A stretch of DNA of 64,000 nucleotides, taken from the NCBI RefSeq assembly GCF_000443995.1, contig NZ_AUMC01000010.1, positions 62,001 to 126,000 of the forward strand, in the 5' to 3' direction. Under the pieces are notes generated by a model. That model saw nothing but the letters and a program-made list of their open reading frames with translations, did no database searches and had not been told where the DNA came from. Every line of letters starts with the position of its first letter. Position 1 is the stretch's first letter. The translations under genes and the position numbers were made by a program. Origin of the DNA: Bacteriovorax sp. BAL6_X (GTDB taxonomy: Bacteria > Bdellovibrionota > Bacteriovoracia > Bacteriovoracales > Bacteriovoracaceae). This document shows positions 1-64,000 of the stretch, piece after piece.

Positions 1-991
1 ATGTGATAGCTGTATCAGTACAGATATTTGCACCATGTAGCTTCCATCTTCTTACTGTATCGATTGGATCTCTACCACGTGTTTTTTCTTTGAAAGTGTA
101 TCTAACCATACAACCCTTAAGGTCGCTTTTGTTGAAGATATCTGTGAAATCTGCAATATCGTTTACGGAAAGATCTTTCTTAGCAAATCCAAGAGAGTAG
201 TGACCACCGTAACCTTTATCAACACAGAAGATTTCTGACTTAACTTTTAAGTTAGCAAGTTCTTGGTATGTTTGGTTTGCCCATACATCACCATAGCGTG
301 GGAACTTGTCACCAGTGTAGTCATTTGGACTCTTAAGGTCTGTAACAGTTACCTTTCTTTCAAACTTGTATTTCGGCTTCTTGTTACCAAAATCGATCTG
401 AGTTGCTCTGTAACAAATGTCAACGAAGTACTCAGCACCATATCTTTCTGAAGATAGGTTAACCGTAAGTTCTTTGATTCTATGGTCGAATTGCTAAACG
501 TGTGGTAGAAGTGTTGCATAGTTACCAGAGTGATTGTCTGCAACAGCTTTCTTGTACCATGAGTAACCTTGTGGATCACCGTGATCTTTCCATTTTGTGA
601 TTTTTGCTTTCATGAAATCAATTGTTGCTTCATGATCCCCATTTTGTTCACCAGTACAAACACAGTCACAACCTTCACCTGTTTGAGGGTCACACGAACC
701 GTTGTAAGACTCTGGTTGAGCGTCAAGTCCTGCAAAAAGATTGTCTAGTCCATCTCCATCTCCGACTAGAGGTTCTGCTCCACCATAGCCACCACCGCGT
801 TTCGGCGTACATGACTCATAGGTATTTGGGTTATAACAAACTTGTCCTCTCGGCTCTTTGTGCTTAATACCGGCATTACACGGATAAATTGATGAGCCTG
901 ATGAATATACATCAAAATTAAATTGTACTCTCGCCGCTTGCGTCGAGAAGGCTCCCATTAAAAGAGCCGAAGCTAATAGTAATTTTTTCAT
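1..991 (-). pseudogene. Secreted protein gene interrupted by an in-frame amber stop; runs off the left edge
   Basis: The first 165 codons (991 down to 494) encode a Sec signal peptide (MKKLLLASALLMGAFSTQAA, cleavage near residue 20), then a glycine- and cysteine-rich part with an acidic GDGDGLDN stretch and a CDCVC motif near residue 110. A TAG at 494-496 ends this part. The same frame stays open without any stop from 493 to base 1, about 164 more codons of protein-like sequence rich in aromatic and charged residues with well-spaced cysteines (for example FVDICYRATQIDFG). There is no start codon or ribosome site at the junction, so this looks like one gene of at least 330 codons cut by a single-base nonsense change (CAG or TGG to TAG). 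The start has a good Shine-Dalgarno (GGAGAGGG). Function unknown; family not recognised. Amber readthrough or a sequencing error are alternatives. Confidence 0.65.
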
Positions 992-1107
992 TACCCTCTC
1001 CTTTTTAGTTAGGTTGTTAGATAAAAAATATTGATGAATGAATTTGTAGCAATCGTTTTTTTGAAAGTCGAGAGGGTCAAGGTTAGAAGGCTTGAATTTG
1101 TACTTAA

Positions 1108-1133
1108 TTAACCGGCTTTTAAGAAAAGGTTAA
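1108..1133 (-). terminator. Weak hairpin at the end of the ClC gene
   Basis: Arms TTAACC (1108-1113) and GGTTAA (1128-1133) with an inner CTTTT/AAAAG pairing; it overlaps the stop codon. There is no clear T-run downstream on the minus strand, so termination is uncertain. Confidence 0.3.
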
Positions 1134-2875
1134 GTGTTAGCTTCGTTTTCTTTTGATTCTGTTATTTGATAACCAAATTGTTTTACGATATCTTTTGGCG
1201 TGAGAATGCCAATGATTCTTTTTTCATCAAGTCTCGAAACGACTGGTAGACGGGAGATTTGGAATCTTTTTAATCTGTGGAGTGCAATGTATAAGCTTTG
1301 GTCTGGATAGATTTTTATAATTTTTTTCTCGCAAAAATGTTCAATTTTTATATCACCATTTCCTTTTGCAAGTTGAACTTTAAGCTCTGATGTTGACATC
1401 ATTCCAAGTAGTCTTCCATTTTTTAAAACAGGAAATCCTTGAAGTTCAGGATTGTGTTTTTGAATGTCTTTTAGTGTTTCACTAACTGTTAGAGTCGCAC
1501 CATATGTAACGATGTCTTTTATCATTGCATCTTCAACATGTAGCTGATCAAGTACATCGAGATCATCTCTTGTTGGTAAGTGAATTCCATCTTGTGCAGA
1601 AATTTGTTCGTAGATCGATTCACTTTCTGTCGGCTTAGAAGACAGCATATAGGCAATAATATTTGCAATCATAAGTGGCAGAATAATATTGTAGTCTCTA
1701 GTTAACTCAAATACGATTAGGATGGAAGTGAATGGAGCACGTATAACTGTGACAAAGAATGCACCCATACCAACTAGTGCGTATGCCCCAGTATTCGTTG
1801 TAATCTCTGGAAAGAAAACACTTGCAAGGGAGCCTATTAAACTTCCTAGTGTTGCACCCATTAAAAGTGTAGGCATGAATAATCCACCAGAAATCCCTGC
1901 TGAGTAACAAAGAGATGTTGCTAAGAATTTTAAACAAAACATTAAGAATAAAACTTTCGGGTCGAGAATTAGTGAAAGTAATGTGTCTTCTAAAGTTCCG
2001 TGTCCACTTCCAATAACACTGGAGTGAACTTGAGTCATCAATGCAATGATTAGAAAAACAATCATCATATAAGTTAGCTTATGGCTCTTCATGTGCTTTC
2101 GATTGAATTCTCTAAAGGCCAAAACAGACTTCATCCAAAGAGGGCCAATAAAAGCGCAACTAATTCCAATGAGTAAATAGAACAGTAGTTCACGATGATC
2201 GTGCATTTTATAATAAAGTTGCTCAAACATGTGATGCTGTCCTGTCAGCATTTGTCCTGTAATTGATGCCACAACTGATGAGATAACAATTGAACCTAGA
2301 ACTTTGGCATTCAGATCACCAACAACTTCTTCTAATGTAAAAACAACAGCTGAGATTGGAGTTGCAAATGCAGCAGCAATACCGCCTGCGGCTCCAACGG
2401 CAACGAGGGCCTTAACTCTCTTTTTAGAAATATGAAATGAATAACCAAGCCAAGAGGCAACGCCTGAAGCAATAGTTACAGTAGGCCCTTCTCGTCCGAG
2501 TGAGACTCCTGAGCCTAGTGCAAGTAAAGTAGTCACTGCTTTTGCAAAAGTATCTTTTAAACTAATCCTTCCATGGTCAACAACAAGGGCCGCGCGAACC
2601 TTCGGGATTCCTGATCCTTCAGAGAAAGGAAATTTTCGAGTAGTTAGCCAGCCGGAAATAAAGAGGGCCGCTCCACCGAGAACGACAGATTGCCATGTAA
2701 ATGTTGTATCTGTTTGGAGGATATGTTGAATCCAGTGAACACCTTTTTGTAGACCGACGGCGATAAGAGCTGATGTAACACCTGTAATGAGCGTAAGGAC
2801 AAAAAATGTTCTTTCCTCTGCGGCTTCGTTTTGCAGGAATTTACCTAAAAGTTTTTCATTAAACTTTAGTTTCAT
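1130..2875 (-). CDS. ClC-type chloride/proton antiporter with C-terminal CBS pair
   Basis: A 581-residue inner-membrane protein of the ClC family. The anion-path motifs are present in order: GSGIP (residues 87-91), GREGP (127-131) with the gating glutamate E129, and FTLEE (about 179-183) whose second glutamate matches the internal proton glutamate of exchangers, so H+/Cl- antiport is more likely than a passive channel. A later GGLFMP stretch matches the third pore segment. Residues about 430-575 form two CBS domains, normally adenine-nucleotide sensors that gate transport. Likely role: acid resistance or volume and charge balance. It stands alone and is divergent from groES. The purine-rich AAGGAG upstream lies about 20 bases from the ATG, too far for a usual ribosome site, so the start is not certain. 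Confidence 0.93.
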   Translation of the reverse strand: MKLKFNEKLLGKFLQNEAAEERTFFVLTLITGVTSALIAVGLQKGVHWIQHILQTDTTFTWQSVVLGGAALFISGWLTTRKFPFSEGSGIPKVRAALVVDHGRISLKDTFAKAVTTLLALGSGVSLGREGPTVTIASGVASWLGYSFHISKKRVKALVAVGAAGGIAAAFATPISAVVFTLEEVVGDLNAKVLGSIVISSVVASITGQMLTGQHHMFEQLYYKMHDHRELLFYLLIGISCAFIGPLWMKSVLAFREFNRKHMKSHKLTYMMIVFLIIALMTQVHSSVIGSGHGTLEDTLLSLILDPKVLFLMFCLKFLATSLCYSAGISGGLFMPTLLMGATLGSLIGSLASVFFPEITTNTGAYALVGMGAFFVTVIRAPFTSILIVFELTRDYNIILPLMIANIIAYMLSSKPTESESIYEQISAQDGIHLPTRDDLDVLDQLHVEDAMIKDIVTYGATLTVSETLKDIQKHNPELQGFPVLKNGRLLGMMSTSELKVQLAKGNGDIKIEHFCEKKIIKIYPDQSLYIALHRLKRFQISRLPVVSRLDEKRIIGILTPKDIVKQFGYQITESKENEANT

Positions 2876-2930
2876 ATGCTAATTATCGGAGCGACTCCTT
2901 ATAAAGATAAGTTAACTGGTTAATTTTTTT

Positions 2931-2956
2931 GGAATATCTCACAATTTTGATATTCC
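2931..2956. promoter_or_regulatory. Perfect inverted repeat between clc and groES
   Basis: GGAATATC (2931-2938) and GATATTCC (2949-2956) are perfect 8-base arms around a 10-base spacer, lying in the divergent promoter region. This is not the CIRCE element of HrcA (TTAGCACTC-N9-GAGTGCTAA). It could be an operator for either gene; no protein can be assigned. Confidence 0.45.
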
Positions 2957-3023
2957 GTGAAGGATATTTTTGCTTTGCGCTAATATAAATGTGAAAAAAT
3001 ATGATTTTTTCGCTTTGGCAGAC

Positions 3024-3054
3024 CTTGACATGTATCCGTTCACTACCACCTTAT
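3024..3054 (+). promoter_or_regulatory. Candidate heat-shock type promoter of groESL
   Basis: CTTGACA (3024-3030) is followed after 15 bases by CCACCTTAT (3046-3054). This resembles the sigma-32 pattern CTTGAAA-N(12-15)-CCCCATnT. No vegetative -10 hexamer lies 16-18 bases after TTGACA (the next TATGTA is 21 bases away), which favours an alternative sigma factor. Confidence 0.4.
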
Positions 3055-3102
3055 GTATAAATAATAAGTATTAAATTAAAAATGTATTTAACTGGAGGAT
3101 TT

Positions 3103-3390
3103 ATGCAAGTTAAACCATTACAAGATAGAGTTTTAATCAAAAGAATTGAAAATGAAACAAAGACAGCTGGTGGAATTTATATTCCAGATAATAACTCAGA
3201 AAAGCCAAGTGAAGGTGAAGTAATTGCGGTTGGACCAGGGTATCGTCTAGATAATGGATCTGTTGCTGCACTGGCAGTGAAAGAAGGTGATAAGGTTCTT
3301 TTTGGTAAGTATGCCGGAAGCGAAGTTAAGCTTGATGGTGTTGAATACATTATTATGAAAGAATCAGATATTTTAGGAATTTTAGTTTAA
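3103..3390 (+). CDS. groES: Co-chaperonin GroES
   Basis: The 95-residue heptameric lid of the GroEL chaperonin. The sequence begins [14 protein letters not shown] and keeps the mobile-loop region ([13 protein letters not shown]) that docks on GroEL, then the beta-barrel core ending in the usual C-terminal strand ([10 protein letters not shown]). The start is placed at 3103 because GGAGGA sits 3-8 bases before it and because GroES proteins are 95-97 residues; an upstream in-frame ATG at 3082 would add seven residues with no ribosome site. It is followed after 28 bases by groEL in the usual bicistronic order. Confidence 0.97.
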
Positions 3391-3409
3391 TCAATTGATT
3401 AATAGATAG

Positions 3410-5059
<1,650 letters not shown>

Positions 5060-5085
5060 AAAACTATATCTAAAGAATTATTTTC

Positions 5086-5117
5086 AACAAGCCGGGTTCA
5101 AGCCCGGCTTTGTTGTT
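5086..5117 (+). terminator. Terminator of groESL
   Basis: GCCGGG (5091-5096) pairs with CCCGGC (5103-5108) around TTCAAG, with flanking A and T runs (AACAA / TTTGTTGTTT) extending the stem and giving a U-rich tail. Confidence 0.8.
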
Positions 5118-5177
5118 TCAGGGCCAATGGGAAAGTTAGCAACAGGCCGACTGATATTCAAAAGCCAACTCTTCAAG

Positions 5178-5232
5178 GCGTAAGTTTTATAAACTATCCT
5201 ATTTTATGCTCTGAATTTTCAAAGCCTTACGC
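5178..5232. repeat. Spaced inverted repeat between groEL and the receiver gene
   Basis: GCGTAAG (5178-5184) and CTTACGC (5226-5232) are perfect 7-base arms 41 bases apart. The remaining intergenic sequence is AT rich. A -10-like TATAAT at 5274-5279 could start the following gene, but no good -35 is seen. Confidence 0.25.
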
Positions 5233-5316
5233 GACTTACCTTTAGTGAGTAAAGTAATTTAGTGGAATTCCGATATAATATTTATTACGAAAGAGTTCAT
5301 TTGAAGGGGAAAGAAC

Positions 5317-5724
5317 ATGGAGTATTCAAGTATCAAGGCACTTGTTGTTGATGATCTCGATTATATTAGAAATTCAGTAATAAGCATTTTAAATGATATC
5401 GGTGTTGAAAATATTAATGAAGCAATTGATGGTGCTTCAGCTTTAAGGAAAGTTGTTGAGGCACATGAAAATGGCTCTCCTTATCAAATTGTTTTTTGTG
5501 ATGTTCATATGCCGAACTCCGATGGCCTAGATTTTTTATTTCAATTAAGATCGGATAAGAGGTTGGCAGACCTACCTGTTGTTATGGTTAGCTCGGAGAA
5601 TTCTGTTTCTATTATTAAAAGAACAATCGAATTGGGGGCGAATAATTATTTATTAAAGCCTTTTTCAGCGAATGTCTTAGAAGATAAAATGAAATCTGTT
5701 CTAAATATAGAAGCGGCCCTATAG
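5317..5724 (+). CDS. Single-domain response regulator (CheY-like)
   Basis: A 135-residue stand-alone receiver domain. The acidic pocket is D12-D13, the phosphoacceptor is D62 in FCDVHMPNSDG, the switch Ser/Thr position is in MVSSENS (about 92-93) and the conserved lysine is K114 in LLKPF. No output domain follows, so it acts by protein contact, for example on a motor, kinase or phosphorelay. It is isolated from the chemotaxis operon at 48 kb and less similar to that CheY than a recent duplicate would be. A GGGGAAAG ribosome site precedes the ATG. Confidence 0.9.
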   Translation: MEYSSIKALVVDDLDYIRNSVISILNDIGVENINEAIDGASALRKVVEAHENGSPYQIVFCDVHMPNSDGLDFLFQLRSDKRLADLPVVMVSSENSVSIIKRTIELGANNYLLKPFSANVLEDKMKSVLNIEAAL

Positions 5725-5731
5725 GCCGCTT
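5711..5731 (+). terminator. Hairpin overlapping the receiver gene stop codon
   Basis: AAGCGGCC (5711-5718) and GGCCGCTT (5724-5731) are perfect arms around CTATA; the stop codon lies in the loop and 3' arm. It sits between convergent genes. There is no T-run, so it may stabilise the mRNA end rather than terminate. Confidence 0.5.
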
Positions 5732-5747
5732 GTGATATGAGTAATTT

Positions 5748-6140
5748 CTACTGATCTTGTTTTCTTAGCTCATAGCTAATGTCACTAAAGTTGCGATTAA
5801 CACAACTAACGAATGAGTAACTAACACCTCTTCCAATATTCATACAGTGACTAAGAAACATTCCTAGCTCACTTTCAATTCTTCTAAAATTACTGTTAAC
5901 ACAACTTTCAAATGAGAAGCTCAGGTCATCTCCAAAGTTATTGCAATATTGAAGAAAAAGATTGGGTAGCTCAAATTCGGCACGCCTAAAATTTGAGTTG
6001 ATACAACTTGTGAATGAGTAGTTCACCTTGTCTCCGAAGTTTGAACAGTGTGATGGAAAATATCTTTCTTGTTCACTCGAGGCACTTACATTAAAAATAG
6101 TAAAAACTAAAAATACAATCGATACTAAAGCTGATTTCAT
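5748..6140 (-). CDS. Small secreted protein with three tandem cysteine-pair repeats
   Basis: 130 residues: an N-terminal signal peptide (about 1-20), then three near-identical units of 33-34 residues. Each unit has two cysteines 14 residues apart (C32/C46, C66/C80, C99/C113), an aromatic-Ser-Phe core (YSF or FSF), a following N-x-NF, and an acidic end such as EFEL or ESEL. Example of one unit core: HCSNFGDKVNYSFTSC. The even spacing suggests one disulfide per repeat and a rod or small solenoid outside the cytoplasm. No known family recognised. The start has a ribosome site (GGGAGGAAT). It converges on the receiver gene. Confidence 0.85.
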   Translation of the reverse strand: MKSALVSIVFLVFTIFNVSASSEQERYFPSHCSNFGDKVNYSFTSCINSNFRRAEFELPNLFLQYCNNFGDDLSFSFESCVNSNFRRIESELGMFLSHCMNIGRGVSYSFVSCVNRNFSDISYELRKQDQ

Positions 6141-6249
6141 AATTCCTCCCTAAAGTTCTATGAATAATATTATTTTATGCAGTTTTATGAAGGATGTGCA
6201 ACCAAAGTGTCTAACGCAATTAGCCTTATACTTTTTAGGGACAACTCGT

Positions 6250-6255
6250 TATAAT
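6250..6255 (+). promoter_or_regulatory. Candidate -10 element of lepB
   Basis: A perfect TATAAT lies 27 bases before the lepB start codon. The -35 region (TTATAC about 18 bases upstream) is weak. Confidence 0.4.
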
Positions 6256-6281
6256 TTTTAAAGTTAATAAAGTGAGGAAAT

Positions 6282-7046
6282 ATGTTTAATAAAACGCAAG
6301 AAGTTGAGGAGCAGAAACCTGCTTTTCTATCAGGTCAATGGTTTAAAGATGAAGCATTATCATGGATTAAAATTATTTTAATCGTTTTTGGTTTTAGATC
6401 GACTTTTATTGACCACTACCATATCCCAACAGGATCATTACTTCCTACAAATGCGATTGGTGACTCGATTGTTGTAAATAAAATGTCTTATGGCCTTAAG
6501 GTTCCATTTACTGAGTTTTTTAACCCAATCTATATCGGTGGACAATCTCTCCCAGAACGCGGTGACATTGTTGTTTTCGAATATCCAATAAATCCCTCAA
6601 TTCTTTTCGTAAAGAGAACAATTGGTCTACCTGGGGATACAATTGAAGTTTATGAAAATGAACTGTTCATTAATGGTAAGAAGATTGAGAAGACAGCTGT
6701 CGAAGGTGAAGAGGATAAAGAGCTAAGAAGTCTATATGATAAAGAACCTTCACTTAATCCTGAAGATATGAAGTTCTATTACCAAACAATTGGTGAGAAG
6801 AAGTTCACAGTAGGTGAGAATCCAACATTCTTTAGACATCTAAATCAAGAAAAGGTAACTGTTCCTGATGGACACGTTTTTGTAATGGGCGATAACAGAG
6901 ATTATTCAAGTGATTCTCGTGTTTGGGGATTTGTCCCTATAAAGAATATTCGTGGTAAGGCATTCATGGTGTGGATGTCGATGGTGTACCCTTGGTCCGA
7001 CAAGCCATTTCACTTTAGACCAAGTCGAATCGGTACATCTCTTTAA
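6282..7046 (+). CDS. lepB: Signal peptidase I
   Basis: A 254-residue inner-membrane serine protease that removes Sec/Tat signal peptides. One N-terminal membrane segment (about 28-44) is followed by the catalytic serine S52 in IPTGSLLPT and the general-base lysine K111 in FVKRTIGLPGD. The conserved box GDNRDYSSDSR lies at 203-213. The residue after the catalytic serine is Leu instead of the very common Met. The ribosome site is GTGAGGAAA. It appears monocistronic and is followed by a strong terminator; the many secreted proteins encoded nearby would be its substrates. Confidence 0.96.
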   Translation: MFNKTQEVEEQKPAFLSGQWFKDEALSWIKIILIVFGFRSTFIDHYHIPTGSLLPTNAIGDSIVVNKMSYGLKVPFTEFFNPIYIGGQSLPERGDIVVFEYPINPSILFVKRTIGLPGDTIEVYENELFINGKKIEKTAVEGEEDKELRSLYDKEPSLNPEDMKFYYQTIGEKKFTVGENPTFFRHLNQEKVTVPDGHVFVMGDNRDYSSDSRVWGFVPIKNIRGKAFMVWMSMVYPWSDKPFHFRPSRIGTSL

Positions 7047-7079
7047 GTTTTCCTGACAATAAATTCACTATGGGGCCAC

Positions 7080-7111
7080 AAAGGAAAGTACTCGGGTACT
7101 AGTTCCTTTTT
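7080..7111 (+). terminator. Terminator of lepB
   Basis: Outer arms AAAGGAA (7080-7086) and TTCCTTT (7103-7109), inner arms AGTAC (7087-7091) and GTACT (7096-7100) around a TCGG tetraloop, followed by T's. Confidence 0.8.
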
Positions 7112-7145
7112 GGTCCTATGCTAAGTGGTTGTTTTTGTAGGACCA
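7111..7145. repeat. Perfect inverted repeat after the lepB terminator
   Basis: TGGTCCTA (7111-7118) and TAGGACCA (7138-7145) are perfect 8-base arms around 19 bases. It lies about 90 bases before the sigma-54 promoter, where an enhancer-binding activator site would be expected; it could also be a second transcript hairpin. Confidence 0.4.
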
Positions 7146-7235
7146 CTGATCTTTCTATAGTGCGGCCTGTGGGGCATTTTGCACACTTCAATTGTAAAGT
7201 TTTTGTAAGTTATTGAATCTATTATTTACCAGTTT

Positions 7236-7251
7236 TGGCACGATACCTGCT
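7236..7251 (+). promoter_or_regulatory. Sigma-54 (RpoN) promoter
   Basis: TGGCACG (7236-7242), four bases, then CTGCT (7247-7251). The GG and GC dinucleotides are separated by exactly 10 bases, as required for the -24/-12 class (consensus TGGCACG-N4-TTGCW). Transcription would start near 7262, at the first base of a highly structured, gene-free stretch. Such promoters need an AAA+ activator bound upstream. Confidence 0.7.
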
Positions 7252-7261
7252 TATATATAAG

Positions 7262-7453
7262 TATCCAGAGGCCAGGGGGCCTCCCCAAGATTAGGACGAT
7301 TTTGGGATTTAGCAATAGGACGTTGCTATGGAAACTGAGAGTTACACTTATGAATGTAAGGTCGCTTTCAGGAAAAAAATGGGCCTAGAGGACAGGGCAA
7401 CAGAATTGTAAAAAGCAAGAAGCTTAATCAAAACCACCTCTAGGCCCCTTTTT
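7262..7453 (+). ncRNA. Putative sigma-54-driven structured small RNA with GGA-loop hairpins
   Basis: About 192 bases from the predicted start to a terminator, with no credible reading frame. Successive hairpins: 7268-7283 (GAGGCC/GGCCTC, AGGG tetraloop); 7284-7306 (8 base pairs with one G-U, loop TAGGACG); 7310-7328 (TAGCAA/TTGCTA, again loop TAGGACG); 7335-7371 (CTGA/TCAG closing TTACA/TGTAA); and the terminator stem. Two unrelated stems displaying the same heptaloop with AGGA at the tip is the layout of CsrA/RsmA-titrating RNAs. Further GGA triplets lie at 7330, 7371 and 7390. It does not show the conserved cores of tmRNA, SRP RNA, RNase P RNA or the GEMM riboswitch. Identity is inference; the promoter, structures and terminator are visible. 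Confidence 0.6.
7381..7453 (+). terminator. Terminator of the first structured RNA
   Basis: GGGCCTAGAGG (7381-7391) pairs perfectly with CCTCTAGGCCC (7437-7447), 11 base pairs around a 45-base loop, followed by CTTTTT. Confidence 0.75.
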
Positions 7454-7475
7454 AAAACATTGTTGTTTATTTAGA

Positions 7476-7621
7476 GTGTCCACGGAAGGACACGAAGAAA
7501 ACATGGAAGTTTATAGATAAGCTTTGGAGACATCCCTCTCTCCCTATGATTTGACCCAAAGCTTATAGAGGCCGAGAGTAACGTGTGTGGTTTTAAGAAA
7601 GGAGTACTCTCGGCCTTTCTA
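7476..7621 (+). ncRNA. Second structured RNA unit in tandem
   Basis: A second gene-free structured block directly after the first terminator. It contains a hairpin 7476-7493 (GTGTCC/GGACAC) with hexaloop ACGGAA, a canonical A-N-GGA presentation; a single-stranded ACATGGAAGT (7501-7510) close to the CsrA selection consensus; an 11-base-pair stem ATAAGCTTTGG/CCAAAGCTTAT (7517-7527, 7556-7566); and a 12-base-pair terminator stem. No separate promoter could be identified, so it may be read-through product, processed RNA, or start from an unrecognised promoter near 7460. Its function is inferred only from structure. Confidence 0.5.
7569..7621 (+). terminator. Terminator of the second structured RNA
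   Basis: AGGCCGAGAGTA (7569-7580) and TACTCTCGGCCT (7605-7616) form 12 perfect base pairs around 24 bases, followed by TTTCT. Confidence 0.75.
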
Positions 7622-7684
7622 CATTCTAAGGAATTATTTTCCGCAGCCCTTTTCGCCTTTAACTAACGCTTGCAATGAACCGAT

Positions 7685-8137
7685 GTGCTCATTGTGAGAA
7701 AATCAAACTATGTCATCTATTTACAATTTGAACGAGCTCTAGGAGAAGAATTTCTCTATATGTCTCGCGTGTTCTCGGAATTTGGAATGAAGCTTGTACC
7801 AATGAAGCTTGATGATTTTAAATCCATCAGAATGAAGGAACATCAATTTGTAATTTGTTGCGTTCGCGATATTCGAGCACTGATTAATTATCAAAAGTTA
7901 TTAAAAAGATATATGAACTTCATGCTTAGGCAGGGAAGTATCACTTTATTTGAATATAGTTCATTTGCTATTACTCACGATGATGCCATCCTAAAAACCA
8001 AGAAGGTCTTTCAAGAAAGACTTCCTGTCAGTATGTTTCGTATGGCCGATCGTGCAGGACAAGAGATATTCAGTAAACTTGTGACAAATTCTTCTCGCTG
8101 GCCAGGTGGGAAGAGAGCAAAGCTACCTGAGTATTAA
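7685..8137 (+). CDS. Unknown 150-residue protein
   Basis: A soluble, basic protein without signal peptide or membrane segment; alternating hydrophobic stretches (QFVICCVRDIRALINY near residue 55, GSITLFEYSSF near 85) suggest an alpha/beta fold. The C-terminus is basic (WPGGKRAKLPEY). The start is a GTG at 7685 chosen as the first in-frame start after the RNA locus; no Shine-Dalgarno is visible, and GTG at 7694 is an alternative. It is followed after 17 bases by another unknown gene, probably co-transcribed. I do not recognise the family. The response-regulator-like alternation of strands and helices is weak and no catalytic pocket is seen. Confidence 0.7.
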   Translation: MLIVRKSNYVIYLQFERALGEEFLYMSRVFSEFGMKLVPMKLDDFKSIRMKEHQFVICCVRDIRALINYQKLLKRYMNFMLRQGSITLFEYSSFAITHDDAILKTKKVFQERLPVSMFRMADRAGQEIFSKLVTNSSRWPGGKRAKLPEY

Positions 8138-8154
8138 AAAGGAATTGAGAGAGA

Positions 8155-8550
8155 ATGAGAATTTCAAAGGAAGTAAGTCGTTTACTTATTATTCTAAGGC
8201 AAGATGCGGCCAGACTTGCTGATAAAATCATTCACCGCGAAAGAGAGTATCTGCAGATCTTATCGATGAAGCGTACTCGCGAACATTTCAATGCAATTTT
8301 TAGATCAAATTTTAAAACCATAACGGTTGCACAACTTATGCTCTTATCTGAAGAGCTGATTGTTAATCTTGAAGATTTCTATAATACCGTGGATGACCTC
8401 CATTGGTATCTTGCGCATACAGAAGATATGCCCGCAACAATTGAAGATAAAGTCCATGCTATGGTAAAAATGGTGAAAAACAAGTATGAACAATTAAATC
8501 TTTATCTAAATGCGGAGCTTGAGACCCATGAAGAAAGCGCTATTGCTTAA
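8155..8550 (+). CDS. Unknown 131-residue alpha-helical protein
   Basis: A cytoplasmic, nearly all-helical protein rich in charged residues (RLADKIIHREREYLQ, DKVHAMVKMVKNKYEQ). No domain recognised. It starts at an ATG after GAGAGA and overlaps the next gene by 23 bases, so the three genes from 7685 to 9211 are probably one transcript. Helical amphipathicity suggests a protein-protein adaptor or regulator, but nothing in the sequence fixes a function. Confidence 0.75.
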   Translation: MRISKEVSRLLIILRQDAARLADKIIHREREYLQILSMKRTREHFNAIFRSNFKTITVAQLMLLSEELIVNLEDFYNTVDDLHWYLAHTEDMPATIEDKVHAMVKMVKNKYEQLNLYLNAELETHEESAIA

Positions 8551-9211
8551 ACTCATCATTATATTATCTTGCCTATTTCGCGATGCCTTCGCACGTCAGA
8601 GTATTTCTGGTTCTCGCTATGAATTATTGACTGGCCAAAGGGTCCAAGAAAAAGCCTCAAATATGTGGGATAAGAAATTTGCCCAGCATGATTATATCTA
8701 TGGAAAGTCCCCGGCTCACTTTCTAGCAAAAAATTATCAGCAGATTCCTAGAGGTGCGACTGTTCTAGATATTGGAATGGGTGAGGGGAGAAACGCTGTC
8801 TTCCTTGCTTCAAAAGGTTATAAAGTAACAGGTGTTGATATTAGCTCAGTTGCTATTGATAAGTCCCTAAGACTTGCAAGACAAGCAGGTGTTCGTATTA
8901 AGACAATTCACAAATCAGTTGATGATTTAAAAATTGCAAATAACTCACTAGATGCAATTATTTGCTTCTACTATGTTGATAGAGAAGTTTCTGAAAAGTT
9001 GAAGAAGTGGCTTAGACCTGGCGGAGTTATTATTTATGAAGGCTACACGACTGAGCACAAGAAGAAATACAAAGAGCAGAGCGTCGATTCATATTTTTTA
9101 AAACCTGCGGAGCTATTAAGCATGTTCAATGATTTCAAAATTCTTAAATATGAAGAGCCACGTCACAATGCCGAGCTTACTCAATCGATCATCGCTCAAA
9201 AGCCTGAATAA
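8528..9211 (+). CDS. Class I SAM-dependent methyltransferase with an N-terminal signal-peptide-like extension
   Basis: 227 residues. The Rossmann methyltransferase motif I is TVLDIGMGEGRN, followed by GYKVTGVDIS (motif II acidic residue) and IICFYYV. The core resembles TehB/UbiE-like small-molecule methyltransferases, which normally begin at the WDKKFAQHDYIYG block (about residue 44 here). Before it sits a strongly hydrophobic leader (MKKALLLKLIIILSCLFRDA) ending in AFA, which looks like a Sec signal peptide or membrane anchor. The ATG at 8528 is preferred over one at 8510 because it gives this leader and follows GGAG. An internal ATG before WDKKF lacks a ribosome site. A methyltransferase outside the cytoplasm would lack SAM, so anchoring to the inner face is the more plausible reading. 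Confidence 0.8.
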   Translation: MKKALLLKLIIILSCLFRDAFARQSISGSRYELLTGQRVQEKASNMWDKKFAQHDYIYGKSPAHFLAKNYQQIPRGATVLDIGMGEGRNAVFLASKGYKVTGVDISSVAIDKSLRLARQAGVRIKTIHKSVDDLKIANNSLDAIICFYYVDREVSEKLKKWLRPGGVIIYEGYTTEHKKKYKEQSVDSYFLKPAELLSMFNDFKILKYEEPRHNAELTQSIIAQKPE

Positions 9212-9258
9212 AAGGCATCTCTTTCCCGCAACTATCTAAAATAATTTAATATGGCACA

Positions 9259-9957
9259 ATGGAAAGAGTGAAGTACTTCATCTTAGTAACTACATTCTTG
9301 AGTGGAATTGTTTGTTATGCAAATATTCTCGAATTCAATAAAGAGCTAGGTTATTTTTCTGGCAGGGTTTCACATATTGAAGGTAGTGCGAGACTTGTTC
9401 GCTTCAAGGTTGATTTTGATAATATCAAATATATTAATAAATTAGACGAAGTTGATTTATGGGGACTTCACCAAGAGTCCTCAAAATGTAAGGCCATCGT
9501 GATGGGTCGCACTAGTCATTACATATTACTGCGTATTCCAAGATATGATGATTGCAATCGCAAGTCCGCATTTTCAACGGGAAGATACTATAACTTTTAT
9601 TCACAAGACCTCGTTAATAATGTTGCGATGGGTAATGAATTAATAGAAATACTTGCTAAGAAGAAATTGGCACTTGAGTCAAAAATTAGTCGTAATAAAC
9701 AAGATATTACGACGTACACGCAAAGAGTCGAAACTATCAATGCACGATACGATCTGTTGCGTCAAAAGCTTGAAAAAGAGTGGCGTGATGAGTTGCGTCG
9801 ACTTGAAGATGACCATCAGCAGCTTGTTCGTAACACTGAAGGCATTCAAACTCGTTTAAATGAAGTTGATTATAAATTACAGCAATATCGCATTGAGTCT
9901 AAGAATCTTAAAGAGGACCGATGGTCTTTGGATCCAAGGAATTACATCACAAAATAA
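9259..9957 (+). CDS. Secreted protein with C-terminal coiled coil
   Basis: 232 residues with an N-terminal signal peptide (hydrophobic to about residue 21, cleavage near CYA-N). Residues 30-125 are beta-rich with two cysteines (C77, C99 approx.), and residues 130-225 form a long charged coiled coil (LAKKKLALESKISRNKQDI and ELRRLEDDHQQLVRN). This arrangement suggests a periplasmic adaptor or scaffold. Family unknown. The start is uncertain: ATG 9259 has no ribosome site and GTG 9268 is an in-frame alternative leaving the same signal peptide. Probably separate from the ABC operon that follows after 122 bases. Confidence 0.75.
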   Translation: MERVKYFILVTTFLSGIVCYANILEFNKELGYFSGRVSHIEGSARLVRFKVDFDNIKYINKLDEVDLWGLHQESSKCKAIVMGRTSHYILLRIPRYDDCNRKSAFSTGRYYNFYSQDLVNNVAMGNELIEILAKKKLALESKISRNKQDITTYTQRVETINARYDLLRQKLEKEWRDELRRLEDDHQQLVRNTEGIQTRLNEVDYKLQQYRIESKNLKEDRWSLDPRNYITK

Positions 9958-10079
9958 TTATCTCTTTTGTAAATAATTTTAGCATCTAGACAGACGAACG
10001 CGTACATCCTAATGTGCATTCTAGCCATTTGGTGTAAAATTTTATATTGTGACTCGCTAAATATAAAAAGGATAAGTTT

Positions 10080-11729
10080 ATGAAAAAAGGAATCTTTTTA
10101 CTTCTTTTAAGTACACTTCTATTGTCTGTAGTAGGGTGTAATAAAAGCGGTGGAGCTAAAAAATCAAACAACACTTTTTACTACAATCTAAGTGGTACAC
10201 CTACAACTCTGAACCCGTTATCATCAACTGATGCATACTCATCTAATGTTCATGGTTATGTACTTGAAGGTCTTCTAACTAAAGACATTGAAACAAATGA
10301 GTGGCAACCTGCTCTTGCTGAATCATGGTCAATTGAAAATGATGGTTATGATTTTGTTTTCAAAATTAGAGAAGGTGTTAAGTGGCATGATGGAAAGCCT
10401 CTTACTGTAGAAGATGTAAAATTTTCTTTTGATGCGGTAACTCATCCAGAAAATAAGTATAAGACAGCTCACATGAAGTCTTACTTCGCTAACTTTAAAG
10501 AAGCGATCATTGAAGGTCCAAGAACAATTCGTTTTAAGGCCAGTAAAAAATACTTTGGTAACTTAATGTCAATTGCTAGTGGTGGATACCTTGCAATCGT
10601 TCCAAAGCACATCTATGAAAACCCAACTGAAGAGCAAGAAAAAGAACTTAACAAGACTTTAGTTGGTACTGGTCCTTATATCTTTAAAGAGCTTAGAAGA
10701 GGTAAAGGTATCTCTCTAGTTCAAAATAAAGATTGGTGGGGATATAAAACTGATCTTTATAAGAATGATTACTCATACGGTGAAATCTTCATGAGATTTA
10801 TCAATGAATCTTCTGTTGCTATTCAAAGACTTGAAAAAGGTGACTTAGACTTCAATGCTCTTTCACCTGAAGAGTATGAGCAAAAAACAAATGGCCCAAG
10901 ATGGGGTAAAGATGTTTTAAAAGTTAAAACAGAAAATAAGTCAGTAAAAGGTTACGGATTTGTAGGTTGGAACTTTAAGAGCCCAATCTTTAAATCAAAA
11001 GAAGTTCGTAAAGCAATGAACTACCTAATGAACCGTGAAGAGATGAATAAGAAGTTCCGTTTTGGATACTCTGTTCTAGCAACTGGTCCACTATACGTTC
11101 AATCTGAATATGCAAATAAAGACGTTAAAGCGATTCCTTTTAATGTTGAAGAAGCAATTAAAATTCTAAAGAATGATGGTTGGAAAGACTCAGACGGTGA
11201 CGCTGTTCTTGATAAAATGATTGATGGAAAGAAGACTAAACTTGCTTTCACAATCTTAAACCCTTCAAAAACTTTTTCTAAATACCTAACTATGTATCAA
11301 CAAGATGCAAAGAAAGCTGGTGTTGCTATTGAAGTTAAGTACATTGAGTGGAACTCATTCATTAAAGCACTTGATGAAAGAAACTTTGATGCTGTTACTC
11401 TTGCATGGTCTGGTGGATCACTAGATTGGGATCCAAAGCAAATCTGGCACTCAGATTCAGCTGCTAATAACGGATCTAACTTTATTTCTTATTCAAATAA
11501 AGAAGTTGATAAGCTAATCGACCAGGCGCAACTTACTCTTGATAAAGAGGCAAGAAAGACAATGCTTAAAAAAGTATACAAGCTAATTGCTGAAGACTAC
11601 CCATATATTTTCCTATTTAATGATCGTTACACTTTCTACGGACATACTAAGCGTATGCAAAAAGAGAAAGATACTTTTACTTACGGCGTTGGATACGGAA
11701 GTAAGTGGTCGATTAAACCAGCTAAGTAA
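10080..11729 (+). CDS. Peptide-type ABC transporter substrate-binding lipoprotein
   Basis: A 549-residue family 5 extracellular solute-binding protein (OppA/DppA type). The N-terminus is a lipoprotein signal with lipobox VVGC (C20), so it is anchored to a membrane. The family 5 hallmark near residue 80 is present (LAESWSIENDGYDFVFKIREG, shortened here to its core WSIENDGYDFVFKI), as is the KWHDGKPLTVEDVKFS block. Substrates of this family are oligopeptides or, less often, sugars or nickel; specificity cannot be read from the sequence. It is the first gene of an operon with two permeases. Imported peptides would be a useful nutrient for a protein-consuming or predatory lifestyle, which is inference. 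Confidence 0.93.
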   Translation: MKKGIFLLLLSTLLLSVVGCNKSGGAKKSNNTFYYNLSGTPTTLNPLSSTDAYSSNVHGYVLEGLLTKDIETNEWQPALAESWSIENDGYDFVFKIREGVKWHDGKPLTVEDVKFSFDAVTHPENKYKTAHMKSYFANFKEAIIEGPRTIRFKASKKYFGNLMSIASGGYLAIVPKHIYENPTEEQEKELNKTLVGTGPYIFKELRRGKGISLVQNKDWWGYKTDLYKNDYSYGEIFMRFINESSVAIQRLEKGDLDFNALSPEEYEQKTNGPRWGKDVLKVKTENKSVKGYGFVGWNFKSPIFKSKEVRKAMNYLMNREEMNKKFRFGYSVLATGPLYVQSEYANKDVKAIPFNVEEAIKILKNDGWKDSDGDAVLDKMIDGKKTKLAFTILNPSKTFSKYLTMYQQDAKKAGVAIEVKYIEWNSFIKALDERNFDAVTLAWSGGSLDWDPKQIWHSDSAANNGSNFISYSNKEVDKLIDQAQLTLDKEARKTMLKKVYKLIAEDYPYIFLFNDRYTFYGHTKRMQKEKDTFTYGVGYGSKWSIKPAK

Positions 11730-11743
11730 GTAGGAGAGACGAC

Positions 11744-12769
11744 TTGTTTAATTATATCCTAAGAAGATTAATGATTATGGTCCCGACGTTGCTCGGGGTC
11801 AGTATCCTTATGTTTGTTATGGTTAACCTAGCACCAGGTTCGCCAATTGAACAAAAGCTTCAGCAAATGAGATTTGGTGGAGTTGGTCAAACAACAACTG
11901 ATACAAGCTCTAACAATGGCGCAGTATCTCAAGAAGTAGTTGAGGCACTTAAGAAACAATATGGTTTTGATAAACCACTTCATGTTCGTTATGTGATTTG
12001 GCTAAAGAATCTTGCAACACTTGATTTTGGAGAGTCATTTACATATGAAGAACCAGTAATTGATGTTGTTATGAGTAAACTACCAGTATCAATTCAATTT
12101 GGTTTAGTGTCCTTTATAATGTCCTATCTAATATGTATCCCTCTCGGGGTCATTAAGGCCGTTAAGGCAGGAACCAAATTTGATGCAGCATCATCGTTTA
12201 TTCTATCTGCGCTTTATTCAATTCCACCGTTTATGTTAGGTATCTTACTTCTTGTTTACTTTGCTGGTGGGACATTTGTGGATTGGTTTCCGATTGGTGA
12301 CCTTGTTTCAGATTATTACGATGACCTTGGTTTCTTTGGAAAGATCTCTGATAGAGTTTGGCACTTTGTTCTTCCGCTTATTGCGTATATGGTCGGGCAG
12401 TTTACAGTTCTTACTCTTCTTATGAGAAACTCTATGCTAGATGTAATCTCGCAAGATTATGTTCGTACTGCTAGAGCAAAAGGTTTATCAGATAAGATGG
12501 TTTACTATAAGCACGCTTTAAGAAATGCCTTAATTCCAATTGTAACTGGATTTGGACACTTCTTATCTCTATTCTTTGCAGGATCTCTTCTTATTGAAAG
12601 GATCTTTAACCTAGATGGGATTGGTCTACTTGGTTACCAATCACTACTAGAAAGAGATTATAACGTAATTATGGGACTGTTCTTTATTCAAACTGTCCTA
12701 ATGTTCTTAGGTAACTTAATCAGTGATATTCTTTACACTGTTGTTGATCCAAGGATTGATTTCTCATGA
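11744..12769 (+). CDS. ABC transporter permease, OppB/DppB family
   Basis: 341-residue inner-membrane permease with about six membrane segments. The N-terminal LRRLMIMVPTLLGVSILMF is typical of DppB-like proteins and the cytoplasmic EAA-like loop is ARAKGLSDKMVYYKHALRN (about 240-258), the site that docks the ATPase. It starts with TTG at 11744 after AGGAGAG, 14 bases behind the binding-protein gene. It overlaps the next permease by four bases (ATGA), implying coupled translation. A serine/threonine-rich insert (about 43-65) lies in the first periplasmic loop. Confidence 0.93.
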   Translation: MFNYILRRLMIMVPTLLGVSILMFVMVNLAPGSPIEQKLQQMRFGGVGQTTTDTSSNNGAVSQEVVEALKKQYGFDKPLHVRYVIWLKNLATLDFGESFTYEEPVIDVVMSKLPVSIQFGLVSFIMSYLICIPLGVIKAVKAGTKFDAASSFILSALYSIPPFMLGILLLVYFAGGTFVDWFPIGDLVSDYYDDLGFFGKISDRVWHFVLPLIAYMVGQFTVLTLLMRNSMLDVISQDYVRTARAKGLSDKMVYYKHALRNALIPIVTGFGHFLSLFFAGSLLIERIFNLDGIGLLGYQSLLERDYNVIMGLFFIQTVLMFLGNLISDILYTVVDPRIDFS

Positions 12770-13776
12770 TTGAAAGATTTATTGAAAACGAACTTACACT
12801 TAAAAGATGGAGACGCTTTAAAAAGAGAAAATCTGCTGTTGTTGCAGTAGTTCTTCTTTTTGCTTCTGTACTTTTAACTTTATCGGCACCATTAATTGCT
12901 AATAGCAAGCCGATTTATATGACTTACCAAGGAAAGTCTTACTTTCCAGTATTCAAGGACTACCACCCTAAAGAGTTTGGTATTACTAATGTTTACGTTA
13001 CTAATTATCGAACTCTAGAAATGGATAGTGTTGTTTGGCCTTTAGTTCAATGGGATCCATTTGAATCTAATAGAGACGTATATGAGTATCCTGCACCTCC
13101 TAGTGATGAAAATATCATGGGGACAGATGATAGAGGGCGTGATGTATTCACTCGTCTTCTTTATGGATATAAGTATTCGATTGCTTACGCATTTCTAGTA
13201 TGGCTACTGTCGACTATAATGGGAGTTTTCTTTGGTGGTATCATGGGATACTTTGGTGGGAAAGTGGACTTCTTCGGCCAGCGTGTTGTTGAAATCTTTA
13301 GTACTGTACCAGTATTCTTATTACTACTTACGATGATTTCTATCTTTAAGCCGACTTTAACGCTTTTAATTTTCATCTCTTCTATCTTTGGATGGATGGG
13401 TGTTAGTTATTACGCTCGTGGTGAGTTCTTAAAAAATAGAAAACAAGAATTCGTAGAAGCTGCTCGAGGTATGGGAGCATCAACTTCTCGTATTATCATT
13501 AAGCATATTCTTCCAAACTCTCTTGGTCCGATTATTACATTCGCACCATTCTCTATTGCAGCTGGGATCTCTGGTCTTGCTTCTCTAGATTATCTTGGGT
13601 TTGGTCTTGCAGTTCCAACACCTTCTTGGGGAGAGCTTTTAAATCAAGCTCACCAGAACTTTAGAATTGCATGGTGGCTTGCTGTTTATCCATCAGCAGC
13701 ACTATTTTCTAGTTTATTCTTACTCGTTCTTGTAGGGGATGGGGTAAGAGATGCACTTGATCCAAAAATGAAATAA
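12766..13776 (+). CDS. ABC transporter permease, OppC/DppC family
   Basis: 336-residue partner permease. One N-terminal membrane segment (about 24-45) is followed by a large periplasmic part and a five-segment core. The GTDDRGRDVFTRLLYG motif before the core is diagnostic of OppC-like proteins, and the EAA loop is EAARGMGASTSRIIIKHILP. Together with the upstream gene it forms the membrane channel. No OppD/OppF ATPase follows; the next genes are a cobalamin-type importer whose ATPase belongs to another class, so the peptide importer must borrow an ATPase encoded elsewhere. Confidence 0.93.
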   Translation: MIERFIENELTLKRWRRFKKRKSAVVAVVLLFASVLLTLSAPLIANSKPIYMTYQGKSYFPVFKDYHPKEFGITNVYVTNYRTLEMDSVVWPLVQWDPFESNRDVYEYPAPPSDENIMGTDDRGRDVFTRLLYGYKYSIAYAFLVWLLSTIMGVFFGGIMGYFGGKVDFFGQRVVEIFSTVPVFLLLLTMISIFKPTLTLLIFISSIFGWMGVSYYARGEFLKNRKQEFVEAARGMGASTSRIIIKHILPNSLGPIITFAPFSIAAGISGLASLDYLGFGLAVPTPSWGELLNQAHQNFRIAWWLAVYPSAALFSSLFLLVLVGDGVRDALDPKMK

Positions 13777-13786
13777 TGAGGTTGGC

Positions 13787-14572
13787 GTGAGAATATTCAT
13801 CTTAATATTCTCCGCCATTCTTTTCTTAAATTCTCACGCAAAAAATTATCGAATTCTATCTACACTACCTAGCTTTACTGAATCAATGTTCTACCTTGAT
13901 GCTGGTGGCTTGCTTGTTGGTGTTTCTAATTACTGTAATTATCCAGAAGATGCAAAGAAGCTTCCTCGCTATGGTTCTTCATTTGAAATTAACCTCGAAA
14001 AAGTAGTAAGTGATAAAGTCACTTCTGTTCTCTTGGCGGAGGTTCAGGGGGGACGAGTCAAAAAGAACCTCGAAAAGCTTGGTGTTGATGTCATCACGAC
14101 TCCTTATAAGAGACTAGGTGATGCAGTTGAAATGCTTAAGATTTTCAATAAGAAGTTTAAGCTCAATAAAGATCAGAAGATTGAAAACTTCTCTAATAAC
14201 TTAGATGCTCTTTTAAAACCTATTTCAAAAGGAAAAAGGGTTTTAATGATCATTGATGAAAAATTCAAAGATGGTAAATTACATGAAGTCAGGGCGATTG
14301 GTGTCGACAATTATTATCATGAGATATTAACAAAATTAGGTGCTAAGAATATTGTAACGGAATCGGGTTATCCGATAAGAAGTCTTGAAAGTTTACTGAC
14401 TTCAAAATTTGATTTAATTCTTCGAATCTCTGATCGAAAAGTAAAATCAGAAGAAGATTGGAAGAATTCCTTTTTTAAAGATAAAATTTATCTATACGAA
14501 AAAGATTATGCAGTTGTTCTAGGGCCTAGAACATTGTTACTTGTAAAGGATTTTAGGGAGATTTTGAAGTGA
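13787..14572 (+). CDS. btuF: Cobalamin/iron-chelate type periplasmic binding protein (BtuF-like)
   Basis: 261 residues with a signal peptide (about 1-18, ending SHA) and a class III periplasmic-binding fold. The opening ILSTLPSFTESMFYLDAG and VGVSNYCNYPEDAKKLP blocks are typical of BtuF. The start is GTG, 10 bases after the permease stop, with GAGG upstream. It overlaps the ATPase gene by four bases. Substrate vitamin B12 is supported by the BtuF-like motifs and by a cobalamin-dependent methionine synthase in the same window; haem or siderophore remains possible. No cobalamin riboswitch is visible upstream, so control would come from the shared operon promoter. Confidence 0.8.
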   Translation: MRIFILIFSAILFLNSHAKNYRILSTLPSFTESMFYLDAGGLLVGVSNYCNYPEDAKKLPRYGSSFEINLEKVVSDKVTSVLLAEVQGGRVKKNLEKLGVDVITTPYKRLGDAVEMLKIFNKKFKLNKDQKIENFSNNLDALLKPISKGKRVLMIIDEKFKDGKLHEVRAIGVDNYYHEILTKLGAKNIVTESGYPIRSLESLLTSKFDLILRISDRKVKSEEDWKNSFFKDKIYLYEKDYAVVLGPRTLLLVKDFREILK

Positions 14573-15231
14573 TTCATTGTGAAAATTTATCAATTCAAAA
14601 TAGGTTATCTGTTAAAGAATTCTCGTTTGAATCTGGTCACTGTGGTGTTATTGGTCCAAATGGTGCGGGGAAATCGAGCTTTCTCAAGGCCGTTGCAAAT
14701 CTTGTCGATTTTCAAGGAAAGTGCTTTGTCGAAGGTGATGTTGCATATTGTGGTGATTGTTCTTCTATTCAAAGTGATATGGCCGCCCAGGAAGTTTTAA
14801 ACTATGCACGTGGTAGTAAGGCACAAGACTTAGATTATCTTAAAAAGTTAGTTTCACATTTTAACTTTGAATGTCTTTTGTCGAGAAAGGTGTCAACACT
14901 TAGTGGTGGAGAGAAACAAAGACTTAATCTTATTAGCGCCTTTTACTATGACTGTGAATTAACATTATTAGATGAACCAACGAATTTCTTAGATCCAATT
15001 TATGTAGAGAGCTTAAGTCATTTTCTTCAAGACTATAAGAAAAGTTGTTTCGTTGTTTCTCATGACTTTAACTTTATTATCAATATATGTAGCCGACTTG
15101 TGGCATTTGAGAATTTAAAATTAAGTTTTGATTCGACTATCGATGAGGCATTTGAATATAAGGTGTTTGATAAGATATTTCATAAGAAGTTTAATTACCA
15201 TGTCATGGATAATAAGAGGTATATTCTGTGA
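14569..15231 (+). CDS. btuD: ABC transporter ATP-binding protein (BtuD/FecE-like)
   Basis: A 220-residue ATPase. Walker A is GPNGAGKSS (about 29-37), the signature is LSGGEKQRL, Walker B is LTLLDEPT and the switch histidine is in VVSHD. The protein is shorter than the usual 250 residues, with a compact C-terminus. GTG start overlapping the stop of the binding-protein gene (GTGA); its own stop overlaps the permease start. The stoichiometry and order (binding protein, ATPase, permease) match type II importers such as BtuCDF. Confidence 0.88.
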   Translation: MIHCENLSIQNRLSVKEFSFESGHCGVIGPNGAGKSSFLKAVANLVDFQGKCFVEGDVAYCGDCSSIQSDMAAQEVLNYARGSKAQDLDYLKKLVSHFNFECLLSRKVSTLSGGEKQRLNLISAFYYDCELTLLDEPTNFLDPIYVESLSHFLQDYKKSCFVVSHDFNFIINICSRLVAFENLKLSFDSTIDEAFEYKVFDKIFHKKFNYHVMDNKRYIL

Positions 15232-16148
15232 AGAAGACAATGCTCTTATACCTAGTCGTTATTATTGCTGTAGCTCTGACACCATTTATAGGTCGTGAGG
15301 GATTAATTAATTTAGATGTACAGGGCCTTTATATTTTAGAAAACTTAAGGCTTCCACGTGTTTATTTGGCCTTTCTCGTTGGTGGAATACTTTCTGTTAT
15401 TGGCAGTACGACTCAGGTGATTTTTAGAAATCCACTTGCAACGCCATATACGCTGGGATTCTCAAGTGTGGCGGCCCTTGGACTTGCTATTGCTGAATTA
15501 GGGTTTAACTCTTTCTCCTTAGGAGCCTATGTTGCTCTTTCATCAATTTTTCTACTTATCTTATTATTTCTTTATCTTAATAAGTTCTCTTCTCAAAGAG
15601 TTCTACTTTTTGGTGTATGTCTTTCTATCTTCTCATCTAGCGCCATTGTCTTTGTTCAAAGTATGCTTGGTAATGAAAGTATTGCGAGATTAATTCGTTG
15701 GATGATGGGAAGTCTTTCTATCGTAGGATTTGAGGGACTATTTTATACGGCCCCTATATACATTCTAGGGCTAATCTTCTTTATCATACATAAAAGAAGC
15801 TTAACTCTCATTTCTATTGGGGAAGACTTTGCTCAAACGAGAGGAGTTCCAACTCGTAAGATCAATGCTACATTAATTCTTATCTCGAATATTCTAATCG
15901 CCGTAGTTGTTTGGCAATGTGGACCAATTGGTTTTGTGGGTTTAATTATTCCACATATTATAAGAAGACTTGTTAGTGCTAATTACGAGAGAAGTTTAAT
16001 ACCTACCTTTATTTTAGGTGGTGGCTTCTTAGTGTTTTGTGACTTTATTTCAAGAATTGTTTTGGAGAATAGCATTGTACCGATTGGAGCGATTACAGCA
16101 TGTATTGGAGCACCAGTGTTGGCACTCCAACTATTTAGAAAGCAATAA
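15228..16148 (+). CDS. btuC: Cobalamin/iron-chelate ABC permease (BtuC/FecCD family)
   Basis: 306-residue, roughly ten-segment inner-membrane permease. The LRLPRVYLAFLVGGILSVIG segment and FRNPLATPYTLGFSS block are the FecCD signatures; GPIGFVGLIIPHIIRRLV near the C-terminus is the ATPase-contacting region. GTG start with four-base overlap to the ATPase gene. It ends the operon that began at 10080 and converges with the HtrA-like gene two bases away. Confidence 0.9.
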   Translation: MKKTMLLYLVVIIAVALTPFIGREGLINLDVQGLYILENLRLPRVYLAFLVGGILSVIGSTTQVIFRNPLATPYTLGFSSVAALGLAIAELGFNSFSLGAYVALSSIFLLILLFLYLNKFSSQRVLLFGVCLSIFSSSAIVFVQSMLGNESIARLIRWMMGSLSIVGFEGLFYTAPIYILGLIFFIIHKRSLTLISIGEDFAQTRGVPTRKINATLILISNILIAVVVWQCGPIGFVGLIIPHIIRRLVSANYERSLIPTFILGGGFLVFCDFISRIVLENSIVPIGAITACIGAPVLALQLFRKQ

Positions 16149-16150
16149 AA

Positions 16151-17242
16151 TTAATTTCTGTTAATTTCTTCTAGTTTTACGATGGCCTTTTTAAGAGCTG
16201 TTCCTCTACGATAGAGAACTTCGACCTTATCCCCAACTTTGTACTCATATAGGGTATTGAAAATATCATCAAAGTCATTAATCTCTTTTCCATCAATCTT
16301 TAGTATGACATCACCAAGAATAATACTTCTGGTACGAGGATCTTGGACTAGACCTTTTAGGCCTGCTTTTTCAGATGGGCCACCTGGGCGAACACTTTGA
16401 ATAGGAAGTCCTTTTTCAACGTCAATACCATAAAAATAAGAAAGCTCTCTTTTTTCTGCAATAGCAATTCCAAGACCTGGTCTTTTTACCATTCCATACT
16501 TAATAATTTGTGGAACTACTTTACTGACAATATTGATAGGGATAGCGAAACCGACACCTGCTGATGACCCCGAGTTTGAAAAAATCATTGTATTGACACC
16601 GATTACTTTTCCAGAAGAGTCAAATAATGGTCCTCCTGAGTTTCCAGGGTTTATTGAAGAGTCTGTTTGGAGCATCCCTCGAATTTCAACTCCTCCAATA
16701 CCTTGAACTCCACGATTCTTTGCTGAGATAATTCCTGTTGTGACCGTCGCATCTAGTCCAAATGGTGAACCAATGGCAATGGCCTTTTGACCAACTCTGA
16801 CTTTATCAGAATCTCCTCTGTTAAGAGGTTTAATATCTCTTGGGACTTCGATTAACTTTAGAACGGCAATATCCTTTGCCGGCTCTGTTCCAACTAACTT
16901 GGCCTTATACTCTTTCTTATTATTGTTAAACCTTATAAGAAAGTTTTCTCCACCCTCAACGACGTGATAATTTGTAATGATATGGCCCTTGTCATCCCAG
17001 ACCCAACCAGATCCTTCTCCTTTGACAACTTGCTTATTTGTCATTGAAAAGAAAAATCCTCTTCTGGTTCTCATGCGACCAAGAGTTGAAATATTTACGA
17101 CTGAGTTCACCGAGCGATCAAATACTGAAATCGTATTTCGTTCACTCTCTAAAACAGCTTTATTTTCATCAAACAAAGCATTTGAATTAAAGGATGTTAA
17201 TAGAATAAGAATTAAAAAGAATGGCCTAAATTTGCTTTTCAT
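16151..17242 (-). CDS. HtrA/DegP-family periplasmic serine protease with one PDZ domain
   Basis: About 363 residues: signal peptide or anchor (ends near SNALF), trypsin-like domain with catalytic His in TNYHVVEGG, Asp in AKDIAVLKL and Ser in NPGNSGGPL, then a single PDZ domain (about 255-360). One PDZ domain, as in DegS or HhoB, distinguishes it from two-PDZ DegP. Role: digestion of misfolded envelope proteins or site-specific signalling cleavage. The start at 17242 is preferred because GAGGAAT stands six bases before it; an ATG twelve bases upstream would include that site. A FFFSMTNKQ insert follows the LA-loop region. Confidence 0.93.
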   Translation of the reverse strand: MKSKFRPFFLILILLTSFNSNALFDENKAVLESERNTISVFDRSVNSVVNISTLGRMRTRRGFFFSMTNKQVVKGEGSGWVWDDKGHIITNYHVVEGGENFLIRFNNNKKEYKAKLVGTEPAKDIAVLKLIEVPRDIKPLNRGDSDKVRVGQKAIAIGSPFGLDATVTTGIISAKNRGVQGIGGVEIRGMLQTDSSINPGNSGGPLFDSSGKVIGVNTMIFSNSGSSAGVGFAIPINIVSKVVPQIIKYGMVKRPGLGIAIAEKRELSYFYGIDVEKGLPIQSVRPGGPSEKAGLKGLVQDPRTRSIILGDVILKIDGKEINDFDDIFNTLYEYKVGDKVEVLYRRGTALKKAIVKLEEINRN

Positions 17243-17356
17243 AATATTCCTCATTATCTCTTTTTGACGCTCATCTCATTATACATATATAATCATAGTA
17301 TAAAAAATTTTGTAACACAGAAATGTAAAATTTCTGTAAGAATTCTGAGGTCACTC

Positions 17357-18259
17357 GTGGATATTAATTATTTTAATCGTTATACAAATCAAATGGAAGT
17401 GGAGAAAGTTTACGGAGATTCCGCAATCAACTTCTTGTATGGAAATCCGCTTGGAAAGCTGATATCTGGTGCAATTACTTCATCAATCGTCTCTTGTATG
17501 TATGGCGAAATTCAAAATATGAATTTTACTAAAAATAAGATTCCAAAATTTGTTAAAGATTACCAGATCAATATGGATGAGTTTTTACCAACTGAAGGGC
17601 GCTCTAAGGATGATCCCTATGGAAGCTTTAATGAATTTTTTATACGTAGATTTAAAGATGGAAAGAGGCCATTTCTTGATGAAGCTGATTCGATGTCGGC
17701 TTTTGCTGAAGCTAGATATTTTGGATACGAGTCAATTACTAACCAAGTAAAGATTCCAGTTAAAGGTAAATTCTTAAATTCAACTGAATTACTACAAAAT
17801 GCAAAGTGGGAGAGAATTTTTGAAGATGGGCCACTTTTACTCGCAAGATTATGCCCTGTCGATTATCACAGATTTCACTATCCTCTTGATGGAGAAGTTA
17901 TTGATTATTACAAGATTGGTGGTGGATACCACTCTGTCAATCCACTTGCTCTTCGTAAAAAGAATGATATTTTCAGTACGAATATTCGCGAAGTGACAGT
18001 AATGGAAACGAAAGAGTTTGGTAAAATTGCTTACGTAGAAGTTGGGGCAACAATGGTAGGCCGTATTGTTCAATCAAGTGAGTTAGCAACATTTTCAAGA
18101 GGTGATGAAAAAGGTTACTTCTTATTTGGTGGCTCAACAGTTATTGTTATTGGCGAAAAGGGGAAGTGGACGCCTACTTCAGATATTTTGAATAATACTA
18201 AAAATGGTATTGAAACTTATATTCATTTGGCCGATAAAGTAGCACAAACTGGAAAGTGA
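17357..18259 (+). CDS. psd: Phosphatidylserine decarboxylase proenzyme
   Basis: About 300 residues; makes phosphatidylethanolamine from phosphatidylserine at the inner membrane. The self-cleavage motif is GGST in YFLFGGSTVIVI near the C-terminus; the serine becomes the pyruvoyl group. DYHRFHYP carries the conserved histidines. The N-terminal block YFNRYTNQMEVEKVYGD matches the usual start of the family, which supports a GTG start at 17357 preceded by GAGG, rather than an upstream ATG at 17264 whose extra 31 residues look non-coding. The 3' end overlaps the convergent EEP gene by 37 bases, unusual for two conserved genes. Confidence 0.93.
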   Translation: MDINYFNRYTNQMEVEKVYGDSAINFLYGNPLGKLISGAITSSIVSCMYGEIQNMNFTKNKIPKFVKDYQINMDEFLPTEGRSKDDPYGSFNEFFIRRFKDGKRPFLDEADSMSAFAEARYFGYESITNQVKIPVKGKFLNSTELLQNAKWERIFEDGPLLLARLCPVDYHRFHYPLDGEVIDYYKIGGGYHSVNPLALRKKNDIFSTNIREVTVMETKEFGKIAYVEVGATMVGRIVQSSELATFSRGDEKGYFLFGGSTVIVIGEKGKWTPTSDILNNTKNGIETYIHLADKVAQTGK

Positions 18260-19002
18260 TCTGATGGATAAACTCCGTCAGAACTTTCTTTGTGAAGATG
18301 TATCTGCTCACATTTTAATAAGTCTTTTGAGTGAAGAATCCAGTCGATACGAGAACCACCTTCGCGGAAGCCATTAAAGCTATGGTGACTTTCACACTCT
18401 TCGTGTCCCAAATCAATCCATGGGTCAGTTAGATTTAGCTTACTTTCATTTAATTCTTTTCTAACTCTTTCAAATGGAGATTCATTAAAGTCACCCGTTA
18501 AAATAAGTGGGTAATCAGCTCTTACTTTTTCTACTTCATTAATAAGTACTTTTATTTGTTCTTGGCGCGTACTTGACTCGAGATGATCTAAATGTGCGTT
18601 AACAAAGAAGTAATGCTTTCCATTTTCTTTTGCCTTTAAAATTGCCCATGTGCATAGTCTTGGAAAGGCACTTCCAAATGATTTTGATGCTGCAATATAA
18701 GGAGTTTCAGAAAGCCAAATATCTCCAGAGTTAATTAGTTCAAATATTTCTGGGCGATAATATAGAGAAGGATACATTCGATCTTCAATCCATTCTCGAT
18801 TTGTATCAATGATCTCTAGTCCATCTAGAAGTTCTTGAAAGTCTCTAAGCTGAGGCTCCCAGCCTTCTTGAGTTCCAACAACAGCAGGTCGATAGTTGTT
18901 TAGTGCATTTGCAAGAATGACACGTCTTCCATCCCATGAGTGAACTCCATCGGCCGGATTATTAAAGCGAATATTTGAAGAAATTACAGTGAAATTAAAC
19001 AT
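18223..19002 (-). CDS. Endonuclease/exonuclease/phosphatase (EEP) superfamily hydrolase
   Basis: 259 residues, no signal peptide. The metal and catalytic motifs of the EEP fold are in order: N in SSNIRF, E in VGTQEGW, VNAHLDH, TGDFNESP, RIDWIL and the terminal catalytic YPSDHFP. Members cleave phosphodiester or phosphomonoester bonds in DNA, lipids or sugars; the overall pattern is closest to small bacterial EEP proteins of unknown substrate. Downstream overlap with psd is tail-to-tail. Upstream it is divergent from an HTH-like gene with a palindrome between them. Confidence 0.88.
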   Translation of the reverse strand: MFNFTVISSNIRFNNPADGVHSWDGRRVILANALNNYRPAVVGTQEGWEPQLRDFQELLDGLEIIDTNREWIEDRMYPSLYYRPEIFELINSGDIWLSETPYIAASKSFGSAFPRLCTWAILKAKENGKHYFFVNAHLDHLESSTRQEQIKVLINEVEKVRADYPLILTGDFNESPFERVRKELNESKLNLTDPWIDLGHEECESHHSFNGFREGGSRIDWILHSKDLLKCEQIHLHKESSDGVYPSDHFPVCATLSAK

Positions 19003-19011
19003 ATTCCATTA

Positions 19012-19030
19012 ATGAAAACATATTTTTCAT
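19012..19030. promoter_or_regulatory. Palindrome between the EEP gene and the HTH pair
   Basis: ATGAAAA (19012-19018) and TTTTCAT (19024-19030) are perfect 7-base arms with a 5-base spacer, in the divergent intergenic region. It is a plausible autoregulatory operator for the HTH-like protein that follows. Confidence 0.35.
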
Positions 19031-19116
19031 CAATAGAAAAATAGAAAACTCCAGAATCGACACAAGTGGTTAAAAAATGACTTCTTAATTAAAAACATGC
19101 CTGTTAAGGAGGTTTT

Positions 19117-19419
19117 ATGGTTCAACAAGAACAATTAGTTAAAGAAGTTAGAAAGCGTTTCCCAAAGCATACGTATAAGCAACTAGCTGCGATTTTTGAG
19201 ATGCAAACAACACGTTTGTTTAGATTGATGAATGGTGCAGAAATGAAAACAAGTGAGTACTTTAAAATCAAAGAGAAAATGGAAAATAACTCTTCGGAAT
19301 TGAGCTTATTAATCAAATTTTTAGAAAAACATTCATTTAGTTTAAGTCGTAATGATTGCAATGAAATTGTAAGTAATTTAGAAGAAAAGTTTTTTATCAG
19401 AAAGTTAGCAGGGTTATAG
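19117..19419 (+). CDS. Small helix-turn-helix-like protein
   Basis: 100 residues, all helical and basic. Residues 18-45 (TYKQLAAIFEMQTTRLFRLM) look like an XRE/lambda-repressor type HTH in which QLAAIF is the first helix and TTRLFRLMNG the recognition helix. The C-terminal half may dimerise. Excellent ribosome site (AAGGAGG). Nine bases separate it from a second DNA-binding-like protein, so the two probably work together. The HTH call is by eye. Confidence 0.7.
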   Translation: MVQQEQLVKEVRKRFPKHTYKQLAAIFEMQTTRLFRLMNGAEMKTSEYFKIKEKMENNSSELSLLIKFLEKHSFSLSRNDCNEIVSNLEEKFFIRKLAGL

Positions 19420-19428
19420 GGAGAAGAT

Positions 19429-19923
19429 ATGTCACGTTTATTAATGGTTGAAAGAGCGATACTGGAAGTTTGTGGAAAATCTCAGAAGACAATATTTCAA
19501 ATATCTAATGAGACAGGAATGGATCTTTCTTTAGTTGGAAGTCTTTGTATTCGTTTAAATAAAAAAGGTATTCTACAGAGACAAAGTAGTACTTATTCAA
19601 TCAATAAGGATGCAAATAGTTTGTTAATTGCGAATACCCCTGAGAATATAAAGAAAGAGGTTAACGAAGTATCAAAATCAATGGTCGCTAACTACTTTAA
19701 TCAAAAAAATGATCGTTCCTTAAAATTGCAAAAGGTATATGTTAACAAAACAGAAGAGTTAATTCTTAAATCAATGCTTGATCAATTAAATAGTTTTGTT
19801 GAAGAACTTCAGAAGAGTCACAAAAAGAGTTCGCATAATATTGTAAAGAAACAGAAAGTTATTATGTGGGGGCATGGAAATTATAGTGATTTGATCAATA
19901 GCTCTCTTGCTTTAGCAAAGTAA
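19429..19923 (+). CDS. Winged-helix-like regulator, partner of the preceding gene
   Basis: 164 residues. Residues 5-55 (RAILEVCGKSQKTIFQISN, then SLVGSLCIRLNKKGILQ) have the helix-helix-wing pattern of MarR/Rrf2-like winged helices, where a short hairpin SSTYSIN would be the wing. The middle is a charged helix region and the tail is basic (KKSSHNIVKKQKVIMWG). GGGAGAAG precedes the ATG. No ligand-binding domain is recognised. Co-transcribed with the small HTH gene; targets unknown. Confidence 0.7.
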   Translation: MSRLLMVERAILEVCGKSQKTIFQISNETGMDLSLVGSLCIRLNKKGILQRQSSTYSINKDANSLLIANTPENIKKEVNEVSKSMVANYFNQKNDRSLKLQKVYVNKTEELILKSMLDQLNSFVEELQKSHKKSSHNIVKKQKVIMWGHGNYSDLINSSLALAK

Positions 19924-19933
19924 GTCAAGCTAG

Positions 19934-20332
19934 CTAACCAACATACCCAAACTCGTTAAGCATTTTGGCGACAAGTTCCTTCAATTGATATTTTAAAATT
20001 TTATTTTCGGGAGACAGTGTAGAGCATTCGATATAGCCAATCATTGTTTTAAAATCTGTCTCTCTTTCATTTTCTTTCAGCCATAAATCAAATGTGAGTA
20101 TGGCCTCAATCCAAGCACGAACTGAGTATTGAGTTTTATCGATTAGGCTAAATAAGAGTTCACCATTCTCTTTTTGACTAGGAGAAGATTTTAGATGCTT
20201 TTGTAGGTAACTAAAGATTATTTTCAATTCTTCTTCTGAGTGAATATTCTCCAATAGTAGACTTAGCCTTGCATCTGAGAGGAAGGCCACCGTGTATTGT
20301 GCTCTGAGTCTTCTAAAATACTTTTCAATCAT
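19934..20332 (-). CDS. Unknown helical protein
   Basis: About 132 residues, cytoplasmic, predominantly helical (EEELKIIFSYLQKHLKS, TQYSVRAWIEAILTFDLWL), possibly a helical-repeat fold. I recognise no family. The start at 20332 is chosen because AGG lies four bases before the ATG; a TTG at 20353 would add seven residues. It is convergent with the winged-helix gene and divergent from the exporter gene. Confidence 0.65.
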   Translation of the reverse strand: MIEKYFRRLRAQYTVAFLSDARLSLLLENIHSEEELKIIFSYLQKHLKSSPSQKENGELLFSLIDKTQYSVRAWIEAILTFDLWLKENERETDFKTMIGYIECSTLSPENKILKYQLKELVAKMLNEFGYVG

Positions 20333-20413
20333 AATACCTAACATGGTGTGCAAACTAGTTATTTTGTTCTAAACTAGCAAAGTTAATTATATCTAATTTA
20401 GCAAGGGTTTTTC

Positions 20414-22126
20414 ATGATTGAAACTATTAAAAATATATGGCCATTGATCCATCGCCATCGTGCCAGAGTTATCGGAAGTATGATTTTCGGTATTGGTATG
20501 GCACTTATTAAAGGTGGTCAGATGGCACTTATCAATCCACTTTTTACAAAGGGTCTTTCTCCAGAGTCGACGCTCGAAGAAATTCTAGGGATTGTAGGCC
20601 TTGCTTGTCTACTTGCTCTTATTAACTTACCAGTACGATTCTTTCATTTTTACTGGATGCAATTTGCGATGAACGATGCAGTTTGTGAAATTAGAACTAA
20701 GATATATTCAAAGATTCAAGATATTCCAATTTCTTTTTATACAACAACAAAACAAGGTGATGTTATTTCAACGATCTTAAATGATACGATGATTTACTCT
20801 CAAGGTATTAGTGGCCTTCTTACTTTAATTAGGGAGCCAATCACATTAATTGTTTTATTAGGATATGCATTCTACTTAGATTGGCAGCTTACTCTCGTTA
20901 CATTTGCGCTTCTTCCAATTATGCTTTTAATTTTTGGATTCTTTGGAAAAAGAGTTAAGGCACACCAAGCAGATGTACAATCTAGACTTTCAGATATGAC
21001 TCATGTTATTGGCGAAGGTGTTGGAGGACAAAAAATTATAAAGGCCTTCAACCTTCAGGATTATACAAGAAACTTTTTCAAGTCTTATCAAAATGATTTC
21101 TTTCGTTTTCAAATGAAAGCAGAAGTCATGAGGCAGCTTTCACATCCCCTTGTTGAGTTTATGACAACATTAATTCTTTCTTCAGTTATTGTTTTTGCTC
21201 AAGTGAAAATCACTGGTAATGCGATGACAACAGGGGAATTTATTACTTTTATTGCTATCATGGCGATGATTCAAGATCCGATTAGAAAAACGAATGAAGC
21301 GAATCTTAAGATTAGCCAGGCCCAAGCAGCAGAAAAGCGTATCTTCAAATTTTTAAAGGTAGATAATGAAGAGGATGGGGGAATAAAAGAGCACACTGAG
21401 TTAAGTGATAAAATTTCATTTAAGAACTTAGACTTTTCTTATGGTGATCATCAGGTAATAAACGATTTAAGTTTTGATATTAATAAAGGAGAGAAGGTTG
21501 CGCTAGTTGGTCTTTCTGGTTCTGGGAAATCAACACTAATTAATGTTCTTCTTGGCCTATACCCAGTTAAAAAGGGAAGTTATAAGATTGATGGTGCAGA
21601 CTCTAGTGAGTTCACTTTAAAGTCTCTACGTCACTATTTCGGCCTTGTATCACAAGATATCTTTCTATTTAACACAACGGTAAGAGAAAACTTAACTCTT
21701 GGTAAGGAAGTTAGTGAAGCGCAAATCCAAGAAGCATTGAAAGTTGCTCATGCGACAGATTATATAAATGAGCTTCCAAGTGGACTTGAAACGGTTATTG
21801 GAGATCGTGGCTTAAGACTTTCTGGAGGACAGGCCCAACGTCTGACAATTGCTCGTGCATACCTACAAAATAATGATGTCTTCTTATTCGATGAAGCAAC
21901 TTCTGCTCTTGATAATGAATCAGAAAAGGTTGTGCAGCAGTCTCTTAATGAGCTTGCTAAAAATAAAACAGTTGTAGCAGTAGCGCACAGGCTTTCAACG
22001 ATTCAAAATTATGACAAAATCATTGTTTTAAAAGATGGAAGAATGATTGAACAAGGTCGCCATGAGGAATTAATGACTCTTGGTGGTGAGTATAAGAAAT
22101 TATATGAGTTAAGTGTAAAATCTTAG
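20414..22126 (+). CDS. msbA: MsbA-like ABC exporter (fused membrane and ATPase domains)
   Basis: 570 residues: six membrane helices (about 15-310) and a nucleotide-binding domain (about 335-568) with Walker A GLSGSGKST, signature LSGGQAQR, Walker B VFLFDEATS and the H-loop AVAHR. A homodimeric type IV exporter. MsbA, flipping lipid A-core, is the best guess from overall length and the LVSQDIFLFNTTVRENL Q-loop block, but lipid or drug export by a paralogue cannot be excluded. It is monocistronic with a strong terminator. Confidence 0.88.
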   Translation: MIETIKNIWPLIHRHRARVIGSMIFGIGMALIKGGQMALINPLFTKGLSPESTLEEILGIVGLACLLALINLPVRFFHFYWMQFAMNDAVCEIRTKIYSKIQDIPISFYTTTKQGDVISTILNDTMIYSQGISGLLTLIREPITLIVLLGYAFYLDWQLTLVTFALLPIMLLIFGFFGKRVKAHQADVQSRLSDMTHVIGEGVGGQKIIKAFNLQDYTRNFFKSYQNDFFRFQMKAEVMRQLSHPLVEFMTTLILSSVIVFAQVKITGNAMTTGEFITFIAIMAMIQDPIRKTNEANLKISQAQAAEKRIFKFLKVDNEEDGGIKEHTELSDKISFKNLDFSYGDHQVINDLSFDINKGEKVALVGLSGSGKSTLINVLLGLYPVKKGSYKIDGADSSEFTLKSLRHYFGLVSQDIFLFNTTVRENLTLGKEVSEAQIQEALKVAHATDYINELPSGLETVIGDRGLRLSGGQAQRLTIARAYLQNNDVFLFDEATSALDNESEKVVQQSLNELAKNKTVVAVAHRLSTIQNYDKIIVLKDGRMIEQGRHEELMTLGGEYKKLYELSVKS

Positions 22127-22135
22127 AAAATACTA

Positions 22136-22163
22136 AAGGCTACCTTAGAAAGGTAGCCTTTTT
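22136..22163. terminator. Bidirectional terminator between msbA and the glycosyltransferase
   Basis: AAGGCTACC (22136-22144) and GGTAGCCTT (22152-22160) around a 7-base loop, T's following on the plus strand. It overlaps the stop codon of the minus-strand gene. Confidence 0.8.
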
Positions 22164-23125
22164 CCTGCTCTAAATGGGTGAATCCACTCAGGCTCTACAT
22201 CATTAAGTTTTTTTCCTGACATAACAATTTCATACTTTTCAATAAAGTCAGAAGTGAATCTTTCCATTGAGAAGTTTTTGATTGCATAGTTTCGAATAAA
22301 GTCACGATCATAGACATCCTTTGTTGTATTAAAGTATTCAATGATCTCTTCGTGAGAGTAGAATGTACGGCCTGTGCCAGGGGCAATTAAATCAGGTAGT
22401 GAACCAAAGCTTGAGCCAAAGACAGGTAGCCCTTGAGTCATCGCTTCGATGATAGCAAGACCGAAAGGCTCATGCCAACGAACAGCAAAGAGAAGGGCAT
22501 CACACTGTCGCATATAATCTAACTTCTCTTGGCCACCAACCATGCCATGGTTGTGAATTAAAGGGTGCCAACCAAAGAACTTAGAACCACCACCACAAAT
22601 GTGGAGGTGCTTGTTTGTTTGTCTTGCAATCTTTACTGATTGTTGAAGGTTCTTTACTCGCCAAGAAGCCTTTGCAAGAAAGAGTAGGCTTTTGATTTCA
22701 GAAATCTTACTTTCTTTATAAACGGCCGGATATTCATTCATATCAAGGCAGTTGTTTACATAGCTTGTTGAGCCGTGGTGGCGGGCATGAGATTTTGAAA
22801 CAAATACTGTATTTAAATCAAATTTTTCACCTGGAAAGCCATTCCCTCCGATATTAATAACGTAAGGAATATCAAGTTCAACTTTTATATTATCGAAACC
22901 ATGAATAACATCGATATTGTCTGGTACGAATTTTTGCCATTCCTCAATCTTTTCACATGCAATATGATTAATTCCATATTCTGCTACTTGGCTTTGTTCT
23001 GGGCCAATAAAGGTAACTTGGTGACCAAATTTAATTAATTCTTTCATGTGCCAAAAGACAAGTCTTTCAACACCACCATAAGTTTTTACTGGTAATACCT
23101 TGTGGTATGGAATACATACGTGCAT
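22145..23125 (-). CDS. Glycosyltransferase family 4-like protein
   Basis: 326 residues with a GT-B fold. The N-terminal glycine-rich YGGVERLVFWH block and the C-terminal donor-binding motif HEPFGLAIIEAMTQGLPV (E-x7-E pattern) are typical of GT4 enzymes, which transfer sugars from nucleotide-sugars to lipids or polysaccharides on the cytoplasmic side of the membrane. Acceptor unknown. It lies nine bases after metH and carries its own ribosome site (AGGATAG), so it is the third gene of the metF-metH transcript although functionally unrelated. Confidence 0.88.
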   Translation of the reverse strand: MHVCIPYHKVLPVKTYGGVERLVFWHMKELIKFGHQVTFIGPEQSQVAEYGINHIACEKIEEWQKFVPDNIDVIHGFDNIKVELDIPYVINIGGNGFPGEKFDLNTVFVSKSHARHHGSTSYVNNCLDMNEYPAVYKESKISEIKSLLFLAKASWRVKNLQQSVKIARQTNKHLHICGGGSKFFGWHPLIHNHGMVGGQEKLDYMRQCDALLFAVRWHEPFGLAIIEAMTQGLPVFGSSFGSLPDLIAPGTGRTFYSHEEIIEYFNTTKDVYDRDFIRNYAIKNFSMERFTSDFIEKYEIVMSGKKLNDVEPEWIHPFRAGKRLPF

Positions 23126-23134
23126 TTTTCTATC

Positions 23135-26100
23135 CTATAGTATTGGCCTAAGCCATTTCTTTGTTGTTTCTATGTCCTGACCTTTGGCCTTTGAGTAAAG
23201 CTCAATTTGGTCTTGGGCAATATTTAAAATATTAAAGTACTTAGCACAAGGATTAAAGAATATGTAGCCCGAAACTGAGCTTGCTGGATACATAGCGAAA
23301 TTTTCAGTTAGGTATGCTCCTGTATTCTCTTTGACATTCATATAATCCCATAACTTTGATTTTTCGGTATGATCTGGGCATGCTGGATAACCTGCAGCAG
23401 GTCGAATTCCTGTGTATTTTTCTTTAATAAGCTCATCAAGTGAGAACTTGCGTTCTTCTTCAATTCCACACATTTGGCGTGCTCTTTCATGAATTAACTC
23501 TGCGTATGCCTCTGCTAGGCGATCACCGACTGCCTTAATCATAATAGATGTATAGTCATCACCCTTATCTTCAAAACTCTTAGCATATTTCTCGACTTCA
23601 TCACCCATTGTGACAACAAAGGAACCGATGTAGTCCTGCTTTTCTCCCTGCGGAAGAATATAATCAGCAAGAGATAGGTAAGGGCGATCTTTTTGTGTTT
23701 TTTCTTTTTGTTGTCTTAAAAAATTAAAGGTACCAAATTCATTCTTATCTTCATCGAGAAGAATAACTGATTCATCTTTTGAATAAGCTGGCCAAAAGCT
23801 TAAAACTGCTTTTGGTGAGAAACGTTTATTATCAATAATGTCATCAAGAATATTTTGTGCTTCATCGTAAAGTTTCTTTGCTTCTTCTCCATAATCTTTA
23901 TGAGACAAGATATGAGGATAGAGCCCTTTTAATTCCCAAGTCCAAAAGAAAGGAGACCAGTCGATATACTTTGCAATTTCTGATACGCTAATATCCTCAA
24001 ACTTCTGAGTTCCAATAAATGGAGGAGTGAATTGGACAAAAGTTTTCTCTGGGTCAACTCTTAAGTAATCACGGGCCACTTCTATTGCAATAGTAGCTTG
24101 TCCACTATCTTTTTTATTTTCAAAATATTTTTTTGTTCTTCTTTGTGATTCTTTTAAATCTTTTAAGAATTCGTCCTTTAGCTTTTCACTTAAAAGACTA
24201 TTGCAGATCCCTACCGTTTGCGAGGCATCGCCCACGTGAACAACTGTACTAGTACATTCTGGTGCAATCTTAACTGCGGTGTGAGTTTTGGATGTTGTAG
24301 CTCCTCCAATTAGTACTGGGATTTCGAGGCCCTGACGATTAAATTCAGCAACGTTATAAATCATCTCATCAAGAGAAGGAGTGATCAGTCCACTTAAGCC
24401 GATGAACTTGGCATCATGTTCTTTTGCTGCTTTTATAATATCTTCACAGCTTACCATGACGCCTAAGTCAACGACGTTGTATCCATTACAGGCTAGAACA
24501 ACACCAACAATATTTTTTCCAATATCATGAACGTCACCTTTTACTGTGGCTATTACAAATGTATTCTTTTTACTTTTACCGTCAGCATCCTTTTCCATAT
24601 ATGGCTCAAGGTAAGCAACTGCCTGTTTCATGACACGGGCACTCTTAACAACTTGAGGCAGAAACATTTTTCCTGCTCCAAAAAGGTCTCCAACGACTTT
24701 CATTCCATCCATTAGAGGTCCTTCGATGACATTTAAAGGAATACCTAGTTCTTGCCTTGCTTGTTCAACATCTTCTTCGATAAACTTACCGATACCTTTT
24801 ACAAGTGCGTGAGTAATACGCTCTCCAAGGCTTCCTTCTCGCCAAGTCAAATCATCTTCTTTGGATTTTGATTTTATACCTTTGAATTTTTCAGCATATT
24901 CAATTAAGTCATCAGTCGCATTCTCTGAGCGATTAAAGAGTACATCTTCGATCTTTTTCATAAGCTCAGGTTCTACGTTTTCGTAAACTTCAAGCATTCC
25001 AGCATTTACAATTCCCATGTCTAAACCTGCTTTTATGGCATGGTAGAGAAATGAGCTATGCATTGCTTCGCGAACAATATTGTTACCACGAAATGAAAAA
25101 GATATATTTGAAATACCTCCGCTTGTTAAAGCTCCTGGGCATGTCTCTTTGATTTCTCTTACGGCATCAATGAAGTTGATTGCATAATCATTATGTTCTT
25201 CAATCCCTGTACCAACAGTTAGGACGTTTGGATCAAAAATAATATCAGTTGCAGGGAATCCAACTTCTTCAGTGAGGATCTTGAAGGCACGCTGGCAAAT
25301 TGATACCTTTTCTTCTTTAGAGGCTGCTTGTCCTTTTTCATCAAAGGCCATAACAACAACAGCTGCTCCGTATTGAAGGATTTTTTTTGCATGTTCTTTG
25401 AAAACTTCTTCGCCTTCCTTTAGTGAAATTGAGTTAACAATCCCTTTTCCCTGTATACATTTAAGTCCTTCTTCGATGACATCCCATTTAGATGAGTCAA
25501 TCATAATTGGGACTTTGCAAATGTCAGGCTCAGAAGCGATTAGGTTTAGAAACTTTACCATACAAGCTTTTGAGTCAAGGAGACCTTCATCAAAGTTGAT
25601 ATCGATAATATTGGCACCATTTTCAACTTGTTGACGGGCGATATCCAAAGCAGCTTCAAAGTTTTCTTCACGAATTAGACGTGCAAATCTTGGAGAACCG
25701 GTAACATTTGTGCGTTCTCCGACCATGATAAATGGGCGCTCACCAATATAATCGAGATTAAGAGGCTCTAGACCTGATAATCTTTGATTTTTAGGTAAGA
25801 CATGTTTCTCACGTGGCCTGATATCTTTTAAATGATTATAAATTGCATTGATATGCTCAGGTGTTGTTCCACAACAACCACCAACAATATTGACGAGTCC
25901 TGACTGCGCAAACTCTTCTAACAGCGATGCTGTTTGATTTGGCTTTTCATCATAGCCAGTGTCACTTAGTGGATTAGGTAACCCTGCATTTGGGTAACAA
26001 GAGATTAAGCAGTCTGATACCCTTGATAACTCTTCAATATATGGGCGCATCTCTTTGGCACCAAGAGCACAATTAATTCCAACACTAAAAGGTCTAGCAT

Positions 26101-26809
26101 GTTCAACTGAATTCCAGAAGGCTTCAACAGTTTGTCCTGAAAGCGTTCTTCCAGAAGCATCAGTAATTGTTACTGAAAGCATAATCGGAGTATCAAGATT
26201 ATGATCATTAAGATACTTTCTCATGGCAAAGATGGCCGCTTTCAAATTTAGTGTGTCAAATGAAGTCTCTGCTAAAAGAAGATCAGCACCACCCTCAATA
26301 AGCCCTTTTGTTTGCTCATAGTAGTTGTTCACTAGCTCATCAAATGTAATCCCTCTATAAGCTGGATTGTTTACATCTGGAGAAATTGAAGCGGTTTTAT
26401 TCGTTGGCCCCAGAGCTCCTGCAACAAAACATTTACGCTCAGGGTTTTCTTTCATGAAATCAAGGCATGCCGCTTTCGCAATTTTTGCCGCCTCTACATT
26501 TAGCTCGTAAGCAATTTCACTTAAGTGATAATCATCTTGAGCAATACGAGTCGCCGAAAATGTATTTGTTTCAATAATATCTGAACCAGCAGCTAGGTAT
26601 TTCGTATGGATTTCTTTAATAATTTCTGGCTTAGTCAGGTTCAGTAAATCGTTATTTCCTTTCAAGTCGATTTTTGTTTCTCGGAATCGCTTTCCTCGAA
26701 AATCTTCTTCTGTGAGGTGATACTGTTGAACCATTGTACCCATGGCCCCGTCTAGAAAGAGAATTCTATTCTTTAATATTGATTCGAGTTCTTTATGAAT
26801 ATGTCTCAT
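23135..26809 (-). CDS. metH: Cobalamin-dependent methionine synthase
   Basis: 1224 residues, the full four-module enzyme that methylates homocysteine from methyl-tetrahydrofolate through methylcobalamin. Module 1 (about 1-330) binds homocysteine by zinc: NCALGA and [11 protein letters not shown] carry the cysteines. Module 2 (about 360-620) is the pterin-binding barrel ([12 protein letters not shown]). Module 3 (about 650-900) has the B12 lower-ligand motif [10 protein letters not shown]. Module 4 (about 915-1220) is the SAM-dependent reactivation domain with [15 protein letters not shown]. Its start overlaps the metF stop (TAATG). It explains why a B12 importer would be worth having. Confidence 0.98.
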
Positions 26810-27753
26810 TAAAATAAACCTTTTAGAACTTCTGTAACATTTGCACTATCATTCATGACATAAAAGTGAACAGAAGGAACATTGGCATTTAATAACTCTT
26901 CTGTTTGCTTTCTTGCCCACTTAATACCTATCTCTTTAATATGTTCTGGGTTTTCTGTTGCTTCATTAACAAATTCATCAGGAAAGTCGACATAGAAATG
27001 TCTTGGAACATTTGAAAGTTGACCCATACTTTTAATTACTTTTATTCCTGGAACAATTGGACATGTAATACCTGCCTCACGACATTTATCTACGAACTCG
27101 AAATACTTTGAATTATCAAAGAACATCTGAGTTACGATATAATCGGCACCAGCATCAACTTTCTCTTTAAGGTATTTAATATCAGTTGCAAGATTTGGTG
27201 CTTCAAAGTGTTTTTCAGGATAGCCTGCTACACCTACTGAAAAATCGAGAGGTAAGCTATTAGAAATCTCATCAAGGTAGATACCTTTTTTAACGTTATC
27301 AATTTGTTCGACTAAATCTTTTGCATAGAAATTTCTTTGGCGTGAAAGATCATACTTTTTATTGTAGTTAAGTGCATCTCCACGAAGTGCGAGTACGTTG
27401 TGAATTCCAAGGTAGTTTAGCTCAATAAGAGCATCTTCAGTTTCTTCTTTTGTAAATCCTTGAGTCAGAAGGTGAGTTACCGTATCAATCTTAAAGCGAT
27501 TTTGAATGACCCCACAAATACCAACTGTACCTGGGCGCTTTTTATAAATTTTTCTTTCCACTGAACCGTCATTTTTTTCATTGTAATAAGCCCCTGCTGA
27601 ATGGGCCGTTACATCAATCCAGGCCGGATTAAATGGTAAAAGCTGCTTAACAATATCTGTTACGGCCGAAATATTTTTGCCTCTAGGTGGTGGTACAATC
27701 TCAAAACTAAAAAGTGGATTTGTTGCCTTGTCGATATGCTCGATAACTTTCAT
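26809..27753 (-). CDS. metF: 5,10-methylenetetrahydrofolate reductase
   Basis: 314-residue FAD-dependent TIM barrel that makes the methyl-THF used by MetH. Visible motifs are FEIVPPPRG (substrate/catalytic Glu region), [21 protein letters not shown] and [10 protein letters not shown]. The ATG follows AGGAAAA. Overlap of one base with metH supports tight co-translation. Slightly longer than E. coli MetF (296). Confidence 0.96.
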
Positions 27754-28090
27754 TAGTGTATTTTCCTATGTGTAAATTTGATACCTTATTTTAATCATTT
27801 ATGAGCAATAAGAAAAGGCGAGGGCCCCTTTTTCTGGGGCCTTAGGTTAATTCGAATGAATTGGGTAAATGGAATATTTAGATAATTTTGAAGGAAGGAA
27901 TTTAGTTAGTTTTAAACATCATCTATGCTTCAAACTTATAGAGTTTTTAGCCTAGGGGATTATATATTTGGACTTTTTTCACATTTGAAATGAGGGATCT
28001 ATCCCACAATGAAATATATTGCCTATATTCAATTGCTTATGAGTTTCACGTTGGGCCAAAAACTGATATCATTATGTAGTAGAGGATAAT
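27754..28090. other. Divergent intergenic region between metF and the epimerase-like gene
   Basis: 337 bases without a gene. On the minus strand a perfect -10 (TATAAT, 27959-27964) could start metF about 200 bases upstream, leaving a long leader. The leader contains a GC hairpin GGCCCC/GGGGCC (27823-27828, 27836-27841) followed on the minus strand by CTCGCCTTTTC, and a small palindrome AATTC-GAAT-GAATT. I saw none of the conserved cores of SAM or cobalamin riboswitches. Confidence 0.4.
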
Positions 28091-28093
28091 TTG

Positions 28094-28978
28094 ATGAATA
28101 AAGATCAGATTTACCATTTAGAAAGTGAGTTTATTAGAGTTTCTGTTACGAAGCAGGGAGCTGGACTGTTATCAATATTTGATCTTGAATCATATGTTGA
28201 ATATCTATGGCAAGGCCATCCAACACTAAACCCTTGGAAGCCACAACTTATCTTTCCAATTGTAGGAAAGCTTAAAGATGATCAGTATTGGTTAGGGCGT
28301 AAGTATTATCACATGCAAAAGGATGGCTTCTTAAAAGACTTTCAATTTGAAGTGAAAAATCAACGTAAAGACAGAATCACTTTTGTTCATACGAATAACC
28401 AAGACACAGAGCTTATTTTTCCATTTCGCTATAGTATCGAAGTGACCTATATGGTTTATGGACCAAAGCTTACAGTCTCATTTGTAATAAAAAATTTAGA
28501 TAAGAAAGAAATGTTCTTTTCGCTAGGTTTTGCTCCGACTTTCAATGTTCCTCTAGGTCCAGAAGGTCATGAAGATTGCTTTATTGAATTCTCTACTGAA
28601 GAAGAGCGTGGAGCTTACTTCTTAGAAAATGACCTTGTTAACTTTCATGATGCGGACAATAAGAAAGTTGTTCAAGACTGTCGTGTTTTCTTCTCTCAAG
28701 AAAACTTTAGAGGAGGAGAGATGGTATTTAAGGATATTAAGTCAAAAAGCGTTGCTCTTAAGAATATTTTAAACGAGAAGTCAGTTAATATAGACTTGGG
28801 AAATATTCCTTATCTTTCAATATGGACTTATCCTGGTGCAAACTTTGTTAGGATTGCTCCAGCATTTGGAGTAACTGACGCGCTTGATTCAAACAATGAC
28901 TTCTATACAAAAGAAGGATTAATTGATTTAGAGCAAGAAAAGACTTTTAAACACGAGTTTGTCTTTCACATTCGTTAG
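28094..28978 (+). CDS. Aldose 1-epimerase family protein
   Basis: About 294 residues with the galactose-mutarotase beta-sandwich pattern: SVTKQGAGLLSIFDLES near the start, PQLIFPIVGKLKDDQYWLG, the KDGFLKDFQF block (equivalent to GHGFLRD, whose histidine is replaced by Asp here) and LGFAPTFNVPLG. Closest in layout to LacX/YeaD-like epimerases of uncertain substrate. The changed histidine region makes catalytic competence uncertain. ATG 28094 is chosen over an in-frame TTG three bases before it; AGAGGA lies seven bases upstream. Confidence 0.8.
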   Translation: MNKDQIYHLESEFIRVSVTKQGAGLLSIFDLESYVEYLWQGHPTLNPWKPQLIFPIVGKLKDDQYWLGRKYYHMQKDGFLKDFQFEVKNQRKDRITFVHTNNQDTELIFPFRYSIEVTYMVYGPKLTVSFVIKNLDKKEMFFSLGFAPTFNVPLGPEGHEDCFIEFSTEEERGAYFLENDLVNFHDADNKKVVQDCRVFFSQENFRGGEMVFKDIKSKSVALKNILNEKSVNIDLGNIPYLSIWTYPGANFVRIAPAFGVTDALDSNNDFYTKEGLIDLEQEKTFKHEFVFHIR

Positions 28979-28999
28979 GCATATCCGCTAGGATCAAAA

Positions 29000-29740
29000 A
29001 TGTATCGTAAAGAATTAGAAGAAATAAAAAACAGTATTCATACTAAGCTCGACACTATGGTGTGGGGAGATATGTCGATTGAAAGAAAGGCGGATAAGAG
29101 TATTGTAACAGAGTTTGATATCTTTGTTTCGGACCAAGTAAAAAAAGTTTTTCATGATTCTAATTATGACTTTAATTTTTTCTCAGAAGAAGATCAAGAA
29201 AGCTTTGAGTTCCCTGTAATCGTACTGGATCCAATTGATGGAACTCGTGAATTTGCGAAAGGTTATGGTGAGTGTGCAGTCTCATTGGCGATATTGTTTT
29301 CAGCTGATATTTACGACGATCGAAACTTTGGTTGGATTTATAATCCATTTACTGGTTTTGAAATTACTAGTGATATTAAGTATCCTCTTGGGAGTCGTCA
29401 TGCTCATGCTGAGGCCGTAAATATAATGATTTCACGCTCGGAGTGGGAGAAGGGTGCTAATAAGCTAGATTTTAAGCATAACTTCAGAATTACTCCGCTT
29501 GGTTCCATTGCATTTAAATTAGGGCTGCTTGCTGCAGGTGCAGCAGAATGTGTTGTCTCATTTCGTGATAAAAATATCTGGGATATCGCTGCTGGAGTAA
29601 TTATTTGCCATTCAAGAGGGATCCATTCGGAAGAAATTAAGGATCTTTCCAGCAAAAAACTAACAGGGCCATTTATTTTCTGTCGAGATGAATTGAAAGA
29701 AGCTGTTCATGAAGAAGTTAATCGCTTAAAGAAGTCTTAA
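29000..29740 (+). CDS. Inositol monophosphatase/CysQ family phosphatase
   Basis: 246 residues. The metal-binding motifs of the family are all present: FFSEED, VLDPIDGTREF and KNIWDIAAG. Activity would be Mg-dependent hydrolysis of inositol phosphate, fructose-1,6-bisphosphate, PAP or histidinol phosphate; the SEED-plus-DGTREF form resembles CysQ/SuhB but does not decide. It is 21 bases after the epimerase-like gene, likely one transcript, which hints at sugar-phosphate metabolism. Its end overlaps the convergent helicase gene by four bases. Confidence 0.85.
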   Translation: MYRKELEEIKNSIHTKLDTMVWGDMSIERKADKSIVTEFDIFVSDQVKKVFHDSNYDFNFFSEEDQESFEFPVIVLDPIDGTREFAKGYGECAVSLAILFSADIYDDRNFGWIYNPFTGFEITSDIKYPLGSRHAHAEAVNIMISRSEWEKGANKLDFKHNFRITPLGSIAFKLGLLAAGAAECVVSFRDKNIWDIAAGVIICHSRGIHSEEIKDLSSKKLTGPFIFCRDELKEAVHEEVNRLKKS

Positions 29741-32700
29741 TTAAATAACTCTTCAAAATCCTTCATTGTGAGTTTTCCACTGAATAATTCTTCATCATCT
29801 TCAGGAAGTAGTTCTTTGAAAAGTTCACGTTTTATTTCTTGAAGTTTTAATACCTTCTCTTCAACAGAGCCTTTAATAATAGGTCTAAATACGTTTAGAG
29901 TATTCTTTTGACCAATACGATATGCTCTATCGATAGCTTGTGATTCAACGGCAGGGTTCCACCAAGGATCCATAATAAAAACATAACTTGCTGCTGTTAA
30001 GTTAAGCCCAACACCACCGGCCTTGAGGGAGATTAGAAAGAGTTTTGTTTTTCCACTTTGGAACTCATCAACAGCTGCTTGACGCTTTTTTACGTTTAAA
30101 GAACCATCTATTCGAGAGTACTTCCAACACTGACTATCAAAAGCTGTTCCAATAATATCTAAGTATGTCGTAAATTGAGAGAAGACGATAACTTGGTGAC
30201 CTTCTTCAACAATTTGCTCTAAACTCTCAATAAGATAATCAACTTTCGTTGATGAAAGACTTCTAATATCTTTAGTCGTTTTATTACTATGGTTTTGCCA
30301 TAGGCAGCTCTGGCGAAGCTCAAGAAGTCCCTTAAGGATTTCACCATACTTCTTATTCTTAGGAGCATTTTGAATATTATCTTTAATTGATTGCAGTTTA
30401 TTTTTGTAAAATTCTTCTTCACTTTCATCAAAACTAAGAAGGACATTGTTTTCAATCTTAGGAGGTAGATCTGTAAGAACTTGGTTCTTTGTGCGTCTAA
30501 GAATGAAAGGTGCAGCCGTTTTTCTTGCGTAGACTCTTGATTTAGGTGTCGAGCTTGATCTTAAAAATCTTAAGTCTCCCCAGATACCAGGAATACTTAG
30601 GTCAATAATATTAAAGAACTCAGCAAGATCATTTTCAACAGGTGTACCAGTTAGACAGATTCTAAAGTCGGCATTGATCTTTCTTGCAGAAGATGCTCCA
30701 AGTGAGCGCATATTCTTTAAGTGCTGAACTTCATCAAGAACAAGAACATCATAATTAGTTTCTTCAAACTGAGCTTCAAGTTCTCTTTTAAGAATTCCAT
30801 ACGAAGTTAGGATGACTTTTGCTTTACTGTCTTCAGGAAGTTCTCTATCTGCTCCATGGAAGATGTGAACATCAATATCCGAGAACTTTTTAAATTCATT
30901 TTCCCAGTTAAGAAGTAGGGAAACAGGACAAACAATTAGAACTCTATCAATTTTGTCGTAAATACTTTCAATAAAAGCGATGGTTTGAATGGTCTTACCA
31001 AGACCCATATCATCGGCCAGACAAGCACCAAGCTTATTTTCGTGAAGAAATTTAAGCCAATTATAACCAGTCTTTTGATATGCTCTAAGAGTTGAACCTA
31101 GATGTTCTGAAATTGGGTAGTCTGGGATACCCTCAAGATTTTGAAGTCTTTCACAAAGTGCTATTTCTTCATCCGTTAAGGCACCTTCAAGGCCAATCTT
31201 TTTAAGTTCAAATAATTCAAAGATTCTGGCACGTGAAAAAGGTAGGATGAACTTCTTAAATTTCCCGTCCTGAATCTCTTCTTTTGCTTCAAATTTTGTA
31301 TATTTTTGAACAAATTTTAAAAGATCCTTTTGTTCATTATTTAGTAAGATGACACCATCTTTTGTAATAGCTATGCTATTATCCAGATCAACATTCTTAA
31401 GTACTTCTTGGTCGACGTCATTTATCTCTAGTTCAAGGTCAAACCAACCAGAGCGTCCAATTTGTTTTCTTTCAAAGCGAATGCGAGAGTTCCAGTTTTT
31501 AATTTCATTATTATTATAAAAAATCTCTACACCATATGGCTTTGTTACTGTAAATAATTTCGATAGGCCTTGTGTAATTTGTGACATAGAGACTTGGAAA
31601 ATAACTTCATTTGAATCTCTGTATAGATACGAGTAGCGGAAGAAGTGGTCTCCAAATTCTGTTACCATTACTTTAAATAGTAGACGTTGTAGTTTGTTGT
31701 CGTATTTGTATAGCTTATGATTTTCGTGATCGAAGCTAAGTGTGTAGTCTTTACTAACTACTTCTGAAATAAGTCTGATCCAAGCAGATTTTTTCGATTT
31801 ACCCGAAAGAGACTTCTTGTAGCTATCAACACCAGTTTCAAAGTAATGCTGAACTTCTCTTAGAAAATGATATGCTTCAATCTTTTTTCGAAATAAATCA
31901 AGGTAGCCACCTTCAAACGTAAGTGAGGCCATAAATTGTGGAGGCCTCGTTCTCTTTTCTTCTTTATTGAAGAATTCGACCGAGAAATTGTTATAACCTT
32001 TTCTTTGAGAGTTATTGATATAAATTCTTAAGTCAGGTGACTCAATATTTGTAATATCAAATTGTTTGCTCTCAACTTCAAAAGAGATATACCTCTCAAG
32101 TCTTTCTGAGTAGGCAAGATTTAAGGCGTCGTCGATCTTATATGTAGACAAGTTTGATCTAAGAGTTGAGAAGAACTCTTTTAATTCACTTGGAAGTGAA
32201 AAGAGCTCTCCAGTATCCCAGTTAAAAAGATATAAACTTTCAAAGATACTAATATCACGGTGAGTTTTACCTTCTTCATCTAGTAAAGCAAATCGAATAC
32301 TTGATTTTAAGTCATCTTGAAAATCAACTCTTTGTTCTTTATTAGGAGTGATATTAAAGACTAACTTTCCCGAGAGGTTTTCAGGAATAGGAAACTCAAT
32401 CGTTTTCTTATTTGTTAGTGAGTAATTTAATGTTGAATAAGTCGGCCCATGTGGCGCATTTTCTAACTCGTGTGGACCACTAATAATTGTCCCATATTCA
32501 AGTGGGTAAACACCGTATCCACCAATCGGAGGGAGGTGAGTACTCGTATCAGACTGGTCATTATTTGTAGCAATATAGTACATAAAAAGAGCCGCTGTAT
32601 GATGACAGTGCTTTTCTTGTGTCCACTCTAGACAATCACAGGACGTTGATAGTGGCGATTCATCTGTTCCCTCAAGCCTTTTCTTATAGACTACCTTGGA

Positions 32701-32871
32701 CTCATAAGGACGATCTTCTTTAATGATTCCCGTTGTAATGAGGTAACCATCAAGACTTCCTTTCTTAAATGAAAGTGAGACCTTCCCAAGGCTGAGAACT
32801 TTTCTGGCCTTAGAAATTGCCAGAGTTGAAAAATATTTTTTTGCTAGATCGAGTCCAGGTTCTTGTGTCAT
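29737..32871 (-). CDS. SWIM zinc-finger SNF2/Rad54-family helicase
   Basis: 1044 residues. A SWIM finger (CDCLEWTQEKHCHH, about 78-92) is followed by a long spacer and a SNF2 motor: motif I DDMGLGKTIQT, Ia VLIVCPVSLLLNWENEF, motif II LVLDEVQHLKN (DEVQ instead of DEAH), motif III CLTGTPVEN, motif V LKAGGVGLNLT and motif VI QAIDRAYRIGQ. Family members translocate on duplex DNA and remodel DNA-protein complexes such as stalled RNA polymerase (RapA/HepA relatives). It stands alone; start supported only by a weak ribosome site. Confidence 0.92.
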   Translation of the reverse strand: MTQEPGLDLAKKYFSTLAISKARKVLSLGKVSLSFKKGSLDGYLITTGIIKEDRPYESKVVYKKRLEGTDESPLSTSCDCLEWTQEKHCHHTAALFMYYIATNNDQSDTSTHLPPIGGYGVYPLEYGTIISGPHELENAPHGPTYSTLNYSLTNKKTIEFPIPENLSGKLVFNITPNKEQRVDFQDDLKSSIRFALLDEEGKTHRDISIFESLYLFNWDTGELFSLPSELKEFFSTLRSNLSTYKIDDALNLAYSERLERYISFEVESKQFDITNIESPDLRIYINNSQRKGYNNFSVEFFNKEEKRTRPPQFMASLTFEGGYLDLFRKKIEAYHFLREVQHYFETGVDSYKKSLSGKSKKSAWIRLISEVVSKDYTLSFDHENHKLYKYDNKLQRLLFKVMVTEFGDHFFRYSYLYRDSNEVIFQVSMSQITQGLSKLFTVTKPYGVEIFYNNNEIKNWNSRIRFERKQIGRSGWFDLELEINDVDQEVLKNVDLDNSIAITKDGVILLNNEQKDLLKFVQKYTKFEAKEEIQDGKFKKFILPFSRARIFELFELKKIGLEGALTDEEIALCERLQNLEGIPDYPISEHLGSTLRAYQKTGYNWLKFLHENKLGACLADDMGLGKTIQTIAFIESIYDKIDRVLIVCPVSLLLNWENEFKKFSDIDVHIFHGADRELPEDSKAKVILTSYGILKRELEAQFEETNYDVLVLDEVQHLKNMRSLGASSARKINADFRICLTGTPVENDLAEFFNIIDLSIPGIWGDLRFLRSSSTPKSRVYARKTAAPFILRRTKNQVLTDLPPKIENNVLLSFDESEEEFYKNKLQSIKDNIQNAPKNKKYGEILKGLLELRQSCLWQNHSNKTTKDIRSLSSTKVDYLIESLEQIVEEGHQVIVFSQFTTYLDIIGTAFDSQCWKYSRIDGSLNVKKRQAAVDEFQSGKTKLFLISLKAGGVGLNLTAASYVFIMDPWWNPAVESQAIDRAYRIGQKNTLNVFRPIIKGSVEEKVLKLQEIKRELFKELLPEDDEELFSGKLTMKDFEELFN

Positions 32872-32947
32872 ATATTACTTTTATGTCTAAAAGCCTTATT
32901 ATAACGCAAAAATAAAGAATGTAATAGTCTTAGTTCTGTTAAGAGAA

Positions 32948-32967
32948 AGGCCCCTGAATAGGGGCCT
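32948..32967 (-). terminator. Terminator of rpoD
   Basis: AGGCCCC (32948-32954) and GGGGCCT (32961-32967) around a 6-base loop, with TTTCTCTT following on the minus strand. Confidence 0.75.
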
Positions 32968-32974
32968 AATTTAC

Positions 32975-34726
32975 TTAGTTATTTTCGATATACGATTTAA
33001 GTAGTTTCGCTCGAGAAGGATGTCTTAGCTTACGAAGAGCTTTAGCTTCGATCTGTCTAATACGTTCACGAGTTACGAAGAAGTCCTGTCCAACCTCTTC
33101 TAGAGTGTGGTCAGATTTTTCACCGATACCAAATCTCATTCTTAGAACCTTTTCTTCTCTTGGTGTAAGAGTTGAAAGTACTGAACGAGTTTGCTCAGAT
33201 AATGTAATACTCATTACAGCATCTGCAGGTGAAATAATCTTCTTATCTTCAATGAAGTCTCCTAGAGATGAATCTTCTTCTTCACCGATTGGTGTTTCTA
33301 GAGAGATTGGCTCCTTAGAGATCTTTTGAACTTTTTTAACCTTATCTACTGGCATTTCCATCTTCTCAGCAATTTCTTCTGGAGTTGGCTCACGCCCAAG
33401 TTCTTGAATAAGTTGTCTTTGAGTTCTAACCATCTTGTTAATTGTTTCAATCATGTGAACTGGGATACGGATTGTTCTTGCTTGGTCAGCAATGGCACGA
33501 GTAATGGCCTGACGAATCCACCAAGTTGCATAAGTTGAGAACTTATAACCACGACGGTACTCAAATTTATCAACCGCTTTCATTAAACCGATATTACCTT
33601 CCTGGATAAGATCAAGGAATTGTAGACCACGGTTTGTGTATTTCTTAGCGATTGAAACAACAAGTCTTAAGTTTGCTTCAACTAGCTGAGCTTTCGCGCG
33701 GTCAGCTCTTTCTTCACCATTCGTGATAATCTTATAAACTGTTTCGATATCATCAAAGCTCATTCCAGCTTCTTGAGATAGTCTTCTAAGTTTTCTAAGA
33801 ATATCCTCTTGGTTACGAACTAGTTGCTCTACCTTTGCATCTGTAGTGTAAAGCTCTTTTGCAAAAGCACGCTTAAATGCATCGTCTTCCATAATCTTCT
33901 CATGAAGATCACGGTAAGCTTCAATTGTTTCTACTTCTAAGAACTTAAAGATACGATCTTGTTGCTCGTAAAGGTCTTTAAATTGAAGGTAGTATTTCTT
34001 AACTGGCTCAACGAAGCTATTAATGATCTTTCTATTAAAAGTTAGATCTGCAAGTTCAGTTGCAATAGCATCCATTTTTGTTTTTTCAGTCTTTGAGAAC
34101 TTATCAAGAGTTCCATCATCTTCGTTAAGTGCAGAGTCATAAATTTCTTTTAGCTCATCACAAACTTTAATGATTGTCTTCTTAACTTTATCAACATCTT
34201 TTTGAGTCGATTCATCGTCTAGACCACGTACAAGCTCTCTTACGAACTCCGTAGGGTTTTCTAGTTCATTGATTCTATCTTTTAACGTGATAATTTCTGC
34301 AATTGCGTGAGAAGACTTTAGCGAAGAAAGAATGATTTCTCTTTCTCCTTCTTCAATTTCTTTCGCAATTACAACTTCGCCTTCTCTTGTTAGAAGGGCA
34401 ACAGAGCCCATTCTCTTTAGATATAATTTTACAGGATCAGTTGAGGCACTTCTAAGTTCAGCTCTCTCTTCTTTCGAAAGCGTTTCTTCAATAATTTCAG
34501 TACCGTCAAGTTTGATTCCTTCATCTTCCTCTTCAACTTCGGCTTCAGTAACTTCAATTTCTGATTCACTAATAGCTAGCATAATGAGGTCAAGTTCTTC
34601 AGGAGCAATTAAACTTGCTGGAATAGCATCGTTAATTTCTTCTGGAGTTAGGGAGTCTTGATCCTTACCGCGTGCGATAAGTTTTTCGAAACCCTTCGAT
34701 TTTAAAAATTGTGCAGCACTTGACAT
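32975..34726 (-). CDS. rpoD: Primary sigma factor, sigma-70 family
   Basis: 583 residues. Region 2 is intact ([20 protein letters not shown] and [20 protein letters not shown], the -10 recognition and melting part), region 3 follows, and region 4 carries [20 protein letters not shown] for -35 binding. The N-terminal domain contains an acidic block ([11 protein letters not shown], about 60). The start has GGAGAAA. It is 19 bases behind dnaG. All sigma-70-type promoters proposed here assume this factor. Confidence 0.98.
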
Positions 34727-34745
34727 GTTTGGTTTCTCCAGTCTT

Positions 34746-36638
34746 TTACTTTTTTAAAGCATGAAGCTTTTTACGGATTTCAATAATCTTCGCGTTCAAC
34801 TCAGTAAGCTCTGTTTGAGTGGTAACATTTCCTCTCTCTGTTACTAAGCGATCGCTTTCTTCTTCTAGACTAACTCTTTCAAGTTTTACTTTGAGGTCTT
34901 TAATAATTTTAACCGCTCTCTCTTTTTCTAGTTTGATTCCTTTGTATTTATTTCTAATGCCATCATCAATAATTTCATGTAGGCCGTACTTGGAAGAACT
35001 CGAAAGCGCAAAATTTCTAAATTCCCTCTCATCTATTTCAAAGATTAAATTTTTTAGATTTAAAACATACTCTTTTACCCTATCTGAGTGCATAAAATCA
35101 AGCAGATCGGTCATTTCATCATACTCAAGACAATCCGGATGTTCAACGATTGCAAGCAGTAAAGTCTTCTCTGTGCGTGAGATTGGAGCCTCTACTTCAT
35201 CCATTATTGGCATCTCATTTGCATCAATTTCATGAAAGCTTGCCATGTAGTCTTCGTCATACTCAGGAGGAAGCATTTCTGCGTGTGGTGTCTCTTCGAC
35301 AACGGCAGGCTTAAAGCTTTGAGATTTCTCATCTTTTAAGAAATTTTCATAATTTTCGATGATGCTATCTTTGCTCGACTCAAGGTTTAGCTGCTTTGCC
35401 CAACCAACGAGTCTTTCAATTGCATTTAGATCCTTACCTAGAGGTGAGACAAGATCAAAAGCCTGTCTTAGCAGTGCCAGCTTTTCATCGAGGATCTCAA
35501 TCTTGCGATCAGGTAGTAATTTAGAAAATTCATAATCAATGAACGGAAGTGCATTATCGATTCTATCTTGATAAGCAATGATACCTTCTTTTTCTAGGAA
35601 ATCGTCTGGATCTTTATGAGGATTAAGGTCGACAAACTTAGGTATGATACCAGATTCTAGGAATTGGCGATTTGCCCTTTGAGAAGCCTTAAAGCCGGCC
35701 TCATCATTATCGAGGGAGAGATAAATATTCTTTGTCATGGACTTAAGTGTTCGAAGAGAGTTGTCGCCAAGTGCAGTCCCCATGATAGCGACACTATTTT
35801 CAAAACCCTTCTTGTAGTTTGCAATTTGGTCCATATTTCCTTCAACTATAATCACGCTATCGCGCTTTCTAATGAATGATTTTGCAAGATGGAGGCCATA
35901 GAGTAGGTTTCTTTTATTAAAGATGAACGACTCTATAGAATTCATGTACTTAGCGTGTTGATATTCATGAATTCGTCGGCTAGTGAAGCCGATTACTTTA
36001 CCGTAGTGGTCCCAAATCGGAAACATTATACGCTCACGGAAAGTATCATAATGGGACTTATTATCGGCGTTATACTTAACGATTCCTATTTTTAAGGCCG
36101 TTTGAAGAATTTCTCCACGGTCTTTAGCTGGAAGGGAACAGATATAGTCATAAATACTATTTTTCTTTGGTGCAAATCCAAGCTGGTAGAGGTCGGCAAT
36201 TTCATTGCTCAAATGACGATTCTTTAAAAAGTCTAGGTATTGCTCTGGCTTTAGATTACGTCCCGATTGGAAGTAAATAGTTGAAGCGACCTTAAGAATC
36301 TTTTCAGCATAAATGAACTCTTTCGATTTCTCTTTTGTATTCGTATATGAGTCGAAATCAATGCCAAATTTATCACAGATATCCTTCATGGCCTCGATGA
36401 ACTCCATACTTTGGAGATTCATTACGAAGTCAAAGTGACTGTGACCAGCACCACAAGAAAAACACTTATAGATTTTCTTGTCATTAACAACAGACATGGA
36501 AGGGTTTGTGTCATCATGGAAAGGGCAGACACCGTAAAGGTTATTACCTTTGCGAACTAAGTGCACGCCATAGCGCTCGATTAAATCAGAAATCGGGATT
36601 TCATTGACGATCTTTTCGCGCAGTCTTTGTAATGACAT
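34746..36638 (-). CDS. dnaG: DNA primase
   Basis: 630 residues; makes RNA primers at the fork. N-terminal CHC2 zinc ribbon (C38, H41, C59, C62), RNA-polymerase core, then the TOPRIM domain with [11 protein letters not shown] (catalytic Glu) and [10 protein letters not shown] (DxD-type metal site), and a C-terminal helicase-binding region. Position between trmB and rpoD makes a variant of the macromolecular-synthesis operon in which rpsU is missing. The ribosome site is weak, as is common for dnaG. Confidence 0.97.
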
Positions 36639-36659
36639 GTGTGTGACTAACCTAGCTTT

Positions 36660-37412
36660 TTATTTTGCTTTTTTGGATTTTAGAACAAAAGCTTTAATAT
36701 TTACACCTTGCTCGATAAATATTTTCTCAAACTTTGTTTTAAATTGGCAAAGTAAGTGATCCGGAGCATCGTTCCATAGATCTTTTGTCTCAAGTTCAAG
36801 CTCAAAGAGGTCTTGCTTCTCGATAACTTCTTTCATCCACTCTGCATAACCATCGTGATCCGTCTTAACATAGAAGTATCCACCTGGTTTGATAACTTTA
36901 TATGCCCTTTCTAGGAAAGGGAGTTGAAAAAGTCTCTTCTTATGATGACGGGCCTTTGGCCAAGGATCAGGGAAGAAGTAGAATACTTTATCTAGCTCAT
37001 TTTCAGCAAAAAGGTGCTCAATTCTTTCACCTTTGGCCCTTAAATATTTAAAATTGCGATAAGGAAGTGACTTTAGCTTCTTAGCTAAGGCGTAACTTCT
37101 CTTGAAGCGATAATCCAGTCCTACAAAATTCTGATCACGATAAGCATCACAATATTGTAGCATAAAGTGGCCATAACCAGTTCCGATCTCAAGACACAGC
37201 TCACCATCTTGCGAAAACACCTCTTTGTTCCATTTTCCACTGTGAACTTCAGCTTCTTCGTCCCTTAGAACAAATTCATTAAATTCTTCTAATTTGTCGT
37301 GGTATGGGTTGCGGTGCTTGTACTGAAAGTCCTTAGCAAATGACTTGTCTTGGTCTTGGTCGTACGCAAATGGATCGTTTGTCGCTTCTTGAGCGTCTGA
37401 TTTTACTGGCAA
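36660..37412 (-). CDS. trmB: tRNA (guanine-N7-)-methyltransferase
   Basis: 250 residues, methylates G46 of tRNA. SAM-binding motif LEIGTGYGHFMLQ, then the signature FFPDPWPKARHHKKRL and VKTDHDGYAEWM. About 40 extra residues at the N-terminus compared with E. coli TrmB. TTG start with AGGAG seven bases before it. First gene of the trmB-dnaG-rpoD transcript; the link between tRNA modification, priming and sigma factor is unusual compared with rpsU-dnaG-rpoD. Confidence 0.94.
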   Translation of the reverse strand: MPVKSDAQEATNDPFAYDQDQDKSFAKDFQYKHRNPYHDKLEEFNEFVLRDEEAEVHSGKWNKEVFSQDGELCLEIGTGYGHFMLQYCDAYRDQNFVGLDYRFKRSYALAKKLKSLPYRNFKYLRAKGERIEHLFAENELDKVFYFFPDPWPKARHHKKRLFQLPFLERAYKVIKPGGYFYVKTDHDGYAEWMKEVIEKQDLFELELETKDLWNDAPDHLLCQFKTKFEKIFIEQGVNIKAFVLKSKKAK

Positions 37413-37567
37413 CTTTTACTCCTAAATGATTATTGCACCTAGTTATCAAATTGAAGGCACTCAGGCAAGGCTTTAAAACCTTTATACATGCTATTGTCTG
37501 AATCTTTGTAAATAAATATTAGGTAAAATTAACTATTAATTTACTCAAAAGCTTTAGAAACTGTAGT

Positions 37568-38371
37568 ATGAAGTTTATTTTTTATCTATTTCTTATATTT
37601 ATTTTTTCGCATGCGACTCCTGCTTTCGATGCTATGAGGAGAGGACCAGCTTCAGCTGCTCCCGCTACCGTCTATAAAGATCACGAAGTAAAGATTCTCC
37701 AGGGACATTATCGCCACCAATACTTTCGCTATTTCTTAGAAGAGATTCTAGCTCTTTCACGTAATGATTTTGGAGATTTTAAAGTTACGGCACTTGATTG
37801 TGGCAATGAAAAAGAGTGTGTTGATTCAGGTGCTTATAAGAATGGAGATATAATTTACTCACCATCTGAAAACTGGGACTTATCAGATTTTAAAAAGATA
37901 GAAGCTCCTATTTTGTCAGGATTAATGGGACTTCGCTTACCTGTGTATGAATATAAGGATCGTTTAAAATTTGAAGCGATAAAATCTCCGGAGGAATATA
38001 AGAAAAAACGAGTTTCTTTTAATAAGAATTGGCGTGATTATAAAATTCTAGAAAAGTATAAATTCAAATTAATTGCAGTCGATACGTTTGATGAAATCTA
38101 TGGTGCCTTATCTGATAGTCGAGCAGATTATACACTTAGAGGAGTGTCTGAAGCCTTTATCGAAATTATCAACCAAAAGGAAAACCTACTAATTGATACG
38201 AAGAACTTTATCTATTATCGCTATCCAGTTTATCTCTATGTACGAAAAACAAATAAACGGCTTTATCGCGCACTCGTGTCAGGAATGAAGAAGATGGAAG
38301 GCCAGTCGTTTAATAATTTTACAAAGAGTTTTGTAGGACAGAGTCTTGTTTTGAATGAAGCTGAGGGTTGA
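37568..38371 (+). CDS. Secreted solute-binding-protein-like protein
   Basis: 267 residues with a signal peptide (about 1-19). The body has the alternating two-lobe look of family 3 periplasmic binding proteins: RHQYFRYFLEEILALSRN near the start, a two-cysteine insertion (C79/C84 approx.), IYGALSDSRADYTLRG (the usual second-lobe helix) and YYRYPVYLYVRKTNKRLYRAL near the end. No permease or ATPase is nearby, so it may be a sensor, a chemotaxis co-receptor or an orphan binding protein. Family assignment by eye only. Confidence 0.65.
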   Translation: MKFIFYLFLIFIFSHATPAFDAMRRGPASAAPATVYKDHEVKILQGHYRHQYFRYFLEEILALSRNDFGDFKVTALDCGNEKECVDSGAYKNGDIIYSPSENWDLSDFKKIEAPILSGLMGLRLPVYEYKDRLKFEAIKSPEEYKKKRVSFNKNWRDYKILEKYKFKLIAVDTFDEIYGALSDSRADYTLRGVSEAFIEIINQKENLLIDTKNFIYYRYPVYLYVRKTNKRLYRALVSGMKKMEGQSFNNFTKSFVGQSLVLNEAEG

Positions 38372-38463
38372 AAGATCTACAATGTGAACACTGAAGTCGT
38401 CCAAGTTTTAAAGCAGTGTGAGCTTAGGGGTCTTATTGAAGCTGTTGCCAGCTTTAATCGCAA

Positions 38464-38658
38464 CTAGCCCTTTAGCATTTGTTCAATAATTCGTGCTGCT
38501 TTTTTAGCTTCTTGAGGGTTCTCAAGGCGCTTTTGAATGAGTTCTTGTAGTTGTTCTACCTCTTTTTTTTGCTGATTTCGCGTTTGAGAGGTAGTAGGTG
38601 CTGCGTTTTCACGTGAGTCAGCACCCTTATATAAGTGTGTATACTTTTTTACACCCAT
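38464..38658 (-). CDS. Small unknown helical protein
   Basis: 64 residues, cytoplasmic; a basic N-terminus (MGVKKYTHLYKG), a Gln/Thr-rich linker, then a charged helix (KKEVEQLQELIQKRLEN). Ribosome site AGGAAC six bases before the ATG. It starts eight bases after the preceding small gene and is clearly co-transcribed with it. No family recognised. Confidence 0.7.
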   Translation of the reverse strand: MGVKKYTHLYKGADSRENAAPTTSQTRNQQKKEVEQLQELIQKRLENPQEAKKAARIIEQMLKG

Positions 38659-38666
38659 GGAAGTTC

Positions 38667-38879
38667 CTAAGCAGCCGCTTCTGCTGCGCCTTTTTTCATT
38701 GTAGAAACTCTTTTCATATGTTCTTCAATGACTTCGTATAATTCTAATTTTGTTGAATATGGATCCATGCCTTCTGGCATTGTTGAATAAATTACTTCGT
38801 TGTTGATTTCTGCAAAGATAAACCAGTTGTTACCTAGTTTTTGAAAAAGAACTTCTGTACCTTTGTGTTGAATTGTCAT
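38667..38879 (-). CDS. Small unknown protein
   Basis: 70 residues: a compact beta-like N-terminal half (KGTEVLFQKLGNNWFIFAEI), then a helix (LELYEVIEEHMKRVSTM) and an alanine-rich tail. Very strong ribosome site (CAGGAGGAAG) implies high translation. With the next gene it forms a two-gene operon of small soluble proteins. Function unknown. Confidence 0.75.
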   Translation of the reverse strand: MTIQHKGTEVLFQKLGNNWFIFAEINNEVIYSTMPEGMDPYSTKLELYEVIEEHMKRVSTMKKGAAEAAA

Positions 38880-39014
38880 AAACCTTCCTCCTGAAATAGT
38901 TTTGCAGTCCTTGCTAAAACAATGACACTAACTTTATCGTCTCTTTAATTTTTTCTTTTAAAAAAATATAAGTATTACTTCTTAGCGGTAATCTTTGCCG
39001 GTCGGCCCAAAGTA

Positions 39015-39986
39015 CTAGTAGCGATAGGTGAATCCAACGTTGTAACCAAACGTTCCTTCGAGGTTTGTTGAGATTTTGTTGTCTGGCCATAACTGAGAGT
39101 TAATAAATTGACCATCAGATTCAAGTGTTGATGGAAGACGAATGTCGATAACTGGCCCGTGGTAAAGATAGAAAGAAGGTGAGTCAAATATCTTCTTGTG
39201 AGATAGGTTGATGGAAAGTCTTACATTAAAAAATAGTCCACTAAAGAGCTTTTCTTCAGCTAGGCCATTAGTTTGATCATCTTGGTTCACAAAGCGTCTT
39301 TGGTAATTAAGCCCAACTTGTAGCATTGATTCTATTTCAAAATATTGTCTTTTGTGAAATGTGTAAGAAACGATAGGTCCAAAAGTATAGTGAATATTAC
39401 TTTCTGTCGTAAAAATATCTCCACTCAGTCGGTATTCCGCTTGTCCCGTTGTAATGCCGCCAAAGAAGCCGTAGTAGAGGCGATGACCATCATCAAAAGT
39501 CGTAGGACTTAAGTATTTAACATTAAGGCTGCCTTCAAATCCGGTACTCTCTTGTTGAACTTCTGAGTTGTAAGCGTAGCGAGAAGAAACTCCCTTTTTA
39601 AAGATAAGATCAAATTGGGAGCGGTTAAGTGGACGCCCTTTTAAGGGGTATTCATCTGGAAGTGGCTCCGCGATAACATAATCAGTAGGATCATTTTTTA
39701 CATAAATCGTATGACCTAGGTCTTCCGATTCATTATTTAATATCAGTTTAATGAAATCTTTTCGAATATAGGCCTTTCGCCCATCTCTTGTCAGTGTGAC
39801 GTAGTAGGCCTCTTCATTTAAATAGTTTGGATGTAAGTAGATTTTTGTCCCTTTTCTTAGCTTCATAAGTATGATGCCATCTTCATGTGGTTTACTTATG
39901 ACTGGCGCTTCATGGACACGAATAATTCCATCAGTAGCGAGAACAGATGTTGTAAAAAGCAATAAAAGTAAAAGCTTTTTGATCAT
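39015..39986 (-). CDS. Outer-membrane barrel-like protein with N-terminal SH3-like domain
   Basis: 323 residues with a signal peptide (about 1-17). Residues 22-85 (IRVHEAPVISKP, LRKGTKIYLHPNYLN, GRKAYIRKDF) resemble a bacterial SH3 domain, a peptidoglycan- or protein-binding module. Residues 140-323 alternate polar and aromatic residues in strands and end in a terminal aromatic (FTYRY), the pattern of an eight-stranded outer-membrane barrel. The gene overlaps its upstream partner by four bases (ATGA), so the two are translated together. Confidence 0.7.
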   Translation of the reverse strand: MIKKLLLLLLFTTSVLATDGIIRVHEAPVISKPHEDGIILMKLRKGTKIYLHPNYLNEEAYYVTLTRDGRKAYIRKDFIKLILNNESEDLGHTIYVKNDPTDYVIAEPLPDEYPLKGRPLNRSQFDLIFKKGVSSRYAYNSEVQQESTGFEGSLNVKYLSPTTFDDGHRLYYGFFGGITTGQAEYRLSGDIFTTESNIHYTFGPIVSYTFHKRQYFEIESMLQVGLNYQRRFVNQDDQTNGLAEEKLFSGLFFNVRLSINLSHKKIFDSPSFYLYHGPVIDIRLPSTLESDGQFINSQLWPDNKISTNLEGTFGYNVGFTYRY

Positions 39987-40939
39987 ATTGAAACCTCAAA
40001 TTCTTTTCCAATATTGATACTAATAGCAGTTGCCGAGTTGTTATTAGTAAGGTTTGCAGCTGGAAAGTTTACATTGGAATCGAATGCATAATTTTGCTTT
40101 TTTAGATCTAGCCTAACAAAGTACTTGGCGTAGTTGTAATTAAAATTGAGCCCAAAGGAATCAATTGTATGGCCAACTTTTAAGTCATTTATCGTAGCTG
40201 ATGTATAGAGAGATCTTTGAGTATTCAAACCGGCCGCAATAAATGATTTCTTATTAATGTGAAAGCGGTACTCTACTCTTAGGCCAATAGAAAACGAAGT
40301 GAATTGAACTTCTTGGCCACTATTTTGAGCAAGGTATTCAGCACTAAAGAACACAGGTATATTCTCAAAAGTTTCAACACCTGCTTCAGCAGCAATAGTT
40401 GTACTTGATAAAGAGATATTATCTAAAAAAAAGTTTGGTGTAGAACTTCCTAGTCCTGCACTGATTTGAGTATAGGTATGAATTTGTTTCTTGTCGTATT
40501 CAATGGCCTTGAATTTGGTTTGATCAAAAGGTGTGAACTTTTCATTATTAAAAGTTAAAATCGTTTCAAGGTGATCAAGATTTGTACTTAACGTAACGTA
40601 CTTCACGTTATCCTCATTACCGTCATTTGGGAGGATGAAGAAGTAGCGTGAACCAGGAGAGACTTCCTTTGTTCGAATAATAGTATTCTTTTGTATACGG
40701 TAGTAGCTCTTTCCATCAAGTGATTCAATTAAAGAGTTTGCTAGAATTACACTTCGAAAGGTTTTGGCCCTAAGGTTATTTTTTATATACTTAAAACGTG
40801 GCTTCGCCTTTGTTTTAACTTTCTCTTCTTTCTTGCTTATTCTTCTAAGATCCTCAAAAAGCTTATCAGAAGAGGCTTGAGCAAAACAAAGCTTCTGAGA
40901 TAAAAGACCAATGATAGTAAGAGTAATTAGTCTAGACAT
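39983..40939 (-). CDS. Outer-membrane barrel-like protein, partner of the SH3-barrel gene
   Basis: 318 residues with signal peptide (cleavage near CFA-Q). Residues 25-55 are highly basic; 75-140 form a globular soluble part that parallels the SH3-like region of its neighbour (YYRIQKNTIIRTKEVSPGS); 150-318 are amphipathic strands (IGLRVEYRFHINKKSFIAAG, FGLNFNYNYAKYFVRL). The similar architecture suggests the two genes are ancient paralogues forming a two-protein envelope system. Its start lies inside the end of the Nudix gene (13-base overlap). Confidence 0.7.
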   Translation of the reverse strand: MSRLITLTIIGLLSQKLCFAQASSDKLFEDLRRISKKEEKVKTKAKPRFKYIKNNLRAKTFRSVILANSLIESLDGKSYYRIQKNTIIRTKEVSPGSRYFFILPNDGNEDNVKYVTLSTNLDHLETILTFNNEKFTPFDQTKFKAIEYDKKQIHTYTQISAGLGSSTPNFFLDNISLSSTTIAAEAGVETFENIPVFFSAEYLAQNSGQEVQFTSFSIGLRVEYRFHINKKSFIAAGLNTQRSLYTSATINDLKVGHTIDSFGLNFNYNYAKYFVRLDLKKQNYAFDSNVNFPAANLTNNNSATAISINIGKEFEVSI

Positions 40940-41337
40940 TCAAGTGCCTTTTGAAATGCAATGAAGTTACTTTCGTATTTAAAATCTTTTTTTGTTACTT
41001 GATTAAGTGGTACCCATTTATACCCTTGGTGTTCTTGAGGGGAGATAACGATTTCATTTTGGCTTGTTCTTGCAAGGAAACAATACTCTGTAACATCCTT
41101 ACTCCAGCGGTCATGAAACTCAAAAGTTTGATCAATTTCGATAATTTCAGCGTTATCAATTGAAGTTTCTTCAAGTAATTCACGCTTGGCCGCATCTAAA
41201 ATACCTTCTCCTGGGTCAACAGATCCTGTTACATTCTGCCAGCCAAAACCACGATCCTCCTTCATTTCCAATAGAAGAATTGCTTTTAAATCATTGTGCA
41301 CGGTGACAACTTGAACCTTTTTATGACGCGTATTCAT
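40927..41337 (-). CDS. nudB: Nudix hydrolase, NudB-like
   Basis: 136 residues. The Nudix box is complete: G-x5-E-x7-REUxEE in GSVDPGE then RELLEETSI. The preceding GWQNVTGSV matches NudB, which removes pyrophosphate from dihydroneopterin triphosphate in folate synthesis. House-cleaning dATP hydrolysis is also possible. It is the first gene of an overlapping set with the two barrel proteins, an odd partnership. Confidence 0.82.
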   Translation of the reverse strand: MNTRHKKVQVVTVHNDLKAILLLEMKEDRGFGWQNVTGSVDPGEGILDAAKRELLEETSIDNAEIIEIDQTFEFHDRWSKDVTEYCFLARTSQNEIVISPQEHQGYKWVPLNQVTKKDFKYESNFIAFQKALECLD

Positions 41338-41475
41338 AGGTTTATTATAGCAAAAAAATTTAATTTCAATGCCTTGGGCAAATTTGGAGGTTAATTTCTT
41401 TAATTTGTCTTACATTCCGTTCATTTTGTATCGCAAACTTTTGTCGATTCCCGTGGTTTTTGGTAGATTATTGCG

Positions 41476-42135
41476 ATGGATATAATGCGAATTATCAATA
41501 CATTAACTTTGGCCCTCCCGGGCTTTCTTTTAGCGATCTCATTTCATGAGTTTGGTCACGCTTGGATGGCCAGAAGATATGGTGATGATACGGCCGAGAG
41601 AATAGGTCGACTAACTCTTAATCCAATTCCACACGTTGATTTTGTGGGAACAGTTATTTTTCCTATGGTTGGTATTATGCTAGGTGGTGTTCCTTTTGGT
41701 TGGGCCAAGCCTGTACCTGTTGATGTTCGCCGTTTTAAAAATATGAAGTCAGGTATCTTTTGGGTTAGCTTTGCAGGGCCTGGAGCGAACCTGATTCTTA
41801 TGATTTTATCAGCGCTATTCTTTGGAATGGTCTATGCTTATGTTCCATCGACGTTCTCATTAAAGACGCAATTTATGGATATGCTTCAGTATTCGGTATT
41901 TATTAATATCCTACTGGCAGTCTTTAACTTAATTCCATTTCCTCCACTTGATGGATCGAAGATGGTTGCAGCTTATTTAGATTACAACTCAGCACGAAAA
42001 TATGAAGAACTTCAAAGATTTAGTTTTATTTTTATTCTAATTCTTTGGTTTACACCAATCTTTGGCTACATGATCAGACCGGTTATGAGTTTGGGGATGG
42101 TATTAATGAATACTTTTGCAGGTATTCTCTCTTAG
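41476..42135 (+). CDS. Site-2-type zinc membrane protease (peptidase M50)
   Basis: 219 residues, four to six membrane segments. The zinc motif HEFGH is at 24-28 in the first segment and the third ligand is D159 in FPPLDGSKM; both are needed for intramembrane proteolysis. Short form without PDZ or CBS domains, like YwhC/Rip3-type proteins often found beside scpA. The start codon lacks a Shine-Dalgarno (an ATG nine bases later is possible). 33 bases before scpA, so likely co-transcribed. Confidence 0.88.
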   Translation: MDIMRIINTLTLALPGFLLAISFHEFGHAWMARRYGDDTAERIGRLTLNPIPHVDFVGTVIFPMVGIMLGGVPFGWAKPVPVDVRRFKNMKSGIFWVSFAGPGANLILMILSALFFGMVYAYVPSTFSLKTQFMDMLQYSVFINILLAVFNLIPFPPLDGSKMVAAYLDYNSARKYEELQRFSFIFILILWFTPIFGYMIRPVMSLGMVLMNTFAGILS

Positions 42136-42138
42136 TTT

Positions 42139-42166
42139 GTTAATTGAGGGATTTGAGGGAATTAAC
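42139..42166 (+). promoter_or_regulatory. Hairpin presenting the scpA ribosome site
   Basis: GTTAATT (42139-42145) and AATTAAC (42160-42166) pair perfectly; the loop is GAGGGATTTGAGGG, a doubled ribosome-binding motif, and the scpA ATG follows three bases later. An AT-rich stem of this kind could be a weak translational switch or simply keep the site open. Confidence 0.3.
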
Positions 42167-42168
42167 AC

Positions 42169-43074
42169 ATGTTAGACACAACGATTAAGGTTAAAACGGA
42201 TACATTTGATGGTCCACTTTCACTGCTTTTGCTTCTTATTCAAAAAGAGCAAATGTCGATTAAGGAATTAAACCTTACGAAAATTACTAAGCAGTACTTA
42301 GACTATCTTGCAAATATGAAAGAGCTTAACTTTGATATTGCAGGTGACTACCTATTCCTTGCAGCTACATTAGTTCTTCTAAAGTCAAAGAATGCTGTAA
42401 CTGAAGAAGAGCAGGCAAAGCTACAAAATCAGCTTGGTGCTGAAGGCTCTTTAAATATCACTTCTCATGCAGAGCTCGTTCGTCGTCTAGAAGAGTTGGC
42501 ACTCTACCAAAAGATGGGGCAAAAGCTTTTAGAACTTCCTCAAACGGGGAAAGATATTTTTGTTAAACCAAAGGTAAATCGTAAGGAAATTGTTAACTCG
42601 ATTCTTACACCGATGGAGCTAGAGAAGTTAACGGATACAATGATTGACTTCATTTTCCGTCAAAATCGTAAGTATACAGTTATTAAGCGTGACCGTTTAT
42701 CGATTAAAGAGAAATTAGAGTTCTTAAAAACATATCTACAAGTTGGACAGAAAACAAATTTAGAAGAATTACTAGAAAATGATAGTAATAGTCGTATGGC
42801 AACAACAACTGGTGAAGATACTGCAAAGATGTCTGCAGATGGTAAGAATACAATTGATAACGTTGTTATTACTTTTATCTCACTTCTTGAACTAGCAAGA
42901 CTTAAGCGTGTTCAAGTTTTCCAAAATGAAAGCTTTGGGCAAGTTTATGTTGATGTTGTGAAGACTCTTGATGATTTCGATGTAACTCAAGCCGATGGTT
43001 TTGATGAGGAGAATGAATCAAAAGATAAGATCGATACACAAGAATTAGAAAATATGGAACAAGTAGCGCACTAA
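42169..43074 (+). CDS. scpA: Segregation and condensation protein A (kleisin)
   Basis: 301 residues; bridges the SMC heads in the bacterial condensin. The N-terminal helical domain (FDGPLSLLLLLIQKEQMSIKE shortened: FDGPLSLLLLLIQK) and the C-terminal winged helix (FISLLELARLKRVQVFQNES, near residue 245) are typical. Thirty residues longer than most because of a linker and an acidic tail. 24 bases before scpB. Confidence 0.94.
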   Translation: MLDTTIKVKTDTFDGPLSLLLLLIQKEQMSIKELNLTKITKQYLDYLANMKELNFDIAGDYLFLAATLVLLKSKNAVTEEEQAKLQNQLGAEGSLNITSHAELVRRLEELALYQKMGQKLLELPQTGKDIFVKPKVNRKEIVNSILTPMELEKLTDTMIDFIFRQNRKYTVIKRDRLSIKEKLEFLKTYLQVGQKTNLEELLENDSNSRMATTTGEDTAKMSADGKNTIDNVVITFISLLELARLKRVQVFQNESFGQVYVDVVKTLDDFDVTQADGFDEENESKDKIDTQELENMEQVAH

Positions 43075-43098
43075 TCACTACTTAGAGAGAGCACACAA

Positions 43099-44619
43099 AT
43101 GGAAGAGAATACAACAGTTACAGAAGCAAATCTAGAGTTTCTATCAACAGATGAAGAGATGGTGGAAGAGTTAGAAATAGCCCTTATGCCAACTGATGAA
43201 GACCTAGAGTTTCCAGAGGAGTACTTAAAGCTCGAGTCTGATTTTGCTGATGAGAAGATGCAAGAAGATAAGCTTTGGAAAGCTAGAACTGGACTAAATG
43301 AAGAAACAATCTGTGGAGCAATTGAAACGATTGTATTCATGAATGATAAGCCTGTACCACTAATGAAGATTAAGTCATTAATTGATGAAGATATCCCTCT
43401 ACGTGTTGTTCACGAGGCAATTACTCGTCTACAAGATGAGTACGAATTAAAGCACCATGGAATTCGTCTACAAGAAGTAGCAAATGGTTATCAGTTTAGA
43501 ACGAAGGCAACATTCTCAAAATATGTTCAAGACCTATTTAAGATTAATGAATTAGTACTTTCTCCAACGGCTCTTGAAGTACTTGCAATCATTGCTTATA
43601 AGCAGCCGGTTTCAAAAATCGAAGTTGAAAAAATTCGTGGGGTAGATAGTTCTCACATCGTTCGTGGCCTAATGGATAAGAGACTTGTTAAAGTTGTTGG
43701 CCGCTCAGAAGAAGTTGGACGTCCAGTTCTTTATGGAACAACTCCTGAATTCTTAGAAGTATTTAACCTCGCAAATATTGACCAATTACCACCAGAGCAT
43801 GAACTAGCTGAGATTGCTACTCAAGGTGTAGGGAAAATTGAAGATATCAAGACTCTTGTAAACGCGGATTTAGCATCACGTTTTGATCAAGATGAAATTG
43901 AAGAACTAGATAATATCGCAATGTCGATCAAATCAATTGATTCGGAAACGGCATTTACTAAATCTCTTAAGGTTCAAGAAAGAAGACGTAAGTCTGCAAA
44001 GACTACTGAAGGGGAGGAAGCGACACCTGTTTTAACTGCTTTTGACTTACTTGAGCAGCACCTCGATAACTCTCTTGTTACTGGTGCAAATAAAGAGTCT
44101 GCGGAGTCAGAAGTCTTTACGGCGATCACTTGCCCAGAGGTTATTGCTGATTTAACAAAAGGACCGTTTAATATCCCTGAAGAAGAGGAAGATGATTTTG
44201 AAATGATCGATCTTGACTCAGGTGAAGTTATTAAAGATATGTCAGTAGAGGAAGCACTTGAAGAAGTTGCTGAGGCTATTCTTTCTTCTGAGAATACAGA
44301 AGCTCAAGAAGCAGTAATCAATGAAGAGGATGATGAAGCGGATATTGAAGTTGCAGCAGAAGAAGTTGAAGAAATCGCTATTATTGATGAGTCAAAATCA
44401 GATGAAGAAGCCGATCATCTAGCGCAGGCCCTTGATGATGCTTTTGCTAAATTATTTGGTGGAGATTCAGCTCTTCCTCAAGATGAGATGGATGTTGATC
44501 TTGACGACAGTATCAATGAAACAACTCAAAATTTAATTAATGGGGCAAAAGACCTAGATCTTGACCTAGATTTTTTAAATAACAAGGACTTAGGAGATTC
44601 TGAGTCTCATATTGAATAA
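43099..44619 (+). CDS. scpB: Segregation and condensation protein B with long acidic extensions
   Basis: 506 residues against about 180-200 for usual ScpB. The conserved double winged-helix core is roughly residues 70-235 (CGAIETIVFMNDKPVP, PTALEVLAIIAYKQPVSK and RGLMDKRLVKVVGR). It is preceded by a 60-residue acidic segment and followed by about 260 residues very rich in Glu and Asp (EEEDDFEMIDLDSGEVI, NEEDDEADIEVAAEEVEE), likely disordered. The extension may tether condensin partners or DNA-mimic binding proteins; this is inference. The terminator follows at once. Confidence 0.92.
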   Translation: MEENTTVTEANLEFLSTDEEMVEELEIALMPTDEDLEFPEEYLKLESDFADEKMQEDKLWKARTGLNEETICGAIETIVFMNDKPVPLMKIKSLIDEDIPLRVVHEAITRLQDEYELKHHGIRLQEVANGYQFRTKATFSKYVQDLFKINELVLSPTALEVLAIIAYKQPVSKIEVEKIRGVDSSHIVRGLMDKRLVKVVGRSEEVGRPVLYGTTPEFLEVFNLANIDQLPPEHELAEIATQGVGKIEDIKTLVNADLASRFDQDEIEELDNIAMSIKSIDSETAFTKSLKVQERRRKSAKTTEGEEATPVLTAFDLLEQHLDNSLVTGANKESAESEVFTAITCPEVIADLTKGPFNIPEEEEDDFEMIDLDSGEVIKDMSVEEALEEVAEAILSSENTEAQEAVINEEDDEADIEVAAEEVEEIAIIDESKSDEEADHLAQALDDAFAKLFGGDSALPQDEMDVDLDDSINETTQNLINGAKDLDLDLDFLNNKDLGDSESHIE

Positions 44620-44642
44620 GAAATAATTACTTAAATACTTGT

Positions 44643-44684
44643 AAAAGCTTACGTTTAGTTCTATTTAGACGTAAGCTTTTTCTT
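44643..44684 (+). terminator. Terminator of the scpAB operon
   Basis: AAAAGCTTACGT (44643-44654) and ACGTAAGCTTTT (44669-44680), 12 perfect base pairs, then T's. Confidence 0.8.
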
Positions 44685-44724
44685 TATAGCTTTTAACCGC
44701 CGAGATGGCAGATAGGAGAGTCAA

Positions 44725-45756
44725 ATGTCTAAATTAGTACGTTTACAAAAATTTATTGCAGATTGTGGGATCACTTCACGTCGTAAAGCCGAAGACCTAA
44801 TCGTTCAAGGACGTGTAAAGGTTAATGGTATTGCTATTCGTGAACTAGGAACTAAGGTAGATCCATCTATCGATGCTGTTGAAGTTGACGGTAAGGCCGC
44901 AGACCTTGGTTCAGTAGAAAAAATCTACATGATTATGAATAAACCTCGTGGGGTTATGACAACTGTTAATGATCCAGAGGGCAGAGAAACTGTTATTGAT
45001 CTTTGTAAAGAGATTAGTGAGCGAATTTATCCTGTTGGCCGTCTTGATTACCTTTCTGAAGGTCTTCTATTAATGACGAATGATGGAGATTTCGCAAATC
45101 TTGTTATTCACCCAAGCTCTGAAATTACTAAGGTATACGAGGTAAAAGTTTTTGGTGCAATCAATGAGTTCCTACTTAAGAAGTTAAGAGCAGGTGTATA
45201 TATTGATGGTGTAATGACAAAGCCACAAGCGGTTCGTGTTATTAAACAACTTGAAACAAAGACTTGGTTAGAGTTTAGAATTAATGAAGGTAAGAACCGT
45301 GAGATTCGTCGTATGTGTGAAGGTGCTGGACTTACTGTAGATAAGCTAAAGCGTGTTGCTATTGGTGGACTAACTGTTGAAGGGATTGCTCCAGGCTCAT
45401 ACCGCCTTGTTAATAGAAAGAACTTATTAAATGCTATTGGAATTGACATGGCAGGGAATAAGACGAAAGACGCTGTCGAGTATATCTCAAGTAAAAAGTC
45501 TGTAAACTTAAAAAAGAAAGGGCATCAAGGCTGTACAGCTGCCGATGATAAGGCCTTTACTAAATTTAGAAGAGAGACTTACTTCAAATCGATTAAAGAA
45601 ATTGCTGAAACGAAGAAGGCAAAAGAGAAAGAGATTAGAAGACAAGCTTACGAAGAGAAGGAAGCAGCATTCAAGAAGAGACAAAATAAGAAAAAGGCTC
45701 GTCTTGCCAAGAAAGAAAATCAACAAAAACATACTCACGTAGAATTTATTAAATAA
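44725..45756 (+). CDS. rluB: Pseudouridine synthase, RsuA/RluB family, with lysine-rich tail
   Basis: 343 residues. An S4 RNA-binding domain (about 5-60, RLQKFIADCGITSRRKAEDL) precedes the catalytic domain with the aspartate in GRLDYLSEGLLLMTNDG and the GKNREIRRMCEG motif. RluB modifies 23S rRNA U2605; RluE/RsuA cannot be excluded. Residues 250-343 form a strongly basic low-complexity tail (KKAKEKEIRRQAYEEKEAAF), common in rRNA-binding enzymes of AT-rich bacteria. Good ribosome site (TAGGAGAG). Own terminator. Confidence 0.92.
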   Translation: MSKLVRLQKFIADCGITSRRKAEDLIVQGRVKVNGIAIRELGTKVDPSIDAVEVDGKAADLGSVEKIYMIMNKPRGVMTTVNDPEGRETVIDLCKEISERIYPVGRLDYLSEGLLLMTNDGDFANLVIHPSSEITKVYEVKVFGAINEFLLKKLRAGVYIDGVMTKPQAVRVIKQLETKTWLEFRINEGKNREIRRMCEGAGLTVDKLKRVAIGGLTVEGIAPGSYRLVNRKNLLNAIGIDMAGNKTKDAVEYISSKKSVNLKKKGHQGCTAADDKAFTKFRRETYFKSIKEIAETKKAKEKEIRRQAYEEKEAAFKKRQNKKKARLAKKENQQKHTHVEFIK

Positions 45757-45757
45757 A

Positions 45758-45788
45758 AAAAAAGCCCCTTAAAAAAAGGGGCTTTTTT
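45758..45788. terminator. Bidirectional terminator between rluB and the 667-residue gene
   Basis: AAAAAAGCCCCTT (45758-45770) and AAGGGGCTTTTTT (45776-45788); A and T runs on both sides allow action on both strands. Confidence 0.85.
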
Positions 45789-45813
45789 ATTATCTTCATA
45801 TTTAAAACATTAT

Positions 45814-47817
45814 TTAATCTATTTCTTGCATATCTTCAATTCGATCAACCCGATCATCAATTCTTAGGTCTTCATCCGTTCCTCTAATGTAACGGTTAAG
45901 GTACTCAAGTTGATTATAGATTTCTTGGTAGTTATTTGTACCGATTCTTAAGTCCACTAATGTCTCAGAGTCATCAATAATATACACATCAAGGTAGAGG
46001 TACTTTTCAATATCCTCCTTAGGCAGAAGCTCTACTAGAAGTTGCATAATATACTGTTCATTATGCATTCTTCTAAGTTTAGTCGTGAACTTATCGACCT
46101 TCTCGTTATAAGGTATATCACTATGAATGATGTCATAAAAGTACTTCGCAAGTTTCTTTGTCTTTCGTTGGTATTCGTCTTCAGGGACATTAAAAGGGCG
46201 AGTTCTAGAATCCTTATCGCGACTTGATGAGCGTATAACTCTTTTTCCTCTGAGATGCTCAGCTAATCGATAACGAAACTCTTCAAATGGGATAAGGTTA
46301 AGATAAGAGAATGCTTCTTTTTTCAAAATCATCGTGACTCTTGAATTAAAGTTTACGTATCTCTTCTCTTTAGGGATACGTGCTATGACTTCATCACGTA
46401 CAATGCTTGGAAGAATCCCTTTTAAAATTCTTAGATACCTTCTTTGTTCGAGCCTCTTAAATTCATTATCGACACGATTGAAGTTCATCCCAACATTTAA
46501 AAATTTATCATCACTATGTGAAGACGTTAATCCAAAATATGATAGGATTTCTTTTTCCTTGGTATCAAAGATTTCAATGGAGATCTTTGACTCCTTAGTT
46601 TTTGTATAATTCGGGTAGTAGAAAGCAACTGTGGAGCCATCAAGTCTTTCAAAATTAAAACGATTGTTAACATAATGGCTCTTTGCACTTAATTTTAAAA
46701 TATCAAGATTAAGCTGAATTCCTGATGATTTTGATTTATATCTATTGTGCCCTTTAAAGACTCTTTCTACTCTTGGGTTTTCTCGGCCTTCGTCAACTTT
46801 AGCAATGCGGTCAACATCTTCAAGGTTAACGACATAATACTTATCAAGTAGGTCAGAGTTTAATGATTCAGCAAAAAGTTTAGCTTCTTTAAATTTAAAG
46901 ACATTATTAAACAATCTGTCGTATATCTCCCTGACTTCATCATCTTTTAGATTGAAGACATAGTCGGCAAGTATAATATTACCTTTTGTACGGGAAGCAT
47001 CGAGTTTAAACCAGTCTAGTTTATATTCATAATCAACTTCTTGTCCTAAGATTTCAAAGCTAACCAACTCGATTGCAAATCTACTTTTAAAGCTTAATCC
47101 AGTCGACTTTTTCTTTTGAGCGATTATTTTAACTCGTACCTTTTGATCTTCGAGCTTATATACTTGAATTAGGAAGTCACCGGCCATTGTATAAAAACCT
47201 GTAAGGCCAGTATTAAGTAGAGGAATTGCTTTATTATAGCTAAATCCTGTTGTTAACGCCATTGAGGCCGGAATAGAGATAAAGTCTCCCGGATTTAGTT
47301 CGTCGACATATTTAGAGCGAATTGGAATTTTGGCAACATTGAAAGGAAGTGCTTTCATTGCATCAGTTTTCTTATCAAATTGTCTTGAGATTACAACTTC
47401 ATTATTACGATCAACCTTTAGAAAGAAAGGTGTCTGAAGCTCCGAAAAAAATGCATTCTTCGTGTCGTGATGAATTCTAAAATTAAACTGATCGCGACGA
47501 GTGTAGTTTCCTTGAATATATGACTTTTCTACTTCGTATTCGTATTTTCCTCTAAGAGAGAGCCCGTCGGCAATATTGATTTTGAAAATATCTACGTCTA
47601 AATTGATTTTTAAACTATTGAAGGCATCAATCAACTTACGATTGATATTTTCTTTTGAAAGGTGATCTCTAAGGAAGTACTTAAACTTTGAATATGTACC
47701 TGAAGAGTTATTTTGAGCGACTTCTTGAGGTGTCGAGACGTTACTTGTTTGCGGCTGCTTAGTTGCAAAGCTCATAGACGTAGTTAGGATAATTATCAGA
47801 GTTTTTAACCTGCTCAT
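45814..47817 (-). CDS. Large secreted protein of unknown family
   Basis: About 667 residues with a signal peptide (MSRLKTLIIILTTSMSFA) and no further membrane segment. The body mixes beta-strand-rich parts (200-460, for example LNPGDFISIPASMALTTGF) with charged helical parts near the end and a very acidic C-terminus (DEDLRIDDRVDRIEDMQEID). No cysteines stand out and no enzyme motif was found. The start at 47817 is preferred over an ATG at 47835 because it begins the signal peptide; neither has a strong ribosome site. Probably a surface or periplasmic structural protein; function unknown. Confidence 0.75.
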   Translation of the reverse strand: MSRLKTLIIILTTSMSFATKQPQTSNVSTPQEVAQNNSSGTYSKFKYFLRDHLSKENINRKLIDAFNSLKINLDVDIFKINIADGLSLRGKYEYEVEKSYIQGNYTRRDQFNFRIHHDTKNAFFSELQTPFFLKVDRNNEVVISRQFDKKTDAMKALPFNVAKIPIRSKYVDELNPGDFISIPASMALTTGFSYNKAIPLLNTGLTGFYTMAGDFLIQVYKLEDQKVRVKIIAQKKKSTGLSFKSRFAIELVSFEILGQEVDYEYKLDWFKLDASRTKGNIILADYVFNLKDDEVREIYDRLFNNVFKFKEAKLFAESLNSDLLDKYYVVNLEDVDRIAKVDEGRENPRVERVFKGHNRYKSKSSGIQLNLDILKLSAKSHYVNNRFNFERLDGSTVAFYYPNYTKTKESKISIEIFDTKEKEILSYFGLTSSHSDDKFLNVGMNFNRVDNEFKRLEQRRYLRILKGILPSIVRDEVIARIPKEKRYVNFNSRVTMILKKEAFSYLNLIPFEEFRYRLAEHLRGKRVIRSSSRDKDSRTRPFNVPEDEYQRKTKKLAKYFYDIIHSDIPYNEKVDKFTTKLRRMHNEQYIMQLLVELLPKEDIEKYLYLDVYIIDDSETLVDLRIGTNNYQEIYNQLEYLNRYIRGTDEDLRIDDRVDRIEDMQEID

Positions 47818-47948
47818 GTCTATAACTAATATCATATTAAATAGTTGAAAAGTCGTTAAATGTAATTCTTATAAGTTTGAACAAAGTATAAGCATTTTTT
47901 ATGGACTATTTACTTTATTGAGATCTTTTTTAGGCCACAAAATATATT

Positions 47949-47964
47949 TGGCACTTCGTTGGCA
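47949..47964 (+). promoter_or_regulatory. Sigma-54-like site upstream of cheY
   Basis: TGGCAC (47949-47954) and TGGCA (47960-47964) with GG and GC separated by exactly ten bases. The only deviation from TGGCAC-N5-TTGCA is G for T in the -12 element. It lies about 235 bases before cheY. Confidence 0.4.
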
Positions 47965-48038
47965 AGTATCGAATATTACAAGCTTTTTATCCAATATAAA
48001 TAATTTAGGGAAAATATAAGCTTTGACACAATTGAGCA

Positions 48039-48065
48039 TAAAAAAAAAATCATAAGAGCCGATAA
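48039..48065 (+). promoter_or_regulatory. Flagellar sigma-28 (FliA) type promoter of the chemotaxis operon
   Basis: A perfect GCCGATAA (48058-48065) is preceded after 11 bases by TAAAAAAA (48039-48046). Consensus is TAAAGTTT-N11-GCCGATAA: the -10 is 8/8 and the key TAAA of the -35 is kept. This couples the chemotaxis genes to late flagellar gene expression. The poly-A tract makes part of the -35 match cheap, but the -10 is specific. Confidence 0.6.
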
Positions 48066-48195
48066 CTAACCAGATATATTAAGTTTAATGGGAGAGTCAA
48101 AACTTTTTTTATTTGCTGGGAAAATTAAGGTCGCTATTTGGCAAAATTCCCAAGTGATATATTAGTTGAAGATTATTGAGTAGGAGAAAGAGTAT

Positions 48196-48609
48196 ATGGA
48201 AGATCTTAAAAAGTTTTCTTTTTTAATTGTGGATGACATGAGCACAATGAGGAAGATCGTTAAAAAGTTACTACGTGATTTAGGGGCCGATAGATTTGTC
48301 GAGGCCGTTGATGGAAAAGATGCTCTTAAAAAGATTGTAGAGAATAAGGGTGGACCGAATGAGATATCGTTCATTATTTCTGACTGGAGTATGCCAAATG
48401 CTACAGGTTTAGATCTATTAAAAACTATCAGAGGTAGCGAAAACTTTAAAACAATGCCATTCGTTATGGTAACTGCTGAACAAGATGTTGCTCAAATTCA
48501 AGAGGCCATTGCTAGTGATGTCGACGGCTATGTAATTAAACCATTTGATCAAGCATCTTTTAAAAAGAGGTTGGCCCTGGCCATGAAGAAAAGGTTTCCA
48601 CAAGGTTAA
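48196..48609 (+). CDS. cheY: Chemotaxis response regulator CheY
   Basis: 137 residues. Acidic pocket in LIVDDMSTMRK, phosphoacceptor Asp in IISDWSMPNATGLDLL, switch Thr in MVTAEQD, and the conserved Lys in VIKPF. The WSMPNATGLDLLK and TMRKIVKKLLRDLG blocks are closer to true CheY than the receiver at 5.3 kb. It opens a seven-gene chemotaxis operon and would carry the signal from CheA to the flagellar switch. Ribosome site TAGGAGAAAG. Confidence 0.95.
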   Translation: MEDLKKFSFLIVDDMSTMRKIVKKLLRDLGADRFVEAVDGKDALKKIVENKGGPNEISFIISDWSMPNATGLDLLKTIRGSENFKTMPFVMVTAEQDVAQIQEAIASDVDGYVIKPFDQASFKKRLALAMKKRFPQG

Positions 48610-48621
48610 TAGGAGGCTTTC

Positions 48622-49458
48622 ATGGGTATGGTAGAGAGAATTACAAAATCTCACTTTTCTGTTTTGGCCTTCTCGGGCGATATTGATCAAGACTGTGTTA
48701 AGTCATTGTCGATGATCTTTGATGCGATATTAGAGGATGAGAAAGATAAGTTAATAATTCTAGACTTTAAGAGTGTTGAATATATTTCTCCGAAAATTTA
48801 TAACGAAATTTTTAGGTTATTTAAATCAGCAGAAGAAAAGTCAATTCTAATATATACAATTAATGCACGTTCTAAGCTTATTAGAGAACTTAAGAGTGAT
48901 TATGTTGATGAACGTTTCAATTTTACAGATTCGATTTCAAAAAGACTTCAAGAACTGAATCTTAAAAAGAAAAGAATTGAATTAGATGTAAACTTTGTAA
49001 ACCCCTTTATCCAAGCAGCAATTGATACTTTTGGGGTTCAGGCAAATTTAAAAGTATTACCTGGGAAGGTTTCAAAAGCAAAAGATTTCGAAAGTTATGA
49101 GATAGGATTGATTGGTTCCATTGATGTTCAAAATGAGCAATTTAATGGAAGGCTTCTTATATGTTTCCCAGATATTGTTTTTATAAGTATTTATAATCAA
49201 ATTTTTGGTGAAGACTATACTGAACTTAATGATGATGTAAAAGATGCGATAGCAGAGTTTACAAATATTACCTTAGGACAAGCAAAGGCCAGCTTAAATC
49301 AAAATAGAGGGATTGTTATTGATCGTGCAATTCCATCAGTTTTACTTAAAGAGAACTTCTCTGAAGTTGATTTAAGTAAATATGAGTCTCTTATGATTCC
49401 TCTTGCGACAAAAATGGGCTCTTTTTATATCTATATTCTACTAGGTGCAAACGAATAA
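48622..49458 (+). CDS. STAS-CheX fusion protein
   Basis: 278 residues. Residues 8-110 have the STAS/anti-anti-sigma pattern (LAFSGDIDQDCVKSLSMIF, IILDFKSVEYISP), but the usual phosphorylatable serine position reads ISPKIY, so phosphorylation control is doubtful. Residues 125-275 resemble CheX/CheC-family CheY phosphatases: DAIAEFTNITLGQAKASL contains the E-x2-N pair (E212, N215) used for catalysis. Placed directly behind cheY (12 bases), so dephosphorylation of CheY is the likely job, with the STAS domain as a partner or localisation module. Only one catalytic helix is seen, as in CheX. Confidence 0.75.
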   Translation: MGMVERITKSHFSVLAFSGDIDQDCVKSLSMIFDAILEDEKDKLIILDFKSVEYISPKIYNEIFRLFKSAEEKSILIYTINARSKLIRELKSDYVDERFNFTDSISKRLQELNLKKKRIELDVNFVNPFIQAAIDTFGVQANLKVLPGKVSKAKDFESYEIGLIGSIDVQNEQFNGRLLICFPDIVFISIYNQIFGEDYTELNDDVKDAIAEFTNITLGQAKASLNQNRGIVIDRAIPSVLLKENFSEVDLSKYESLMIPLATKMGSFYIYILLGANE

Positions 49459-49606
49459 TTAGATACTTGTAAAAAAATGAATATGATCAATGTCATAAAA
49501 TTAAGATTGTTTATAGAAATTTGAAGTAAGCCTCTAAAAACACTAATTAAATAAAAGTTTTGTCCGAATAATGAAGAGATATTAACACAAAAGACAAGAT
49601 GTGATT

Positions 49607-51613
49607 ATGGATGAATTTGAATTAGAATTAAAGATGGATTTCCTTGAAGAAGCAGTTCAACTGCTTGAAGACTGTGAAGAATCTTTCCTAGAATTAGAGT
49701 CCGGTGTCGATAATACAGATGAACATATTGATAAAATCTTTCGTCTAGCTCACAACCTAAAGGGAACATCAAGAGCAGTGGAGTTCAGTGATGTAGCTGA
49801 GTTTACTCATGAGATGGAGGAATTAATCCTTAAGGTTAAAAAGGGTGAAGTTGAAATCTGTGCTGAAGTTATTGATGTTTTTCTCAAGTGTTCTGATCAT
49901 TTAAATAATATGATCTCTGCTCTTAGAGATGATATTGATGCTAAATTTAATTCAGATGATATTATCCAGCTAATTAAAGATGTTTCTAGTGCTGATATAG
50001 AGCATGATGATCTTAGAATTTCGAATATTCCTAATGAAGCAGAGTTTGAAGCTATTATAAATGAGGAAGAAGAGGAAGAGCAAGACGACTTTGAAGACGA
50101 AGAGTTACAAGATATTCTTGATAATGAGCAATCAGTAAGCTTTGAAGAAGAAGTCGTAGCTGACTCTCGTCCTAGCGATTCTGATATCAGTGATCTCGAT
50201 CGAATGCTGTATGGAGAGTCTTTTAATTCAACTGAGGAAGTTAAGCCTGTTGAAGCAGCTGCTATTTCAAATATACCAAATGATCTTGATGCGCTATTGA
50301 ATGAATCGACATCTCCAAAAGAGGCTCCTATTACAGATAATGTGGTAAGTTTAGACGCTGCTGCAAAAAAAGAGGAAAAGAAACCTACCTCCGTTGCAGT
50401 ACCTAAAAAGCCAGCAAAGCCTGAAGAGACAATTCGTATTGGTATCAGTCGTGTTGAGAAGCTTAATAACTATGTTGGAGAGCTTGTAATTCTGCAAACG
50501 GTTCTTAGTGAATGTAATGATCTCGTAGCTGATGAGCATGTTAGAAAAAGTGTAAGTCACTTATCAAAGATTACTAAAGAAATTCAAGATATTTCAATGA
50601 AAATGAGAATGGTTCCACTTAAGACAACATTTTCAAAACTTCAAAGAATTGTAAGAGATACTTCCAAAGCACTTGGTAAGAAAGTAAACCTTACTATTGT
50701 TGGAGAGGAGACAGAGGTTGATAAGAATATTCTTGAACAACTTTCAGATCCTTTAGTACATATCGTAAGAAATGCTGTTGACCACGGGCTTGAAAAGAGT
50801 GTTGATGATAGAAAAGCTGTAGGAAAGTCCGATGCTGGAGAGATACAAATTAAGGCATATCATGAAGGTAATAGTCTTGTTATTGAAGTCGTCGATGATG
50901 GCAAGGGAATTGATCCTGATATAATTAAGAATAAGGCCATTGAAAAAGGCGTAATCAAAAATGCTGATAAATTAAGTGATCAAGATGCGATTAACTTAAT
51001 TTTTGCTCCAGGTTTTTCAACAAAAGAGGCCGTAAGTGAAATTTCTGGCCGTGGAGTTGGAATGGATGTTGTTAAAAAGAATATTCAAGATATTTCTGGG
51101 GCCGTTGAAGTTAAATCAGAGGTCGGTTCAGGTTCTGCTTTTAGAATAAAGCTTCCTCTAACAATGGCAATTATAGAAGGGATGGTGACAAGAGTTAGTG
51201 ACGAAAATTATGTTGTTCCACTAAATCTAATTCACGAAACAGTTTCTGTAACAGAAGAAAATTATAAGAAAGTAAATAATGTAGGTGGTTGCATTGTTCT
51301 AAGAGGACAAGTCTTACCTGCATTTAGGCTAAGTAAACTTTTAAAGCATAATGTAAAAGAGCCTTCGGTAAATGAGATTGCTCTTGTTGTAAGAACTGAA
51401 GATATGGATTTTGCAATTGTTGTTGATGATGTTCTAAGACGTCAGCAAGTTGTTATTAAGAGTCTTGGAAATGATATTAAAAACACTCAAGGCTTTATGG
51501 GAAGTTCGATTCTTGGAAATGGACGACCGGCGCTAATCCTAGACTTAAAAGAACTCGTTGTTAATAAAGTAAGTAAAACGAAAGGCCAAAGACAAGTAAG
51601 TAACGCGGCATAA
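49607..51613 (+). CDS. cheA: Chemotaxis sensor kinase CheA
   Basis: 668 residues. P1/Hpt domain with the phosphorylated H49 (LAHNLKGTSRAVEF); then an acidic low-complexity linker of about 150 residues (EEEEEEQDDFEDEEL) in place of an obvious P2 domain; P3 dimerisation helices; P4 ATPase with N box IVRNAVDHGLE, G boxes VDDGKGID and GRGVGMDVVK; P5 CheW-like receptor-coupling domain at the end. ATG 49607 is preferred to a GTG six bases upstream. 148 bases after the STAS-CheX gene, where no convincing extra promoter was found. Confidence 0.96.
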   Translation: MDEFELELKMDFLEEAVQLLEDCEESFLELESGVDNTDEHIDKIFRLAHNLKGTSRAVEFSDVAEFTHEMEELILKVKKGEVEICAEVIDVFLKCSDHLNNMISALRDDIDAKFNSDDIIQLIKDVSSADIEHDDLRISNIPNEAEFEAIINEEEEEEQDDFEDEELQDILDNEQSVSFEEEVVADSRPSDSDISDLDRMLYGESFNSTEEVKPVEAAAISNIPNDLDALLNESTSPKEAPITDNVVSLDAAAKKEEKKPTSVAVPKKPAKPEETIRIGISRVEKLNNYVGELVILQTVLSECNDLVADEHVRKSVSHLSKITKEIQDISMKMRMVPLKTTFSKLQRIVRDTSKALGKKVNLTIVGEETEVDKNILEQLSDPLVHIVRNAVDHGLEKSVDDRKAVGKSDAGEIQIKAYHEGNSLVIEVVDDGKGIDPDIIKNKAIEKGVIKNADKLSDQDAINLIFAPGFSTKEAVSEISGRGVGMDVVKKNIQDISGAVEVKSEVGSGSAFRIKLPLTMAIIEGMVTRVSDENYVVPLNLIHETVSVTEENYKKVNNVGGCIVLRGQVLPAFRLSKLLKHNVKEPSVNEIALVVRTEDMDFAIVVDDVLRRQQVVIKSLGNDIKNTQGFMGSSILGNGRPALILDLKELVVNKVSKTKGQRQVSNAA

Positions 51614-51646
51614 TTTTTAAAATATAACTTGATATGTGGGGATAAT

Positions 51647-52114
51647 ATGGAAAATGAGACAACTGATGTAACAAAAAGGTACCTTGAATTTAAACTTGGA
51701 GATGAGCACTACGCAATTCCACTTTTGCAAGTAAGAGAGCTAATCTCTGTTCCTGAAACAACTAACGTACCTTTTAGTCCAAGTTATTATGTAGGGATTA
51801 TGAATCTACGTGGACAGGTTATTTCAATTATTGATCTACGTACTCGTCTCGGTGTTAAACCAGCTGAGTCAAATGAAGAAGCAGTTATTATTGTCGAGTT
51901 TGGACAGCTTTGTTTAGGAATTGTCGTTGATAATATTTGTAAAGTTCTTTCAGTAGACGAAGAACAAATTCAAGAAGTCGCTTCAGTAGAAACAAAAAAA
52001 CGTGATCGTCTGAATAGAGTATATCGTAATAATGAAGCATTAATTCAATTAGTTGATCTAGAGTCAATTTTAAATATCGATGAGTTAAATGGCCTTGTAA
52101 AGAAAGCTGCTTAG
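51647..52114 (+). CDS. cheW: Chemotaxis coupling protein CheW
   Basis: 155 residues, SH3-like two-lobed adaptor linking receptors to Che[39 protein letters not shown] and IDLRTRLG are the family signatures. The ATG at 51647 follows GGGGAT and begins the usual conserved region; an in-frame TTG at 51629 is less likely. Between cheA and the first MCP gene. Confidence 0.95.
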
Positions 52115-52149
52115 AAAAAAAAATTGTGTCTAGAAGACTGGGGGAATTA

Positions 52150-54243
52150 ATGAAAAAGACAAGTATGTCAATGAACAAAAAAACGATACTGAGCTTTATT
52201 GGTATCTTTACAATGTTTGGTATAGGGTTGACCATTTCAATTTACTCTTACTATGGGCTCGTTAAGAATTTAAAGCATACAGTTCAAAATGACCTCCGTA
52301 TGAAAGATTCAATGAGAACATTAGCAGCAAATCTTGCAGAACAAATTTCTAATGAAAAACAATATATGATTTCTCAAAATCCTGAAGATGTGAAACGATT
52401 TATAGAATTAGAGAAGATAAATGATGAGGTTTTCGAGGGGATAAAAAGTTTAGAAGTTGAATACTCAAATGAAATAAATTGGGATGAACTTACAAAGTAT
52501 TATGACCAGTACTCAAAGAACTTCGATCTCACACGTAATGTATTAAAGATTGAAGGTGACTCTAAAGAGGGGTTAAGAGGTGAGTTACGACGTTATGCAC
52601 ACGATATCGAATCTAAGATCAAAAAATATGACTTAAATCCAAGTTTTAAGGTTTCACTTTTAACTCTTCGTCGTCATGAGAAAGACTTTCTTTTAAGAAG
52701 ATCAAAGAAGTATTCAGATAAAGCAATTGTAGAAGGTGAGAAACTTAAAAAAGAACTAATTGCTCGAAAGTATAGGCAATATATTTATAACGATGTAAGT
52801 AAGTCAGTTGATAATTATGTAAAGACTTTCGTTAAACTATATGAGAATCAACTAACACTTGAGAAGCATATGGCCATAGCTTTCGAAGAATCAAATAAAA
52901 TAATTAATTTAATTCAAAAAGATATTTCGTTAATTGATAAAAAAACTAGTGAGAAAATTGAAGCAAGTAATGCACTAGAAGAGAAGATAAGCTTCTATAT
53001 TCCAATCCTATTCGCGATTATTGCTGCTTTTGCTTACGGCTTTCAATATAACTTTGCTAAGTCAATTAAGAAGATTATTGGCCTTAGTGAAAGACTACGT
53101 GATTCATCACATGTTACTGAAAAGTCTTCAACTAATATGAGTATGGCCTCTTCTAAGGTGTCATCATCTGTAACTCAACAAGCAAGTGCTATTCAAGAAA
53201 CAGTAGCGACCCTTAATGAAATTACTGCGATGGTAAACAAAAGTGTTGAGAATGCAAAGATATCAAGTCAAAAAGCGGATGAGTCTCAACGAGTAGCTCT
53301 AGAAGGTAAGAATGCGGTTAATGATATGGTTGAGGCCATTGGACAAATTAACGGTAATAACGAAGATATTATGAAAGAAATGAATCGTAATAACGAAGAA
53401 ATTGTAAAGATTGTTGATGTTATTAATGAGATTTCTGAAAAGACTAAGGTAATCAACGATATCGTATTCCAAACTAAGCTTCTTTCTTTTAACGCTTCTG
53501 TAGAAGCCGCGAGAGCTGGTGAGCATGGTAAGGGGTTTGCAGTTGTTGCTGAGGAAGTCGGAAACTTAGCTCAAATGAGTGGTAATGCAGCTCTTGAAAT
53601 TGAAGAACTTCTTGGTGGGTCAATCAAAAAGGTTCAATCAATCGTTGATGAAACTCAAGTTAATGTAAAAAAACTTATTTCTGAAGCTCAGATAAGTATT
53701 ACTAAAGGTGTAGATGTTTCAGAAAACTGCGGGAAAATCCTAGATAGTGTAGTTGATAATGTAGATGCTGTAACTAAAATGATGACTGAAATCTCAACAG
53801 CAGCTGAAGAGCAAGCTGAGGGGATTAATAATATTTCAGATGCAATGAATGAACTTGATGAAGTAACACATACTAACTCGACAATTGCGCAAGAAACTTC
53901 TGGCTTTGCGGAAAGTCTATCAGAGCAAACATCAATTCTTAATGGAATTGTTGAAGAACTAGAGAGTGAGGTATTAGGTAAGGTTCAAGAATTTACGATG
54001 GATCGAAATACATTAGTCGAATCAGTATCATCAGCGCCTGTTAAGTCAGATACAGTAATTGAAAAAGAGGTTGTTGAAGAATTTCCTGTCTTTGAAAAGC
54101 CACTAGTTACTGAAGTTGTTAAACAAGAAGCTACTAAGATTGCACCAGAAGCTGAAGAAATGGGTTTTGATGATCCAGTTCTTGAAGTGGATTCTGATGA
54201 ATACCCAAGCGAGAATGATGCTAGATTTGATAAGGCAGTTTAA
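52150..54243 (+). CDS. Methyl-accepting chemotaxis protein
   Basis: 697 residues. TM1 about 13-35, a periplasmic helical sensor domain of about 250 residues (heavily charged, four-helix type), TM2 about 285-305, then the cytoplasmic coiled coil. The hairpin tip is [21 protein letters not shown] with [18 protein letters not shown], with likely methylation helices before and after. No clear HAMP domain is visible after TM2. A Glu/Val-rich tail of about 70 residues follows the signalling domain but lacks a CheR-docking pentapeptide. ATG 52150 follows GGGGGAA. Ligand unknown. Confidence 0.94.
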
Positions 54244-54273
54244 AAATAATTATTTATAATAGGAAGAGATTGA

Positions 54274-56157
54274 ATGAGTAATCTTGCTAGAAGTTATATT
54301 GAAATAGCTCAAATGATGTCACAGGAGACAGGGACGCACTTTACGGCACAAAATGATGCGATGGTGAAGTCTCGTATCGATAAGAGAATTGTCGAGCTTC
54401 GCTTAAAAGATGCCGATGAGTACTTAACGTTAATTAAATCTCCTGGGAATCAAGAAAGGAGTGAGTTAATATCGCTTTTAACAACTCATTATACTTTCTT
54501 TATGAGAGAGAAAAATCAATTTGATTTTATCATCAAGTCAATTCCTAAGATTATTGAACGAGTAAAAAATAGTGGGCGTGATACTTTGAAAGTTTGGTGT
54601 GCTGCCTGTAGTAAAGGTGATGAAGTATATAGCCTTGCAATGATTCTTAAGAAGCACATCAAAGAGATTGATCCTAGTTTTAAGTTTGAAATTGTAGCAA
54701 CTGATATATGCGAGAAGTCTATAAAACACGCAAAAAAAGGCGTTTACTATTGGAAAGAACTTCAAAAGGTTCCTAAGGATTATCTCGAAGGTAATTGGTA
54801 TCGAGGAAGCGGTGAAATCGCTCCTTTTGTTAAAGTCAGTGATGAACTTAAAAAAAACTGTAAATTTAAAGTTCACAATTTGATAAATCAAAATAGCCCT
54901 GAGTACAATGACAAATATGACTTAATTCTATGCCGAAATGTCTTTATCTACTTCAGTGAAGAGCAAATCGATAAAGTTATAAAAAAGTTTTCAAACTGTG
55001 TCACAAACAAGGGGTATCTTTTAATAGGGATCTCTGAAACATTAAGGCGACATGAAGGCTTCCAAAGCCTTGGCCAATCAATTTATTTTAAAACAAATCA
55101 TGAGACAAAGAGAAGTCTTAAAGTTAAAGAAGCTCAAGTTAAGAAGATATTAATTATCGATGATTCAGGCACTGTGAGAAAGTTAATTAAAAAGTGTCTT
55201 ACAGGTGATCCTGGATATGAAGTTGTTGGTGAAGCTGTCGACGGACAAGATGGATTAGAAAAGATAAAAGAGCTTAGGCCAGATGTTATTACTTTAGATA
55301 TTAATATGCCAAAAATGAGTGGGTATGATGTTCTAAAAAACCTTCCAAAGGATCGGCCACTACAGGCGATCATGATTAGTTCGGTAAGTAAGAGTGATGG
55401 TGATATTGTCATGAGATGTCTTGAAGATGGTGCGTTTGATTATTTAAAGAAGCCATCTTTCGATGACATCTTTAAATTTAAAAAGGCCTTATTAGAGAAA
55501 ATTGATCTTGCATATAATAGTATTGTTAAGTCTAAGAGGCAGAAGCTCACAAGTTGGGTTGGGGCAAACAATTTCGACTTCTCAGGAAGTCAGCTAATTA
55601 CAATTGGTGCATCGACAGGTGGAACTGAAGCAATTAAACAGCTTCTTATGAGTTTTCCTAAAGAATTTCCACCAGTTCTTATTGTACAGCATATTCCTCC
55701 AGTATTTTCGACTGCATTCGCTAATCGCCTTAATGAGTTATGCCCATTTGATGTTGTTGAAGCAACTGATGGAGAAGAGGTAAAGCATAACACTGTATAT
55801 ATTGCTCCAGGAGGAATTCATATGGGAGTTATTGGAAAGAGTAAATTAATGATCAAGTTAGATAGTGAAACGCCGATATATTCTGGGCACCGACCAAGTG
55901 TAGACTACTTATTTGAAAACCTCGCCCAACTTAAAGGGCATAGAGTAACGGCAGCACTTCTTACAGGAATGGGAGCCGATGGGGCAAAAGGGCTCCTTAA
56001 ATTGAAAGAGAATGATACTTTCACAATTACACAAGATGAGGAAAGTTCAGTTGTTTATGGAATGCCGAAGAAAGCATTTGAATTAGGTGCTTCATGTATT
56101 TCTCTACCACTGGATAAGATTACTGAACAAATCTTAACGAGAGTTGCGAAGAAATAG
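54274..56157 (+). CDS. CheR-receiver-CheB fusion: receptor methyltransferase and methylesterase in one chain
   Basis: 627 residues. CheR part (1-275): TTHYTFFMRE, SAM site CAACSKGDEVYSLAM (GEEPYS in most CheR proteins) and LILCRNVFIYF. Receiver (about 290-405): ILIIDDSGTVRK, phosphoacceptor D342 in LDINMPKMSGYD, Lys in YLKKPS. CheB methylesterase (about 440-625): catalytic S447 in IGASTGGTEA, H473 in VQHIPP, D569 in GMGADGAKGL. All catalytic residues are present. Writer and eraser of receptor methylation are thus made in fixed 1:1 ratio, with the eraser under CheA phosphorylation. Known CheB-CheR fusions usually have CheB first; this order is CheR first. Confidence 0.93.
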   Translation: MSNLARSYIEIAQMMSQETGTHFTAQNDAMVKSRIDKRIVELRLKDADEYLTLIKSPGNQERSELISLLTTHYTFFMREKNQFDFIIKSIPKIIERVKNSGRDTLKVWCAACSKGDEVYSLAMILKKHIKEIDPSFKFEIVATDICEKSIKHAKKGVYYWKELQKVPKDYLEGNWYRGSGEIAPFVKVSDELKKNCKFKVHNLINQNSPEYNDKYDLILCRNVFIYFSEEQIDKVIKKFSNCVTNKGYLLIGISETLRRHEGFQSLGQSIYFKTNHETKRSLKVKEAQVKKILIIDDSGTVRKLIKKCLTGDPGYEVVGEAVDGQDGLEKIKELRPDVITLDINMPKMSGYDVLKNLPKDRPLQAIMISSVSKSDGDIVMRCLEDGAFDYLKKPSFDDIFKFKKALLEKIDLAYNSIVKSKRQKLTSWVGANNFDFSGSQLITIGASTGGTEAIKQLLMSFPKEFPPVLIVQHIPPVFSTAFANRLNELCPFDVVEATDGEEVKHNTVYIAPGGIHMGVIGKSKLMIKLDSETPIYSGHRPSVDYLFENLAQLKGHRVTAALLTGMGADGAKGLLKLKENDTFTITQDEESSVVYGMPKKAFELGASCISLPLDKITEQILTRVAKK

Positions 56158-56184
56158 AATTTTGAGGGAGTTTGAGGACTATTT

Positions 56185-57843
56185 ATGAAAGGACAATGGA
56201 CAATTAAAAAACAATTGATTGCTTTGTCAGCTACTATGCTTAGTATACAGCTGATCATTGCATTTGTTGGTTATCAATCATTAACATCAGTTAAATCACA
56301 CTTGTATACAGTGTTTTCAAAAAGATTACCAAGTATTAATAGTCTGGTGCAAGCTGATCGTGATTTTCAACAGATGTTAGTGGCCGAAAGAACACTTCTA
56401 CTTGAGGGCCTATCAGATAAACAAAGAAAGGCTTTGGCCGATGATTACTTTACTAATAAACAACAAGTCGTTGACCGATTTAAAAAGTATACTGTCTTAG
56501 GTGACTCACCTAAAGAAATTGAAATATCTAAGAAGTTTAACGAAGGTCTAGAAGCATTTGAGAAAACGGCCGCAGATAAATTCCCACTAGATAAAGAAGG
56601 AAATATTCGTAAATTCTCTAAAGCAGAGCTTATTACAAACTCATTAGGGCCAGTTAATTCTAAATTCGAAGGGGCTAGAGATAGTCTAGATCAACTACAA
56701 GAGTTAATCCTTGGGATGGGAGATGAAGAATTTAAAGAAGCAGATGAGACTTACTCTAATTCGATCTTCTTAATGTCGATTATTTCAATTGTTAGCTTAT
56801 TTGGATCTGTTGGGATTTGCATTTTTATGGCAAGACGAATTGATGGACGTATCAATAATATTGTTGAGTCAATTTCTAATGAAGGTCAAAACCTAGAAAA
56901 TGTTTCAAATACATTTAAAAATAAGTCTGTCGCACTTAGCTCTATTTCTGAACAACTTTCTGCCGCTGCAACTGAAACATCAAGCTCTCTACATGAGATA
57001 TCTCAAATGATTAAGAGTAATACTGATGGTTCTAATAATGTTGCTTCTCTAATTCAAAAAAGCCAAGAGTTAGTGACTGATGGTGTGAAGTCACTCGGTG
57101 ACCTCGGGCGCGGTGTGAAAGATGTTGAAAACAGTACAACGACACTAGCGAATACAGTAGAGAAAAGTAATAGTGAATTAAATGAGATTGTTAAAGTGTT
57201 TGAAGAGATCAATGTTAAAACACAGGTTATCAACGATATTGTTTTTCAGACGAAGTTACTTTCGTTCAATGCCTCTGTAGAAGCAGCAAGAGCTGGAGAA
57301 AATGGTAAAGGTTTTTCTGTCGTTGCAGAAGAAGTTGGTAATCTTGCTAAGATGAGTGGCGAGTCTGCTGATGAGATTTCAAAGCTACTTGTTGATAGTC
57401 TTAAGAAGGTTACAGATATTGTTGATGTCTCAAGTCGTGATGTTAATGAATCATTAAATCTAAGTAGAGATAAAATTAATAAAAGTGTTGAAATTAGTAA
57501 TCAGTGCCAAGAAGTATTTACTCAGGTGTTAAGAAACTTTGATGAAGTTTCTGCAAACTCTAATGAAGTCGCTAATGCTTCAAAAGAACAGTTAATAGGT
57601 GTTGAAGAAGTCAGTAAAGCTATGCAAGAAATCTCAAGTTCTGCAAGCCTAACAAGTCAATCAGCACATGATTTAAATACTGCTTCATCAGAGTTAAGCC
57701 AAGCTGTAAATCATATTGGTGAGGATATTACTGATTTAAAAGGTTTGATTATTGCTCAGATAAAATCTGCGAGACATGCAGTTAGTAATGTTGTTAACTT
57801 TAATAAGACCAAAAGAAATGCAGAAACAAAGAAAGCAGCGTAA
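56185..57843 (+). CDS. Methyl-accepting chemotaxis protein
   Basis: 552 residues. TM1 about 10-30, periplasmic four-helix sensor of about 150 residues ([20 protein letters not shown]), TM2 about 190-212, then signalling domain with the hairpin tip [21 protein letters not shown], identical to that of the first MCP, so both fit the same CheA/CheW array. The region after TM2 ([19 protein letters not shown]) is HAMP-like but short. Last gene of the operon, followed by a terminator. Ligand unknown. Confidence 0.94.
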
Positions 57844-57866
57844 AATATAAATATTTTAAATATTCG

Positions 57867-57889
57867 AGGGCACATTTTGTGCCCTTTTC
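57867..57889 (+). terminator. Terminator of the chemotaxis operon
   Basis: AGGGCACA (57867-57874) and TGTGCCCT (57878-57885) around a TTT loop, followed by TTTCTTT. Confidence 0.85.
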
Positions 57890-57940
57890 TTTGCCATATT
57901 AAATTAATTCTTTATGTAATCTCTATTAAAAGCTAAGGTT

Positions 57941-59353
57941 TTAAAATAACCCTAGTAACTTCCACCAAGCACCACCAATAATCATCCAAATTATAATATT
58001 TACTATGGAAATAAGAAATCCCATTTTCCACCATTCTGATAACTCAACGTAACCGGAACCAAAGAAAACAGGTGCTGGCCCCGATCCGTAGTGTGTTAGT
58101 GAGCCAAAGAGATTTGAAAAAAAACCTAATGTTATGGCCATTAAGTATGGAGGAACTCCAACTTGTATTCCCACTCCTATAAAGACTGCGGCCATCGCAG
58201 TGACATGAGCTGTGGCCGAAGCAAAGAAGTAATGTGAATAGAAGTAAATCCCTGCCAAAATAGGAAAAGCAAGAGTCCATGTAAGAGCTGAAACTTCCAT
58301 TGCGACATATTTGCTAAACCAAGGAACAAAGCCAAACTTATTTAAGTAATCTGCCATCATGACAAGGACACCAAACCAAATTAGAGTATCCCAAGCTCCT
58401 TTCTCTGACTTGATATCATCCCAATTCAGAACACCTGAAATTAAAAGAATGGATAAGCCGCAAAAGGCCGTCGTCGTTGCGTTTACTTTTAATGTACTAC
58501 CTAAGATCCAGAGCGTGATAAGAAAAATAAAAGTAGCTATCATTATCCATTCTTGTTTGCTCATGGAACCCATTTCTTCTAGTTTCATTTTTGCTATCTC
58601 CTGTGCACGAGGAGTTTCTTTTATTGTTGGAGGATAAATAATATATATAACTAATGGAACAGCGATTAAGGAAACGATACCTGGAACACTTGCAGCGAGG
58701 GCCCAGCCTGCCCATGTTATCTTGACTCCATTGTCTTCCGCAAATTGTTGGATAAGGGGATTTGCCGCCATTGAAGTAATAAACATTGCAGATGTTACCA
58801 TGCAAACTTGAAAACAACTTAGTGTTAAGTAGTGTCCAATTTTACGGCCAGAAGGATCATTGGGTTTTGAATCATAGCTAAGACTAAGTGACTTCATTAT
58901 CGGGAATATAATTCCACCACCTCTTGCTGTATTCGATGGTGTTGCAGGTGCAAGTATTAAATCACTAATTGCTAGGCCGTAAGCGAGACCTAGTGTTCTT
59001 CTACCAAGTAGGTATATAAAGTAGTAAGAAATACGAGAGCCTAATCCTGTTTTTATAAAACCTTGTGCAATAAAAAATGCTGTAACTATTAACCAAATAG
59101 TACTATTGGAAAATCCAGAAAGGGCCTCTCCTTTTATTTTAAGTGTCTGTGTTAGTAAGCTTATTGAAAGGCCAGCTATACATATGGAGCCCATGGGCAT
59201 GGCCTTAATGATAATTCCTAAAATAGTACTTAAGAATATGGCAAAGAGATGCCATGCATTTGGTTCAAGGGAATCTGGTATTGGACGACTCCAAATGAAA
59301 GCTCCGATTGCAATAACACAAGTAAGCCTAATTATTTTTACTTCATATTTCAT
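57941..59353 (-). CDS. DASS-family dicarboxylate/2-oxoglutarate-malate transporter
   Basis: 470 residues, about 12 membrane segments. The sodium/substrate motif SNT occurs in ATPSNTARGG (about 138), and the second repeat has SLTHYGSGPAPVFFG near the C-terminus, as in SodiT and the plastid 2-oxoglutarate/malate translocator. Substrates would be C4-C5 dicarboxylates or citrate, by Na+ symport or exchange. Monocistronic, convergent with the chemotaxis operon. Specificity not decidable from sequence. Confidence 0.9.
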   Translation of the reverse strand: MKYEVKIIRLTCVIAIGAFIWSRPIPDSLEPNAWHLFAIFLSTILGIIIKAMPMGSICIAGLSISLLTQTLKIKGEALSGFSNSTIWLIVTAFFIAQGFIKTGLGSRISYYFIYLLGRRTLGLAYGLAISDLILAPATPSNTARGGGIIFPIMKSLSLSYDSKPNDPSGRKIGHYLTLSCFQVCMVTSAMFITSMAANPLIQQFAEDNGVKITWAGWALAASVPGIVSLIAVPLVIYIIYPPTIKETPRAQEIAKMKLEEMGSMSKQEWIMIATFIFLITLWILGSTLKVNATTTAFCGLSILLISGVLNWDDIKSEKGAWDTLIWFGVLVMMADYLNKFGFVPWFSKYVAMEVSALTWTLAFPILAGIYFYSHYFFASATAHVTAMAAVFIGVGIQVGVPPYLMAITLGFFSNLFGSLTHYGSGPAPVFFGSGYVELSEWWKMGFLISIVNIIIWMIIGGAWWKLLGLF

Positions 59354-59438
59354 GATAGTTTTTCCTCTTAAATAAATTTATCTTAAGGCCGATGATGAGA
59401 ATGTTGCAATTTAAGAAAAAATTTAAGAAGATACGCTC

Positions 59439-59765
59439 ATGGAAATTACATCATATCATGCACATTTATATTACGATGAATCGACTTATGCGAAGGCCCT
59501 ACTAGTTATTGAGAAAGCTAAGGCATTAGATTTTATTCAAGTAGGTCGAGCGCACCAGAAAGAGGTTGGGCCTCACCCTCGTTGGAGCTGTCAGTTCCTT
59601 TTTGCCGCAGATAAATTGAACGAGATGATTCCTTGGTTACTTGAAAATAGAGATGGCTTAACTGTTTTTACTCATGCTAACACGGGAAATGATTATCTTG
59701 ATCATACTCAAAATACTCTTTGGATGGGTGAGATCCTGGAACTTAAATTAGATATTTTTAAGTAA
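59439..59765 (+). CDS. DOPA 4,5-dioxygenase family protein
   Basis: 108 residues, a single small domain. Conserved histidines sit in YHAHLYYDE, GRAHQKEVGPHPRWSC and VFTHANTGNDYLDHT, the metal-binding pattern of the family named after fungal DOPA dioxygenase. Bacterial members act on unknown aromatic or small substrates. Full length for the family. Monocistronic; divergent from the DASS transporter. Confidence 0.88.
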   Translation: MEITSYHAHLYYDESTYAKALLVIEKAKALDFIQVGRAHQKEVGPHPRWSCQFLFAADKLNEMIPWLLENRDGLTVFTHANTGNDYLDHTQNTLWMGEILELKLDIFK

Positions 59766-59782
59766 TTTAAGATAGTACTAAA

Positions 59783-59806
59783 TATGACAAGTTGATTTAT
59801 GTCATA
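59783..59806. promoter_or_regulatory. Palindrome upstream of the hemerythrin-like gene
   Basis: TATGACA (59783-59789) and TGTCATA (59800-59806), perfect 7-base arms with a 10-base spacer. Lies just upstream of the FNR-type box and could bind a second regulator. Confidence 0.4.
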
Positions 59807-59817
59807 AAAACATAAAG

Positions 59818-59831
59818 CTGATGTAAATCAT
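59818..59831 (+). promoter_or_regulatory. FNR/DNR-type box
   Basis: CTGATGTAAATCAT matches TTGAT-N4-ATCAA at 8 of 10 fixed positions. With the -10 TATACT at 59853-59858, the predicted start is near 59865-59866 and the box centre lies close to -41, the class II activator position. This predicts activation by a CRP/FNR-family protein under low oxygen or nitric oxide. Confidence 0.5.
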
Positions 59832-59852
59832 ATTGCGCTCCGCGCTGGTTGC

Positions 59853-59858
59853 TATACT
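59853..59858 (+). promoter_or_regulatory. -10 element of the hemerythrin-like gene
   Basis: TATACT, five of six to consensus, with no good -35, as expected for an activator-dependent promoter. Confidence 0.45.
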
Positions 59859-59895
59859 TATCAGAAGTTTAGTTATTACTGCAGGGGTAAAGTAA

Positions 59896-60381
59896 GTGAG
59901 TGAAGTTTCTAATTTTAAAGAGCAAGTAGATAAACTTGTTTCTTTTCATCAACAAATTCGTGCAGATTTTAAAAGTCTTATTATTTTATCGCAAGCAGTA
60001 GCAGAGTCTTCAAAAGATAGGCCAGGGGCACCTCGTGGGATATCTGAGTTTTTATTAAGATTTTGGATAATTCTAGAGGCAGATATGCAAAATGAAGAAA
60101 GGTATATTTTCCCTTTAATTCTTAGGGAGAATTGTAGTGATGCATATGAGTACATTAAGGAAATGACCCAGGAACATATGGAACAAGAGAAAGAGCTTAG
60201 AGGTTTGATTAAAATGGTACAAGATTATGAACTTCAAAAAGAGACTTGCCCTGAGTGGGAAGGTCTTTATAGGAAAGTAAGGAAGGTCGTTGATAATCTT
60301 TGTAGGCATATGAATTACGAGAATGAAGTCATGTATTCATTTCTTTCATATTATGAAAATAGAAATGGTGCAGCCGTTTAA
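59896..60381 (+). CDS. Hemerythrin-like (HHE) di-iron protein
   Basis: 161 residues, four-helix bundle. Likely ligands are H18 (SFHQQIRADF), E67 or E68 (ADMQNEERYIFP), H94 and E98 (QEHMEQE), H138 and E142 (RHMNYENEVMY). The position four residues before E67, usually His, is Asp (D63), so the iron site may be unusual. Such proteins sense or scavenge oxygen or nitric oxide, or repair iron-sulfur clusters (YtfE/Ric). GTG start. The FNR-type promoter and the adjacent GSNO-reductase module support a role in nitrosative or oxygen stress. It overlaps the convergent lysR gene by four bases. Confidence 0.82.
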   Translation: MSEVSNFKEQVDKLVSFHQQIRADFKSLIILSQAVAESSKDRPGAPRGISEFLLRFWIILEADMQNEERYIFPLILRENCSDAYEYIKEMTQEHMEQEKELRGLIKMVQDYELQKETCPEWEGLYRKVRKVVDNLCRHMNYENEVMYSFLSYYENRNGAAV

Positions 60382-61256
60382 AAAAGTACAACACCAAATT
60401 CTTGAAGTATCAATTTCACTGTAGGTGAAATTGACTTCTTCGACGGCATAACTGCCCAAATCGGAATTGACTGATTTGTGTACTCACTAAGCAAAGGAAA
60501 TAATGTTTTATTTCTAATATGATCTAAAACATATACTCCTGGAAGTTTGCAAATTCCTAATCCTTGAATGGCCGCATTCATTTGTGCACGTCCATTTGAA
60601 CTTTTAAAACTCCCCTTAATTTTTATACTCTCTTTTTGGCCATCATTTGAAAATTGCCAAGTATCATTATTTCCAATTAGACAATTGTGTGAGTTAAGGT
60701 CTTTTGGTTTCTTTGGTTGTCCAAATTTATTAATATAATTTGGTGAAGCACAAACAAACTCCTTACGATCAGCGATTTGAATTGCAAAGCCTTTCTTTGG
60801 CTTTTTAGAGGTAACTCGAATGGCAAGATCAAACTCATGAGAAGTAATATCAATTAACTCAGTAGAGAAAACTAATTCTGCCTCAATACCAGGATGTTTC
60901 ATCATAATATTTGAGATCATCGGAGCAATGATATCTTCTCCGTATGCACCGGCCAAAGAGATTCTTATTTTATCTTTAGTCGCCTCAAAACTTTCTTTAG
61001 ATTGTTTAGTAAATCTTTCTATTTCTTGGATATGATTCGCACAAATTTCAAAGTAATTTTTACCAAAATCAGTAAAGTCGATGAAACGCGTATTTCTCTT
61101 AAGGAGTGGCTGTCCTAACTTGTCTTCAAGTTCTTTAACGGCCTTGCTTAAGTGTGAACGTGAAACATTTAGGGCATCAGCTGCCTTTGTAAATGATCGA
61201 TATTGTGCAACTATTATAAAACTATAGATATGACTTAGGTCTTTGATTGTTTCCAT
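60378..61256 (-). CDS. LysR-family transcriptional regulator
   Basis: 292 residues. The winged HTH is at 17-60 (SFTKAADALNVSRSHLSKAV) and a type 2 periplasmic-binding effector domain follows (about 90-290). It resembles the AaeR/DsdC-like group in which a divergent neighbour is the usual target. Divergent from the class III alcohol dehydrogenase with 95 bases between, so it probably controls that gene and itself. Inducer unknown; formaldehyde adduct or nitrosothiol would make sense. Confidence 0.92.
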   Translation of the reverse strand: METIKDLSHIYSFIIVAQYRSFTKAADALNVSRSHLSKAVKELEDKLGQPLLKRNTRFIDFTDFGKNYFEICANHIQEIERFTKQSKESFEATKDKIRISLAGAYGEDIIAPMISNIMMKHPGIEAELVFSTELIDITSHEFDLAIRVTSKKPKKGFAIQIADRKEFVCASPNYINKFGQPKKPKDLNSHNCLIGNNDTWQFSNDGQKESIKIKGSFKSSNGRAQMNAAIQGLGICKLPGVYVLDHIRNKTLFPLLSEYTNQSIPIWAVMPSKKSISPTVKLILQEFGVVLF

Positions 61257-61261
61257 ATGTA

Positions 61262-61299
61262 AACAATTTGTCGAATAACGTCACAGTTGTCAACAATTT
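61262..61299. promoter_or_regulatory. Direct repeats in the lysR-adhC intergenic region
   Basis: AACAATTT occurs at 61262-61269 and 61292-61299, 30 bases apart or about three helical turns, each overlapping an ACAA/TTGT dyad. The second overlaps the adhC -35. Candidate LysR binding sites. Confidence 0.4.
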
Positions 61300-61315
61300 A
61301 AAATGGGCCTAAAAT
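61287..61315 (+). promoter_or_regulatory. Sigma-70 promoter of the alcohol dehydrogenase gene
   Basis: TTGTCA (61287-61292), 17-base spacer, TAAAAT (61310-61315); each hexamer is 5/6 to consensus. Confidence 0.6.
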
Positions 61316-61330
61316 AGATCAATTAACTAA

Positions 61331-62467
<1,137 letters not shown>

Positions 62468-62474
62468 GGTTGTT

Positions 62475-63296
62475 ATGAAATTTGAAAAACTGAAATCACA
62501 TAAATCGTTTGGTGGGGAGACAGCATTTTGTCTCCACACTTCAAGTATGACAAAAACAGATATGAAGTTTTCATACTTCAGGCCCGCTAGTGAGAAAATT
62601 GAAAATATAATTATTTGGTTGTCTGGTCTAACGTGCACGGAAGAAAACTTTATTACAAAAGCTGGAGCACAGGCTTTTCTTGCTGATAGTAAGACAATGA
62701 TTGTATGTCCAGATACTTCTCCACGTGGACTTGACCTACCTGGTGAGCACGATAGTTACGATTTTGGCTCAGGTGCGGGCTTCTACCTCAATGCAACGAC
62801 TGAAGGTTATAGAGATCACTATAAGATGTATGATTATATCGTTAGCGAATTTATACCAATGCTAAAAGAGTCTTATGGTGATGTTAAGTTTTCCATAACT
62901 GGCCACTCAATGGGTGGACATGGTGCACTGATTATAGGTCTAAAAAACCCTGATTTATTTCATGCTATCTCTGCCTTTTCTCCAATTGTAAACCCAACTC
63001 AAGTTCCTTGGGGAAAGAAAGCTTTTACTGGCTACCTTGGGGACAACGAAGAAGATTGGAAACAATACGATGCTTGTGAATTAGTTAAAGGTGGGATTAC
63101 TCACTCTAAGAAGATTTTAATAGAGCAAGGCCTTGATGATGAGTTCTTTGAAGAGCAGTTAAAAACAAAGAACTTCGAGAATATATGTGCTGATTTAAAT
63201 CAGGAATTGGTTGTTAATTATCGTGAAGGTTACGATCATAGCTATTACTTCATTGCTTCTTTTATTGAAGATCACTTAAAACACTTAATTTCTTAA
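62475..63296 (+). CDS. fghA: S-formylglutathione hydrolase
   Basis: 273 residues, alpha/beta hydrolase of the esterase D family. Nucleophile S145 in GHSMGGHGA, Asp in GLDDEF, His in EGYDHSYYF. GLTCTEENFITKAG and DTSPRGLDLPGE are diagnostic. It splits S-formylglutathione from the upstream dehydrogenase into formate and glutathione. The ATG at 62475 is chosen because it begins the conserved region and lies seven bases after the adhC stop; an earlier in-frame ATG overlaps adhC. Confidence 0.95.
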   Translation: MKFEKLKSHKSFGGETAFCLHTSSMTKTDMKFSYFRPASEKIENIIIWLSGLTCTEENFITKAGAQAFLADSKTMIVCPDTSPRGLDLPGEHDSYDFGSGAGFYLNATTEGYRDHYKMYDYIVSEFIPMLKESYGDVKFSITGHSMGGHGALIIGLKNPDLFHAISAFSPIVNPTQVPWGKKAFTGYLGDNEEDWKQYDACELVKGGITHSKKILIEQGLDDEFFEEQLKTKNFENICADLNQELVVNYREGYDHSYYFIASFIEDHLKHLIS

Positions 63297-63303
63297 GATA
63301 TAA

Positions 63304-63603
63304 GATAAAGATAGGGCCATCTATAAACTTGGGCCAACAGGTTATCCTTTTGAAATACTTTGTGCAGAAATGTTCAAGTCAAATGGCTATAAAACGAAAG
63401 TTTCTGTCATTAAGAAAGGTAAGTTTGTTGGCCATGAGGTCGATGTTGTTGCAAAAAGGCCTGACGGCGATATCTATTGTGAATGTAAATTTCACAATCG
63501 AAAGTATTATAAAAATGATGTGAAGATACCTCTCTATGTTTATGCCCGTTATTTAGCTAAGTTAAGTGCTCAGAAATATGTGATTTCAGTTGTTTATCTT
63601 TAG
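63304..63603 (+). pseudogene. Remnant of an ATP-cone / PD-(D/E)xK nuclease-like protein
   Basis: An open stretch of 99 codons without a start at its head reads DKDRAIYKLGPTGYPFEILC, then VGHEVDVVAKRPDGDIYCEC and KFHN. This matches the nuclease-like domain (E-x-D then ECK, Mrr/restriction-like) that normally follows a ~90-residue N-terminal ATP-cone. The ATP-cone is absent: the sequence upstream has a stop at 63301 and nothing similar before it. The C-terminus also ends abruptly at SVVYL. Truncation at both ends suggests a decaying gene; a short protein from ATG 63370 is possible but would lack the start of the domain. Confidence 0.6.
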
Positions 63604-63690
63604 TAATAATTACAGCATAACTCTTATTTTCTAATTATCGTTCATAAAAGTGGCATACTTTTGCCGTGCGTAATCATGGGGAAGATAATT

Positions 63691-64000
63691 ATGAAAAGAC
63701 TAATGTCTACATTTCTGTCATCACTTTTATTAATAACATCTGTTAGTGCTGCGGCCGGTGATTTTGAGAATTATGTAAAAACCTTAAAATATAGCAAACT
63801 CGACCCTAAGCTTGGTGGAGATATTAAGGATATTGTGACTCGTAATAAACTTCCGCTTACGCGTCCAGAGTTCTGTCCTTTAAATAATACACGCTCTTAT
63901 GAAGAAGCCTTAAGTAGTTTAAAAGCAATTGTTACAGTTTTTAAAGATGACTGTTTTGATGGTAATGAGTCATTAATAGAACAAGTTCTTAACAGTTCAA
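63691..64000 (+). CDS. Secreted protein, 3' end outside the window
   Basis: At least 103 codons. Signal peptide (MKRLMSTFLSSLLLITSVSA) with cleavage near SAA-G, then a soluble part with two cysteines (EFCPLNN and KDDCFDG). Ribosome site GGGGAAG seven bases before the ATG. No family recognised from the visible part. Confidence 0.7.
   Translation, partial: MKRLMSTFLSSLLLITSVSAAAGDFENYVKTLKYSKLDPKLGGDIKDIVTRNKLPLTRPEFCPLNNTRSYEEALSSLKAIVTVFKDDCFDGNESLIEQVLNSS

Follow-up and report, generated by a model that had tools for sequence, protein, structure and literature searches.

GGA exposed in a hairpin loop is the form taken by CsrA/RsmA sites (reviewed in PMC7652899). RNA antagonism of CsrA has been described mainly from γ-proteobacteria, and a published survey found fliW to be strongly anti-correlated with BarA-UvrY, the system that drives the decoy RNAs; the same survey suggests FliW control in δ-proteobacteria and many other groups, and FliW species are held to have no need of decoy RNAs (PMC4682653). 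In Geobacter, candidate CsrA decoy RNAs have been predicted (PMC11934962). Several further RNAs invite comparison. CrcZ and CrcY of Pseudomonas and Azotobacter are RpoN-dependent, activator-controlled RNAs that titrate an RNA-binding regulator (PMC6292655, PMC4063720), the fim mRNA of Salmonella both binds and inhibits CsrA (PMC4347634), the TwoAYGGAY RNA was reported from the human gut, γ-proteobacteria and Clostridiales (PMC2864571), and the merRNA of the predatory relative Bdellovibrio is an abundant stand-alone RNA for which a sponge role has been proposed (PMC3627812). A literature search, with most subscription journals outside it, returned no sigma-54-controlled CsrA decoy RNA and no such decoy in relatives of Bdellovibrio.

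The locus described here lies in a 64,000-nucleotide stretch of Bacteriovorax sp. BAL6_X DNA, hereafter the window, and probably encodes a sigma-54-driven, CsrA-sequestering RNA of ~360 nt. This reading is drawn from sequence, in which the promoter, the hairpins, their covariation, conservation and synteny, and genes for CsrA, FliW, RpoN and activators are all present. The RNA is like CsrB/RsmB, CsrC and RsmX/Y/Z of the γ-proteobacteria in its intergenic position, its length (the CsrB model has 356 positions), its many GGA hairpin loops, its 3' terminator-like stem and the presence of CsrA in the genome. It is unlike them in its sigma-54 promoter, in the FliW of its genome, in an added domain with an invariant C/U loop and in falling below the Rfam cut-off, and no UvrY/GacA palindrome was found near the locus with up to two mismatches allowed. 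It is unusual in being controlled by sigma-54, in having a host with FliW and in its additional C/U loop. As a working analogue CrcZ would stand closest, although CrcZ titrates Hfq(-Crc) by A-rich motifs whereas this locus has GGA loops suited to CsrA. The fim mRNA is resembled by leaders found in related genera (see below), but at this locus the coding part seen in CsrA-binding leaders is gone or reduced, leaving a stand-alone RNA; merRNA differs in containing a c-di-GMP riboswitch, for which the locus gave no match.

Genomic setting and the sigma-54 promoter

The locus, 7047-7684, is the gap between lepB, which ends at 7046, and an ORF starting at 7685. It contains no listed ORF of at least 80 aa, and its description in an earlier note as a gene-free gap filled by a structured RNA was borne out. 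The features are as follows.

7111-7118, minus strand: activator-like half site TAGGACCA (TGGTCCTA on the plus strand), from congener word counts
7138-7145, plus strand: activator-like half site TAGGACCA, from congener word counts
7235-7251, plus strand: sigma-54 promoter TTGGCACGATACCTGCT, with the -24 GG at 7237-7238 and the -12 GC at 7249-7250
7268-7283, plus strand: SL1, loop AGGG; AGGAA or ACGGAA in relatives, the GGA being lost here
7284-7306, plus strand: SL2, CCCAAGAU-UAGGACG-AUUUUGGG, putative CsrA site (fold, GGA-loop count, arm permutation)
7310-7328, plus strand: SL3, UAGCAAU-AGGAC-GUUGCUA, putative CsrA site (fold, GGA-loop count)
7328-7411, plus strand: 27-aa ORF of doubtful coding status, with a 10-aa ORF in frame with it from 7379
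7335-7371, plus strand: SL4 hairpin, its end adjoining a GGA (fold)
7381-7391/7437-7447, plus strand: unit 1 closing stem GGGCCTAGAGG/CCTCTAGGCCC (listed also as GGGCCUAGAGG/CCUCUAGGCCC), followed by T5
7476-7493, plus strand: SLa, GUGUCC-ACGGAA-GGACAC, a CsrA-type hexaloop
7499-7512, plus strand: SLb, AAAC-AUGGAA-GUUU, a weak stem here (AUAC-AAGGAU-GUAU in congener G001)
7517-7566, plus strand: SLc, AUAAGCUUUGG/CCAAAGCUUAU, its pairing kept though the stem sequence varies among relatives
7530-7544, plus strand: C/U loop ACAUCCCUCUCUCCC within SLc, 15 nt, invariant, a putative base-pairing seed
7570-7615, plus strand: SLd end stem GGCCGAGAGTA/TACTCTCGGCC (7570-7580/7605-7615), with AAAGGAG in the loop
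7685-8137, plus strand: downstream gene, family not known, marking the syntenic position

The sigma-54 box, previously noted as a consensus promoter with exact spacing, is indeed an exact pattern match at 7236-7251 and recurs at the orthologous place in four congeners; the RNA would have its 5' start near 7262. An extended pattern (TTGGCAC-N6-TGCW-N1-12-TATA) occurs at 14 distinct sites in the window's genome, this locus among them, and its reversed form, used as a control, at none in six genomes. Among the 14, the promoter at 7235-7251 alone has more than one GGA-loop hairpin after it, with three inside 150 nt; the other 13 sites all precede ORFs and have at most one each. These 13 sites lie shortly 5' of their ORFs, many of which have signal-peptide-like starts, as though sigma-54 in this genome chiefly serves exported proteins. 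A separate site in G001 (contig C13, ~1502, minus strand) joins a sigma-54 promoter and a GGA-rich leader to a gene that by eye resembles one for a secreted serine protease.

Besides the exactly spaced -24/-12 box, the attributes of a sigma-54-dependent transcript found here include RpoN, AAA+ activators (11 domain matches in the window's genome, seven of them strong) and a conserved upstream activator-like site. The last corresponds to the 8-base inverted repeat that had been reported, TGGTCCTA at 7111-7118 and TAGGACCA at 7138-7145. TAGGACC/GGTCCTA words number two to four in the 125 bp preceding the promoter in each of the five congeners, compared with 0.01-0.04 in shuffles. Words of the form TTTTGACA also lie upstream of the promoter in four of the five, and this motif is enriched at the same place in the rest of the family (GTCAAA in 22 of 29 loci vs 5.3 in shuffles). 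The hairpin following lepB (~7069-7120) had been taken for a lepB terminator, a view in need of correction: a terminator scan returned none at that place, and the hairpin makes no clear terminator because it has no T run after it and has the TGGTCCTA half of the inverted repeat inside. We read it instead as a piece of the promoter's upstream region, its 3' arm holding TGGTCCTA.

Two observations concern the neighbours. On the minus strand at 5748-6140, adjoining lepB, is a small protein whose start is signal-peptide-like and which contains three SF.SC.N.NF repeats. Positions 7685-9211 hold two small genes without a Pfam family and then a methyltransferase gene; the first of these, which ends in a RWPGG.RAKLP motif, serves as a locus marker across the family.

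Structure and class of the RNA

Unit 1 (7256-7455) has a predicted fold of -73.7 kcal/mol (z -5.9 vs shuffles) and unit 2 (7468-7625) one of -48.1 kcal/mol (z -3.6). Both structured units and the stems that close them had been recognized earlier and stand; their interpretation as two independent RNAs is less favoured, since no separate sigma-70-type promoter was found between the units, and a single RNA of ~360 nt (~7262-7622) is more likely on the sequence. The unit 1 terminator proposed in the earlier note exists as a stem at 7381-7391/7437-7447, which, with 45 nt enclosed, is not a classical short-loop terminator. The T tract of SLd is weak in the window and better in the congeners.

GGA occupies the loops of SL2 (UAGGACG), SL3 (AGGAC), SLa (ACGGAA) and SLb (AUGGAA), and is found further in AGAGGACA and in the loop of SLd. 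It could be asked whether these motifs are incidental, belonging to ribosome-binding sites of decayed small ORFs in a structured RNA unrelated to CsrA. Some of them are in fact ribosome-binding sites of short ORFs in the congeners. We nevertheless regard this explanation as very improbable: most of the GGA lie 5' of any start, in the apical loops of hairpins that covary, the AYGGAW hexaloops and AUACAAGGAUGUAU agree with the CsrA consensus, and the Rfam match found is CsrB.

That match does not make the RNA a member of the CsrB family. No Rfam family reached its gathering score at the locus, in keeping with the earlier note, and covariance models and ARAGORN likewise gave no match to tmRNA, SRP RNA, RNase P RNA or GEMM, nor any tRNA or tmRNA at the locus. 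CsrB (RF00018) is the lowest-E match in the window's locus (E 0.024, 16.3 bits, against a threshold of 71); in the orthologous stretch of G001 nothing else matched, and CsrB reached 31.3 bits (E 5.3e-7 on 491 bases; E 2.6e-5 on 24 kb). Because 16.3 and 31.3 bits are both below the curated 71, the RNA is not filed in RF00018 and is likened to the functional class of the CsrB/RsmZ decoys. The locus had also been put forward as an undescribed element. It does lie below every Rfam cut-off, but it can be classified, with CsrA/RsmA-type loops and the CsrB/RsmZ decoys as its nearest kind. The ACGGAA and AUGGAA loops of unit 2 recall the AYGGAY-like hexaloop hairpins of TwoAYGGAY, but that motif, which we take to be RF01731, was not among the Rfam matches up to E 5 here, nor listed in relatives. 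Matches to snR80, UnaL2 and PCA3 at the locus were put down to chance.

The presumed partner is present. CsrA (77 aa) is encoded between flgL and fliW in the window's genome, which therefore encodes FliW as well, and it has L4, R6, R44, E46 and N55, the last being the residue tied to FliW control (PMC11934962); among the family genomes, 52 of 57 carry CsrA. Two properties of CsrB/RsmZ-type systems are in this way found together, namely several GGA hairpin loops above chance and a CsrA with its RNA-binding residues.

From these elements we infer the following course of events. An AAA+ enhancer-binding protein, probably acting at the TAGGACCA pair, would open the sigma-54 promoter, and when the activator is on, sigma-54 polymerase would make the ~360-nt RNA. 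Its five or six GGA motifs, mostly in hairpin loops, would bind several CsrA dimers, and titration of CsrA would release CsrA-repressed mRNAs. The C/U-loop hairpin in the second half probably pairs with other RNAs, for example at Shine-Dalgarno regions. Against decoy action speak the missed CsrB gathering score, the presence of FliW, the loss of GGA from SL1 and the weakness of SLb. If the proposal is true, a decoy RNA exists in a FliW lineage, so that both kinds of CsrA control can coexist, and CsrA has been brought under sigma-54; this may link a global regulator to a change of lifestyle in probable predators.

Conservation among congeners and the C/U loop

Congeneric loci were gathered by a DNA search of relatives, followed by extraction of the sequence lying 5' of the 7685 homologue; the five are those of the window's genome (G000) and of G001, G002, G003 and G005. 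In all four congeners with data the locus recurs, complete with its sigma-54 box, both units and the downstream gene, at low overall identity (mean column identity 53% and 64%). GGA-loop hairpins number 5, 8, 5, 5 and 5 in the five loci vs 1.4-1.7 in shuffles, the observed count being matched by 9, 0, 8, 4 and 14 of 500 shuffles, respectively.

The comparison with relatives that had been suggested as a check revealed compensatory change. The 3' stem arms were exchanged between species. Only two of 120 permutations, the identity included, did at least as well as the true pairing for SL1, SLc, SLd and the stem closing unit 1; for SL2 the figure was four of 120. The test covers just five sequences, with helices picked by hand, and so the covariation rests on few sequences. 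Hand-taken arms also substituted for a consensus fold of unit 2, for which RNAalifold on a MAFFT alignment recovered SLa and SLd and missed SLc because the alignment is not structure-aware. RpoN control of a structured RNA that covaries in relatives, as originally proposed, is thus supported by the promoter, the congener loci and the stem-arm permutations; the developmental or flagellar switch named with it is a suggestion of the earlier note.

No invariant word is longer than the C/U loop, ACAUCCCUCUCUCCC, which is exact in the five congeners and variant in two other genera. Ensemble predictions leave it mostly unpaired in G001, G003 and G005, and to a lesser degree in G000 and G002. Outside the five congeners that have it, the exact 15-mer ACATCCCTCTCTCCC has a single occurrence in the family, within a coding region of G105; across all species genomes its occurrences among the matches listed are scattered, at the chance level for so short a word. 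Such invariance raises the prospect that the RNA is chiefly an antisense RNA working through this loop, its GGA hairpins merely recruiting CsrA as helper or stabilizer. The complement of the loop resembles a ribosome-binding site, and it has matches at the ATG of a cytochrome-like gene and, in G003, just 5' of yicC. The candidate targets in the two genomes are not the same gene, a reversed control is matched about as often as the complement, and the GGA loops have been kept despite complete turnover of their stems, all of which makes a chiefly antisense function quite improbable. A target search returned no conserved target of the loop. In the window's genome the sole other exact copy of the 10-mer GGGAGAGAGG (locus L294, 1501-1510) abuts the ATG of the exported cytochrome-like protein, which has a RoxA-like cytochrome c domain and is a possible target.

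Gene A and the origin of the RNA

In other genera, a sigma-54 promoter stands upstream of the 7685 homologue and is followed by a leader containing GGA hairpins, by a gene here called gene A and often by one more gene, matrixin-like where tested. Gene A encodes a small exported protein without a Pfam family; a search located it in 67 of the 124 family genomes, the six of the window's genus all lacking it. A sigma-54 site precedes it in 29 of the 30 loci fetched from other genera, with an average of 2.2 GGA hairpins vs 0.6 in shuffles. Two genera (L084/L085 and L093/L094) have a single RNA without gene A, ordered as promoter, GGA hairpins, C/U-loop hairpin and end stem, and in another locus (L078) the GGA array lies directly 5' of the 7685 homologue.

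Possible traces of a coding past persist in the congeners. Four of them have, at the same place in unit 1, an ORF of 50-60 aa with a ribosome-binding site, its ribosome-binding/start region forming the 5' arm of the closing stem; some of its sequence (SCKFQ..SEAS) is, by eye only, similar to gene A. The window has lost this ORF, that at 7328-7411 being a different one, and has kept the closing stem and a CUUG...CAAG-type internal hairpin. With gene A absent from the genus and a short ORF in four relatives, the RNA looks like an mRNA leader turned stand-alone; by sequence, unit 1 would descend from a gene-A leader, and the RNA as a whole probably goes back to a CsrA-regulated leader, that of the small exported-protein gene which other genera have retained. 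If so, it would offer a traceable case of an mRNA leader becoming a regulatory RNA.

Since the related forms found in the rest of the family are mRNA leaders, a cis role is conceivable, in which the RNA is a CsrA-controlled 5' leader or attenuator of the genes from 7685 onward instead of a decoy in trans. Promoter and GGA leader do run, in other genera, into the exported gene, the matrixin-like gene and the 7685 homologue, the L078 array is immediately 5' of that homologue, and about ten gene-A loci pair the ribosome-binding region with an ORF stretch that often has U-rich sequence after it. In the window's genus, by contrast, the exported gene is lost, the SLd end stem and T tract stand between the RNA and the 7685 homologue in all five congeners, and five to eight GGA hairpins exceed the needs of a cis switch. 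We consider a cis leader unlikely and continue to prefer the CsrA-sequestering RNA.

The pairing in gene-A loci deserves comment in itself. At ten loci the ribosome-binding region of gene A finds a better partner inside its own ORF than in the equivalent stretch of nearly any other species, which suggests an attenuator, though not a general one. The idea that such pairing is universal in gene A was rejected, as the own pairing ranked in the top 3 of 29 in 10 loci only, and so was that of a general CTCTCTC tract in the leader or early ORF (8 of 29 loci). A more elaborate scenario, which we hold to be doubtful as a whole, would have a sigma-54-dependent, CsrA-regulated mRNA become, in the window's genus, a stand-alone dual-function RNA that, in a probably predatory host with FliW, titrates CsrA by its GGA hairpins and silences chosen mRNAs by pairing of its C/U loop with their ribosome-binding sites; in the sister genera, the gene-A ribosome-binding region would pair with a U-tailed stretch of the ORF, and messages blocked by CsrA would end prematurely and serve as decoys in their turn.

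One genus (g8; loci L060, L058 and L221) has AGGACGAAGC in place of the AGGAUGAAGC of other genera, which holds the start codon of gene A. The ATG has there become ACG with the GGA hairpin kept, and an upstream ATG may serve instead.
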